DNA of 42,674 bases from Bacteroidota bacterium (lineage in GTDB: Bacteria > Bacteroidota > Bacteroidia > Chitinophagales > Chitinophagaceae): assembly GCA_018267545.1 (NCBI GenBank), contig JAFDYG010000004.1, positions 1-42,674 on the forward strand, written 5' to 3'. The position numbers were made by a program, and so were the translations under genes. Below the pieces are notes generated by a model that saw only the letters and a list, made by a program, of their open reading frames with translations, searched no databases and was not told where the DNA came from. Below are positions 1 to 42,674 of this stretch, piece by piece. The stretch's first letter is position 1. Every line of letters starts with the position of its first letter.

Positions 1-2
1 AG

Positions 3-146
3 GCGGGGCGGATTTTGCCCCGTGTTTCGGAGCAGGTGTGGCGGCATGCCTGGTGTCCATGGGGGAAGGTGGAAATCCGTGCGACGGAGCTGCATGGGGA
101 TGCGGGGATACTTGGAGTCGTGCATTGTTTACAATATAATTTATGA
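3..146 (+). CDS. ROK family sugar kinase, C-terminal end (partial)
   Basis: The reading frame is open from the window edge and ends in TGA at 144-146. The last 47 residues include VEIRATELHGDAGILG, which fits the C-terminal helix of ROK (repressor, ORF, kinase) sugar kinases, where a segment of the form ELGxDAGxxGA is typical. ROK kinases phosphorylate free hexoses such as glucose, fructose or mannose in the cytoplasm. The catalytic and ATP-binding parts lie outside the window, so the substrate cannot be read. The stop codon overlaps the next start as ATGA (143-146), a sign of translational coupling with the phosphomannose isomerase. That neighbour makes a fructokinase or mannokinase role likely, but this is inference. 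A chance open frame is possible over only 48 codons; the motif and the ATGA junction argue against it. Confidence 0.7.
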   Translation, partial: AGRILPRVSEQVWRHAWCPWGKVEIRATELHGDAGILGVVHCLQYNL

Positions 147-1876
147 AATCTAATTACGATAAGTTTCCTTTTATCAAAGCGACAGGGGAAGGCTGGCAGG
201 GTTGGAAAGCGGTATGTGAGGCTATAGGTTCGCGCGTCGGTCTTTTGACCGGCAAGAAGAAAGTGATTGCGTTGGAGGTGTATCCGGGAGTGCAGGATGA
301 AGAGGTGTTGCCGCAGCTGCGGGCACAGCTGCCTGCAGGTACTTTTTATTCGACACGTGAAGCGATGTTATCCGAGGAGAAGGTTTTGCAGCTGGTTTAT
401 CCGGACGTAACCGATGACGAGGTATTTGGATATATCACGCGGCTGGTCTTATCCGACTTTTTCGATGTGGTCCGGTTGCGGGAGATGCAAAAAGAAATCG
501 AGCAGCAGGAGGGGGTAGTCTATGTTTATGGGACTGGTGCTACACTGGTTGCGGAAGCATTCGACCTGCTTGTTTATTTCGATATGCCCCGATGGGAAGC
601 GCAGCTGCGGTTCAGGAAGAATGAAGCGGCCAATCTGGGGCTGACCAATAAAGGACTCAAGGCTTCGCTGCAGTACAAGCAGGCGTTCTTTGTGGACTGG
701 CGGGTGGCGGATAAGCATAAGAAGACCGTGATGGGGATTTGGAACCTGGTCGTGGATAGCACGAAGGCGGGTGAGCCCAAGATGGTGCGGGGAGAGGACA
801 TGCACGCAGCGTTGTTTCATGCGGCCAGGCGACCGTTCCGGCTCGTACCATTTTTCGACCCGGGGCCCTGGGGCGGGCAGTGGATGAAGGAAGTGTGTGG
901 ACTGGATGGTTCGCAGCCCAACTATGCCTGGTGTTTCGACTGTGTGCCGGAAGAGAACAGCCTTTTGTTTTTATTCGGCGATGTTTTGTTCGAGACGCCG
1001 GCGATCAATCTTGTCTTTGCGCAGTCGAGGGCGTTGCTGGGGCAGGCGGTACAAGCAAGGTTTGGGGATGAATTTCCGATACGCTTCGACTTTCTGGATA
1101 CGATGGGCGGAGGAAACCTGAGCTTACAGGTGCATCCGACGACCGAATATATTCGGGAGAAATTTGGCATGGACTATACGCAGGATGAAAGCTATTATAT
1201 TCTGGATGCGTCGGAGGGAGCTTGTGTGTACCTGGGCTTGAAAACCGGGATCTCTCCTTCGGCGATGATTCGGGAGCTGGAGGAGGCGCAGGAAGGAGGT
1301 GGTTTCGATGCGGAAAAATTTGTAGGGAAATGGCCGGTGAAGAAGCACGACCATGTGCTGATTCCGGCGGGAACGGTACATTGTTCGGGAAAGGATAGCA
1401 TGGTGCTGGAGATCAGCGCGACGCCCTATATCTTCACCTTTAAGCTATGGGATTGGGGCCGGATGGGATTGGATGGAAAGCCGAGGCCGATCAATATCGG
1501 GCATGGGCAGAAGGTGATCGATTGGACGCTTGGGCCGGAGCGGACTCGTAAGGAGCTCATCAATGCGGTGGAGGTAGTTGCAGAGGGGCATGGTTGGATC
1601 GAAGAACGGACGGGGCTGCACGAGCGGGAATTCATCGAGACGAGGCGGCATTGGTTTACTGGAAAAGTAGAGCATAAGGCTAATGGGAGCGTGCATGTGT
1701 TGAATTTGGTAGAGGGGCGTTCCGTGCTGGTGGAAAGCTTGTCGGGTGCTTTTGAGCCTTTTGTGGTTCATTATGCAGAGACTTTTGTGGTGCCGGCGGA
1801 GGCGGGAGATTATAGCATTACCTCGCAGGGAGGGAGATGTGCGACGATGAAGGCCTTTGTTCGTAAGAATGCATAA
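143..1876 (+). CDS. manA: Class I mannose-6-phosphate isomerase with N-terminal extension
   Basis: Interconverts mannose 6-phosphate and fructose 6-phosphate in the cytoplasm, using a zinc ion in a cupin fold. The isomerase part starts near residue 230 (PFFDPGPWGGQWM). It has the zinc-binding segment LSLQVHP (Q329, H331), DESYY (E349) and IPAGTVHCSG (H413). At 577 residues it is far longer than a classic ManA of about 390. The first 210 residues form an extra domain with GVVYVYGTGATL and DLLVYFDMPRW, which recalls P-loop nucleoside-kinase-like segments. A long form with such an N-terminus is known in Bacteroidota, but the function of the extra part is not known to me. The ATG overlaps the stop of the ROK kinase, and the cupin gene follows after 10 bases, so the genes form one operon. 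Confidence 0.88.
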   Translation: MKSNYDKFPFIKATGEGWQGWKAVCEAIGSRVGLLTGKKKVIALEVYPGVQDEEVLPQLRAQLPAGTFYSTREAMLSEEKVLQLVYPDVTDDEVFGYITRLVLSDFFDVVRLREMQKEIEQQEGVVYVYGTGATLVAEAFDLLVYFDMPRWEAQLRFRKNEAANLGLTNKGLKASLQYKQAFFVDWRVADKHKKTVMGIWNLVVDSTKAGEPKMVRGEDMHAALFHAARRPFRLVPFFDPGPWGGQWMKEVCGLDGSQPNYAWCFDCVPEENSLLFLFGDVLFETPAINLVFAQSRALLGQAVQARFGDEFPIRFDFLDTMGGGNLSLQVHPTTEYIREKFGMDYTQDESYYILDASEGACVYLGLKTGISPSAMIRELEEAQEGGGFDAEKFVGKWPVKKHDHVLIPAGTVHCSGKDSMVLEISATPYIFTFKLWDWGRMGLDGKPRPINIGHGQKVIDWTLGPERTRKELINAVEVVAEGHGWIEERTGLHEREFIETRRHWFTGKVEHKANGSVHVLNLVEGRSVLVESLSGAFEPFVVHYAETFVVPAEAGDYSITSQGGRCATMKAFVRKNA

Positions 1877-1886
1877 ATGATTTTTT

Positions 1887-2228
1887 ATGGAAATAAAATT
1901 TGTCTCGCGGCCCTGGGGGAGCTTTAAGCAGTACGCAAATAATACGGCGTGCACGGTGAGCCTGATGACGGTGGAACCGGGGCAGCGGTTGAGCCTGCAG
2001 TCGCATACCATGCGGGATGAGCTGTGGATTGTGATCGACGACGGGGCGATGGTGCAGGTGGGGGATGAGGTAAGGGCCTGTAAGGCCGGGGATGAAATTT
2101 GGATACCGGCGGGTGAGCGGCATCGGTTGAGCTGTACGGGGGAGCGGGCGCTGCGTGTGCTGGAGGTGGCGTTTGGAAACTGGCAGCAGGATGATATCGA
2201 GCGATATGCCGATGATTATGTGAGATAA
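1887..2228 (+). CDS. Small cupin, phosphomannose isomerase type II-like
   Basis: A 113-residue single-domain cupin. It opens with VSRPWGSFKQY and continues with PGQRLSLQSHTMRDELWIV and GDEIWIPAGERHRL. These match the C-terminal isomerase domain of bifunctional mannose-1-phosphate guanylyltransferase/phosphomannose isomerase (type II) proteins, here without the nucleotidyltransferase. Candidate metal ligands are the histidines and glutamate of SHTMRDE and the histidine of ERHRL. It sits 10 bases after the class I isomerase and 8 bases before the transporter, so it is co-transcribed with both. It could be a second isomerase, a sugar epimerase or mutarotase helper, or a sensor for sugar phosphate. 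The family is clear but the exact role is not. Confidence 0.8.
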   Translation: MEIKFVSRPWGSFKQYANNTACTVSLMTVEPGQRLSLQSHTMRDELWIVIDDGAMVQVGDEVRACKAGDEIWIPAGERHRLSCTGERALRVLEVAFGNWQQDDIERYADDYVR

Positions 2229-2236
2229 TTTGCTAT

Positions 2237-3571
2237 ATGAATACTTCTTCGCGGACTAACTTTATTTGTCTCACGGTGGCTGTGGGCGGGCTTTTATTTG
2301 GGTTCGATACGGCTGTGATATCGGGGGCGATCGGGCTGATCAAGTCACAATTTACCTTGAATACGACGGGGGAGGGTTGGCTGGTCAGCAGCGGGCTGGC
2401 GGGCTGTATCCTCGGGGTATTGGTGTCGGGTGCGCTTAGCGGCAGGATTGGCCGGAGAAATACGGCGATGGTGTCGGCGGTGGCGTTCCTGGTATCGGGG
2501 CTGGGCTGTGGGCTGGCCGGCGGTATCGACTGGCTGATTGCCGCGCGGGTGATCGGGGGCGTCGGGGTGGGTATGGCTTCGGTTGTTTCGCCGATGCTGA
2601 TCGCCGAGTTTGCGCCGGCGGAGCGGCGGGGTCGAATGATCGCTTATTATCAGCTGGCCATTACCGTTGGTATATTGCTCGCGTATTGCTCGGACGCCTT
2701 TTTTCTTTCGCTGACTAAGGACGAGGCGTGGAGGCCGATGTTCCTGGCGATGTCTGTACCTTCTTTGCTATTTGTCGGATTGTTGGTAAGAGTTCCCGAG
2801 AGTCCACGCTGGCTGGTGGCGATGGGGGAGAAGGAGAAGGCGCTGGGGGTGTTGCTGCGGATCCGGTCGGCGGCGGTGGCTGCAAAGGAATTTGCCGAAA
2901 TAGAGGGTGCGGCGGGCAGGCAGTCGGTGAAGAAGGTGTCCTTATCGGACAGCGCCTTGCGTTTACCTTTATTGATCGGTATTGTTCTGGCGGTGTTTCA
3001 GCAATTTTCGGGGATCAATGCGATCATCTACTATGGCCCGAGCATTTTCGAGGCGGCGGGGATTGGTCGTGGGGACGCGTTGTTACACCAGGTCATTATC
3101 GGCACGGTGAACGTAGTGTTTACGATCGTGGCGATCCAGTGGTCGGATAAATATGGTCGGAAGTTCTTGCTCAAGACGGGGCTGGTAGGAATCGTTCTTT
3201 CGCTGGTGGGCTGTGGTGTCTTATTTTATTCGGGGCATACGCAAGGGTTGCTGCTGCTGGTCCTGATCTTATTGTTTATCGCTTGTTTTGCCTTTTCGTT
3301 GGGGCCGGTGACCTGGATCATCATCAACGAGATCTTTCCGACGCCGGTTCGGGTACAGGGTGTTTCGATTTGTACGATGGCGCTGTGGGTGGCGGTGTGG
3401 ATCGTCGGACAGTTCTTCCCGTGGTTGTTGGAGAAGGCTGGGGCGGCGGTGACGTTTTGGATTTTCGCCGTTTGTAGTCTGGCGAACCTTTTCTTTTGCT
3501 TGCGGATAGTGAAGGAAACGAAGGGGAAGACGCTGGAGGAGATGGAAGAGGTTTTTGTGGCGCCGCATTGA
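2237..3571 (+). CDS. Sugar porter family MFS transporter
   Basis: A 444-residue inner-membrane protein with about 12 hydrophobic segments, the normal size for sugar/H+ symporters of the XylE/GLUT type. Family signatures are visible: FGFDTAVISGAI near residue 22 in the first helix, GRIGRR in the loop after helix 2, EFAPAERRGR after helix 4, PESPRWL before the central loop, QQFSGINAIIYYGP in helix 7, and DKYGRKFLL after helix 8. The Gln-Gln pair and the asparagine of helix 7 are the usual sugar contacts. It likely imports the hexose that the ROK kinase and isomerase handle. It is the last gene of the operon, and the gap to the cupin is 8 bases. The substrate (mannose, fructose or glucose) cannot be decided from the sequence. 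Confidence 0.92.
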   Translation: MNTSSRTNFICLTVAVGGLLFGFDTAVISGAIGLIKSQFTLNTTGEGWLVSSGLAGCILGVLVSGALSGRIGRRNTAMVSAVAFLVSGLGCGLAGGIDWLIAARVIGGVGVGMASVVSPMLIAEFAPAERRGRMIAYYQLAITVGILLAYCSDAFFLSLTKDEAWRPMFLAMSVPSLLFVGLLVRVPESPRWLVAMGEKEKALGVLLRIRSAAVAAKEFAEIEGAAGRQSVKKVSLSDSALRLPLLIGIVLAVFQQFSGINAIIYYGPSIFEAAGIGRGDALLHQVIIGTVNVVFTIVAIQWSDKYGRKFLLKTGLVGIVLSLVGCGVLFYSGHTQGLLLLVLILLFIACFAFSLGPVTWIIINEIFPTPVRVQGVSICTMALWVAVWIVGQFFPWLLEKAGAAVTFWIFAVCSLANLFFCLRIVKETKGKTLEEMEEVFVAPH

Positions 3572-3586
3572 GTCTAATAAAATAAA

Positions 3587-3608
3587 GGGGCACGCCATAG
3601 CGTGCCCC
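3587..3608 (-). terminator. Hairpin terminator
   Basis: Perfect 9-bp stem GGGGCACGC / GCGTGCCCC with loop CATA. Read on the minus strand it is followed by TTTATTTTATT, so it best serves the minus-strand gene ending at 3672. On the plus strand there is no T-run, though the stem may still help end the transporter operon. Confidence 0.75.
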
Positions 3609-3671
3609 GATGTGGGTCGAAAGGTTGCTCGTATTTTGGCTCGGCTGGAGTTTTCGGGCTCCTGCCAGAGA

Positions 3672-3974
3672 TTAATTTAAATTGATGCCGGGATTATCGG
3701 GCGACTGTTTAAATACTTTGGTTTGATAAATGGGTTCGCCGTCTGCGGACTTGATATTGAGCTGGTAGGTGCCTGGGGCCAGGAACTGGAGGTCGTCCAG
3801 CGGGATTCTATTGATACCCGGTTTAAGGCCTGCGCCCAGCATACGGACAATCTTCCCTTCTTTTATGTCTGCCAGCAAGATGATGCAATCGACGCTTTCG
3901 TCACAAGTGAGCTCGAGAATAATGTAATAGTCGAACGGATTCGGATAAACCGAAATTTCTTTAGCCATAACCAT
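3672..3974 (-). CDS. Stand-alone T9SS type A sorting-domain-like protein
   Basis: A 100-residue protein that is almost only a T9SS C-terminal sorting domain. It has VYPNPFDYYIILEL at the start, an LxPGxNxIPLDDL strand in the middle, and PGTYQLNIKSADG with KVFKQ near the end. In known T9SS cargo this domain is the last 70 to 100 residues of a large secreted protein with a signal peptide. Here there is no signal peptide and no passenger: the motif begins 8 residues after the first methionine, and an in-frame TAA lies seven codons upstream. ATG at 3974 or 3968 are both possible starts. It could be a remnant of a cargo gene or a free domain that stays in the cell. A terminator follows, and a long upstream region (3975-4273) carries repeats. 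Confidence 0.65.
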   Translation of the reverse strand: MVMAKEISVYPNPFDYYIILELTCDESVDCIILLADIKEGKIVRMLGAGLKPGINRIPLDDLQFLAPGTYQLNIKSADGEPIYQTKVFKQSPDNPGINLN

Positions 3975-4198
3975 AAACCAATAATTTATCAGTTTTTAAC
4001 GGGATGCACCCTGGTCACGACCCTGACGGGGATCAGTGCGGGCATAGTTTCTTTTTGAAAGGCAGGAGTAAGGAAGATGATCAGGTTATTGATTAGCGTT
4101 TTCATATTCACGGTTTTGATAGATATATGGCGAATTTGCGGCCAAAAAATTAACCAGTTGATTGTGTTGTGGTTACATACAGACCCCAGGGTATTGGA

Positions 4199-4213
4199 TT
4201 CCCAGTATGGGAA
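4199..4213. promoter_or_regulatory. Palindrome TTCCC-N5-GGGAA, candidate operator
   Basis: Inverted repeat TTCCC AGTAT GGGAA inside GGATTCCCA...TGGGAA, followed by AATTTT. The same arrangement occurs at 10771. Each lies upstream of a minus-strand gene for a protein with a T9SS sorting domain (225 bases from the start here). No binding protein is identified. Confidence 0.35.
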
Positions 4214-4229
4214 TAATTTTAAGATTCTG

Positions 4230-4260
4230 GGAAAAGTACGGCGGGGGTTAGGAAAAGTAC
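4230..4260 (+). repeat. Two direct repeats GGAAAAGTAC, 21 bases apart
   Basis: Exact 10-bp repeats at 4230-4239 and 4251-4260. A related GGGAATAAT lies at 4209, about 20 bases before the first, so the series steps by about two DNA turns. The repeats lie between the end of the TonB receptor gene (4274) and the orphan sorting-domain gene. Apart from these repeats and the palindrome at 4199, I see nothing definite in 3975-4273. Confidence 0.4.
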
Positions 4261-4273
4261 TAGGTGTTTTTAC

Positions 4274-6748
4274 CTAAAAACGCCCGACCAGCTTGAGGTT
4301 GAGGAGCCGGGGAGTGAGTCGGTTGGGGAGGGCGTAGGTGGTATTGGAGAAGTCTTTTATCAACATGTACGAGATGGTATTGTTGCGGTCGATGAGGTTG
4401 AAGACTTCGAGGGTAGCCCAGATGTTTTCGAAGCTTCGGAAGGGGCTGTGGCTGCGGCGGTTGCTTTTTTCGCTGTCAAGAAGGAGGGCGCTGAAACCGA
4501 CGTCGATGCGGATATAGGGTTCGATAGTGAGGGCGTTGCGATAGCGAAGGTTGTCGGGGATATTGAAGGGCAGGTTGCTGCCATAGAGGAAATTGAGGAA
4601 GGCTTTTAGGTTTTTGTTGGTAGCCAGGTAGTCCTGGAGGAAGAGGCCGAAGGTGAAGAGGCGGTCGGTGGGGCGTCGTACCCAGCCGGCCTTGGTCAGC
4701 GTGCTGTCGGTGGGGCGTCCCTGGGTGTCGAGATCATAAGTATAGTAGGAGGTATCGATCCTTTCGCGGGAGCGCATAAAGCCGAGGCTTACCCAGCTCT
4801 CGGCGTCTTTTACCAGTTCGCCGAAGAGGCGCATTTCGACGCCGGTGGCATAGGCTTTTGCGTCGTTGAGTCCGAAATATTGGATGTGTACGTTGTTAAT
4901 GTCGTAGGGGTCGACGCGGCTCATTTGTTTATAGTAAGCTTCGGTGGTAAAGCGGAAGGGACGGTCGCCCAGCTTGAAGTTCCGGTCGAAGCCGGCTACT
5001 ACCTGCCAGCTGCGCTGGGCTTTTAGGGCGGTATTGAGGCTGCCGTCGGGACGCAGCATTTCGCGGAAGAAGGGAGGCTGGTTGTAAATGCCCAGCGATG
5101 CTCTATAGACGATATCGCGTTTGGCGTTGCGGGGTTTCCAGGAGGCGCCGAAACGGGGTGACAGAAGGAATTCCTTGTTGAGGGTATTGTAGTTGTAGCG
5201 TACGCCGCCTTGCAGGGTAATGTCGCCGGATTTGCTGACCAGGAAGTTATCCTGTAGGAAGCCGGTAAAGCGGGTAATGCCGGGGTTGGCGTCGTTGTAT
5301 ACGACGTTGCTCAGGCTAGGGATACCGGGGTTATAGGGAAGGGAATAGCCGGCCGAGTCCTGGTATTGCCATTCGTTGAGATGAGAGTGGACGATCTGAC
5401 GTTCGGCGCTCAGCCCCCACTGCAGGTAGTGCTGGTCGAGGGTGAGGTAGCCCTTATGGGTGGCGTTGTAGACGGCGATATTGAGACGGTCGCGTGCGAA
5501 ATTTTGGTAGACGCCGGCTCCGAGGGGATTGGTGATCTGGCCGAAGGTGGAGCTTGTCTTGTCGAAGTCCCGGTCGCCGAACAGATAGGCTCCGGTGATG
5601 TCGTACGACTGCTGCTCCTTGTCTTCGAAGCGGGAGGCCATCCACTTGAGCTTCAGCTTGGGGTTGATTTGCTGAGTGAGGGAGAGTCCGGCCATATTCG
5701 TTTGATAGGAGTCTTTCTCCTGTCCATCGAAGAAGATATCCAGGCCAAGATTGGCGGTATAGTAGGGAGAGAAGATGGAAGAGGTGAGCTGGCTGGATTC
5801 GGGGATAAGGTGGAAGCGGGTTTGGGAGAAGTTGCCCAGGAATTCGAGCTGGTTGTTTTTGTTGAGCTGCCAGGTCAGCAGGGCTTGTAGATCGGAAGAA
5901 GAGGGCGCATAGGTACCCTTGGTTTCCTGGCTGCTGAGCAGGGAGCTGGTCGTGCGGTTACGCGCACCGAGGAGCCAGGTGAACTTGCCCTTTGCTGCGG
6001 TTCCTTCCAGGTGTATCCCTTGTTCTAACAGCCCTGCATATACGGAGCCGCCGAAGCCGGTGGGTTTGCGGTATTGGATGTCGAGGGCCGAGGACATCTT
6101 GTCCCCATATTTAGCCTGGAAGCCGCCGGTATAGAAATTTACGCTTCGGGTCAGCTCGGGATTGATAAAGCTGAGCCCTTCTTGTTGCGCATTGTTGACG
6201 AGGTAGGGACGAAAGACTTCGAAGTCGTTGACGTAGACGAGATTTTCGTCGTAGTTGCCGCCGCGGACGGAATATTGCGAGGTCAGCTCGTTGTTGGAGC
6301 CGACGAAGACTTTGAGGAGGCTTTCGATACCTCCGATAGGGGATGGGATGTTGATGGCGTTCTTGGGGTTGATACGGACCAATCCCGTTTCGCGTCCTTC
6401 CCGCTGGTCTGAGACGACCACCTCTTGCAGGGCTCGTCCGCCACGTTCCAGGTGGATAACGATATGTTCTTCCTCCTGCTCATTGAGCAGGAAGTTGCGC
6501 TGTTCGGTTTTATAGCCGGTGAAGGAGAAGACGAGGGCGACGGCTTTGTCGGCGGTTACCCTGACGCGGAAGGCGCCGGAGTCGTTGGTGGTGATGCCGG
6601 ACTGGCGGCCCAGAATCGTTACGGAGACGTGTGAAAGCGGGTTTTCGTTTTCATCCAGGACTTTGCCGGACACGAAGGCGGGTTTTTTCTGCGCGATGGC
6701 AGCGTATTGTAAAACCAGGAGGAAGAGAACGGCAAAAAAGGATTTCAA
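4274..6748 (-). CDS. TonB-dependent outer-membrane receptor
   Basis: An 824-residue outer-membrane transporter. Residues 1-19 form a signal peptide ending AAIAQ. Residues 24-105 are a carboxypeptidase-regulatory-like beta domain (VSGKVLDENENPLSHVSVTI...FSFTGYKTE). A plug domain follows (QYSVRGGNYDENLVYVNDFEVFRP, then GGFQAKYGDKMSSALDI), and the remainder is a beta-barrel. Such receptors take up scarce ligands using TonB-ExbBD energy. It is shorter than SusC/RagA receptors and no SusD gene is adjacent, so a PUL function is not supported; the ligand is unknown. The start is TTG at 6748: an in-frame TAA lies five codons upstream, no ATG is available, and TTG leads straight into the signal peptide. 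It lies 35 bases after rpe on the same strand and is probably co-transcribed. Confidence 0.9.
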   Translation of the reverse strand: MKSFFAVLFLLVLQYAAIAQKKPAFVSGKVLDENENPLSHVSVTILGRQSGITTNDSGAFRVRVTADKAVALVFSFTGYKTEQRNFLLNEQEEEHIVIHLERGGRALQEVVVSDQREGRETGLVRINPKNAINIPSPIGGIESLLKVFVGSNNELTSQYSVRGGNYDENLVYVNDFEVFRPYLVNNAQQEGLSFINPELTRSVNFYTGGFQAKYGDKMSSALDIQYRKPTGFGGSVYAGLLEQGIHLEGTAAKGKFTWLLGARNRTTSSLLSSQETKGTYAPSSSDLQALLTWQLNKNNQLEFLGNFSQTRFHLIPESSQLTSSIFSPYYTANLGLDIFFDGQEKDSYQTNMAGLSLTQQINPKLKLKWMASRFEDKEQQSYDITGAYLFGDRDFDKTSSTFGQITNPLGAGVYQNFARDRLNIAVYNATHKGYLTLDQHYLQWGLSAERQIVHSHLNEWQYQDSAGYSLPYNPGIPSLSNVVYNDANPGITRFTGFLQDNFLVSKSGDITLQGGVRYNYNTLNKEFLLSPRFGASWKPRNAKRDIVYRASLGIYNQPPFFREMLRPDGSLNTALKAQRSWQVVAGFDRNFKLGDRPFRFTTEAYYKQMSRVDPYDINNVHIQYFGLNDAKAYATGVEMRLFGELVKDAESWVSLGFMRSRERIDTSYYTYDLDTQGRPTDSTLTKAGWVRRPTDRLFTFGLFLQDYLATNKNLKAFLNFLYGSNLPFNIPDNLRYRNALTIEPYIRIDVGFSALLLDSEKSNRRSHSPFRSFENIWATLEVFNLIDRNNTISYMLIKDFSNTTYALPNRLTPRLLNLKLVGRF

Positions 6749-6783
6749 GGATAGTATGCTTTACGATGACGGATAGAAAACGA

Positions 6784-7434
6784 TCAATAACAGTTTTTAA
6801 GTGTATGGATGGTCGCTTTCGGGTCATTCGATTGAAAGACGTTGCTGCCTGCCACGAGGACGTCGGCGCCGGCTTTTACGATGCTGGCAGCGTTTTCCGT
6901 GGAGACGCCTCCGTCGATCTGGATGAGGGTCTGGAGTCCCCGTTCATGGATCATGCGGCGAAGGTTGCGGATCTTCTGAAAGGTATGGGGGATAAATTCC
7001 TGGCCGCCGAAGCCGGGGTTGACGCTCATGATCAGGACCATGTCGAGGTCGTGTAGGATATCCGAGAGCAGGTCGACCGGGGTGGCGGGGTTGAGGGCAA
7101 CCGCGGCCTTCATGTCCAGGGATTTTATCTGTTGGATGTTCCGGTGGAGGTGGGTGCAGGCTTCGTAGTGGACGGTGAGGCGATCGGCGCCGGCTTTTTT
7201 GAAGGCTTCGGCATATTTTTCGGGTTCTTCGATCATCAGGTGTACGTCGCAGACCTTTTTCGTCGTCTTGCGGATCTGGGAGATGACGGGGAGACCGAAG
7301 CTGATGTTGGGTACGAACCTGCCGTCCATTACGTCGAGGTGGAACCAGTCGGCTTGACTTTCGTTCAGCATTTTGCATTCGTCTTCCAGCCGGAGGAAAT
7401 TGGATGCCAATAAAGAGGGTGCGATAATGGGCAT
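6784..7434 (-). CDS. rpe: Ribulose-phosphate 3-epimerase
   Basis: Interconverts ribulose 5-phosphate and xylulose 5-phosphate in the pentose phosphate pathway. The protein has 216 residues, the usual length, and is a TIM barrel. Visible active-site residues are H32 and D34 (FHLDVMDGRFVPN), H65 (DVHLM), the loop MSVNPGFGGQ, and D174 in IQIDGGVS. They correspond to the metal-binding His-Asp-His-Asp set of the family. The phosphate-binding end is ADVLVAGSNVF. A -7-like box TATCTTTA lies at 7461-7454, about 20 bases before the ATG. It precedes the TonB receptor by 35 bases. That pairing has no obvious metabolic logic and may simply reflect shared transcription. Confidence 0.96.
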   Translation of the reverse strand: MPIIAPSLLASNFLRLEDECKMLNESQADWFHLDVMDGRFVPNISFGLPVISQIRKTTKKVCDVHLMIEEPEKYAEAFKKAGADRLTVHYEACTHLHRNIQQIKSLDMKAAVALNPATPVDLLSDILHDLDMVLIMSVNPGFGGQEFIPHTFQKIRNLRRMIHERGLQTLIQIDGGVSTENAASIVKAGADVLVAGSNVFQSNDPKATIHTLKNCY

Positions 7435-7506
7435 GCGTTGTATTTATTGGGCTTAAAGATAAGTATTTATGGCGATTGGCGCGGGGATTTGCGGGGTTGC
7501 GGAGGG

Positions 7507-8517
7507 CTACTCCAGCTTTTTGATTCTATCGGCGGCTTCGGTGAATTCCTTGTCGAGCGCGAGGGCCTGCCGGTAGTATAGGATGGCCTTATCCTTGTGG
7601 CCGGTGGCTTCGTAACAACGGCCGCTCCAGTAATAACCATCGGGATAGGTGTTGGATACTTTGATGGTCATCAGGAAGGTATTGAGGGCTGTGTCGTAGG
7701 CCTTTTGTTCGTAGAGAGCGATGCCTTTTTCGAGATAGGCGTCGGTAAATTTCCAGTCGCGGCGGATACAGGAATCGAACTGGATGATCGCTTTCTTATA
7801 CTGCGTCGTATTGGAATAATAAATGCCTTTGATGAAGTAGGGGTCTAGCAGCTCATGAGCGCTGTCCTTGCTAAGGATGTCGTCACAGATGGTGAGGGAG
7901 CTGGGATTCCGTTGCTCGGCATAGAGATGGGCCAGCTCGAGTCCATATGTTTTGATAGGCTGGAGCTCGTAGGCTTTTCCGAGGGCTTGTATAGCTCCGG
8001 CGGTATCTTTTCCTTTTTGGAGCAGCAGTCCTTTTTCATACCAGGCTTCGAAGTTACCGGAGTCTTTGTGCAGCATGTCCTCGTATTGGCCGAGGGCGTC
8101 GCTGAGCTGGCCTGTTTGCTGGTAGAGTTCGGCCAGTAGAGAGGAGAAGGCGGGGTTGTCCGGGAATTTCTTCTGGCAGTCTTGCAGCAATCGGACGGCC
8201 TGGTTAGACTGACCGAGAATGGAAAGGGTAGAGGCGTAGCGGTAGCCGGTTAGCTCGTCCGGTTTTAGTTCCCAGGAGTTCTGATAGTCTTTGGTCGCCA
8301 GCTCGTGGAGATTATTCCGGGATAGGAGCTCGGCCCTTCTGAAATAAAGTCCTGGTTTGTCAGCTGTGGAGGCATTGGATAAGCTGTCGGTTAGTGGCGC
8401 ATAAGGAGGGCGGTTTAGGGCGGCGGCCTCCTGGTTTTTGTTGGTATTGTTATTACAGCCCGTTATCCAATGTCCAAGGCAGAGCAAGAATAGGAGGGCC
8501 TGCAAAGATTGCTTCAT
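7507..8517 (-). CDS. TPR-repeat lipoprotein
   Basis: A 336-residue lipoprotein. The N-terminus is a short hydrophobic signal ending in the lipobox-like ITGC, followed by an Asn-rich linker (NNNTNKNQ). The rest is a run of about seven tetratricopeptide repeats, for example ALGQYEDMLHKDSGNFEAWYEKGLLL and GYYWSGRCYEATGHKDKAILYYRQAL. TPR domains bind other proteins, so this is probably a periplasm- or outer-membrane-facing scaffold. The partner is unknown. A promoter TTCG-N19-TAGTTTTG (8552-8522 on the minus strand) sits so close that the predicted transcript would begin at the ATG itself. The promoter overlaps the terminator of the upstream gene. Confidence 0.88.
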   Translation of the reverse strand: MKQSLQALLFLLCLGHWITGCNNNTNKNQEAAALNRPPYAPLTDSLSNASTADKPGLYFRRAELLSRNNLHELATKDYQNSWELKPDELTGYRYASTLSILGQSNQAVRLLQDCQKKFPDNPAFSSLLAELYQQTGQLSDALGQYEDMLHKDSGNFEAWYEKGLLLQKGKDTAGAIQALGKAYELQPIKTYGLELAHLYAEQRNPSSLTICDDILSKDSAHELLDPYFIKGIYYSNTTQYKKAIIQFDSCIRRDWKFTDAYLEKGIALYEQKAYDTALNTFLMTIKVSNTYPDGYYWSGRCYEATGHKDKAILYYRQALALDKEFTEAADRIKKLE

Positions 8518-8521
8518 GCGA

Positions 8522-8552
8522 CAAAACTAAGGAAAACTGCCGGCTTACCGAA
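8522..8552 (-). promoter_or_regulatory. Promoter TTCG-N19-TAGTTTTG, predicts leaderless mRNA
   Basis: On the minus strand TTCG (8552-8549) is followed after exactly 19 bases by TAGTTTTG (8529-8522), one mismatch from the Bacteroidota consensus. The start site, normally about 5 bases after the last G, falls at 8517, the A of the ATG. Confidence 0.55.
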
Positions 8553-8576
8553 CGAGGGGGCGGGTATGCCGGCAGT
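8536..8576 (-). terminator. Long hairpin terminator
   Basis: Arms ACTGCCGGC and GCCGGCAGT, extended by TTACC against GGGTA with small mismatches. On the minus strand the stem is followed by TTTTCC. It ends the T9SS protein gene (stop at 8614) and overlaps the promoter of the next gene. Confidence 0.65.
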
Positions 8577-8613
8577 GGGTGTGCCTGGACGCCAGCGGCG
8601 GAGCAGGCGCAGC

Positions 8614-10635
8614 TTAGCGAACCAGCAGCGTAAAGGTCTGGGCTTCCGTGCGGCCGGTGATGCGGACGACGAGCGCGGAGCCGGGCTGTACTTGTGCGGG
8701 CAACTGCAGGGAGTATTGTGTCTGGCCTTTGAGCTGGGTTTGGGTCAGCACCTGGCCGGTCATGGTATACAGGGTAAGGACGAGCTCGCCGGTATTGGGC
8801 GCTGCGATAAAGACGGTGTGTCCGGTGGCCGGGTTGGGGTAGAGCCGGATGGCGGAAGACGTGGTAGTAACGGTCAGGGTGCTCTGGTTGGAATAGAGGA
8901 CCTGGCCATTTTTATCGGTCCGGGCGATGCGATACGATAGGGTTCCGGCGGGGGCGTTGGGGTCGGTGAACTGATAATCCCCGGTAGTATAGCCGCCGGC
9001 GATGAGCTTGCCGAGGATGGTCCATTCATGACCGTCGGAGCTGCGTTCGACCTGGTATTCGGAGGCGGTGTTTGCGACGACGTCGGACCAGCTGAGCTTT
9101 ACAGAACCAGAATTGCCAGACAGGGCTTTGAGGTCGATGCCCGCGACAGCCAGCGTTGTACAGGCAACAGCCCCGGCCGAGTTGAGCGTGGCGCAGCCGT
9201 AGACGAAACCGCTTGCGCAATTATTGGCATAACCGGTGACGGCGCCCTGGTTACAGCTGATGGTGTTCGTCTTGACCTGGTAGACGCTGGTGCCTCCCTG
9301 GAAATTATTGGTGTTGGTATAGAAATAATTGTTGCCGCCGCTGACTTTTAACAGGGAGTTATCCTTTACTACCAGGGTATTATTGGAGCTAAGGTGGGCC
9401 GAGCTGCCGGAGGTGCCGTCACCAATGGTGAGGTTGCTGCTGTTCTCGACGGTAGTATTGTTGCTGGATACGGCCGAGCTGCCGATCATTGTAACCTGGC
9501 TGCCGTCGACGTCGAAGCCGTTGGTGACGGAAAGCGAAGAGCTGCCGGCCATTGTCATCGTACTGTTTCTGATCGTAGAGGAGCTGCCGGTGATCTTGGA
9601 TGAACCGGCCATGCCAAAAGTGCTGCCGGTAACGTCGAAGCCGTTGCTGACGGTCCAGGTATTGCTGCCGTTCATATTCAGGGTACTGCCGTTTTTGATG
9701 GCGGCGGCCGAGGCGCTGATGGAGGCGCTGCTGCTCATCGTCATGACGCTACCGTCGACTGTAAAGCCATTGCTGACATTCCAGGTATTGCTGCCGTTCA
9801 TGGTCAGGCTGCTGCTGCCCTGGATGGTAGCTGCCGAGCTGGTTATCTGGGCGCTTCCGCTCATGACGATGTCGCTGCCGTTCTTAGCGATAATGGCATT
9901 GCTGCTCGTTACTTTGGAGCTGCTGCTGGCCGTCAGGTCGGTATTGTCGAAAGTAAGAGAAGCGGCTTTCAGCTGCGAAGAGCTGCTCATCGTTATGGTG
10001 CTGCCTGTGATGGGCAGGGAGTTGCTGGCGTCGAACGTATTGCTGCCATCCATGACGATGCTGCTGCCTGTATTGATGGTGCTGGAGCCGGATACCTTGA
10101 TGCTGGAGCTGCCGTGCAGGGTAAAGCTGCTGGTGCCGGCGGTAAAAGTATTGTTGATCGTCATCTTCGAGCTGCCGTTGAAGGTAAGTGAAGAGCCGCT
10201 GAAGGTGGCCGAATTGAAAGTGATGGAAGAGCTACCGCTAACGCCTATGCGTGTATTAGTGATTGTAGCCGTATTATTATTGGTATTTAGGTTGGCATTG
10301 ACGGCTACGCTATCGGAATTGAAGGTAACGTTATTGAAAGTGGTTGAAGTGTTGATCAGGACCGTGTCGTTATTGAAAGTAGTAGTATTGTTGCTAAAGT
10401 CGACGCTGGAGCTGATGTTCACCGTACCGCCGTTGAAAGTACAGCCGTTACAGGAGCCTCCGTTCATGGTCAGGATCTTTCCAGGGGTAATATTGATGAT
10501 ACAGCTGGTGCAGCTGGAGCCGACCGCCGTGGTAAAATTGGCGTTATTGGTGATGTTGTAGGTCTGGGCATAGGTATGACCAGAAAGGGATAGTAAAACT
10601 ACGAGTACAGATGATACAATAGGGTTCAGTTTCAT
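8614..10635 (-). CDS. Repetitive T9SS-secreted protein, probable beta-helix adhesin
   Basis: A 673-residue secreted protein. The signal peptide is residues 1-23 (cleavage after TYA). Residues 24-440 are extremely rich in Ser, Asn, Thr and Gly, in short alternating strands such as STLNMNGSNTWTVSNGF. This pattern suggests a right-handed beta-helix. CTSC and CNGC cysteine pairs lie at 42-65. Residues 460-495 are Cys-rich, and 500-590 look like a fibronectin-type domain (VKLSWSDVVANTASEYQVERSSDGHEW). The T9SS type A sorting domain starts at IRLYPNPATGHTVFI near 597. It should therefore be exported by Sec and T9SS and anchored on or released from the cell surface. Adhesion or matrix formation is a guess from composition. 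The gene ends at a strong terminator. Confidence 0.88.
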   Translation of the reverse strand: MKLNPIVSSVLVVLLSLSGHTYAQTYNITNNANFTTAVGSSCTSCIINITPGKILTMNGGSCNGCTFNGGTVNISSSVDFSNNTTTFNNDTVLINTSTTFNNVTFNSDSVAVNANLNTNNNTATITNTRIGVSGSSSITFNSATFSGSSLTFNGSSKMTINNTFTAGTSSFTLHGSSSIKVSGSSTINTGSSIVMDGSNTFDASNSLPITGSTITMSSSSQLKAASLTFDNTDLTASSSSKVTSSNAIIAKNGSDIVMSGSAQITSSAATIQGSSSLTMNGSNTWNVSNGFTVDGSVMTMSSSASISASAAAIKNGSTLNMNGSNTWTVSNGFDVTGSTFGMAGSSKITGSSSTIRNSTMTMAGSSSLSVTNGFDVDGSQVTMIGSSAVSSNNTTVENSSNLTIGDGTSGSSAHLSSNNTLVVKDNSLLKVSGGNNYFYTNTNNFQGGTSVYQVKTNTISCNQGAVTGYANNCASGFVYGCATLNSAGAVACTTLAVAGIDLKALSGNSGSVKLSWSDVVANTASEYQVERSSDGHEWTILGKLIAGGYTTGDYQFTDPNAPAGTLSYRIARTDKNGQVLYSNQSTLTVTTTSSAIRLYPNPATGHTVFIAAPNTGELVLTLYTMTGQVLTQTQLKGQTQYSLQLPAQVQPGSALVVRITGRTEAQTFTLLVR
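9436..9828 (-). repeat. 41-42-residue tandem repeats in the T9SS protein
   Basis: Codons 270 to 400 hold three units beginning TIQGS (270), AIKNG (312) and TIRNS (354), with a partial fourth at TVENS (395). Each contains SNGF or TNGF followed by DGS or TGS. Spacing of the NGF motif is 42 and 41 residues. Each unit splits into two halves of about 21 residues, the size of one beta-helix turn. Confidence 0.7.
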
Positions 10636-10770
10636 ACAGGTCGTTTTTAATGGGATAAGGGATTTACAGGAATAGGTTAGCCAAAAGGGATGCCGATTGT
10701 GTAATCAATTGATAGTCAGCAGTAGTGCGCTAAGTGTAATTATGTATTTTACTCCCAAATATGGAAAGGA

Positions 10771-10783
10771 TTCCCATTGGGAA
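10771..10783. promoter_or_regulatory. Palindrome TTCCC-ATT-GGGAA, candidate operator
   Basis: Second copy of the GGATTCCCA...TGGGAA motif, again followed by ATTTT as at 4199. It lies 136 bases upstream of the T9SS protein gene. On the minus strand a -7-like CATATTTG (10764-10757) follows, so the palindrome would sit between the two promoter boxes. A degenerate version, TCCCAAATATGGAA, lies at 10753-10766. Confidence 0.35.
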
Positions 10784-10874
10784 ATTTTGTTTCAGCCGGG
10801 TTGAGGATGGGAGGGGTGATTTTTATTTCCGGTTTTTGGAGAAAGGAGCTGTGCTTTTTTATGCGGGGTGGTTG

Positions 10875-10882
10875 TAGCTTTG
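10875..10882 (+). promoter_or_regulatory. -7 box TAGCTTTG
   Basis: Matches TAnnTTTG, 20 bases before the ATG at 10903, with a T-rich stretch near the -33 position. It supports the start at 10903 rather than an upstream one. Confidence 0.5.
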
Positions 10883-10902
10883 GGCCCTTAAAATTTAAGG
10901 AC

Positions 10903-11367
10903 ATGTATATAGGATTATTGCATTTGCATAGCTTTTTACGGTGGGTGATCATTATTCTGGCGATCGTGGCGATTTACAGGAGTTATAGCGGCATGAGCAG
11001 CGGCCGGGTATTTTCCAGCCAGGACAAGCGGGTAAGCCTATTTCTGATGATTTCGGCGCATACGACGCTTCTGATCGGGCTTTATTTGTGGATTGCGGGT
11101 CCCTGGGGATTGGCGAATATCCAAAACCTGGGTTTTGGACCGGTGATGAAGGATTCGGTGTATCGCTTTTTTGCGATCGAGCACATAACAGGGATGCTGA
11201 TCGCTATTGTCCTGATTACGATTGGCCGCGGAGCATCGAAGAAAAATATCCCGGATGCGTCGAAATTCAAGCGGATGTTTTGGATGTTTCTGGTGGCGCT
11301 GGTAATTATCCTGGTAACCGTTCCCTGGCCCTTTAGGGTAGTCGGCAGCGGCCGTCATTGGATATAA
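10903..11367 (+). CDS. Four-helix membrane protein, cytochrome-b-like family
   Basis: A 154-residue integral membrane protein with four hydrophobic segments: WVIIILAIVAIY, LMISAHTTLLIGLYLWI, HITGMLIAIVLITIG and FWMFLVALVIILVTVPW. Histidines occur at the start (LLHLHSF) and in helices 2 and 3 (SAHTT, EHITG). Such paired histidines would suit haem, and similar small Bacteroidota proteins are often named cytochrome B. I see no firm proof of haem binding. I chose ATG 10903 because a TAGCTTTG -7 box lies 20 bases upstream; a longer frame from 10777 would contain this promoter. It stands alone, followed by a strong hairpin at 11396. Confidence 0.75.
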   Translation: MYIGLLHLHSFLRWVIIILAIVAIYRSYSGMSSGRVFSSQDKRVSLFLMISAHTTLLIGLYLWIAGPWGLANIQNLGFGPVMKDSVYRFFAIEHITGMLIAIVLITIGRGASKKNIPDASKFKRMFWMFLVALVIILVTVPWPFRVVGSGRHWI

Positions 11368-11386
11368 GGAAGTCGGAGAGCAGGTA

Positions 11387-11639
11387 TAAATAAAAGCCGC
11401 CACGAGGGTTTAGCTTCGTGGCGGCAATTTTTTTGTCAGGGTCAACATACCTGTTTTCAATGGATTGTTGGATTGGGGTCTTTAGGATCTTGGATTTTGC
11501 ACTACAGTTTCCAGGATTTTTGGATTTTAGTTTTCTTAGGATCTACGGATTTAAACGGGCTCTTAGGGTTTGGATTTATGGTCTTTCGGATGTTTGGATT
11601 CTCTTGGTTTTACTAGGATTTGGGTTGTTTTCGTTTGCT
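11387..11639 (-). ncRNA. Candidate small RNA, copy A of ATCC-doublet family
   Basis: About 250 nt, read on the minus strand. A -7-like box CATCTTTG (11651-11644), with TTTC 20 bases before it, would start the RNA near 11639. The body is poor in G and carries seven doublets of the type ATCC-N4-ATCC (on the plus strand GGAT pairs at 11462/11470, 11485/11492, 11514/11522, 11539/11547, 11566/11572, 11588/11596 and 11616/11622). It ends in the hairpin at 11425-11396 followed by TTTTATTT. No protein-like frame is convincing. The copy at 11845-12296 has the same promoter module and terminator layout. The strand is inferred: the hairpin also has a T-run on the plus strand, so a plus-strand terminator role for the gene at 10903 is possible as well. 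Confidence 0.45.
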
Positions 11640-11792
11640 GATACAAAGATGTAAAGAAATGGGCGGGGAGGGAAACTTATTCGACTAAGGGGTGGTTTGG
11701 CTCGACGAAAGTACCCGAGCCCTCGGCGAAGGGTACGACCGAGGACGCGCGTGGCGAAGCAGCGCGGACGAAGGTCTATAGCCCGACGAACG
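11391..11792. repeat. Repeat unit A of tandem intergenic element
   Basis: Runs from the hairpin at 11396 to the box GCCCGACGAACG at 11781-11792. The segment 11611-11711 aligns without gaps to 12268-12368 at about 90% identity, with the first 45 bases identical. The hairpin, the TTGTCAGGG segment after it, the 16-mer GGATTTTGCACTACAG and two CGACGAA boxes are also shared with unit B. A GC-rich stretch (11712-11780), with GTACCC/GGGTAC arms, occurs only in this copy. Confidence 0.85.
11396..11434. terminator. Bidirectional hairpin terminator of unit A
   Basis: Perfect 10-bp stem GCCGCCACGA / TCGTGGCGGC with a 10-base loop. T7 follows on the plus strand (11428-11434), and TTTTATTTA follows on the minus strand. 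It can end both the gene at 10903-11367 and the proposed minus-strand RNA. Compared with the stem of unit B, four base pairs differ with pairing kept. Confidence 0.8.
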
Positions 11793-11844
11793 TAAATTCT
11801 TCTGTGTAGTGGTGGGAGAGGGGCTTGGCGGGGGGGGAAGGGTA

Positions 11845-12296
11845 AAAATAAAGCCGCCGCAGGTTTGTTTCTGCGGCGGCAATTTCTTGTCAGGGCCAAC
11901 GATCGATTTTTTCAGGCTCATCGTGGGATCATGGATGGGAATCAATTGGAATCATTTGGACGGATTTCACTTTTCCCGAGGTTCTGTTTCCCCTGGCATT
12001 TAATAGTTTTTCGGATCTGGATTTTTCAGGCGGTTTTCATCAAGGACATGGACAATTCGGTTTCTTAGGATTGGGTTCGGGGTCTTTCAGAATTTTGGAT
12101 TGCACTACGGTTTTCTCAGGTTTATTGGATCTTGGTTTTAGGACGTTGGATTTTGCACTACAGTTTTCTAGTTTCTTGGATTTAAGGTTTCTTAGGATTT
12201 CTGGATTTTATAAGTTTCTCAGGGTTTGGATTCGGTTGATTTCGGATGCTTGGATTCTCTCGGTTTTTACTAGGATTTGGGTTGTTTTCGTTTGCT
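11845..12296 (-). ncRNA. Candidate small RNA, copy B of ATCC-doublet family
   Basis: About 450 nt on the minus strand. The promoter module is the same as in copy A: TTTC, 20 bases, then CATCTTTG (12308-12301). The 45 bases around the start are identical. The body holds roughly ten ATCC/AATCC doublets (plus-strand GGAT pairs, for example 12013/12019, 12127/12134, 12194/12203 and 12244/12252) plus a second, degenerate TTGCACTACGG. It is about 200 bases longer than copy A because of extra doublets. It ends at the hairpin 11880-11853 followed by TTTATTTTTA. I found no signal peptide, no stable codon pattern and no conserved frame shared with copy A. As for copy A, transcription and strand are inferred only. 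Confidence 0.42.
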
Positions 12297-12388
12297 GATA
12301 CAAAGATGTAAAACAATGGGAAGGGGAGGAAACTTATTCGACTAAGGAGTGGTTTTGCCCGACGAAAGAAAAGAATGCCCGACGAACG
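11848..12388. repeat. Repeat unit B of tandem intergenic element
   Basis: Second copy of the element. Hairpin start is offset by 457 bases from unit A and the promoter module by 657, so unit B has gained about 200 bases of body. It ends with GCCCGACGAAAG (12357-12368) and GCCCGACGAACG (12377-12388), only 20 bases apart here and about 81 apart in unit A. The response regulator gene ends 45 bases further on, at 12433. Confidence 0.85.
11853..11880. terminator. Hairpin terminator of unit B
   Basis: Perfect 10-bp stem GCCGCCGCAG / CTGCGGCGGC with loop GTTTGTTT. Minus-strand continuation is TTTATTTTTA; plus-strand continuation is AATTTCTTG. The lower six pairs match unit A and the upper four differ as pairs. 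Confidence 0.75.
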
Positions 12389-12432
12389 GAAATATGACTG
12401 GGCGGGAGCCTTGGGACTTGAGGGAGGGGATA

Positions 12433-13158
12433 TTAGAGGATATTGAGCCGGGCGGCTACTTCCTCTTTGTGACCTTTTCCGATAGGTATCTGATTGCCAA
12501 GCAAGTAGATCGTGTTGCCCCGAATATCGTCGATTTTATTGATGTTGACGATATAGGACCGGTGGACTTTGATGAAGATGGGGCCGATGAGCTTTTCTTC
12601 CATGTTCTTTAGCGTGCTATAGGTAATATAGCTTTTGGCGGGGGTGACGAATTTGACGTAGTCCCGCATGCTTTCGAGGAAAAGAATGTCGTCTTTTTTG
12701 ATTTTTACCAGCTTGTCGTCGGCCTTTATAAAGAGAAAGTCGGTATCGGAGATGAGGCTGGGCGCCGGGGCGGCGGGTTGCGCCGTGGGAGCTGCCGCTT
12801 CCTGGAACTGCTGCTGCAGCTTTTGCATGGCTTCCAGGAACCGTTTATAGGTGAAGGGTTTTTTTAGATAGTCGTTTACGTGGTATTGGAAGGCGTCGAA
12901 GGCGTATTCTGTCTTTGAGGTGGTGAGAATGATCTTTGGGGAATAGGTAAGACTATCCAAAAGGTCGAAGCCTGTGGCGCCGGGCATTTCTACGTCTAGA
13001 AAGAGCAAGTCGACTTTTTCCTGATCGAGGAAGGCCAGGGCATCCGCTACATTGAGGAAATGCCCTTTTACTTCGACCAGGTCGCTCTTCTCACAGAACT
13101 TGCGTAGGAAATCCGCAGCGATCTGAATGTCTTCTACTATTATACAAGTGATCTTCAT
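12433..13158 (-). CDS. LytTR-family response regulator
   Basis: A 241-residue cytoplasmic DNA-binding regulator. The receiver domain covers residues 1-120: acidic pair E9-D10 in IIVED, phospho-acceptor D55 in LLFLDVEMPG, T80 in ILTTSKTEYAFDAF, and K100 in YLKKPF. A Pro/Ala/Gln linker follows (about 118-135). The LytTR DNA-binding domain covers 140-241 (FLFIKADDKLVKI, ILFLESMRDYVKF, FIKVHRSYIVNINKI, IPIGKGHKEE). I chose ATG 13158 because the receiver begins right there (MKITCIIVED); a frame to 13212 adds a non-conserved start. An HPt protein gene lies 61 bases upstream on the same strand, and a hybrid kinase is divergent, so it is the likely output of that phosphorelay. Its targets are unknown. 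Confidence 0.93.
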   Translation of the reverse strand: MKITCIIVEDIQIAADFLRKFCEKSDLVEVKGHFLNVADALAFLDQEKVDLLFLDVEMPGATGFDLLDSLTYSPKIILTTSKTEYAFDAFQYHVNDYLKKPFTYKRFLEAMQKLQQQFQEAAAPTAQPAAPAPSLISDTDFLFIKADDKLVKIKKDDILFLESMRDYVKFVTPAKSYITYSTLKNMEEKLIGPIFIKVHRSYIVNINKIDDIRGNTIYLLGNQIPIGKGHKEEVAARLNIL

Positions 13159-13219
13159 CCGAAAACAGAGGTGACCGCCCATGTGGTGCGGCGGCCGGCA
13201 CAACGAAAACAATTACGAA

Positions 13220-13615
13220 TTACCCATTACTCTCATTGAACTGCCTTAACCGGGCATATTCTTTTTCTATTACATGCTGAGCTTTTTCCTTTCTTTGAAT
13301 CAAAATAATATAGTCCACTCTCAATTCGTCCGCACTATTAACGGAACATTTGTTCTCGAATTGTTGACAAAGCTCCTGAAGATCTGTAAAACCTACATAA
13401 CCGAATAAAGTCTTACAGGTATGAACGCTGGTTCCCAATACGGGAAGATTTTTGCTATCGTAGGCAGCTTCTACCCGTTGCCAATAGACGGGCAGGTCTT
13501 TTAAAAAGTCTTCAAAAACTGTTTCTGCGTATAGGGTATCGCCATCGAACAATTCAGCCAGAAAAGAAGCATTCAGGCTTTCATCGAAGACAAATGGTGC
13601 ACGGATTTTTTGCAT
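13220..13615 (-). CDS. Histidine phosphotransfer (HPt) domain protein
   Basis: A 131-residue, mostly helical protein. The phospho-accepting histidine is H65 in the segment SVHTCKTLFGYVG, which replaces the usual AHxLKGxxxxLG. The lysine two residues after the Cys and the following glycines are in place. HPt proteins pass phosphate between the receiver of a hybrid kinase and the receiver of an output regulator. Both are adjacent here: the LytTR regulator downstream and the hybrid kinase on the other side. I chose ATG 13615 (MQKIRAPFVFDES). A longer frame to 13708 is possible but adds a low-complexity KRTKKLQL stretch. It likely forms an operon with the LytTR gene. Confidence 0.85.
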   Translation of the reverse strand: MQKIRAPFVFDESLNASFLAELFDGDTLYAETVFEDFLKDLPVYWQRVEAAYDSKNLPVLGTSVHTCKTLFGYVGFTDLQELCQQFENKCSVNSADELRVDYIILIQRKEKAQHVIEKEYARLRQFNESNG

Positions 13616-13751
13616 GGTTAGTTGCAATTTTTTTGTTCTTTTTTCGTTAGGGGTATATATGTATGAGCTACATATAACAACCTGAACCGAAATTGGAACT
13701 TTATCCATACGGGAAAAGCTTCCAAATTATTGTTTGAAAATCCAATTTGTT

Positions 13752-13877
13752 ATGAAAAAAATTAGACCCTTATTCCTGCTCCTGATTACCGTAGGCGCTA
13801 TTGCTGCATCATCTTCTCCGGCCTATTGTCAGGCGAAATGTAAACTCCCCCAGATAAAAGTCGGTAAACGGGCATAA
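13752..13877 (+). CDS. Putative 41-residue secreted peptide
   Basis: A short frame, ATG 13752 to TAA 13875-13877. The first 25 residues form a textbook signal peptide: KK, then PLFLLLITVGAIAA, then SSSPAYC. The remainder (QAKCKLPQIKVGKRA) is basic and carries a second cysteine. No family is known to me. It lies between the divergent HPt/LytTR genes and the hybrid kinase, ending 9 bases before the kinase start and on the same strand. It could be an exported signal, a small envelope peptide, or an uninformative leader. A clear signal sequence in a correctly placed frame argues for a real gene; its shortness argues for caution. Confidence 0.5.
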   Translation: MKKIRPLFLLLITVGAIAASSSPAYCQAKCKLPQIKVGKRA

Positions 13878-13886
13878 TGGCATTAC

Positions 13887-16202
13887 ATGCTTAAAAATCT
13901 ACTCAGGGTTAGGGGGAAGCCTCGCGCCGGAAGGGGGCGAGGTGATCAGTCTGCATTGTTTCGTGCTTTGTTCGACTTTCTTATCGGTTGTATCTCAGTT
14001 CCTGCCAATGCAGAGCAATTGATACAGCTGGGTTACAAAGCGGCCGGCAAGGATGCGGAAGAGGTCTTTCATACCTATCTGTTATTCGAAAAATATCTTA
14101 CTTCCTTCGAGCTGGTAGAGCAGCATACACGGAAGTCGCTGCGGGAAAGGGTCAGGCAGCGGTTTCCCGCTTTATTGTACGACGGTTCTATCTTCAACAT
14201 ACTTTTTGTCTCCGAGACGGAGCAAAAGAATACGCTAGCCATTCAATTCCTTCATTCGTTTTTGACTGCGGTCCGGGATAAATTCGGAAGGGGCGGAGAT
14301 GGATTTATCGACAAAAAGATGAAAGAGCTGTCGATACTCGAGATCGGCGTGCAGGAGCCTGAGATTTTTCGCAAGCTACAATTTTTAAGCTTCGAAGTCT
14401 TTCAGTTTGTGGGTTACAATTACGGGGAAGTATTGGCGGGGAAGCTATTCGAAAAGAACTACGAGACTTTCTCGACGAGATATAAGGAACTGGAAGTCTT
14501 TCCCTATATGATCACCTTGATCCCGAAGGACATTGTGGACCGGGAGCACCTGGGCATTTTCACCCAATCTCAGATCGAGCAGATCTTCCTGGAGAAGCTG
14601 GCGGAGTCGGAGCAGCTCAACGTCGCCCTTGATCAGAAGATACGGGAGAATGAGCGGACGCAACGGTTGTTGCGGAAGAACGAGATCATGCTCAGCGGGG
14701 TGATCTCCTCGGCGCTGGACGCTATCGTCATCATCGGCGAAGCGGGGCATATCATTCATTGGAACCGTGCGGCGGCCGAAATATTCGGCTATGCGGAGGA
14801 GGAAGTAAGGGGCCGGACTTTACTCGATACGATCATTCCTTTCTCCTATCAATATTCCAGCTGGAATGGATTCAAGGGATTTATGGGGAAGGAAGAAGAC
14901 TCTTTTGTCAATCGACGGATCGAGCTGACGGCAATACGGAAGAATAAAGAAGAGTTTCCCATCGAGCTGACGATTACGGCGATACAGGACGATACTGAAT
15001 TCTATTATAGCGCATTTATCCGGGATATTTCGAGCCGGATACAATGGGAGCAGGAGCTGCTGCAGATGAAGGAGAAGGCGGAGCAGGCGGCCAAGGCCAA
15101 GTCGCAGTTCCTCAGCGTCATGAGTCATGAGCTGCGGACGCCGTTGAATGCGGTAATCGGGATCTCTCACCTGCTGCTGCAGAGCCAGCCCAGAGAGGAT
15201 CAGCAGGAAGACCTGCGGACCTTGCAGTTTTCGGGTGAGAGTCTGCTCAATATCATCAATGACATCCTGGATTTTACCAAGCTGGATTCGGGTAAGATCG
15301 AGCTCTCCTCGATCGACTTCAACCTTCGCGACCTTACACAAAGCCTCTATCAATCCTTTAGCTTCAAAGCCAAAGAAAAGAATATCGTCTTCGACGTGGA
15401 ATACGACGAGCGGATGCCTTTCTACGTAAAGGGGGATAGCTTCCGGCTCTCGCAGGTGCTGAACAATCTGATCAGCAATGCGATCAAGTTTACGCAGGTG
15501 GGAGCCGTCCGGTTGAAGGTACAGCTAATGGAAAATAACGAGACCTCGTTTATAACCCGGTTTTCGGTGGTGGATACGGGTATTGGTATATCGAAGGACA
15601 AACAAGAAAAAATCTTTGAGCAATTTACCCAGGCCGACAGCGATACGACGCGTTTGTATGGCGGCACGGGACTAGGGCTTTCCATCTCGAGCCGGCTGGT
15701 GGAGCTGATGGGAAGCCGGATACAGGTTGCGAGTGAGCTTGGCAAGGGCTCCGACTTTCACTTTAGCATCGTGCTGCAGCAGGGAGAGGTGCCGGCAGCG
15801 GCGACGCTTGCTCCAAAAGTGGTGACGAAGAGTAATGATCAATTCAAGAATAAGCTGATTCTGCTGGCGGAGGACAATGCTTTTAATGCGAATATCGCCC
15901 GCCGGTTTATCACGGGCTGGGGCGGGCAGCTGGATATTGTCGTGGATGGGCGGCAGGCGCTGGATTTCATATCTGTAAAGAAATACGACTTGATCCTGAT
16001 GGATGTGCAGATGCCGGTGCTGGATGGATTTGCGTGTACGAGGAAGATACGGAAGCACTTCAAGGATATTCCGATCATAGCGATTACGGCTTCGCCGAAG
16101 AATGAGATTATAAACGAAATCATCGCTTGTGGGATGGATGATTTTGTCAGCAAGCCTTTCAAGCCTAATGAGCTTCGCAGCAAGCTGCTGGAATGGCTAT
16201 AG
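13887..16202 (+). CDS. Hybrid histidine kinase (unknown N-terminus, PAS, HisKA, HATPase, receiver)
   Basis: A 771-residue kinase without an obvious signal peptide or membrane helices, so probably cytoplasmic. Residues 1-240 are a helical region I cannot assign, followed by a coiled coil (240-265). PAS spans about 265-385 (DAIVIIGEAGHIIHWNRAAAEIFGY). HisKA has H414 in VMSHELRTPLNAVIG. The ATPase domain has N-box NLISNAIKFT, DTGIGIS, and GGTGLGL. The receiver spans 656-771 with D706 in LILMDVQMPVLDG and K756 in VSKPF. It would autophosphorylate at H414 and pass phosphate to D706, then to the neighbouring HPt and LytTR proteins. It starts 9 bases after the 41-residue peptide. The signal sensed is unknown; the N-terminal region is the place to look. 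Confidence 0.93.
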   Translation: MLKNLLRVRGKPRAGRGRGDQSALFRALFDFLIGCISVPANAEQLIQLGYKAAGKDAEEVFHTYLLFEKYLTSFELVEQHTRKSLRERVRQRFPALLYDGSIFNILFVSETEQKNTLAIQFLHSFLTAVRDKFGRGGDGFIDKKMKELSILEIGVQEPEIFRKLQFLSFEVFQFVGYNYGEVLAGKLFEKNYETFSTRYKELEVFPYMITLIPKDIVDREHLGIFTQSQIEQIFLEKLAESEQLNVALDQKIRENERTQRLLRKNEIMLSGVISSALDAIVIIGEAGHIIHWNRAAAEIFGYAEEEVRGRTLLDTIIPFSYQYSSWNGFKGFMGKEEDSFVNRRIELTAIRKNKEEFPIELTITAIQDDTEFYYSAFIRDISSRIQWEQELLQMKEKAEQAAKAKSQFLSVMSHELRTPLNAVIGISHLLLQSQPREDQQEDLRTLQFSGESLLNIINDILDFTKLDSGKIELSSIDFNLRDLTQSLYQSFSFKAKEKNIVFDVEYDERMPFYVKGDSFRLSQVLNNLISNAIKFTQVGAVRLKVQLMENNETSFITRFSVVDTGIGISKDKQEKIFEQFTQADSDTTRLYGGTGLGLSISSRLVELMGSRIQVASELGKGSDFHFSIVLQQGEVPAAATLAPKVVTKSNDQFKNKLILLAEDNAFNANIARRFITGWGGQLDIVVDGRQALDFISVKKYDLILMDVQMPVLDGFACTRKIRKHFKDIPIIAITASPKNEIINEIIACGMDDFVSKPFKPNELRSKLLEWL

Positions 16203-16230
16203 GGCTGGCTCCAGCCTTTGGCGGCTTGCT

Positions 16231-16731
16231 CTAGGAGGCGCGGCTTCCGAGCTCGATTACTTCACAATCTTTCATATTGTTTCCGTCGATGGTCAGGCGG
16301 ATGAGCGTGCGTACGGTATGCCAGCCCTGGCGTCCTGCTGCGCCGGGATTGATGTGCAGGCATTTTAATTTCTCGTCGTACATGACTTTTAGAATGTGTG
16401 AGTGGCCGCATATAAAGAGCTGGGGCGGGTTAGCCTCCAATTCTTTTTTTACGGCCGGGTTGTATCTGGGGGGATAGCCGCCGATATGGGTCATAAAGAC
16501 GTTGATGCCTTCGGACTGCCAGCGTAATCGTTCCGGGTAGACGCTTCGGATATCCTGTCCGTCGATATTGCCGTAGACGCCCCTGAGCGGCTTGAACGCG
16601 GCGAGCTGGCTGGCCAGCTCGATGGTGCCGAAGTCTCCGGCGTGCCATATTTCGTCGCAGGCTTCGAAGTGGCGGAAGACGCTGGGGTCCAGGTAGTGGT
16701 GGGTATCGGAAATGAGGCCGATTCTGAGCAT
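16231..16731 (-). CDS. YfcE/MJ0936-type metallophosphoesterase
   Basis: A 166-residue cytoplasmic phosphodiesterase of the small calcineurin-like family. Metal ligands are visible: D9 and H11 in ISDTHH, D33 in HAGDFG, N55 in GNIDG, H82 in MTHIGG, and the GHSH motif near residue 108. Family members hydrolyse model phosphodiesters, and the natural substrate is usually unknown. Start ATG 16731 gives the standard MLRIGLISDTH opening. A longer frame to 16773 overlaps the upstream gene and is less likely. The upstream TPR lipoprotein gene ends at 16734, only 2 bases before, so the two are co-transcribed and probably coupled. Confidence 0.92.
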   Translation of the reverse strand: MLRIGLISDTHHYLDPSVFRHFEACDEIWHAGDFGTIELASQLAAFKPLRGVYGNIDGQDIRSVYPERLRWQSEGINVFMTHIGGYPPRYNPAVKKELEANPPQLFICGHSHILKVMYDEKLKCLHINPGAAGRQGWHTVRTLIRLTIDGNNMKDCEVIELGSRAS

Positions 16732-16733
16732 GG

Positions 16734-18884
16734 TCAATGAGTTTTTCCGGTATAGGTCTTGAAATAGCCGCATTCCTTCAGGACTTCGTTATAATACTTT
16801 GTATTGGCGTATTGTTTTAGGGCTTTAAAGCCGTCCCATTCGATAAAGGCGGGGTTTCTTTCGGTATCGTCTGCAAAGTCGTTGTCCCCTTTGGCGTAAA
16901 TCGTTTTATTATACCATTCGTTGCGCTGGCATTTGGCGAGCAGGTATTGGCATTTGGCCTTTTGTTCGTCGTCTTTTGCGGCGCTCAGGGCAAGCGTATA
17001 GTATCTGATCGCTGTCTTCATGCTGATGAGGGTTGTACGATAGGCCGAGTCGATGGACCAGGGACCGGAGTTGTCGGAACCATAGATTTTGCATTCGTAG
17101 AAGACGCGGGCGTTGCCATATTGGGTGATATTGTACTGGGCGTTACCGGCGAGGACGGCATTGGTATAGACGTCCTGACCGGCTGCAATCTTGTCTTTGA
17201 GCTCCTTGAGCTTTTTGATCAGGTCGGCCTTGCTGTATTTTATTTTTTGCGGGGCTTCATGGTCGCAGTCATGGCAATCCCGGATGCGTGCGTTGAAGGG
17301 GTTGCCGCGGAGGATGGTTTTTGACGCGGAGTCGGCTTCTTTTATTACGGCGAGCGCTTCGTCGATATGGTCAGCCATTGTGTACTGGATGGCCTGGTAT
17401 TCGGAGATGTCTTCCTTTTTTATTTCGGAGCGTTCGTAGCAGAGCTGATCGTAGGGAGATGGGCTGGGTTTGGAGAGAAAGGTTTTTAGGGCGGCGGTAT
17501 TTGCGGGGCTGGCGAAGAATTCGGATTTGTGGACGAAACATTCGGCCTTTGCCTTGTCGCCCGAGGCGGTATAGAGGCTGGCTAGCTTTTTGTCGATTGC
17601 TCCGACGCAGCTTCTTCGGATATCCAGCTTGAGATGATAGAGCCATTGTAGCTCGGGCAGGAGCTTTTGTTCGAGCTTACTGTCGATGGTGCGGCTGCCT
17701 GCGATGGTGTTGTAGAGCTTTAACAGCCTTAGCTGGGCCTGGGGTAGATCGGTCTTTGGGGTTGTCGCGTCGGCTTTGGCGTACCAGCTGGCGGCAGCGG
17801 TATAATTGTCTGCGAGGGTATTCAGATAGCCGGCGGCCTGTTGCCAGATCCATGGTTTGGTGGTATTACGGGCTTCGGCGACGCGGCTTATGAAACGGGT
17901 CAGGGCTACTTGCGAGCTGTCGATGCCAGGTTGTTCGGCGATGTTGACGGCCCTGGACAGGAGCAGGTCGAGCTTGTCGGATTTAGGATTCAGCTGATAG
18001 ATTTCCTGGAGGGCGCGGTTGGGGTCGGAGTAGAAGATGCCGAGCATCTGCCAGAGGGTCGCTTTCTCGTCGCTCGTCCGGCAGAGCGCCAGGGTGCCTC
18101 GCCAGTCGGATTCTTCCTGTGGATGAAAGCTGTAGTGCGCGGTTGTCTTGAGCTCATTACAACCCTGGTAGACGAGGCTGTAGTAATAGTTTGCTTTGCT
18201 GTATTGTTTCAGCTTATAGTAAGCGCCTGCTGCATAGGAGAGGCTGCGATAATACATGGTGTTGGTGGGAGATTTTTGGGCATAGCTATCGAAGGCGTGC
18301 AGGGCGTCCTGGGGGGCGCCGTTGAAGAATTGAGAGCGGACCAGCTGAAACCAGTATCGCTGCTGCAGGAAAGGGTCGGTGGCGGCGGTGAACTGTTGTT
18401 GTAGCTGGCGGTTGAGGGTAGTCGCGTTGAAGCGGGGTTTACGTTTTAACGTGTCTTCGTCCCAGGGACGTGAAATGGGGGTGAGGGAGAAGGCTTCGCA
18501 TTTCTTGGCCAGCTGGAGATAGGAGAAGAACGCCTTTGATTTGGGGTCGCTGCTGCGGGTGGCGCCGCTGTCGATGGCTTTTGAGCTTGCGGTTGTCAGC
18601 AGGTATTGAAGAGTCTCGGGTTTGACGGTCTTGCCCAGCCATGAAGACCATTCCTGGACGTTGCTGTTGTTGAACCGGATGAGCTGGTCTTCGTCGTGAC
18701 CGATGCCGTAGTAGAACAGCTCGGAGTAGAAAAAGGGACTGTAGGCTTCGTCCACGAATATTTCGGGAGTAAAGCTGGAGGTCATATATTCTCCCGAGTC
18801 GGCGCAGGCCAGGACGACGGCGGTGCTGATGCAGCAGGCGCTAGTCAGTATGAGCCAGTATTTCCTTAAAAAGGTCTTTGTCAT
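16734..18884 (-). CDS. Large TPR-like lipoprotein of unknown function
   Basis: A 716-residue exported protein. The signal peptide ends in VVLAC, so C27 would be lipidated. A conserved-looking block follows: SFTPEIFVDEAYSPFFYSELFYYG. The rest is helical with weak TPR-like units (YRSLSYAAGAYYKLKQYSKANYYYSLVY, AAASWYAKADATTPKTDLPQAQLRLLKLY, AKCQYLLAKCQRNEWYNKTIYAKGDNDF). I recall similar long proteins with an SF(T/A)PExFVD block in other bacteria, always uncharacterised. The ATG lies 44 bases inside the end of the upstream lipoprotein gene, and the phosphoesterase starts 2 bases after its stop. This three-gene unit suggests one envelope process. No enzymatic motif was seen. Confidence 0.85.
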   Translation of the reverse strand: MTKTFLRKYWLILTSACCISTAVVLACADSGEYMTSSFTPEIFVDEAYSPFFYSELFYYGIGHDEDQLIRFNNSNVQEWSSWLGKTVKPETLQYLLTTASSKAIDSGATRSSDPKSKAFFSYLQLAKKCEAFSLTPISRPWDEDTLKRKPRFNATTLNRQLQQQFTAATDPFLQQRYWFQLVRSQFFNGAPQDALHAFDSYAQKSPTNTMYYRSLSYAAGAYYKLKQYSKANYYYSLVYQGCNELKTTAHYSFHPQEESDWRGTLALCRTSDEKATLWQMLGIFYSDPNRALQEIYQLNPKSDKLDLLLSRAVNIAEQPGIDSSQVALTRFISRVAEARNTTKPWIWQQAAGYLNTLADNYTAAASWYAKADATTPKTDLPQAQLRLLKLYNTIAGSRTIDSKLEQKLLPELQWLYHLKLDIRRSCVGAIDKKLASLYTASGDKAKAECFVHKSEFFASPANTAALKTFLSKPSPSPYDQLCYERSEIKKEDISEYQAIQYTMADHIDEALAVIKEADSASKTILRGNPFNARIRDCHDCDHEAPQKIKYSKADLIKKLKELKDKIAAGQDVYTNAVLAGNAQYNITQYGNARVFYECKIYGSDNSGPWSIDSAYRTTLISMKTAIRYYTLALSAAKDDEQKAKCQYLLAKCQRNEWYNKTIYAKGDNDFADDTERNPAFIEWDGFKALKQYANTKYYNEVLKECGYFKTYTGKTH

Positions 18885-19851
18885 ATGATTGAAGGTTTTG
18901 GCTATCGAGGTCGAAGAAAATGAGATTCCGGATATGATGATTGGTGTGTTGGTTGACGTCTGTGACGATCTCTTTCAGATCGCCGGCGGAGACCGATTCT
19001 ATCTTCACCTGGTCTCCGGCCTGGAAATAATACCCGCTTTTGAAACAGCCCTGGGCAGCGGTGTATCTGTTAGGGGACTGACGGCGAAAAGAGCTGTCTT
19101 TGTCGAACAGGCCGGTGTTCATCTTGTCGAGCAGCTGGACGACCTTGCCGTCGCGGACTTTTAGTCCCCAGGTAAAGACGGGCAGGGCGAGGTCCAGGGT
19201 AAGGGGATAGCTGCGGAGGGAGGGTGTATAGCGATGGGAGATGGATTTGTCGTAGATCGAAGAGAGGCTGCTGGTATCGATCGCGCCCATATTGTAATAC
19301 ATGAGGATGCCGTGGTCGACCGGGGGAATGCCCGTGCGACCGGAATATTTGACCTGGTGGAGCCGGATGGTGCAGGAGAGGGCCTGCTTCGACAGGGTTC
19401 TGTAAGTGCGGAGGAATTGGAAATAGGTATCTTTTGTGCGTTCCGTCCAGTCGCAATCGAATTGGACTTCGCGGGAGACGATCGCCTGTGATTGGCTGAT
19501 GCGTTGGATGAGAGTATGGACATTATTTGTAAAGCCCGGCAGAGCAGCGGGGGTAAGCTTTTCAAAGACCTTGTTCCGGATGTATACGACGGGAATGATG
19601 GTATAGCCTGCGGGTGAGCTTTCGAAGCGGATGGGGGCCAGCGGGGTAGGGGCGGTGTCGGCGGCGGGCCAGTCGACGTCGAAATAGCGGACGTAGAGGG
19701 TGTCTACCGTATTGTCCCGGAGCGTATGTATTTCCTGGCTGTCCAGTGAAAAAGTGGTCCGCCAGTAGTAGAAGCTCATGGACTTAGGGCGTTGGTGACA
19801 GGCTGTTAGGCATAGACAAATGATGAACAACTTTAAATATTGGATGAACAC
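18841..19851 (-). CDS. Lipoprotein, possible TIM-barrel (DUF3142-like)
   Basis: A 336-residue exported lipoprotein. The signal peptide ends in the classic lipobox LTAC (C18). The start is GTG at 19851; the next methionine lies beyond the lipobox, so GTG must be used. The body has strand-helix alternation with VQFDCDWTERTKDTYFQFLR, then LSCTIRLHQ and HGILMYYNMGAID. These recall the QxDxD segment and following strands of DUF3142 or glycoside-hydrolase-like barrels, but the match is by eye only. The end of the gene overlaps the start of the large TPR lipoprotein by 44 bases. A -7-like box TACCTTTA (19874-19867) lies about 16 bases before the start, in the short divergent region shared with hmgA. 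Confidence 0.83.
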   Translation of the reverse strand: MFIQYLKLFIICLCLTACHQRPKSMSFYYWRTTFSLDSQEIHTLRDNTVDTLYVRYFDVDWPAADTAPTPLAPIRFESSPAGYTIIPVVYIRNKVFEKLTPAALPGFTNNVHTLIQRISQSQAIVSREVQFDCDWTERTKDTYFQFLRTYRTLSKQALSCTIRLHQVKYSGRTGIPPVDHGILMYYNMGAIDTSSLSSIYDKSISHRYTPSLRSYPLTLDLALPVFTWGLKVRDGKVVQLLDKMNTGLFDKDSSFRRQSPNRYTAAQGCFKSGYYFQAGDQVKIESVSAGDLKEIVTDVNQHTNHHIRNLIFFDLDSQNLQSYDKDLFKEILAHTD

Positions 19852-19862
19852 CGGCCTGTTTT

Positions 19863-19893
19863 TTTATAAAGGTAGGAGGATTTTGTAAATTTG
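19863..19893 (+). promoter_or_regulatory. Promoter of hmgA, TTTA-N19-TAAATTTG
   Basis: TTTA at 19863-19866 and TAAATTTG at 19886-19893 with exactly 19 bases between. The expected start is near 19898, 12 bases before the ATG. The divergent -7-like box TACCTTTA for the minus-strand lipoprotein operon (19874-19867) lies inside this spacer, so the two promoters may compete. Confidence 0.55.
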
Positions 19894-19909
19894 CTATAAC
19901 GATTCAACT

Positions 19910-21067
19910 ATGCCACATTATTATACTTTAGGAAAAATTCCGCACAAACGCCATACGCAATTCCGTAAGGACAACGGCGAGCTTTATTCGGAGCAGCTGT
20001 TTTCTACCGAAGGCTTTTCAAACGACTATACTTTGCTCTATCACGTTCATCCACCGACGGAGATCATTGCGACGGACGAGCCTTATGATGCAATGCCCCG
20101 AATTGCGGAGGAGAAGATGCTGAAGCATCGAAGCCTCGAAGGTTTCAAGGTGGCTCCTACCGCCGATTTCCTGGAGAGCCGGAAGGCGGTACTCGTCAAT
20201 AACGACTGTCATATCGTGCTGGCTGCGCCGCAGAAGAGCATGGAAGGGTATTTTTACAAGAACGCGGATGCCGATGAAATGCTCTTTATTCATAAGGGCA
20301 GCGGGGTATTGAAGACGCTCTATGGGGATTTGGACTTTGGATATGGGGATTACCTGGTGGTGCCTCGAGGGACTATTTATCAGATACAGTTTAACGATGC
20401 GGACAATAGGCTATTTATCGTCGAATCGTTTAGCCCGATTCGTTATCCCAAAAAATACCTGAGCCCTTATGGGCAGCTGCTGGAGCATTCTCCGTATTGT
20501 GAGCGGGATATCCGGGGGCCGCAGCGGCTGACCACTATCGATGAGAACGGGGATTTCCTGATCAAGACGAAGAAGAAGGGGAGGATGTATGGGATTCATT
20601 ATGGGCACCATCCGTTCGATGTGATCGGATGGGACGGCTGCTGCTATCCTTTTGCCTTCAGCATACACGATTTCGAGCCGATCACGGGCCGTGTGCATCA
20701 GCCGCCGCCGGTGCATCAGACTTTTGAAGGGCACAACTTTGTCGTCTGCTCATTTTGTCCGCGGCTATTCGACTATCATCCTTTAGCGATACCGGCGCCT
20801 TATAACCACAGCAATATCGATAGCGATGAAGTCCTGTATTATGTAGATGGGGACTTTATGAGCCGGAAGAATGTCACCAAGGGGATGATCACGCTGCATC
20901 CCGGCGGCATTCCGCACGGGCCGCACCCGGGGGCTGTCCAGCGCAGTATCGGCGCGAAGGAGACCAAGGAGCTGGCGGTGATGGTGGATACGTTTCATCC
21001 TTTGATGCTGACGGTGGATGCGCTGGAGATAGAAAATCCAGGCTATACGATGAGCTGGGCGGAATAG
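19910..21067 (+). CDS. hmgA: Homogentisate 1,2-dioxygenase
   Basis: Opens the ring of homogentisate to maleylacetoacetate, the key step of tyrosine and phenylalanine breakdown, using Fe(II) and O2 in the cytoplasm. The protein has 385 residues, the shorter form found in Bacteroidota (about 430 in proteobacteria). The N-terminus HYYTLGKIPHKRHTQFR is typical. The C-terminal cupin part carries PPPVHQTFEGHNFVVCSF, PAPYNHSNIDSDEVLYYV and LHPGGIPHGPHPG. By analogy with the human enzyme, H300, E307 and H336 are the likely iron ligands. Usual partners (hydroxyphenylpyruvate dioxygenase, fumarylacetoacetase) are not in this window. The next gene, an amidohydrolase, begins 61 bases later with its own -7-like box. 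Confidence 0.93.
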   Translation: MPHYYTLGKIPHKRHTQFRKDNGELYSEQLFSTEGFSNDYTLLYHVHPPTEIIATDEPYDAMPRIAEEKMLKHRSLEGFKVAPTADFLESRKAVLVNNDCHIVLAAPQKSMEGYFYKNADADEMLFIHKGSGVLKTLYGDLDFGYGDYLVVPRGTIYQIQFNDADNRLFIVESFSPIRYPKKYLSPYGQLLEHSPYCERDIRGPQRLTTIDENGDFLIKTKKKGRMYGIHYGHHPFDVIGWDGCCYPFAFSIHDFEPITGRVHQPPPVHQTFEGHNFVVCSFCPRLFDYHPLAIPAPYNHSNIDSDEVLYYVDGDFMSRKNVTKGMITLHPGGIPHGPHPGAVQRSIGAKETKELAVMVDTFHPLMLTVDALEIENPGYTMSWAE

Positions 21068-21128
21068 GCTAAGATGCGTGGGTCGGGGAGCCCGGATTTC
21101 CCTTATATTCGTCGCAAATTAATTGTTT

Positions 21129-22766
21129 ATGCGACCCGTCCGTGTGTTATTGGGCTCTCTTCTGGGCCTGTCTATCCTTTCTTGTCATTCTCCAAAGCAA
21201 GACGCCGACCTGATCGTTCATCACGGAAAGGTCTATACCGTGGACAGCGCTTTTAGCGTCGCTCAGGCTTTGGCCGTCAAGGATGGGAAGGTGATGGCGG
21301 TAGGGACGGATGAGGAGATCGATGGCGGGTACAATGCGCCGGAGGTAGTGGATGCGGGAGGTAAGGCGGTCTACCCGGGCTTTATCGATGCTCACGCCCA
21401 CTTTGTCCGATATGGCCAGTCTTTATTTACCGCTGCTTTATATGGGAGTGCGAGCTGGGAGGAAGTCGTGCAACGGGTCAAGCAATTTGCGGATGCGCAT
21501 CAGGATCAGCCCTGGATATTGGGTCGGGGCTGGGATCAGAATAAGTTTCCGGGAAAGGAATTTCCAGACAATACTTTATTGAACAAGCTGTTTCCGTCCA
21601 CGCCGGTGATGTTGGGGAGGGTGGATGGGCATGCGCTGATTGCGAATGCCAAGGCGTTGGAGCTGGCGGGGGTGAAGCCGGGGCAGGCAATAGATGGAGG
21701 AAAGGTAGAGACGAAGAATGGGAAGCTGACGGGGATCCTGATCGACAATGCGCAGCGGCTTGTCGGTTCGAAAGTTCCTGAGCCGACGGCGGCGGCTTTC
21801 GAGCGGATGATCGATGAGGGGCAGAAAAAATGTTTTGCCCAGGGGTTGACGACGGTAACCGACTGTGGCTTGGACAGAAGCGATATAGAAAAGGTGGATT
21901 CCCTGCAGAAGGCGGGGAAGCTAAAGATGCGGGTATACGTGATGTTGAGCGACCGGGCGGACAATCTATCCTATTATATCCCACGGGGGCCATACAAGAC
22001 GGATTTGCTCTATGTCAAGGGCGTAAAGGCCTATGCGGATGGGGCGCTGGGCAGCCGTGGGGCGAGGCTTATACAACCCTATAGCGACAGGCCTGGCGAG
22101 CGGGGGTTTTTGCTAAGCGATCCGCCGCATTTCGATTCTTTGGCAAAGATGCTCGTCGGTACGGATTTTCAGCTGTGCACGCATGCGATCGGGGATTCGG
22201 CCAACCGGGTCATCCTGCAGATCTACAACAAATACCTCAAAGAGAAGAATGACAAGCGCTGGCGGATCGAGCATGCGCAGGTCATCGACAAGGCGGACTT
22301 TGATCTTTTTGGTAAGACCTCGGTGATACCTTCGGTGCAGCCGACGCACGCCACGAGCGACATGTATTGGGCGGGGGAGCGGCTGGGGCCTGAGCGGCTG
22401 AAAGGGGCATATGCGTTCAAGCAGCTTTTGCAGCAGAATGGCTGGCTGCCGCTCGGGACGGATTTTCCGGTAGAAGACATCAGCCCGTTCAAAACCTTTT
22501 TGGCTGCGGTGTTCCGGGTGGATGCAAAGGGATATCCGCAAGGCGGGTTTCAGGCGGAAAATGCTTTGAGCCGGGAGGAGGCGATTCGGGGGATGACGAT
22601 TTGGGCGGCCAGGGCAGACTGCCTGGAGAAGGAGATCGGGAGCCTGGAGAAGGGGAAGAAGGCGGACTTTATTATTCTGGATAAGGATTTGATGGCGGTT
22701 CCTGTGACGGAGGTGTTGGCGACGAAGGTGGTGAATACCTATGCGGGAGGGAAGAAGGTAAATTAG
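21129..22766 (+). CDS. YtcJ-like amidohydrolase lipoprotein
   Basis: A 545-residue exported amidohydrolase. The signal peptide ends ILSC with a lipobox-like Cys, followed by HSPKQDADLIVHHGKVYTVD, the usual start of the YtcJ family. The metal site motif is GFIDAHAHFVRYG. Further family segments are QPWILGRGWDQNKF, GRVDGHALIANAKAL, GVKAYADGALGSRGA, HAIGDSANR, RIEHAQVID and PLGTDFPVEDISPF. These enzymes hydrolyse C-N bonds of unknown amides. I start at ATG 21129; a TTG at 21123 is in frame but adds nothing. A -7-like box TATATTCG lies at 21104-21111. It ends at a strong terminator (22792-22829). Confidence 0.92.
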   Translation: MRPVRVLLGSLLGLSILSCHSPKQDADLIVHHGKVYTVDSAFSVAQALAVKDGKVMAVGTDEEIDGGYNAPEVVDAGGKAVYPGFIDAHAHFVRYGQSLFTAALYGSASWEEVVQRVKQFADAHQDQPWILGRGWDQNKFPGKEFPDNTLLNKLFPSTPVMLGRVDGHALIANAKALELAGVKPGQAIDGGKVETKNGKLTGILIDNAQRLVGSKVPEPTAAAFERMIDEGQKKCFAQGLTTVTDCGLDRSDIEKVDSLQKAGKLKMRVYVMLSDRADNLSYYIPRGPYKTDLLYVKGVKAYADGALGSRGARLIQPYSDRPGERGFLLSDPPHFDSLAKMLVGTDFQLCTHAIGDSANRVILQIYNKYLKEKNDKRWRIEHAQVIDKADFDLFGKTSVIPSVQPTHATSDMYWAGERLGPERLKGAYAFKQLLQQNGWLPLGTDFPVEDISPFKTFLAAVFRVDAKGYPQGGFQAENALSREEAIRGMTIWAARADCLEKEIGSLEKGKKADFIILDKDLMAVPVTEVLATKVVNTYAGGKKVN

Positions 22767-22791
22767 GGCTTACTCAGATTAAAATTATTGG

Positions 22792-22829
22792 GCCCTGGCA
22801 GACGCTTCGTTTGCCAGGGCTTTATTTTT
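22792..22829 (+). terminator. Rho-independent terminator
   Basis: 9-bp stem GCCCTGGCA / TGCCAGGGC with an 11-base loop, then TTTATTTTT. Ends the amidohydrolase gene. The T-tract also reads TATTTTTG (22823-22830), a perfect -7 box 22 bases before the next ATG, so it may double as part of the aldo/keto reductase promoter. Confidence 0.88.
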
Positions 22830-22852
22830 GTAACTATTAAAACAACAACTTT

Positions 22853-23845
22853 ATGGAATACAGACAATTAGGAGAATCGGATGTGAAAGCATCGGCGATA
22901 ACCTTCGGCGCCTGGGCGATCGGGGGATGGATGTGGGGCGGAACGGAGCGAAAGGATGCCGTGGAGGCTATCCGGGTCTCTTATGAGCAAGGAGTGACGT
23001 CGATTGATACGGCGGCGGTCTATGGGCAGGGGTTGAGCGAGGAGATCGTAGGAGAGGCGTTGCAGGGGATTCCGAGGGACAAAGTGCAGATCATGACGAA
23101 ATTCGGGATGCGCTGGGATTTGGCGAAGGGGGATTTTGCGTTCAAGAGCAAGGATAATGACGGGAAGCCGCTGGACATCTATAAATATGCGGGAAAGGAA
23201 AGCATAATAAAGGAATGCGAAGACAGCCTGCGGAGGCTGAAAACAGATTATATCGACCTTTATCAGCAGCACTGGCCGGATGTGACGACGCCGATTTCCG
23301 AGACGATGGAGGCGCTGGCGGAGCTGGTCAAGTCGGGGAAGGTGCGGGCTGTCGGGGTGTCCAACTATGACAAGGCGCAGATGATCGAAGCGGAGAAGAC
23401 GGTGAAGCTGGCGAGCAACCAGGTGCCGTATAGTATGGTGAGGAGGGATATCGAGAAGGAGCTGGTGCCCTATTGTATAGAGCACAAGAAGGCGATTTTG
23501 GCTTATAGTCCTTTGCAAAGAGGGGTATTGACGGGTAAAATCAAGGAGGGGTATACCTTTAACGAAGGGGACAACCGGGGGGAAAGCAAATATTTTACCG
23601 GGGTGAATTTGGAGCGGATCAATGCCTTTTTGGATGGTCTGCGGCCTTTGGCGGCCGATAAGGGGGTGAGTTTGGCCCAGCTGGTGATCAGGTGGACCCT
23701 GGAGCAGCCTGGCATTACGATTGCGCTGGTAGGTGCGAGGGATGCGAGACAGGCGATCCAGAATGCGGCGGCTATCCGGTTGAAGCTGAGCGCCGGGGAG
23801 ATTGCGGAGATCAACCGGCGTTTGGAGGGGGTGAAGATCGATTAG
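22853..23845 (+). CDS. Aldo/keto reductase
   Basis: A 330-residue cytoplasmic NADPH-dependent oxidoreductase that reduces aldehydes or ketones, or acts in reverse. The catalytic tetrad is visible: D52 and Y57 (SIDTAAVYGQG), K83 (IMTKFG) and H140 (YQQHWPD). NADPH-binding segments near the end are LAYSPLQRGVLTGK and ITIALVGARDARQAIQNAAA. Length is normal for the YajO/IolS-like branch. The opening YRQLGESDVKASAITFGAWAIGG is typical. Promoter: TATTTTTG at 22823-22830, inside the preceding terminator. The substrate is not predictable. The following small gene starts about 100 bases later with its own -7 box. Confidence 0.94.
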   Translation: MEYRQLGESDVKASAITFGAWAIGGWMWGGTERKDAVEAIRVSYEQGVTSIDTAAVYGQGLSEEIVGEALQGIPRDKVQIMTKFGMRWDLAKGDFAFKSKDNDGKPLDIYKYAGKESIIKECEDSLRRLKTDYIDLYQQHWPDVTTPISETMEALAELVKSGKVRAVGVSNYDKAQMIEAEKTVKLASNQVPYSMVRRDIEKELVPYCIEHKKAILAYSPLQRGVLTGKIKEGYTFNEGDNRGESKYFTGVNLERINAFLDGLRPLAADKGVSLAQLVIRWTLEQPGITIALVGARDARQAIQNAAAIRLKLSAGEIAEINRRLEGVKID

Positions 23846-23887
23846 CCGGGACTGCAGTTTGGGTTCGGGGTTGTTATCTGAAAGTTT

Positions 23888-23895
23888 TACCTTTG
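23888..23895 (+). promoter_or_regulatory. -7 box TACCTTTG
   Basis: Perfect TAnnTTTG, 54 bases before the ATG at 23950. A TTCG lies 20 bases upstream. It marks the hypothetical gene at 23950 as a separate transcript. Confidence 0.5.
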
Positions 23896-23949
23896 CCCGA
23901 TCGCTTGAAATCTCGTATATTCGGAAATAACAATTTAAAACGATGCCAT

Positions 23950-24360
23950 ATGATCCAGTTTCATGAATTACGAGTCGGCGATATTGTACTGGCTGAATAT
24001 GAAGGCCAGCGGAAAGAGGGAGAGATTATCGAATTGAACAGGGAAGACAAGGAAGTGAATGTGCAGACGGGAGAGCAGGACTTCTGGTACAGTCCGAAAG
24101 ACTTGTATTCCATACCGCTGGATGAAAGCCAATTGACGCAGTTTGGCTTTGAAAAACAGGCATTTGCGAGTGGAGAAGTGAAATATTTGAAGGGACCGTT
24201 TCGTATCCTGTTGTCTCGGGATGGGGATTTTTCCCATTTTGAGATGTGGTATCGGGAAGACCGGCGGCATATTACCCAGCCGTTGAGTGTTCATGCGTTA
24301 CAAAATCATTACCACCAGATGACGAAGATCGATCTGGCGCGTGCGGGTCAGCCTTACTAG
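23950..24360 (+). CDS. Small conserved-looking protein of unknown function
   Basis: A 136-residue soluble protein, no signal peptide. The first half looks like a small beta-barrel (ELRVGDIVLAEYEGQRKEGEIIELNREDKEVNV). The middle has YSIPLDESQLTQFGFEKQ, a motif of the type PIPLTxEWLxxFGF that I know from many small Bacteroidota proteins, often in phage-like regions. The end has KGPFRILLSRDG and LQNHYHQMT. ATG 23950 is chosen because it follows a TACCTTTG box at 23888 and starts the conserved-looking part. The frame runs upstream to 23692 inside the reductase gene and should not be used. Function unknown. No other phage genes are near. Confidence 0.72.
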   Translation: MIQFHELRVGDIVLAEYEGQRKEGEIIELNREDKEVNVQTGEQDFWYSPKDLYSIPLDESQLTQFGFEKQAFASGEVKYLKGPFRILLSRDGDFSHFEMWYREDRRHITQPLSVHALQNHYHQMTKIDLARAGQPY

Positions 24361-24394
24361 GATGATTTTAGCTGGAAGGGTTATTTTTTCACGA

Positions 24395-24424
24395 TTTTTA
24401 CCGGGGTGGAGCCCCTGGTAAAAA
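24395..24424. terminator. Hairpin terminator before infA
   Basis: Arms TTTTTACCGGGG and CCCCTGGTAAAAA with one bulged T and a five-base loop. The A/T flanks make it near symmetric, so it can work in both directions. It separates the hypothetical gene from the infA promoter. Confidence 0.6.
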
Positions 24425-24441
24425 TTATATTTTAGCTATTT

Positions 24442-24472
24442 TTTGATGTAATTCAATTAATTCCTATCTTTG
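24442..24472 (+). promoter_or_regulatory. Consensus promoter of the infA-alpha operon
   Basis: TTTG (24442-24445), exactly 19 bases, TATCTTTG (24465-24472): a perfect fit to the Bacteroidota primary-sigma consensus. The start is expected near 24477, giving a 12-base leader before infA. Confidence 0.85.
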
Positions 24473-24488
24473 CGCTCCCAAAAACTGT

Positions 24489-24707
24489 ATGGCGAAACAA
24501 GCACTCATTAAACAAGATGGTATCATTCTGGAGGCTCTATCCAATGCAATGTTCAAGGTGAAGTTGGAAAATGGGCACGAAATATTGGCGACCATCTCGG
24601 GGAAAATGAGGATGAACTATATCAGGATTTTGCCTGGAGATAAGGTTGGAGTGGAGATGAGTCCGTACGATTTGACGAGGGGTAGAATTATATTTAGATA
24701 TAAATAA
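24489..24707 (+). CDS. infA: Translation initiation factor IF-1
   Basis: Binds the ribosomal A site during initiation. 72 residues, a full-length S1/OB-fold protein. Typical segments: [53 protein letters not shown] and [12 protein letters not shown]. It begins the cluster 12 bases after the predicted start of transcription, with rpmJ 16 bases behind. In many bacteria infA follows secY and map; here an unrelated gene and a terminator precede it. Confidence 0.97.
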
Positions 24708-24723
24708 TATAATAATTGTTATC

Positions 24724-24840
24724 ATGAAAGTTCGTGCATCCATTAAAAAGCGCAGCGCTGATTGCAAGATCGTGCGGAGAAAGGGCAAGCTGTATGTTAT
24801 CAACAAGAAGAACCCTCGCTTCAAGCAGCGTCAAGGTTAA
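24724..24840 (+). CDS. rpmJ: 50S ribosomal protein L36
   Basis: 38 residues: [17 protein letters not shown] at the start and [12 protein letters not shown] at the end. Part of the large ribosomal subunit. The zinc-binding form has a C-x2-C-x12-C-x4-H pattern. This protein keeps only C14, so it is a zinc-independent (C-) variant. It lies 16 bases after infA; a 116-base gap with a structured hairpin separates it from rpsM. It is short and easy to miss. Confidence 0.96.
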
Positions 24841-24885
24841 TCAAAATGGGCCACAGGTCCATTGGCCGAAGGCCATCATTAATGA

Positions 24886-24930
24886 TTTTTGCCGAAGGGC
24901 TTAAATTTTTAATAAGCCCGAAGGCAAAAA
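24886..24930 (+). promoter_or_regulatory. Structured rpsM leader hairpin
   Basis: Outer helix TTTTTGCC / GGCAAAAA, symmetric internal loop GAA / GAA, inner helix GGGCTTA / TAAGCCC, loop AATTTTTAA. Just upstream are GGCCGAAGGCC (24864-24874) and the 12-bp palindrome ATCATTAATGAT (24875-24886). The place matches the S4-binding leader of the E. coli alpha operon, though the fold differs. Confidence 0.55.
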
Positions 24931-24956
24931 AAAGACTTAAAATTTAAAAATAGAAT

Positions 24957-25337
24957 ATGGCTCGTATTGCCGGTGTAGACTTACCAAAAAATAAAAGAGG
25001 GGAGATCGGACTTACCTATATCTTCGGTATTGGCCGTGCTACCGCTCAGTACATCCTGACTCAGGCAGGTATTGATTTCGATAAGAAAGTGAATCAGTGG
25101 AATGACGAGGAGCTGAATGCTATTCGTAATATCATTACCAATGAGTTCAAGGTTGAAGGTGCGCTTCGTTCGGAAGTGCAGATGAATATCAAGCGTTTGC
25201 TGGATATCGCCTGCTACCGGGGTCTGCGTCACCGTAAGGGTCTGCCGGTTCGTGGCCAGCGTACCCGTACCAACAGCCGTACCCGTAAAGGGAAGCGTAA
25301 GACGGTGGCTGGTAAGAAGAAGGTCGCTAAGAAATAG
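24957..25337 (+). CDS. rpsM: 30S ribosomal protein S13
   Basis: 126 residues, part of the head of the small subunit, contacting the P-site tRNA and 23S rRNA bridges. Hallmarks: [30 protein letters not shown] at the start, the helical hairpin [30 protein letters not shown], and a Lys-rich tail. It leads the S13-S11-S4-alpha-L17 block. The 116-base leader before it holds a strong hairpin that may carry feedback control. Confidence 0.97.
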
Positions 25338-25347
25338 TTCTTTTCGG

Positions 25348-25379
25348 AAGCCGGTTCCTCTGTATGGGGGAATTGGCTT
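25348..25379 (+). other. Intergenic hairpin, rpsM-rpsK gap
   Basis: 11-bp stem AAGCCGGTTCC / GGAATTGGCTT with two G-U pairs, 10-base loop, 10 bases after the rpsM stop. No T-run, so it is more likely a processing or mRNA-stability element than a terminator. The rest of the 166-base gap has a GTCCGGG direct repeat near 25450-25471 and nothing else clear. Confidence 0.5.
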
Positions 25380-25503
25380 TCGTTTACATATTTATGCACT
25401 ATTTTCAGATCAGCGTCGGATACCCTGGTGCAGGTGGAGAGCTGGTTTGGTCCGGGCCTAGAGTCCGGGTGATTTATTTAAAAAGATTACCTATTTAAAG
25501 AGT

Positions 25504-25908
25504 ATGGCAAAAGCACAAGCAAACAGCGCGAAAGCCGCTGCTAAAAAAAGGATTGTAAAAGTAGATGTTTATGGCGACGCGCATATCGTAGCCAGCTTCA
25601 ACAACATCATCATCAGCCTCACGAACAAGAACGGCCAGGTTATCTCCTGGAGCAGCGCTGGTAAGATGGGTTTCAAGGGTAGCAAGAAGAATACTCCCTA
25701 TGCTGCTCAGATGGCTTCTTCCGACGCGGCAAAGACGGCTATCGACGCCGGTCTGAAGAAGGTCGACGTATACGTAAAGGGTCCTGGTTCGGGTCGTGAG
25801 AGCGCTATCCGTGCGTTGGCCAACAGCGGTATCGAAGTAGTGATGATCAAGGATGTGACTCCGCTGCCCCACAATGGCTGCCGTCCTCCCAAGAAGCGTC
25901 GTGTATAG
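25504..25908 (+). CDS. rpsK: 30S ribosomal protein S11
   Basis: 134 residues, part of the platform of the small subunit near the E site. Recognised by [57 protein letters not shown] and the end [18 protein letters not shown]. The Ala-rich N-terminus ([15 protein letters not shown]) is longer than in E. coli. Expressed with S13 and S4; large gaps on both sides carry hairpins. Confidence 0.97.
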
Positions 25909-25915
25909 TTATTTT

Positions 25916-25998
25916 GTACCGCGGACCTCGTTCGCGGTACTTCATATATTTTAAAAGCTGGTCACGATTCAATTTTAAGATTTTTTATAATCGTGGCC
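25916..25998 (+). other. Two intergenic hairpins, rpsK-rpsD gap
   Basis: First: perfect 8-bp GTACCGCG / CGCGGTAC (25916-25940). Second: GGTCACGATT / AATCGTGGCC, 10 bp with one G-U, long A/T loop (25960-25998). They lie between the S11 stop and the S4 start. Neither has a T-run directly after. Confidence 0.5.
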
Positions 25999-26026
25999 GG
26001 GAACTCAAAAATCTAACAAACATTTT

Positions 26027-26632
26027 ATGGCACGTTACACAGGTCCAAAGACCAGAATTTCCCGCATTTTCGGCGAGCCTATCTTAGGCAATGGCAAGTA
26101 TTTAACGAAGAACAGCAATCCTCCCGGCCAGCACGGTGGCAACAAGAAGCGTAAGGCTCCCGGAGAGTATGCGCTGCAGCTGAAAGAAAAGCAAAAGGCC
26201 AAGTATACCTACGGTGTGCTGGAGCGTCAGTTCCGCAAGACTTTCGAAGAAGCCGTTCGTCGTAAAGGCGTTACGGGTGAAAACCTGATCAAGCTTCTGG
26301 AAGCTCGTCTGGACAACACCGTTTATCGTCTGGGCATCGCTCCTTCCCGTCCTGCTGCCCGTCAGCTGGTTACGCACAAGCATATTACTGTTAACGGAGA
26401 GGTGGTGAATGTGCCTTCTTTCCAGCTGCGTGCAGGCGATATCATCAGCCTGAAGGAAAGCACACAAGGAAATACCGGCATTACCAGCCAGATTCGTGGA
26501 AAGAATGCCAAATTCAACTGGCTTGATTACTCCGAAGCTGAGTTCAAGGGTACTTTTATCGCTTATCCTGAGCGTGAAAGCGTTCCTGAGAACATTAAGG
26601 AGCAATTGATTGTTGAATTGTATTCCAAGTAA
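26027..26632 (+). CDS. rpsD: 30S ribosomal protein S4
   Basis: 201 residues, a primary 16S rRNA binder that starts small-subunit assembly. Recognised by MARYTGPKTRISRIFGEPI, GEYALQLKEKQKAKYTYGVLERQF, the S4 RNA-binding fold RLDNTVYRLGIAPSRPAARQLVTHKHITVNG, and the end ENIKEQLIVELYSK. The N-terminal zinc cysteines of some S4 proteins are absent, so this is the C- form. S4 is the repressor of the alpha operon in E. coli; the leader hairpin before rpsM is a candidate target here. Confidence 0.97.
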   Translation: MARYTGPKTRISRIFGEPILGNGKYLTKNSNPPGQHGGNKKRKAPGEYALQLKEKQKAKYTYGVLERQFRKTFEEAVRRKGVTGENLIKLLEARLDNTVYRLGIAPSRPAARQLVTHKHITVNGEVVNVPSFQLRAGDIISLKESTQGNTGITSQIRGKNAKFNWLDYSEAEFKGTFIAYPERESVPENIKEQLIVELYSK

Positions 26633-26640
26633 TTTCTGAA

Positions 26641-26668
26641 GATGCCCCCTGCCGCTGGCTGGGGCATC
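26641..26668 (+). other. Intergenic hairpin, rpsD-rpoA gap
   Basis: Perfect 8-bp stem GATGCCCC / GGGGCATC with a 12-base loop, 8 bases after the S4 stop. No T-run follows, so read-through into rpoA is expected. Confidence 0.55.
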
Positions 26669-26701
26669 GGAGGTTCAAAAAGTTAAATCGTAAATTTAAA
26701 T

Positions 26702-27697
26702 ATGGCCATTTTAAATTTCCAGAAACCAGACAAGATCATTCTTCAAAAGGCGACTGATTTTGAAGCTCAATTCGAGTTTCGTCCTTTAGAGCCGGGGTAT
26801 GGTGTCACCATCGGTAATGCTCTTCGCAGAGTATTGCTCAGCTCCCTCGAAGGATACGCGATCATTGGGGTCAAGATTGAAGGCGCTGATCATGAGTTCG
26901 CTACCCTGAAAGGCGTTACTGAAGACGTGGTGGAAATTATCCTTAACCTGAAGCAAGTACGGTTTAAGAAGAAGGTTGAACACGAAGTAGCTCAGGAAAA
27001 GATCACATTGAGCCTGAAGAATAGGACTGAATTCACGGCCGGAACCCTGGGTGAAGCAACTCCCAGCTTCGAGGTCATGAACCCCAGCCTGCTTATCTGT
27101 ACCCTGGATTCTTCTGCAAAGCTGGATATCGAGATCACTATCGGTAAAGGCCGCGGTTATGTTCCTGCAGAAGACAACAAGCCTAAAGATGCTGCGTTCG
27201 GCTATATCCCGACCGATGCTATATTCACGCCTATCAAGAACGTAAAGTACTCCATCGAAAATACTCGTGTGGAACAACGTACGGACTTTGAAAAGCTGAT
27301 CATGGAAGTCTCTACGGACGGTACCATCCATCCGGAAGAAGCTGTCAAGCAGGCATCCCGGATCCTGATTCAGCACCTGATGATCATCACCGACGAAAAC
27401 ATCACTTTCGACAATAAGGAAGAGAAGAAGGAAGACTTGGTAGACGAGCAGACCTTACAGCTGCGGAAGATACTGAAGACTCCGCTGGAAGATCTGGACC
27501 TCTCTGTCCGCGCCTTCAACTGTCTGAAAGCCGCCAAGATCAATAGCCTTAGCGAGCTGGTGACTTACGAGCAGGAAGACCTGATGAAGTTCCGCAACTT
27601 CGGTCAGAAGTCCCTGGCTGAGATCGAGCAGGTGCTCGGCGAAAGAGGCCTGCACTTCGGTATGGACCTCGGCAAGCTGAAGGTGGATGATGAATAA
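26702..27697 (+). CDS. rpoA: DNA-directed RNA polymerase subunit alpha
   Basis: 331 residues, the normal length. The N-terminal domain (about 1-235), which dimerises and binds beta and beta', shows FEFRPLEPGYGVTIGNALRRVLLSSLEGYAI and EDVVEIILNLKQV. The C-terminal domain (about 255-320), which contacts regulators and UP elements, shows LEDLDLSVRAFNCLKAAKINSLSELVTYEQEDLMKFRNFGQKSLAEIE. It follows S4 by 69 bases with a perfect hairpin in the gap. A terminator-like hairpin stands between it and rplQ. Confidence 0.98.
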   Translation: MAILNFQKPDKIILQKATDFEAQFEFRPLEPGYGVTIGNALRRVLLSSLEGYAIIGVKIEGADHEFATLKGVTEDVVEIILNLKQVRFKKKVEHEVAQEKITLSLKNRTEFTAGTLGEATPSFEVMNPSLLICTLDSSAKLDIEITIGKGRGYVPAEDNKPKDAAFGYIPTDAIFTPIKNVKYSIENTRVEQRTDFEKLIMEVSTDGTIHPEEAVKQASRILIQHLMIITDENITFDNKEEKKEDLVDEQTLQLRKILKTPLEDLDLSVRAFNCLKAAKINSLSELVTYEQEDLMKFRNFGQKSLAEIEQVLGERGLHFGMDLGKLKVDDE

Positions 27698-27711
27698 GTA
27701 ATTTTTTTCAC

Positions 27712-27755
27712 GACCGGCCCCGAATCTAATTATTTTGGGGTCGGTCATTTTTTTT
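27712..27755 (+). terminator. Terminator-like hairpin between rpoA and rplQ
   Basis: 10-bp stem GACCGGCCCC / GGGGTCGGTC with one G-U pair, 15-base loop, then A and T8. By form it is a full Rho-independent terminator inside the operon, so it may lower rplQ levels or define an rpoA end. Confidence 0.75.
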
Positions 27756-27805
27756 AATACAGCCTTACAATTCCTGACACGGTGTAGGGTTTAAATTTAA
27801 CAGTC

Positions 27806-28300
27806 ATGCGTCACGGAGACAAAATCAACAATCTAGGCCGTAAAACCGCTCACCGCAAGGCGTTGCTGAGCAACCTGGCCATTCAGCTGATCACGCACAA
27901 GCGTATCGTTACTACTTTAGCAAAGGCAAAGGCCCTGCGTACGTATATCGAGCCCCTGATTACCAAGGGTAAGGACAACACTACGCACCAGCGCCGGGTA
28001 GTATTTAGCTACCTGCAAGATAAAGAAGCCGTTACCGAGCTGTTTGGCACTATCGCTACGAAGGTGGCTGGCCGTCCCGGTGGTTACACCCGTATCATCA
28101 AGCTTGGAGCTCGTGTTGGTGACAATGCTGAGACCGCGCTGATCGAGCTGGTTGACTTCAACGAGATTTACGGTAAGGGGAAGGGTGAAGTTAAGGAAGC
28201 TACGGCTAAGAGGACTCGTCGTGCTGGCGGCAGCAAGAAAAAGGCTGCTGAGGAAGCCGCTGAAGCTCCTGCTAAGACAGAAGAAAAGGCTGCCGAGTAA
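27806..28300 (+). CDS. rplQ: 50S ribosomal protein L17
   Basis: 164 residues. Conserved core: [51 protein letters not shown] and [29 protein letters not shown]. The last 40 residues form an Ala/Lys/Glu-rich tail not found in E. coli L17 (127 residues), as is common in Bacteroidota. It is the last gene of the alpha operon; several hairpins follow. Confidence 0.97.
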
Positions 28301-28323
28301 AACTTGGTGGATAAGAAATAAAA

Positions 28324-28426
28324 AAGACCCGGCTATGTCGGGTCTTCTCCTGAATGCGAAGCAATTCAGGACATTATTGAAAAAAAATTAGCCCGGACAT
28401 TTTGTGTGCCCGGGTTAATTTTTTTT
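28324..28426 (+). terminator. Triple hairpin terminator after rplQ
   Basis: First AAGACCCG / CGGGTCTT (28324-28346), second TCCTGAAT / ATTCAGGA (28348-28371, no T-run), third TTAGCCCGG / CCGGGTTAA (28388-28418) followed by T8. The last is a strong terminator and ends 29 bases before the carA start. Confidence 0.85.
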
Positions 28427-28455
28427 CGGTAATTTCGCAAAATTTTTCGTTGCAA

Positions 28456-29565
28456 ATGTCCCACTCGAATTCTCCCGCACCGGCCATCCTTTTACTGGAA
28501 GATGGCACTGTTCATCATGGTTTTGCTTTTGGCAAGAAGGGTACTACTTCTGGCGAGATTTGTTTTAACACCGGAATGACTGGGTACCAGGAGGTCTTTA
28601 CCGACCCCAGCTACTACGGCCAGGTGCTGATTATGAATAGTGTGCATATCGGTAATTATGGGGTCAAGGACAGCGACGTAGAGTCGGGCGGTGTCAAGAT
28701 CAGGGGGCTTATTTCCCGTAACCTGGAAGAGCAGTTTTCCCGTCTGCAGGCCAAGGGGTCGCTCGACGAGTACCTGAAGGCCAACAATATCGTTTGTATC
28801 GAAGGGGTCGATACCCGGGCGCTTGTCGCGCACGTACGGGTAAAGGGAGCGATGAACTGCGTCATCTCTTCCGAGATCACCAATGTCGACGAGCTGCGGG
28901 CCGTATTGAGCAATACGCCGAATATGGATGGACTGGAGCTGGCTTCGGTGGTAAGCACGCAGAAAGAGTATGAGCTTGGAGACCCCAATTCTCCGGTCCG
29001 GGTGGCGGTTCTGGATTTTGGCGTGAAGAAACACATCCTGCAATGCATGGTCGACCGTGGGGCATATGTAAAAGTATTCCCGGCGAAGACACCGCTGGCT
29101 CGTCTGAAGGAGTTTGCGCCGAGCGGCTATTTCCTCTCCAACGGCCCTGGCGACCCCGCTCCGATGGACTATGCCATCCCGGTGGTAAAAGAGATCCTGA
29201 AAGAGAAAAAGCCTTTATTCGGCATCTGCCTGGGGCACCAGCTGCTGGCCCTGGCCAACGATATTCCCACCTTTAAAATGCACCATGGACACCGGGGATT
29301 GAACCATCCGGTCAAGAACCTGGTAACGGGCCGCTGCGAGATCACGACCCAGAACCATGGCTTTGGCGTAGACCCCGAGGCGGTCAAGAAGGCGAGCAAT
29401 ATAGAAGTGACGCACGTCAACCTGAATGATAATTCCATCGAAGGCATCCGGTTGAAAGACCGGCCGGCTTTCTCGGTCCAATATCACCCGGAGTCCACGC
29501 CCGGCCCGCACGATAGCCGGTATCTGTTCGATGAATTTATCGGGCTGATCAAGCAACACAACTAA
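28456..29565 (+). CDS. carA: Carbamoyl-phosphate synthase small subunit
   Basis: 369 residues. Releases ammonia from glutamine for carbamoyl phosphate synthesis (arginine and pyrimidine pathways) and needs CarB, which is not in the window. Residues 1-150 are the CPSase small-chain domain (LLEDGTVHHGFAFGKKG...FNTGMTGYQEVFTDPSY). The class I glutaminase follows, with C258 in FGICLGHQLL and H344/E346 in VQYHPESTPGPHD. ATG 28456 is chosen because the earlier in-frame start (28402) lies within the terminator; a -7-like TAATTTCG lies about 25 bases upstream. aroQ starts 2 bases after its stop. Confidence 0.96.
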   Translation: MSHSNSPAPAILLLEDGTVHHGFAFGKKGTTSGEICFNTGMTGYQEVFTDPSYYGQVLIMNSVHIGNYGVKDSDVESGGVKIRGLISRNLEEQFSRLQAKGSLDEYLKANNIVCIEGVDTRALVAHVRVKGAMNCVISSEITNVDELRAVLSNTPNMDGLELASVVSTQKEYELGDPNSPVRVAVLDFGVKKHILQCMVDRGAYVKVFPAKTPLARLKEFAPSGYFLSNGPGDPAPMDYAIPVVKEILKEKKPLFGICLGHQLLALANDIPTFKMHHGHRGLNHPVKNLVTGRCEITTQNHGFGVDPEAVKKASNIEVTHVNLNDNSIEGIRLKDRPAFSVQYHPESTPGPHDSRYLFDEFIGLIKQHN

Positions 29566-29567
29566 CT

Positions 29568-29981
29568 ATGACTATAGCCATCATCAACGGTCCCAACCTG
29601 AATCTCCTCGGTACACGGGAGCCGGAAGTCTACGGTAGTCAGACTTTCGAGCAGTATTATGGTGAATTGCGGGGAAAGTTTCCGGATGTCGAATTCAGCT
29701 ATTTTCAGAGCAATGTGGAGGGTGAGCTGATCAACGAGCTGCAGCGGGTTGGATTTACCGCAGATGGGATCATCATCAATCCGGGCGGATACACGCATAC
29801 TTCGGTGGCGATCGGGGATGCGATTGCGGCGATCAAAACACCGGTCATCGAAGTTCATATCAGTAATGTACATGCGCGGGAGGAATTCCGGCGTTTGTCG
29901 CACGTTTCGGCCAAGGCGAAGGGGACGATTGCGGGATTGGGCCTGAAAGGGTATGAGCTGGCGGTAAGGTGGTTTTTATAG
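29568..29981 (+). CDS. aroQ: 3-Dehydroquinate dehydratase, type II
   Basis: 137 residues, forms a dodecamer in this family. Converts 3-dehydroquinate to 3-dehydroshikimate in aromatic amino acid synthesis. Active-site parts: INGPNLNLLGTREPEVYG with R17 and Y22, the loop INPGGYTHTSVAIGDAI, and VIEVHISNVHAREEFRR. It starts 2 bases after carA, so the two are co-transcribed although their pathways differ. Its last 6 bases overlap the end of the convergent PpiC-like gene. Confidence 0.96.
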   Translation: MTIAIINGPNLNLLGTREPEVYGSQTFEQYYGELRGKFPDVEFSYFQSNVEGELINELQRVGFTADGIIINPGGYTHTSVAIGDAIAAIKTPVIEVHISNVHAREEFRRLSHVSAKAKGTIAGLGLKGYELAVRWFL

Positions 29982-30647
29982 AAATACCTGCATCATCAGG
30001 GCGAAACCGGTGTCCTGTTTTGGGTCTTCGGCCTTACGGAGGATATGTAGTCCGTTGGAGCTCCACATCTTGAATACTTCTCCTTTTTTATGATTGATGA
30101 CCTCATGCTCCATCTGTGGAAGCATTACGCCGCGCGCGATCCAGCCAAGGTCTCCTTTGGTGCTTCCTTCCCCTCCCATTGAATAGGTAGCCGCCATTTC
30201 CTCGAAAGTAGAGGCGCCGCTCCTGATTTTTTCTATGATTACGTTACCCAGCGAGTCTGCCCTGCGGCGGCTGAAGAGAGAGGTATCGATAAAGATCTGG
30301 TTGACGTGGAAGAATTGATTGGGGGCCTTCATGAGGAGCTGTACAAGGAAGCGGTTGTCTTTGGAGCCGTAGGGGCCGTAGACCTTCTTCTCCTTGCCAT
30401 GATAAGCCAGGCTGTCGGCGAGGCTGCTGAAGAGCTTGGTCCGGGTGACGACGATGGTGTCGATCTTGAAACGCTTTTTTAGAATTTGTTTGGTGTAGAG
30501 GAGCGGATTGGGGGATTTCTCCAGCTCGGCCTTTATTTGGGGAATGGTCGTGGGTACGGGGATGGCCGCGGCAGGTGGTGGTGCTTTTTGCTGAGCCTGG
30601 AGATTCAGATTTATGAACAAAAGAATAAGACCTATGTATATTTTCAT
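29976..30647 (-). CDS. Secreted PpiC-type peptidyl-prolyl isomerase
   Basis: 223 residues with a signal peptide (MKIYIGLILLFINLNLQAQ). The parvulin domain is about residues 115-215: FHVNQIFIDTSLFSRRRADSLG, TFEEMAATYSMGGEGSTKGDLGWIARG, VMLPQMEHEVINHKKGEVFKMWSSNGLHILR. It catalyses proline isomerisation or acts as a chaperone for exported proteins. The region before it (KSPNPLLYTKQILKKRFKIDTIVV) is unassigned. A perfect -7 box TATATTTG lies at 30673-30666. Its stop overlaps aroQ by 6 bases, tail to tail, with no separate terminator. Confidence 0.85.
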   Translation of the reverse strand: MKIYIGLILLFINLNLQAQQKAPPPAAAIPVPTTIPQIKAELEKSPNPLLYTKQILKKRFKIDTIVVTRTKLFSSLADSLAYHGKEKKVYGPYGSKDNRFLVQLLMKAPNQFFHVNQIFIDTSLFSRRRADSLGNVIIEKIRSGASTFEEMAATYSMGGEGSTKGDLGWIARGVMLPQMEHEVINHKKGEVFKMWSSNGLHILRKAEDPKQDTGFALMMQVFL

Positions 30648-30717
30648 GTTAGTCAGTTAAGTATGCAAATATAGAGGGCCCATCATAAATTGGAATGATT
30701 TTCGTTAATTTTAGTAT

Positions 30718-31389
30718 ATGCGTCAACTACATTTACTTACGATGCTGATGGTGCTGCAACTGGTTGGTTTGCAAGGGTTTTCCCAGTGGAAAGACTATAC
30801 GCTCAGTCCAAAGGGGGATACGCTGAACTGTATAGATAAGCAGGATAGAAAGCAGGGGCGTTGGGTGAACCATTTCGATGAGGTTAGGGGCGAGCCCGGG
30901 TATGAAGAAGAGGGTGTCTATAAGAACAATCGGAAAGAGGGCACCTGGCGGCTTTACAACCTCGGTGGGGACCTGACCGGGGTCGAGTTTTACAAGTGGG
31001 GGAATAAGGACGGGGTCTGTCAATACTTTGGCATGAACGGCACGCTGCTACGCGAGGAGAGCTGGCGTGCGCTGAATCCCGATAAGGACTACGATACGCT
31101 TACTGTCGAAGACATCGATCACCTGGATAAATACAAGACGGTAGTGGTCAAGAATGAAGGGGTTGCGATCAAGGACGGCACCTGGAAGGTCTATGACCCG
31201 TCTACGGGAATGATTTCGCATGAAGAAGTGTATACGCTGGGTAAGCTGGAGAAGCGCGGCGGCGCACCACAGAAGGCTGCGGCTTCAGCAGGTGGGGACA
31301 AGACGGCGACAAAGCCCAAGGAAGTGCTGGACTTCGAGAAGAAGACGGGCAAGAAGAAGGTGAAGGTACAGACGGGCTCTACTTATTAG
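30718..31389 (+). CDS. Secreted YwqK/MORN-like repeat protein
   Basis: 223 residues with a signal peptide (about 1-22, ending GFSQ). Short beta-hairpin repeats of the YwqK/MORN type follow: RKQGRWVNHFDEV, EEEGVYKNNRKEGTWRLYNLGGDLTGVEFYKWGNKDGVCQYF and IKDGTWKVYDPSTGMISHEEVY. The C-terminus is Lys/Ala-rich and basic. Databases often name such proteins YwqK family antitoxin, but no toxin partner is present, so I would not infer a toxin-antitoxin role. A -7-like TTAATTTTAG lies just before the ATG. The function is probably structural or envelope related. Confidence 0.78.
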   Translation: MRQLHLLTMLMVLQLVGLQGFSQWKDYTLSPKGDTLNCIDKQDRKQGRWVNHFDEVRGEPGYEEEGVYKNNRKEGTWRLYNLGGDLTGVEFYKWGNKDGVCQYFGMNGTLLREESWRALNPDKDYDTLTVEDIDHLDKYKTVVVKNEGVAIKDGTWKVYDPSTGMISHEEVYTLGKLEKRGGAPQKAAASAGGDKTATKPKEVLDFEKKTGKKKVKVQTGSTY

Positions 31390-31408
31390 GCCGCGCCGGC
31401 CGGCCTGC

Positions 31409-32218
31409 TTAGGAAAGCTTCTGAAAGAATTTCCAGAAGAACAGGATCTGATAGTCGATGCTGTTTCTCCAATAGGCTCCATTGTGCCCGCCCGGGCGTT
31501 CGATATAGTCGTGATCGATCTTTTTCTCTAATAATTTTTGATGCAGCTGGCGATTGACCGTCAGGAAGAAGTCGCTGGTTCCGCAATCGATGATCAGCTT
31601 TAGCTCTCCATTTTGAAGCTGATCGACGGCAGTGACTACGGTATAGGCATCCCAGTATTCGGGATGTTCGGTAATCGTTCCCAGGTCTTTTTTGATGTTC
31701 CAGCTATTGGGAAAAGGGCGAAAGTCGACTCCGCCGCTCGTGGCTCCGGCTGCGCCGAAGAGGTCTTTGTGGCGGATGGAGAGGAAGAGGGCTCCGTGAC
31801 CTCCCATGCTGAGACCGGTGATGGCGCGATGGGCGCGATCGGCGATAGTGGGATAGTGGCTGTCGATATAGGGGAGGAGCTCTTTGGTCATAAACGTTTC
31901 ATACCGGACGGTGGAGTCGACGGGGCTGTCGAAATACCAGCTGTCGTAGCCGCCGTCGGGAGAGACGAAAATAAGGCCGAGCTGGTCGGCTTTCTGTGAT
32001 AGCTGGGGCGCCGTGGTTGGCCATTGGGCGTAGCTGCCGCTGTGTCCGTGAAGAAGGTATATGACGGGGAGGTTCGAGGTCGTATTGGTGGTCGGCTGTA
32101 TGACGACGCATTTGACGTTTTTATTCATGATGGTGCTGTGGACGAGGATGGTATCTACCCTGGCGGCGTAGGTGCTGAAGGTAAGGATGGAGAGGAGGAC
32201 GGAGATGAGAAGCTTCAT
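31409..32218 (-). CDS. Secreted esterase of the esterase D / feruloyl esterase family
   Basis: 269 residues, alpha/beta hydrolase with signal peptide (ending STYAA). Nucleophile S137 in GLSMGGHGA, acid D211 or D216 (LIIDCGTSDFF), and H245 in RPGGHNGAYW. LPVIYLLHGHSGSYAQW forms the oxyanion-hole region. It likely hydrolyses an ester in the periplasm or outside; the family includes feruloyl and acetyl xylan esterases and mycolyl transferases. ATG 32218 opens directly into the signal peptide. An upstream frame to 32302 runs through the divergent promoter and is not used. The retropepsin-like gene is divergent. Confidence 0.9.
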   Translation of the reverse strand: MKLLISVLLSILTFSTYAARVDTILVHSTIMNKNVKCVVIQPTTNTTSNLPVIYLLHGHSGSYAQWPTTAPQLSQKADQLGLIFVSPDGGYDSWYFDSPVDSTVRYETFMTKELLPYIDSHYPTIADRAHRAITGLSMGGHGALFLSIRHKDLFGAAGATSGGVDFRPFPNSWNIKKDLGTITEHPEYWDAYTVVTAVDQLQNGELKLIIDCGTSDFFLTVNRQLHQKLLEKKIDHDYIERPGGHNGAYWRNSIDYQILFFWKFFQKLS

Positions 32219-32226
32219 AAGTTTAT

Positions 32227-32256
32227 TTTGTCGATATAATGGAAATGATAAATTTG
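32227..32256 (+). promoter_or_regulatory. Promoter TTTG-N18-TAAATTTG
   Basis: TTTG at 32227-32230 and TAAATTTG at 32249-32256. The start is expected near 32261, 47 bases before the ATG at 32308. Confidence 0.65.
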
Positions 32257-32307
32257 TTTTAGGGCCTGAAAACGCAACTGTGCGAAAGGGTAAGTAAAAC
32301 AATTTTT

Positions 32308-32745
32308 ATGATTCAAAAAAAGAATTTTATGGGATGCGTTTATGCCGAAATCGAGCTTATCAGTGGCGAGGATGTGGTGCTTGCCCACCGCTATATGATT
32401 GGCGAGGAGGACATCAGGAGAACCAGGGTCACCATGCTGGTAGACAGCGGCTCTTACATGCTTGCGATCAATGAGAACATTCAGGCTTATCTGGACCTTC
32501 CGTTTCAGTACAAAGAACCTTCTGTGCTTGCAGATGGGACGATAGTGGAATGCGACGTAGTGGGACCGGTCGAGGTGAGATTTGCTAATCGCAGGGCTAC
32601 CTGCAGCGCAATTGTGCTGCCCGGCAGTAGTGAACCATTGCTGGGATCTATTCCTATGGAGGCAATGGATGTTTTGATTGAAATGAAAAGACAGGAGCTG
32701 GTAGTAAATCCCTTGCATCCTGACTGCGCCTCGCACAGAGTATAA
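32308..32745 (+). CDS. Retropepsin-like aspartic protease
   Basis: 145 residues, no signal peptide. The catalytic motif is MLVDSGSYMLAI with D46 (variant of DTG/DSG). The flap region is near SVLADGTIVECDVVGPVEV, and the second conserved segment is LLGSIPMEAMDVLIE. Clan AA proteases of this size work as homodimers, each giving one Asp. Substrate unknown. Bacteria carry several such small proteins next to unrelated genes. Start ATG 32308 follows a good promoter; ATG 32329 (MGCVYAEIEL) is a possible internal start. A strong bidirectional terminator follows. Confidence 0.82.
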   Translation: MIQKKNFMGCVYAEIELISGEDVVLAHRYMIGEEDIRRTRVTMLVDSGSYMLAINENIQAYLDLPFQYKEPSVLADGTIVECDVVGPVEVRFANRRATCSAIVLPGSSEPLLGSIPMEAMDVLIEMKRQELVVNPLHPDCASHRV

Positions 32746-32762
32746 AATCAAAAATTAAATGC

Positions 32763-32797
32763 AAAAGGCCCGGATTTATTCCGGGCCTTTTTTTATG
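32763..32797. terminator. Bidirectional terminator
   Basis: 12-bp stem AAAAGGCCCGGA / TCCGGGCCTTTT (32763-32774 and 32780-32791), loop TTTAT. A T-run follows on both strands. It separates the convergent retropepsin and M1 peptidase genes. Confidence 0.92.
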
Positions 32798-32813
32798 CGA
32801 TAGAGCGCTTGGG

Positions 32814-35198
32814 CTAGAATGCTTTTTTATCCTTGCCGGTCAGCTGCATGGGGTTGTTGGATTGTGGAATGGCGCGGGGACCGAGCTGTTTGGCCTTGAA
32901 GACCTCAAACTTGCTTTCCGTTTTGACGGTAGGCCAGCTATTGTTGGTCTCGTCGATGTCGGCGGTTTCGCGATTGGGGTCGAGCTTGATGCTTTCGACT
33001 TCCTTGTCTTTTACGAAGAGCTTGGTCAGGTGGCCTTCGTTCTTACGCCATACCTGGGCGGGGATGCGCTCGATTTCCTTGCTTCCGTCCTTGTAGGTCC
33101 ATTCGATGATGATGGGCATTACGAGGCCGCCTTTATTGCTGAACTGGAGTTCGTAGAATTGTTTGGACTTGATCCTGGCCTTGGTGGCGTCGTCCAGCGG
33201 TTCGTCGAACTGGATGGTGTGTACGGCGTATTTGGCCGTGTCATAGGGAATGGTCCCCCGGGTATACTTGTAATAGAAATCCTGGAGAGCTGTATCGGCT
33301 TCGGCCGCAAAGGTGATGTTCTTGTCGGCGCGGTTGCGATCCTTGGAGACGTCCGTGGGATAGCGGCCGGTAGGGAAGGGGCGGTCGATGTTCCTCATGA
33401 CGGTGGTGTCGACTTTGGCGGGGCCGTGGTCGAGGTCGGCGACGAGGTGCTTTACGCTGTCGAGCGAAAGGTCCACGGGCTCGATGCCATAGAACCAGCC
33501 ACGCCAGTACCAATCGAGGTTTTCCGCGCTGGCGTCGTTCATGGTGCGGAACAGGTCGGCGGGTGTGGGGTGCTTGAAGGCCCAGCGGCGTGCGTATTCC
33601 TTAAACGAGTAGTCGAACAGCTCGCGGCCCATGACGGTTTCCCGGAGGATGTTGAGGGCGGTAGCGGGCTTGGAGTAAGCGTTGGGGCCAAAGTTGACAA
33701 TGTTTTCGGAGTTGGTCATGATGGGCTCCAGCTGATCTTTGGGGAGCTTCATGTAGTCGACGATGGCCCAGCCGGGACCTTTGCCGCGAACGGGGAATTT
33801 GTTATCCCAGAGCTCTTCGGTGAGGTATTCGACGAAGGAGTTGAGGCCTTCATCCATCCAGGTCCACTGGCGTTCGTCGCTGTTGATGATCATGGGGAAG
33901 AAGTTATGCCCCACCTCGTGGATGACGACGCCGAGCATCCCGTATTTGGTCGCTTCGCTATAGGAGCCGTCTTTTTCGGTGCGTCCGTAGTTGAAGCAGA
34001 TCATCGGATATTCCATCCCGTTGGATGCCTCGACGCTCTGAGCGACGGGGTAGGGGAAGGGAATCGTAAAGTGCGAATAGGTTTTTATGGTGTGGGCGAC
34101 GGCCTTGGTGGAGAAGCGGCGGTACAGGTTATACGCTTCTTTTCCGTAGTAGCTCATGCACATTACCTTTTTGCCTTCAACGTAGGCGGGCATGGCGTCC
34201 ATCACGAATTTGCGGGAAGAGCCCCAGGCGAAGTCGCGGACGTTGTCGGCTTTGAAGATCCAGGTCTTCTTAGCCTTGTTCTTTTTGACTTCGGAAGCCT
34301 TGGCTTCGTCGAGAGTGACGACTTCGACGGGCTCCTTGGAAGTCTGGGCTTTTTGCCAGCGGCCAAACTGTGCCGGCGTCAGCACGGTCTGGTAGTTCTG
34401 GCATTCGCCGGTAGCGCCGATGACGTGGTCTGCGGGAACGGTCATCGCCACCTTGAAATTACCGAAGGTGAGCGCAAATTCCCCACGGCCGGTGAACTGG
34501 TTGTTCTGCCAGCCCTGGAAGTCGCTGTATACGCAAAGACGGGGATACCATTGGGTCATTGTAAAGAGGTAGTTGCCGTCTTCGGGGAAGAATTCGTAGC
34601 CGCCGCGGCCGCCGAGCTTGGTGCGGTCGGATACGCGATAGTTCCAGTCGATCTTGAAGATAAATTTCTGACCGGGTTTCAATACCGTGGGCAGCTCGAC
34701 CCGCATCATCGTCTTGTTGATGGTATAGCGCAGGGACTTGCCGAGTGCGTCGGTGATCTTGGTGATGTTATCGCCATAGTCATTGGCTTCGCCGTTGCGG
34801 GACAGGCGTTCGAGGAGTTGGTCGCTGACGACTTTTTGCATAGTGCCGCCGTCCTGGTAGTTAGCATTATTCTTCGAGTTGTGCTCGTTCTCGTCCAGCT
34901 GAAGCCAGAGATAGGTCAGCTCGTCGGGGGAGTTGTTGGAATAAGTGATGGTTTCCGAACCCGTGAGGAGCAGCTTGTCCTCGTCGAGGTTACAGGTGAT
35001 GTCGTAGTCGGCGCGCTGCTGCCAGTATTTGGGGCCTGGTGCGCCGCTGGCCGTACGATATTCGTTCGGCGTCGGTAAAATGGTTCCCAGTCCCTCGAAC
35101 TTATTGCCGTGGTTGGAGGTGGGGTTGTTTTGAATGTTCTGTGCCAGCAGTGTGCCTGCGGAGCAGAAACTCAAAAGAATAAGCAGTTGTTTTTTCAT
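32814..35198 (-). CDS. M1 family metallopeptidase, secreted
   Basis: 794 residues with signal peptide (ends TLLAQ). The zinc site is H427-E428-V-G-H431 and E450 (HEVGHNFFPM then WMDEGLNSF), the HExxH-x18-E pattern of M1 aminopeptidases. The substrate-binding segment reads GMEYPMI at 394-400, replacing GAMEN. The N-terminal beta domain (about 60-260) contains YWQQRADYDITCNLDEDKLLLTGSETITYSN. It is longer than needed for the catalytic part, and the C-terminal 200 residues are probably a beta domain. It probably cleaves peptides in the periplasm. The HupE and DUF6702-like genes lie just upstream, and I recall this grouping in other Bacteroidota. A 738-codon open frame on the opposite strand is a shadow. 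Confidence 0.92.
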   Translation of the reverse strand: MKKQLLILLSFCSAGTLLAQNIQNNPTSNHGNKFEGLGTILPTPNEYRTASGAPGPKYWQQRADYDITCNLDEDKLLLTGSETITYSNNSPDELTYLWLQLDENEHNSKNNANYQDGGTMQKVVSDQLLERLSRNGEANDYGDNITKITDALGKSLRYTINKTMMRVELPTVLKPGQKFIFKIDWNYRVSDRTKLGGRGGYEFFPEDGNYLFTMTQWYPRLCVYSDFQGWQNNQFTGRGEFALTFGNFKVAMTVPADHVIGATGECQNYQTVLTPAQFGRWQKAQTSKEPVEVVTLDEAKASEVKKNKAKKTWIFKADNVRDFAWGSSRKFVMDAMPAYVEGKKVMCMSYYGKEAYNLYRRFSTKAVAHTIKTYSHFTIPFPYPVAQSVEASNGMEYPMICFNYGRTEKDGSYSEATKYGMLGVVIHEVGHNFFPMIINSDERQWTWMDEGLNSFVEYLTEELWDNKFPVRGKGPGWAIVDYMKLPKDQLEPIMTNSENIVNFGPNAYSKPATALNILRETVMGRELFDYSFKEYARRWAFKHPTPADLFRTMNDASAENLDWYWRGWFYGIEPVDLSLDSVKHLVADLDHGPAKVDTTVMRNIDRPFPTGRYPTDVSKDRNRADKNITFAAEADTALQDFYYKYTRGTIPYDTAKYAVHTIQFDEPLDDATKARIKSKQFYELQFSNKGGLVMPIIIEWTYKDGSKEIERIPAQVWRKNEGHLTKLFVKDKEVESIKLDPNRETADIDETNNSWPTVKTESKFEVFKAKQLGPRAIPQSNNPMQLTGKDKKAF

Positions 35199-35240
35199 GT
35201 GTGATGACTTGTGTGATTATTTATGGTAGACAAATAATTG

Positions 35241-35822
35241 CTAAGGCCAACGGTCGAACGCCATCTTTAGTGAGGCTAGCAGCACCAATAGGGAGATGCT
35301 CCTGATCCACCAAAGCCTGCGGATTTTCATCAGCTGTACGAAAATAAAGGAAATCGCCAGAATTATCGCCACGACTAACAATTGAGCGGTTTCGATGCCC
35401 AGGTTGAAGGCCAGCAGCGGGACGAGGATGCCCTCTTTGCCGACGAGACTGAGCAGGCTGCCTGCAAAGGCGAGGCCGTGGATCATGCCGAAGAAGAGCG
35501 CAAAGAAATAGATCAGGGGGAGCCGGGAAGGGTGCTCGACCGTATTATTCCGTTGAATCAGGTTGTTTATAGCCGTGGCTACGATGGTCAGGGGGATTAG
35601 AAATTCGATCCACCGGGTGGAGAAGCTCACTATGCCAAGGGCGCTCAGGGCGAGGGTGACGGAATGGCCGATGGTGAAGGCGGTGACCAGGACGATGACC
35701 TTTCGCCAGTCTTTCACCAGGTAGCGCAGGCAAAGGGCGGCCACGAAGAGGATGTGATCCATGGCTTCCCAGGTCAGGATATGATGTATGCCGATATTAA
35801 AGTAAAGTGCAAAATCGAGCAC
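35241..35822 (-). CDS. HupE/UreJ-like membrane protein
   Basis: 193 residues with about six hydrophobic helices. Family marks: GIHHILTWEAMDHILFVAALCL at the start, TAFTIGHSVTLALSALG, FFALFFGMIHGLAFAGSLL and FNLGIETAQLLVV. The histidines and acidic residues in helices suggest metal transport; HupE and UreJ relatives are linked to nickel or other metals. No hydrogenase or urease is present. The start is GTG at 35822, since no ATG precedes the conserved opening. It lies 42 bases upstream of the M1 peptidase gene on the same strand; the DUF6702-like gene is divergent. Confidence 0.88.
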   Translation of the reverse strand: MLDFALYFNIGIHHILTWEAMDHILFVAALCLRYLVKDWRKVIVLVTAFTIGHSVTLALSALGIVSFSTRWIEFLIPLTIVATAINNLIQRNNTVEHPSRLPLIYFFALFFGMIHGLAFAGSLLSLVGKEGILVPLLAFNLGIETAQLLVVAIILAISFIFVQLMKIRRLWWIRSISLLVLLASLKMAFDRWP

Positions 35823-35956
35823 TGCTAAAATGGTTTATGCCCGCGAGATTCGGGCCGGCCGATGAAAAAGACGAAATGATCGGCCCAAATCCTGCATAAG
35901 CTGTTGGTGTTTGTAAAATTATTCAGACTTTTGGGCTGGAAAAATTTATCTTTTAA

Positions 35957-36469
35957 ATGGCTGCATCCCTATTTAAATGGTTTTCGACCACTCTTTTAGC
36001 GCTGGTTTTAGTCGCCTGGACGCCGGCGCCTCACCCTCTCTATATCACGGTGACGGAGATCAACCACAATGCCAAGGACAGGACGCTGGAAATCAGCTGT
36101 AAGATCTTTACGAATGACTTCGAGGCGGCGCTGGAGAAGCTGACCAAGGTGAAGGTGGACCTGTCCAGCGCCAGGGATAAGGCGGCGAACGACAAAATGA
36201 TCGACGACTATATCCAGCGGCATTTGCGGTTGAAGGTGGATGGGAAGGCGGTCAGCCTGCATTATGTGGGGAGCGAGAAGGAAGCGGATGGGACCTGGAC
36301 GTATTTTCAGGTCAATGACGTGGCGGCCGTGAAAAGACTGGATGCGGTGAATGACCTGCTTTATGAGACGTTCAACCAGCAGATCAATATCATGCATGTG
36401 ACGGTAGGCGGGCAGCGTAAGAGCACACGGCTCGACTATCCGGACGCGAATGCCAGCTTTCAGTACTGA
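35957..36469 (+). CDS. DUF6702-like secreted protein
   Basis: 170 residues with a signal peptide (hydrophobic stretch TTLLALVLVAW). The mature part begins HPLYITVTEINHNAKDRTLEISCKIFTNDFEAAL, then LRLKVDGKAVSLHYVGSEKE and QINIMHVTVGGQRKSTRLDYPDANASFQY. This fits the Bacteroidota family I know as DUF6702, which commonly lies near HupE/UreJ-like and M1 peptidase genes, as here. Function unknown. The paired histidines of the start (HPLY, NHNAK) could bind metal, which would match the neighbour, but that is speculation. Confidence 0.82.
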   Translation: MAASLFKWFSTTLLALVLVAWTPAPHPLYITVTEINHNAKDRTLEISCKIFTNDFEAALEKLTKVKVDLSSARDKAANDKMIDDYIQRHLRLKVDGKAVSLHYVGSEKEADGTWTYFQVNDVAAVKRLDAVNDLLYETFNQQINIMHVTVGGQRKSTRLDYPDANASFQY

Positions 36470-36483
36470 TAAACGGGGGGAGC

Positions 36484-37797
36484 CTACTCTTCTTCTTCCT
36501 CCTCTATCTCTTTTTCCAATTTCTCGGAGGTGTTGACCAGCACCTTGTCGATGCGTTGGGCATCCATGTCGATAATTTCGAAGGTGAAGCCCCGCCATTC
36601 CAGTTTTTCTCCGCTGCTGGGGATATGCTCCAGGCGGTTTAGGATAAAGCCCGCCAGGGTATCGAAGTCGTGGTCGCCTTCATTCATCCATTCCGTTTTA
36701 TGGAAGTGCGATAGGAAGTCGTAGAAGGGAATCTGGGCGTCGACCAGCCAGCCGCCGTCGTCCCGTTTCTTGATCTCGTAGTCGGCTACGTCGGGCTGGG
36801 TGATTTCGCCGCCGATGATGGCTTCCAGGATATCATTGAGGGTAATGAGGCCCAGGAGGCTGCCGTATTCGTCGACAATGAAGCAGCAGTGGATCTTCGA
36901 TTGCTTGAACTTTTCCAGGACCATATAGGCCGTATTGTTCTCCGGGACGAAGAGGGGCGGGGACATGATATCCTTGAACAGGACCGTATCGTCGGTGACA
37001 TAGAGGTCCTTGATAGATACGACGCCCTTGATATGATCGATTTCTCCGTCGCAGATGGGATAGACCGAATGCGGTTCGCGAATGATCTTTTCCTTGATCG
37101 TTTCTTCGTTGTCGTTGAGGTCGAACCAGATGATGTCGCTGCGGTGGGTCATCAGCGAGGTTATATTGCGGTCCCCGAGGTGGAAGACGCGTTCGATGAT
37201 TTCCTGCTCGGCCTCGTCGATGGCGCCTTGCTCGGTACCTTCGTTGATGATGGCTTTTATCTCGTCTTCGGTAACGGCGCTGTCGGAAGAAGGTTTTAGG
37301 TTGACGATGCTAAAGAAGAGATTGCTGGTTTTATTGAGCAGCCACACGATGGGGTAGGTGATCAGGGAGAGGGTCCGGACGGGGCCGGCCACGAGGCGGG
37401 CGATTTGTTCGGCCCGCAGGAGTCCGATACGTTTGGGGATGAGCTCTCCAAAGATGATGGACAGGAGGGTAACGATGACGAGGATAAGGGCCGTGGAGAG
37501 ATTGGCCGCGTAGTGACGCAGGAAGGGGACCTGTTCCAAATAAGGTTGAAGCTGGGCGCTGAATTTCTCGCCGGAGTAAAAACCGGTCAGGATGGCGATC
37601 AGGGTAATACCTATTTGTGCGGTGGACAGGAACAGCTCTGGGTTTTCGGCAAGCTTAAGCGCCCTTCGCGCCCGGTCGTCTCCGTTTTCAGCCAGGTTCT
37701 CGAGGCGGCTCTTGCGTGCCGACACGAGGGCTATCTCAGCCATCACAAACAACCCGTTTAGAAAAATCAGCAACAATAAAATGATCATCTCAAGCAT
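36484..37797 (-). CDS. CNNM/CorC-type membrane protein (DUF21, two CBS, CorC_HlyC)
   Basis: 437 residues. Residues 1-190 form the DUF21 (CNNM) transmembrane domain: MLEMIILLLLIFLNGLFVMAEIALVSARKSRL, SVGFYSGEKF-like LTGFYSGEKF, LIFGELIPKRIGL-like IIFGELIPKRIGLL. Two CBS domains span about 205-330 (LMTHRSDIIWFDLND, VSIKDLYV, IHCCFIVDEYGSLLGLITLNDILEAIIGG). CorC_HlyC follows to the end. Related proteins export magnesium or cobalt; the older name is hemolysin family. In Bacteroidota the gliding protein GldE shares this plan, so that alternative exists. It overlaps the upstream PAP2 gene by 8 bases and ends with a run of glutamates. Confidence 0.9.
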   Translation of the reverse strand: MLEMIILLLLIFLNGLFVMAEIALVSARKSRLENLAENGDDRARRALKLAENPELFLSTAQIGITLIAILTGFYSGEKFSAQLQPYLEQVPFLRHYAANLSTALILVIVTLLSIIFGELIPKRIGLLRAEQIARLVAGPVRTLSLITYPIVWLLNKTSNLFFSIVNLKPSSDSAVTEDEIKAIINEGTEQGAIDEAEQEIIERVFHLGDRNITSLMTHRSDIIWFDLNDNEETIKEKIIREPHSVYPICDGEIDHIKGVVSIKDLYVTDDTVLFKDIMSPPLFVPENNTAYMVLEKFKQSKIHCCFIVDEYGSLLGLITLNDILEAIIGGEITQPDVADYEIKKRDDGGWLVDAQIPFYDFLSHFHKTEWMNEGDHDFDTLAGFILNRLEHIPSSGEKLEWRGFTFEIIDMDAQRIDKVLVNTSEKLEKEIEEEEEE

Positions 37798-38419
37798 GGG
37801 ATGTATTATAGGGTTGTAAATGAAGAGTGCCTAATTGCAGCTTAAACAAACGGCTGATCTGCCAGCCGATAAAAGCGCCTACCAGGCCGCCGCCGGTAAC
37901 GTCGAGCGGAAAATGTACGCCGACATATACTTGTGCGTAGGAGATCAGGAAGGCCCAGACGAATACGAGCGCCCACCAGGGACTGGTATGCCGCAGGGTA
38001 CGGTAGATAAAGAACGCCATCGCAAAATGATTGCAGGCGTGGGATGACGTAAAGCTAGAGCTTTGCGGGCAGTAGTTGGCAATGAAGCGGACCGAGTCTG
38101 CCAGCAGAGGCTCATTGCAGGGGCGGGTGCGCCAGACGAGGTGATTCTTGATCAGATTGCTGCTGACCAGGTCCCCGATGATGGCGGTCATTCCTAAATA
38201 GCAGGCCCACCACCAGCCCTTTTTTCGAAAATTCAGTGTTATAAAGACGAGTAAAAAAAGATAAAACGGAACCCATAGTTCAGATTCGCGGAGAAAGAGG
38301 AAAAGGCGGTCCAGGAAGGAATTCGTCCAATCCTGGTTGATCCGGGAAAAGAGCCAAAAATCACCCTGTAAGATACCGTGTAAAATGCCCGGAGGCGACC
38401 CGGAATCGAGTAAAGTCAT
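37790..38419 (-). CDS. PAP2-family membrane phosphatase
   Basis: 209 residues with about six membrane helices. The three phosphatase motifs are present: KNHLVWRTRP (KxxxxxxRP), SSHACNHFA (PSGH type) and SYAQVYVGVHFPLDV (SRxxxxxHxxxD type, with Ser-Tyr in place of Ser-Arg). Such enzymes remove phosphate from lipid carriers such as undecaprenyl pyrophosphate or from phosphatidic acid. The first motifs are slightly divergent but the histidines and arginine remain. Its stop lies 8 bases inside the CNNM/CorC gene, so the two are coupled. The divergent neighbour is the LTA-synthase-type enzyme, so a shared envelope-lipid context is possible. Confidence 0.88.
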   Translation of the reverse strand: MTLLDSGSPPGILHGILQGDFWLFSRINQDWTNSFLDRLFLFLRESELWVPFYLFLLVFITLNFRKKGWWWACYLGMTAIIGDLVSSNLIKNHLVWRTRPCNEPLLADSVRFIANYCPQSSSFTSSHACNHFAMAFFIYRTLRHTSPWWALVFVWAFLISYAQVYVGVHFPLDVTGGGLVGAFIGWQISRLFKLQLGTLHLQPYNTSHA

Positions 38420-38445
38420 GGTTTCAATATAATTGATCTATTTTT

Positions 38446-40524
38446 ATGCCCGTTTTGAGAAATTTTTCAACTTTACCTGGACTCTCGGACATGTCAAACA
38501 GACCGGCAACAAATTTACCAAATATACCAAAAACGGTGCGTTTGGTTTTTTCAACAGGCATTATTTTTTTGTTGATCATGAGCTTATTACGCCTTGCTTT
38601 GTTTTTCTCATTTAGCAGGCAGGGGCATTCTTTCGGAGCTGTCTTTTCGTCTTTTCTCCTGGGGATACGCTATGATTTGCGATATGTAGGGATTTTGGAG
38701 CTGCTTATCTTACTGACGGGGTTGGTGCCTTTCCTGGATCCTTTTCGCCATAAGATCGGCAGAAAATGGGCGCTGGGGCTGCTCGGTCTGGCAGCGTTCC
38801 TGGTCCTTTTCTTTTATTCGGTCGACTTCGCCCACTATAGCTATCTTTCTCAACGGCTGAATGCCAGCGTATTGAATTATCTGACCGATGCGGGTATCTC
38901 TGCCAGCATGGTCTGGCAGACCTATCCGGTGATGCGGATGCTGCTGCTGCTGATCGTCGGGGTTTGGCTGGTCCGGAAGGGGCTAAAGGCTTTGTTTGGG
39001 TCTATCCAGCGGTCCGGGACGGGGCCGGTTACGCGAAAGGGGAGAATCGGCTGGTGGGTTGTAGCTTTTTTACTACTGGGGCTAGGTGTTTTTGGGCGGG
39101 TCGGTCAGTATCCCTTGCGGTGGAGCGATGCCTTTACCCTGGGCAGTGACTACCAGGCGGCCCTTGCCTTGAATCCTTTTCAGTCGTTTTTCAGCAGCCT
39201 TAAATTCCGGCATAGCGTCTATAGCGAAGCAAGGGTGCGGGAGGCGATACCGGCACTGGGGGGATATTTTGGGTGGGATAACAGCGTGAAGGGGGATTCT
39301 GCGTCTCTGCCCGGAGGGCTCTGTCTGCGCAAGGTGGTGCCGCGTCCGGGGTCGCTGACCTCTCGTCCCAATGTTGTAGTCGTGATCTGCGAATCGTTTA
39401 GCGCCTACAAGAGCAGCATGTGGGGGAACCCGTTAAATACGACGCCGTTCTTCAACAGCATTTGTGGTCAGGGGATTTTCTTCGATCATTGCTTTACCCC
39501 CAGCTATGGGACAGCCAGGGGTGTCTGGGCCGTTATAACGGGGATACCCGATGTGGCGGCGGCTACGACCACTTCTTCGCGCAACCCGTCTGCGGTCGAT
39601 CAGCACACGATCATCAACGATTTCAAGGACTACGAGAAATTCTATTTCCTGGGTGGCAGCACCAGCTGGGCCAATATCCGGGGGTTACTGACGAATAATA
39701 TCCAGGGGCTGCATTTATACGAGCAGCAGAACTATAGCGCGCCGAAGGTGGACGTTTGGGGGATTAGCGATAAGAACCTTTTTCTGGAAGCCAATAAAGT
39801 ATTGCGGCAGCAGGAACGACCCTTCTTTGCCATCATCCAGACGGCGGATAATCACCGGCCTTATACGATCCCCGAAGAGGACCGGGCGGCCTTTCGTCTT
39901 AGAAAAGTAGCGGATGATTCGCTGCACCGGTATGGATTCGAAAACAATGACGAGATGAATGCTTTCCGGTACACCGATTTTGGATATGAGACGTTTATCC
40001 AGGCGGCTTCGAAGGAGAAGTATTTCGACAATACGGTCTTTTTGTTTGTGGGGGACCATGGGATACCGGGGGATGCGGGGAAGCAGTTCCCGAGAGCCTG
40101 GACGGACCAGCGGCTGACCTCGGAACACGTGCCGATGCTGATCTATGCGCCAAAGCTGGTGCGGGCGGAGCGGCTTCATGGGATCTGCTCGCAGGTAGAC
40201 GTTCTGCCTACCCTGGCGGGACTTTGCGGCATTTCCTATGACAATACGACGCTGGGCCGCGATTTACTGGATACGGCGCATTTTAGCGGAAAAGAGATGG
40301 CTTTTATCTATGACCCGGATGACGCGGATATCGGAGTTGTGAAGGGAGACTTTTTTTATCGCCGGGGGCTGAAGACGGGGAAGGAAGAATTGGTGCCGGT
40401 AGTGGATTCTGTGGGGGCGGTACAAAAAGAGCCGGTGCTCAAGGAGATGAAAGAGCTGTCGGAGGGGATGTATGAGCTATCGAGATACATGCTATTACAG
40501 AACAAAAAGAAGGACGGCTTGTGA
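38446..40524 (+). CDS. LTA synthase family sulfatase-type membrane enzyme
   Basis: 692 residues. Residues 1-220 contain about five membrane helices (LVFSTGIIFLLIMSLLRLALFF, LLILLTGLVPFL, WALGLLGLAAFLVLFFYS and others). The extracytoplasmic sulfatase-fold domain starts near 305: RPNVVVVICESFSAYKSSMWG, FTPSYGTARGVWAVITGIP (candidate nucleophile Thr), FAIIQTADNHRPYTIP and FLFVGDHGIPGD. Relatives transfer phosphoglycerol or phosphoethanolamine from lipids to envelope polymers. In this Gram-negative setting, modification of lipid A, glycans or glycolipids is likelier than teichoic acid. ATG 38446 or ATG 38491 (MSNRPATN) could be the start. Confidence 0.9.
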   Translation: MPVLRNFSTLPGLSDMSNRPATNLPNIPKTVRLVFSTGIIFLLIMSLLRLALFFSFSRQGHSFGAVFSSFLLGIRYDLRYVGILELLILLTGLVPFLDPFRHKIGRKWALGLLGLAAFLVLFFYSVDFAHYSYLSQRLNASVLNYLTDAGISASMVWQTYPVMRMLLLLIVGVWLVRKGLKALFGSIQRSGTGPVTRKGRIGWWVVAFLLLGLGVFGRVGQYPLRWSDAFTLGSDYQAALALNPFQSFFSSLKFRHSVYSEARVREAIPALGGYFGWDNSVKGDSASLPGGLCLRKVVPRPGSLTSRPNVVVVICESFSAYKSSMWGNPLNTTPFFNSICGQGIFFDHCFTPSYGTARGVWAVITGIPDVAAATTTSSRNPSAVDQHTIINDFKDYEKFYFLGGSTSWANIRGLLTNNIQGLHLYEQQNYSAPKVDVWGISDKNLFLEANKVLRQQERPFFAIIQTADNHRPYTIPEEDRAAFRLRKVADDSLHRYGFENNDEMNAFRYTDFGYETFIQAASKEKYFDNTVFLFVGDHGIPGDAGKQFPRAWTDQRLTSEHVPMLIYAPKLVRAERLHGICSQVDVLPTLAGLCGISYDNTTLGRDLLDTAHFSGKEMAFIYDPDDADIGVVKGDFFYRRGLKTGKEELVPVVDSVGAVQKEPVLKEMKELSEGMYELSRYMLLQNKKKDGL

Positions 40525-40600
40525 TGTAAATCCTGCAATCCGGATAGCAATTATACCATGCATAAATTTTTGACCCGGAGGGTAAGAATACTATTGCATG

Positions 40601-40624
40601 AATGCAGGCGGCGAGATACTTTTG
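40601..40624 (+). promoter_or_regulatory. Promoter-like -7 box TACTTTTG with weak -33
   Basis: TACTTTTG at 40617-40624 is a perfect TAnnTTTG box. An ATTG ends 20 bases upstream of it. The start would fall near 40629, directly before an ATCC-rich stretch that ends in a terminator. No convincing reading frame begins here. Confidence 0.45.
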
Positions 40625-40628
40625 TTTC

Positions 40629-40712
40629 AGAATCCAATCCGAGCAAAATATCCGCTTAAACCTTATCCTATGGAAAACCAAAGCGGTTCCGCCTTTCAGG
40701 CGGTTTTTTTTT
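40629..40712 (+). ncRNA. Candidate 84-nt small RNA with ATCC motifs
   Basis: Lies between a TACTTTTG box and a perfect terminator. The body is G-poor and unstructured, with AATCCAATCC at 40631-40640, AAATATCCG near 40650 and CTTATCCTA near 40665. It ends with CCGCC / GGCGG and T9. The repeated ATCC motif and the layout (promoter, A/C-rich body, terminator) resemble the two tandem units at 11387-12296. The region 40525-40600 before it also has one AATCC-TGC-AATCC doublet (40527-40539) and otherwise nothing I can name. An alternative is a glmM attenuator, but glmM has its own promoter-like box at 40750. Confidence 0.42.
40689..40712 (+). terminator. Rho-independent terminator
   Basis: Stem CCGCC / GGCGG, loop TTTCA, then nine T. 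It lies 165 bases after the sulfatase stop and 67 bases before the glmM start, and shows that the frame open from 40602 is not the real glmM start. Confidence 0.9.
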
Positions 40713-40749
40713 GCGCTGGACTTAAGGGGGGCGGTTGGCTGCAAAACCT

Positions 40750-40757
40750 TATTTTTG
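40750..40757 (+). promoter_or_regulatory. -7 box TATTTTTG of glmM
   Basis: Perfect TAnnTTTG 22 bases before the GTG at 40779. The -33 region shows only TTGG. It supports the short start. Confidence 0.5.
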
Positions 40758-40778
40758 TGGTCATTAAAACAAGTATCT

Positions 40779-42164
40779 GTGGCATTGATCAAAAGCATCT
40801 CCGGAATAAGGGGTACGATTGGAGGTAGGCCGGGAGAAAATCTGTCTCCGCTGGACGTCGTTAAATTTACCGCTGCATATGGCAGCAGGATTATCCAAAA
40901 CAATAAGGGAAAGAAGATCGTGGTTGGCCGCGATGGCCGTATCAGCGGGGAGATGATAAGCGCGCTGGTTATCTCTACCCTGCGGGGGATAGGACTGGAT
41001 GTTATCGACCTGGGCTTGTCTACCACGCCTACGGTGGAATTGGCCGTGCCGGGTGAAAAGGCTGCCGGGGGTATTATCCTGACGGCGAGTCACAACCCCC
41101 AGGAGTGGAATGCGCTCAAGCTGCTCAATAGCGCGGGAGAATTTATCAGTGCGGAAGAGGGAGCAGCTATTTTGGAAAAGGTACAGAAAGAAGATTTTGT
41201 TTTTGCGCCGGTGGATAAGCTGGGTGACTATAAAGTGAGTACCGATTGGCTGCAGAAAAGTATCGATGCGGTCGTAAAATATCCGCTGGTGGATATCCCT
41301 GCCATCCGGGAGCGGAAGTATAAGATCGTGGTCGATGTGATCAATTCGACGGGCGCTCTTTTTATCCCGCCCTTATTAAAGGCGTTGGGAGTGGAGGAAG
41401 TGATCTTGTTGAATGAAGAGCTCAATGGACGATTCGCGCACAATCCGGAGCCCTTACCGGAAAACCTGACCGGACTGAGCCTGAAGGTGCAGCAGACGAA
41501 GGCGGACCTGGGGATTGCGGTGGACCCTGACGTGGACAGGCTTTGCTTCGTCTGTGAAGACGGCAGCATGTTCGGCGAGGAATATACCCTTGTGGCGGTT
41601 GCGGACTATGTATTGAGCAAGCGTCCGGGTAATACGGTCAGCAATATGAGCAGCACAAAGGCATTGAAGGAAGTGACGATAGCCCGGGGCGGGCAGTATT
41701 ATCCTTCTGCCGTAGGCGAAGTCAACGTGGTGAATGCGATGAAGCGGGTAAATGCGGTGATCGGCGGGGAGGGGAATGGAGGCATCATCGTTCCCGACCT
41801 GCACTATGGACGGGACGCGCTGATCGGGATTGGACTGTTTTTGAGCGCGCTGTCGCATCATAAGAACGGCATCAAGTCTTTCCGCAGTCAGTACCCTGAC
41901 TATTTCATCTCCAAGAATAAGATCGAGCTGGGATCGGGTATCGACGTGCCGGCTATCTTCGAGAAGATCAAGAAGAAATACAAGAATCATCCGATCAATA
42001 CGGAGGATGGGCTAAAGATCGAATTCGACAATGACTGGGTGCATTTGCGGACGTCGAATACGGAACCTATTATCCGGATTTATGCCGAGAGCAATTTCGA
42101 GACGACGGCGAATAACATTGCGCTGAGACTGATGCAGGATATAAAGGAATTTATAGCCCCTTAG
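40779..42164 (+). CDS. glmM: Phosphoglucosamine mutase / phosphohexomutase
   Basis: 461 residues. Interconverts hexosamine or hexose 6- and 1-phosphates; as GlmM it supplies glucosamine 1-phosphate for UDP-GlcNAc. Four motifs: active serine in LTASHNPQEWNALKLL, metal loop DPDVDRLCFVCEDG, sugar loop GEGNGGIIVPDLHYGRD, and phosphate-binding RTSNTEPIIRIYAES. I chose GTG 40779 (VALIKSISGIRGT): it gives the family length, follows the -7 box at 40750, and the open frame to 40602 crosses a terminator. Bacteroidota annotate this type as GlmM, but phosphomannomutase or phosphoglucomutase activity cannot be excluded. The gene is monocistronic by its signals. Confidence 0.88.
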   Translation: MALIKSISGIRGTIGGRPGENLSPLDVVKFTAAYGSRIIQNNKGKKIVVGRDGRISGEMISALVISTLRGIGLDVIDLGLSTTPTVELAVPGEKAAGGIILTASHNPQEWNALKLLNSAGEFISAEEGAAILEKVQKEDFVFAPVDKLGDYKVSTDWLQKSIDAVVKYPLVDIPAIRERKYKIVVDVINSTGALFIPPLLKALGVEEVILLNEELNGRFAHNPEPLPENLTGLSLKVQQTKADLGIAVDPDVDRLCFVCEDGSMFGEEYTLVAVADYVLSKRPGNTVSNMSSTKALKEVTIARGGQYYPSAVGEVNVVNAMKRVNAVIGGEGNGGIIVPDLHYGRDALIGIGLFLSALSHHKNGIKSFRSQYPDYFISKNKIELGSGIDVPAIFEKIKKKYKNHPINTEDGLKIEFDNDWVHLRTSNTEPIIRIYAESNFETTANNIALRLMQDIKEFIAP

Positions 42165-42241
42165 AATTCAATGGTTAAGGGCGTTTGGCCGGCCTCCGGG
42201 GGAACTGTCATTGGGACGACAAATAACTGAGGTAGAAATAA

Positions 42242-42249
42242 TACCTTTG
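42242..42249 (+). promoter_or_regulatory. -7 box TACCTTTG
   Basis: Perfect TAnnTTTG nine bases before the cysteine desulfurase ATG (42258), so the leader would be about 4 bases. No good -33 box. Confidence 0.5.
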
Positions 42250-42257
42250 CGCCGCAT

Positions 42258-42674
42258 ATGGAAAGAATCTACTTTGATAACGCCGCTACTACCAGCCTAG
42301 ACCCGCAGGTATTGGAAGTCATGATGCCCTATCTCACCGAGAAATTCGGCAATCCTTCTTCAATCTATTCTTATGGACGGGAGTCCCGGCTGGCGATCGA
42401 GAGCAGCCGTAAATCGGTTGCAAAGATCCTGAACGCCCATCCGGCGGAAATCTTTTTTACTTCCGGTGGGACGGAAAGCACCAATACGGCCGTCACGGCG
42501 GCGGTGCGCGACCTTGGATGCACGCACATCATCAGCTCGCCGCTGGAGCACCATGCGACCCTGCATACGATCGAGCACCTGCATAAGCGGGGAGAGGCGG
42601 CTTTGAGCTACGTCGCTTTGCTGCCCAATGGGCACATCGACCTGGAGGATCTGGAGCAGAAGCTGGCTTCCAGC
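42258..42674 (+). CDS. Cysteine desulfurase, N-terminal part (runs off the window)
   Basis: 139 codons, open to the window edge. A PLP enzyme that takes sulfur from cysteine for Fe-S clusters or tRNA thiolation. The N-terminus [35 protein letters not shown] is a signature of the NifS/IscS group. Next come [14 protein letters not shown], where PLP phosphate is bound, and [17 protein letters not shown], with the histidine that stacks on PLP. The PLP lysine and catalytic cysteine lie beyond the end, so the IscS versus SufS branch is not settled; the group I (NifS/IscS) opening is clear. Its -7 box is at 42242. Confidence 0.93.

Follow-up and report, generated by a model that had tools for sequence, protein, structure and literature searches.

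We report that the gene-poor block beside a phosphorelay locus of a Chitinophagaceae genome, taken to be a Puia, contains two tandem minus-strand genes, A and B, which very probably encode non-coding RNAs. Both belong to a multicopy family with a conserved promoter, operator and terminator, synteny with phosphorelay genes, and bodies that form a non-coding, weakly folding ladder of short C motifs. We propose, with a probability of about one half, that these ladder RNAs are controlled by the phosphorelay and act as sponges in a Gac/Rsm-like circuit. The window, i.e., the whole stretch of DNA analyzed, comprises 42,674 nucleotides.

Two tandem elements beside a regulator gene

The gene-poor block lies between a plus-strand open reading frame (ORF; 10777-11367) and the minus-strand gene of a response regulator (12433-13212). 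Each of its two minus-strand elements runs from a -7 box of the Bacteroidota type through a body poor in G to a hairpin that carries a T run. A sequence-only reading of the window had placed a tandem pair of candidate small RNA genes here, and both elements are present at that place, their -7 boxes, the TTTC upstream and their terminators all being located on the minus strand. The predicted starts lie ~7 nt downstream of the -7 box, which we take to be the usual spacing in Bacteroidota. The features of the locus are as follows:

13887..16202, plus strand: hybrid histidine kinase (PAS, HisKA, HATPase_c and receiver domains), divergent from the regulator and Hpt genes
13220..13708, minus strand: Hpt phosphotransfer protein (Pfam PF01627)
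12433..13212, minus strand: response regulator with a receiver and a LytTR DNA-binding domain (Pfam PF00072, PF04397)
12337..12386, minus strand: putative three-box operator of gene B (boxes 12377-12386, 12357-12366 and 12337-12345, 20 and 21 bp apart)
12301..12308, minus strand: -7 box CATCTTTG of gene B, TTTC upstream, few changes across 18 aligned promoters
11846..12294, minus strand: RNA gene B (predicted transcript, ~450 nt), adjoining the regulator gene; 3' end at the terminator
11887..12000, minus strand: 3' module of gene B, conserved in related elements and made up of a GCCAGGG stretch, GTGAAATCCGTCCAAATGATTCC and CCCTGACAA
11853..11880, minus strand: terminator stem-loop of gene B, its pairing supported in related elements
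11680..11790, minus strand: putative operator of gene A (second and third boxes, 11700-11710 and 11680-11688; the first, at 11781-11790, is shifted by ~60 bp)
11644..11651, minus strand: -7 box CATCTTTG of gene A, TTTC upstream
11389..11637, minus strand: RNA gene A (predicted transcript, ~250 nt), distal tandem copy; 3' end at the terminator
11396..11425, minus strand: terminator stem-loop of gene A (hairpin and T run)

The bodies measure 214 nt in copy A and 416 nt in copy B, and this difference of 202 nt agrees with the ~200 bases estimated previously. Growth of the array, the explanation then offered, does not account for it: judged by eye, the two copies are collinear over their first ~170 nt, beyond which B has an insertion of ~50 nt and a 3' part of ~150 nt with the conserved module. 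This module is largely kept beside the regulator gene in other Puia genomes, and gene A retains from it only CCCTGACAA (11433-11441). In the 5' module, A agrees better with B (0.81) than with its distal counterpart in the P. dinghuensis tandem (0.65); the tandem pairs would therefore be of independent origin or have been homogenized. Elsewhere in the window, a 126-base tandem repeat of 1.8 copies (9638-9864) lies inside a 673-aa ORF (8614-10635) that has no Pfam match.

A putative three-box operator upstream of the RNA promoters

In copy B, three boxes, TTCGTCGGGC, TTCGTCGGGC and TTAGTCGAA, precede the -7 box. The sequence-only reading had rightly pointed to the -7 box and TTTC and had overlooked this operator, although the region it delimited, ending at 12388, just takes it in. 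In copy A, a GC-rich stretch of ~60 bp (11711-11780) parts the first box from the other two, and this displacement suggests that A may be the weaker gene.

A two-box pattern allowing up to two mismatches gave 20 matches in 11 of the 33 Puia genomes, all of them promoters of the ladder RNA family, and the reversed pattern gave none in the same 33 genomes. Four of the 24 strong copies defined below, including copy A, fail the pattern, and beyond the close Puia group the boxes have diverged to TATCGAA-like sequences. The layout nevertheless recurs in other genera: when 41 promoters that follow the regulator gene, chosen by hand from 29 loci, are compared, TCG is most frequent at positions -79 (22 promoters), -58 (21) and -37 (16), whereas an average offset has 0.85; seven promoters show none of the three peaks, one of these being a misplaced promoter.

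This is the layout of LytTR-regulated promoters, namely, direct repeats two helical turns apart with an adjacent LytTR gene. As described in an excerpt of PMC11347149, the LytTR regulator CoxC uses three direct repeats two helical turns (18 to 21 bp) apart, and RcoM a similar triplet of repeats. As far as that excerpt goes, the Puia boxes share with these operators the triple direct repeat, the spacing of about two turns and the position, at the promoter or upstream of it (PMC11347149). The sequence of the boxes differs, and the RcoM and CoxC operators serve protein genes, whereas the Puia boxes serve a set of non-coding RNAs.

A multicopy family syntenic with phosphorelay genes

A DNA search with copy A matched 18 of 58 genomes, its own included. 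An operator-promoter model of 117 positions, built from sequence alone with 18 training copies, scored 24 matches above 50 bits, referred to here as strong copies, 6 of them outside the training set, together with 18 further rows below 25 bits. Copies per genome and conserved neighbors, two of the checks proposed along with the initial reading, thus came out in its favor: the strong copies occupy 12 of the 33 Puia genomes, 13 of them beside the LytTR regulator gene and 11 elsewhere. Both the window genome and G009 have two regulator-side copies, nine other genomes have one each, and three of the copies away from the regulator share one contig of G021. Among the weak rows, several of those read are diverged elements with the same plan; others, L053 and L048 among them, are not clear arrays. 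One weak element, L052, is a diverged ladder-like element (6 ATCC against 2.6 expected) in the complete genome G028, where the regulator ortholog is absent at an E value of 1e-60, and is thus a possible orphan. Across Chitinophagaceae, a start pattern matched 39 of 244 genomes and its reversed control 3 of them; the 30 loci read include many ordinary gene starts, the clear arrays L088, L090-L092 and L099, and L093, where the RNA follows the regulator gene of G135.

Regulator orthologs occur in 20 of 33 Puia genomes (E values up to 1e-60), in 36 of 244 Chitinophagaceae genomes and 17 of 101 genera (up to 1e-70), and in 7 of 198 genomes of an order-wide sample, every one of them in Chitinophagaceae (up to 1e-65). 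A kinase match adjoins the regulator in all 10 loci examined, 8 of which come from 6 other genera, and an Hpt match in 5 of the 10. In all 11 strong-copy genomes with a regulator, a copy lies directly 3' of the regulator gene; the remaining one, G012, has an incomplete assembly (87%) in which the regulator hit is absent. Nine other Puia genomes have the regulator, with a diverged element directly downstream in five, ~2.2 kb off in one and none seen in three. In other genera, an RNA gene of this kind follows the regulator, by eye, in 24 of 27 loci (L135-L161); L153 has operator, promoter and terminator and no array, L154 has nothing, and L161 has only a short relative of an RNA termed here RNA1. 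At L175 and L180, boxes and a short terminated RNA without array stand just after the regulator gene, and nothing recognizable was seen at L174. The genomes of L175 and L180 (G283 and G063) have ladders located elsewhere (L090 and L091).

RNA1 is a structured RNA that precedes the ladder RNA in several other genera, lying within the first few hundred bases after the regulator gene (L136, L137, L139-L146 and L149). It has a conserved GACGGU, a UGAAAUCC/GGAUUUCA helix and an AUGAGU/ACUCAU helix. Terminators were seen in 13 of 15 candidates, and the alignment comprises 11; 10 of the 26 predicted pairs are changed on both sides, with 30 non-standard cells. Rfam gave no match for RNA1 in the loci tested.

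For the ladder RNAs, an Rfam search of the window had no hit that reached the gathering score, and at relaxed thresholds, with 16 related loci included, all matches stayed below theirs. The best of these weak matches, to NsiR1 (28.7 bits against a threshold of 39; E value, 0.0025), falls on the copy A terminator and was taken as chance. We found no description of these RNAs in the open-licence literature searched, which is not proof of absence.

Weakly folding bodies without long reading frames

The bodies of 19 strong copies, 6454 nt in total, were analyzed, two further copies having no terminator according to our script and three not being extracted. Their fold z score is positive in 16 of the 19 (mean z, +1.1), i.e., they fold more weakly than their shuffles, and the longest ORF is below the shuffle mean in 18 and equal to it, there being none, in 1. 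The small RNA genes suggested initially are thus supported as promoter-to-terminator units whose bodies have little structure and no long ORFs. The predicted unpaired probability of ATCC, compared with other bases, is higher in 11 bodies, lower in 7 and equal in 1, so that no special exposure of the motif is predicted.

The contrary case, a decaying repeat confined to this strain with unconserved promoter and terminator, is excluded, because the family spans genomes, its promoter is conserved, and its terminator stems differ in letters and still pair (7 of 11 stem pairs changed on both sides in 11 chosen elements).

From ATCC doublets to a ladder of CC pairs

On the RNA strand, ATCC occurs 12 times in copy A and 16 times in copy B, against dinucleotide-shuffle means of 2.5 and 5.9, and none of 200 shuffles reaches either count. 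Copy A has 5 strict doublets, with ATCC starts 5 to 10 nt apart (0.10 expected), and copy B has 4 (0.44 expected); the seven and about ten doublets initially counted need near matches. Many of the sequences in this analysis are closely related, so that counts are not independent. The 19 bodies together contain 260 ATCC, where 200 dinucleotide shuffles give 81.3 ± 6.9 and at most 101, and 76 close doublets, where the shuffles give 5.8 ± 2.4 and at most 15. No body has its ATCC count equalled by any of its own 200 shuffles. Much of the initial observation holds, and the pattern extends further than was first seen. Neighboring ATCC starts are mostly 5 to 8 or 15 to 30 nt apart, the commonest long spacing being 23 nt, and among all pair distances in the 19 bodies 23 to 25 nt stands out, which comes close to the 22- to 29-base recurrence of doublets described before. 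In hand-picked RNA genes of other genera (22 arrays, 2 of which were dropped because the script found no terminator; n = 20, L153 included), ATCC occurs 106 times against 46 ± 5 (maximum, 61 in 100 shuffles), reaching at least twice the shuffle mean in only 13 of the 20 arrays.

Conservation between related copies gives a different weight to the parts of the motif. The C residues inside ATCC are kept in 283 of 306 cases against 533 of 644 for other C residues, whereas the A (130/150 versus 1222/1443) and the T (118/150 versus 388/496) are not better kept than elsewhere. ATCC survives whole in 110 of 168 cases, whereas permuted 4-mers do so in 95 of 188, in counts that rest on six pairs read in both directions, with shared members and with window copies A and B as one pair; one of the six preserves ATCC less well than permuted 4-mers. 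Comparison of the sequences thus weakens ATCC as a whole motif and suggests that only its C residues stand out.

The firmest pattern of the family is ladder-like: CC pairs stand isolated, for the most part 6 to 11 nt apart. The 19 bodies have a C content of 0.22 to 0.29 and a G content of 0.11 to 0.18, with ~30 CC sites per RNA on average; CCCC occurs 15 times against 115 expected. The gaps between CC pairs cluster at 6 to 11 nt (mean, 10.4 nt; commonest, 8 nt), and their coefficient of variation (CV) is 0.59 against 0.78 ± 0.04 in shuffles, none of 200 being as low. The same holds for the 20 arrays of other genera (CV, 0.65 against 0.79 ± 0.04; 0 of 200 shuffles as low). Even CC spacing is absent from 25 coding ends of the regulator gene (0.97 versus 0.86) and from RNA1 (1.00 versus 0.84).

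A proposed sponge circuit

In the proposed circuit, a signal would pass from the kinase through Hpt to the LytTR regulator, which would bind the three boxes of the observed operator and activate, rather than repress, the RNA promoters. Several RNAs of ~200 to 600 nt would thus be made, presenting the CC sites read in their open, A-rich strand, where the motifs are AUCC, often doubled, and AACC. Jointly, the RNA copies would sequester a single-strand RNA-binding protein at CC-type sites, freeing its mRNA targets. We infer the sponge role, which is favored by an operator found in the genus only at ladder RNAs and beside the phosphorelay; motif turnover, even spacing and changing copy number would suit a titrator. 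CsrA (PF02599) was found in none of the 33 Puia genomes by a search that was positive in three named control genomes, and Hfq was found in none of the 33, so that any client would be another protein. RRM proteins (PF00076) are present in all 33 (2 to 10 each), a presence that is not specific, and their copy number rises with genome size, does not track the RNA and singles out no client.

We classify the proposed circuit as a variant of those in which multicopy RNAs are coupled to a two-component system. According to an excerpt of PMC2375449, RsmX, RsmY and RsmZ sequester RsmA-family proteins and share a conserved upstream sequence. On that partial account, the likeness to Gac/Rsm and to CsrB/C lies in several non-coding RNAs, each with a short unpaired motif repeated many times, under apparent two-component control (PMC2375449). 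The ladder RNA genes show a shared three-box operator and an adjacent phosphorelay, the binding of the regulator being predicted. However, the motif is GGA there and CC/AUCC here, and the ladder RNAs do not fit two defining features of Gac/Rsm, the GGA motif and CsrA: in RNA sense the 19 bodies have GGAT twice and ATCC 260 times, and CsrA was found in none of the 33 Puia genomes. Moreover, Gac/Rsm has a GacA-type regulator and a palindromic upstream sequence, where the ladder RNAs have a LytTR regulator and direct repeats.

Within Bacteroidota, an excerpt of PMC11697453 describes an RRM protein acting as a global RNA binder and FopS as a multicopy family of small RNAs (sRNAs) that repress SusC-type mRNAs by pairing and have one conserved 41-nt motif. 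The FopS/GibS sRNAs of Bacteroides, with RbpB, resemble the ladder RNAs, on this partial description, as a multicopy Bacteroidota family (PMC11697453), and the genomes studied here carry RRM proteins. Compared by description with that excerpt, they differ in architecture, the ladder RNAs having a long ladder and a phosphorelay operator. 

Alternative modes of action

The ladder RNAs might instead act by base pairing, their UCC/AUCC repeats annealing with GGA/GGAU in many mRNAs, which we regard as unlikely. Such RNAs would be multicopy, with C-rich repeated motifs and apparent two-component control, as the ladder RNAs are, and they would not pair with themselves, GGAT occurring just twice in the 6454 nt of bodies (RNA sense). 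LhrC of Listeria and the Cia-dependent sRNAs of Streptococcus pneumoniae have C-rich repeated motifs and two-component control, and are short, structured RNAs that pair with mRNAs. Against pairing, Bacteroidota largely lack Shine-Dalgarno sites. Furthermore, there is little extended conserved context around ATCC except for A-rich flanks, so that pairing stretches would be short, and the ladders are long and variable in length. An excerpt of PMC11697453 provides LhrC and the Cia-dependent sRNAs as multicopy precedents; the ladder RNAs differ from both in being longer and weakly structured.

The boldest candidate for a client of the proposed sponge is Rho, because the ladder RNA matches the published description of rut sites: in the excerpt available of PMC6407284, these are unstructured, C-rich and G-poor stretches of at least 70 to 80 nt with regular cytosine spacing, set at 11 to 13 nt in the search made there. 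Free rut-like RNAs driven by the phosphorelay would then titrate Rho, or another ring-shaped or multi-domain CC-binding protein, altering termination and retuning expression genome-wide, a proposal that we hold to be rather improbable. The 19 bodies do share with the rut sites of Rho-dependent terminators, as that excerpt portrays them, weak structure, an excess of C over G and evenly spaced C (PMC6407284), and C is the conserved part of ATCC. Nevertheless, A precedes UCC in 260 of 326 cases, a preference beyond the need of a simple pyrimidine-C site, and the commonest CC gap falls short of 11 to 13 nt. In addition, a ligand of Rho should itself be truncated by Rho, yet the ladder RNA ends at a conserved intrinsic terminator. 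Ladder RNAs also differ from rut sites in being free-standing multicopy genes with intrinsic terminators and a phosphorelay operator.

It is very improbable that the array acts as DNA, as a decoy or extended operator for the LytTR regulator inside the transcribed region: its units (ATCCGAAA) do look like a diverged box (ATCGAA) and its doublets recur every 23 to 25 bp, but the 6454 nt of bodies contain ATCGAA 3 times and GTCGGG not at all, TCGA is depleted (16 against 42 expected), and the units follow one another at loose intervals, not at a constant 21 bp. Small repeats that are mobile or decaying, as the several copies per genome and the 11 of 24 strong copies far from the regulator gene might suggest, or short-peptide genes are hardly credible in view of the covarying terminator stems, the place beside the regulator kept across genera and the ORF lengths given above.

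Other readings of the motif were set aside. A plus-strand, CsrB-like reading (GGAT) is disfavored by the order of operator, promoter and terminator, which fits the minus strand, and by the negative search for CsrA. Pairing with the 3' end of 16S rRNA, whose sequence we assume here, is not followed by the flanks of ATCC (T at -2 in only 0.11; TGATCC 9 times in 6454 nt). As a target finder in 10 genomes, the doublet pattern gave many matches, among those listed, outside arrays and also in genomes without a strong copy, and so reveals no targets. An identical 19-mer, ATCCAATATCCTATGAAAA, is present at L184 and at many places in nine other genomes, several per genome among the matches listed, and perhaps codes for a conserved peptide motif.

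Implications

If the sponge circuit holds, it would parallel Gac/Rsm from unrelated parts, in a genus without recognizable CsrA or Hfq. To our knowledge, few global post-transcriptional switches have been described in Bacteroidota. With the ladder RNA as bait, a LytTR regulator that can be deleted and an operator that can be mutated, a hidden RNA-binding protein of the phylum becomes searchable.
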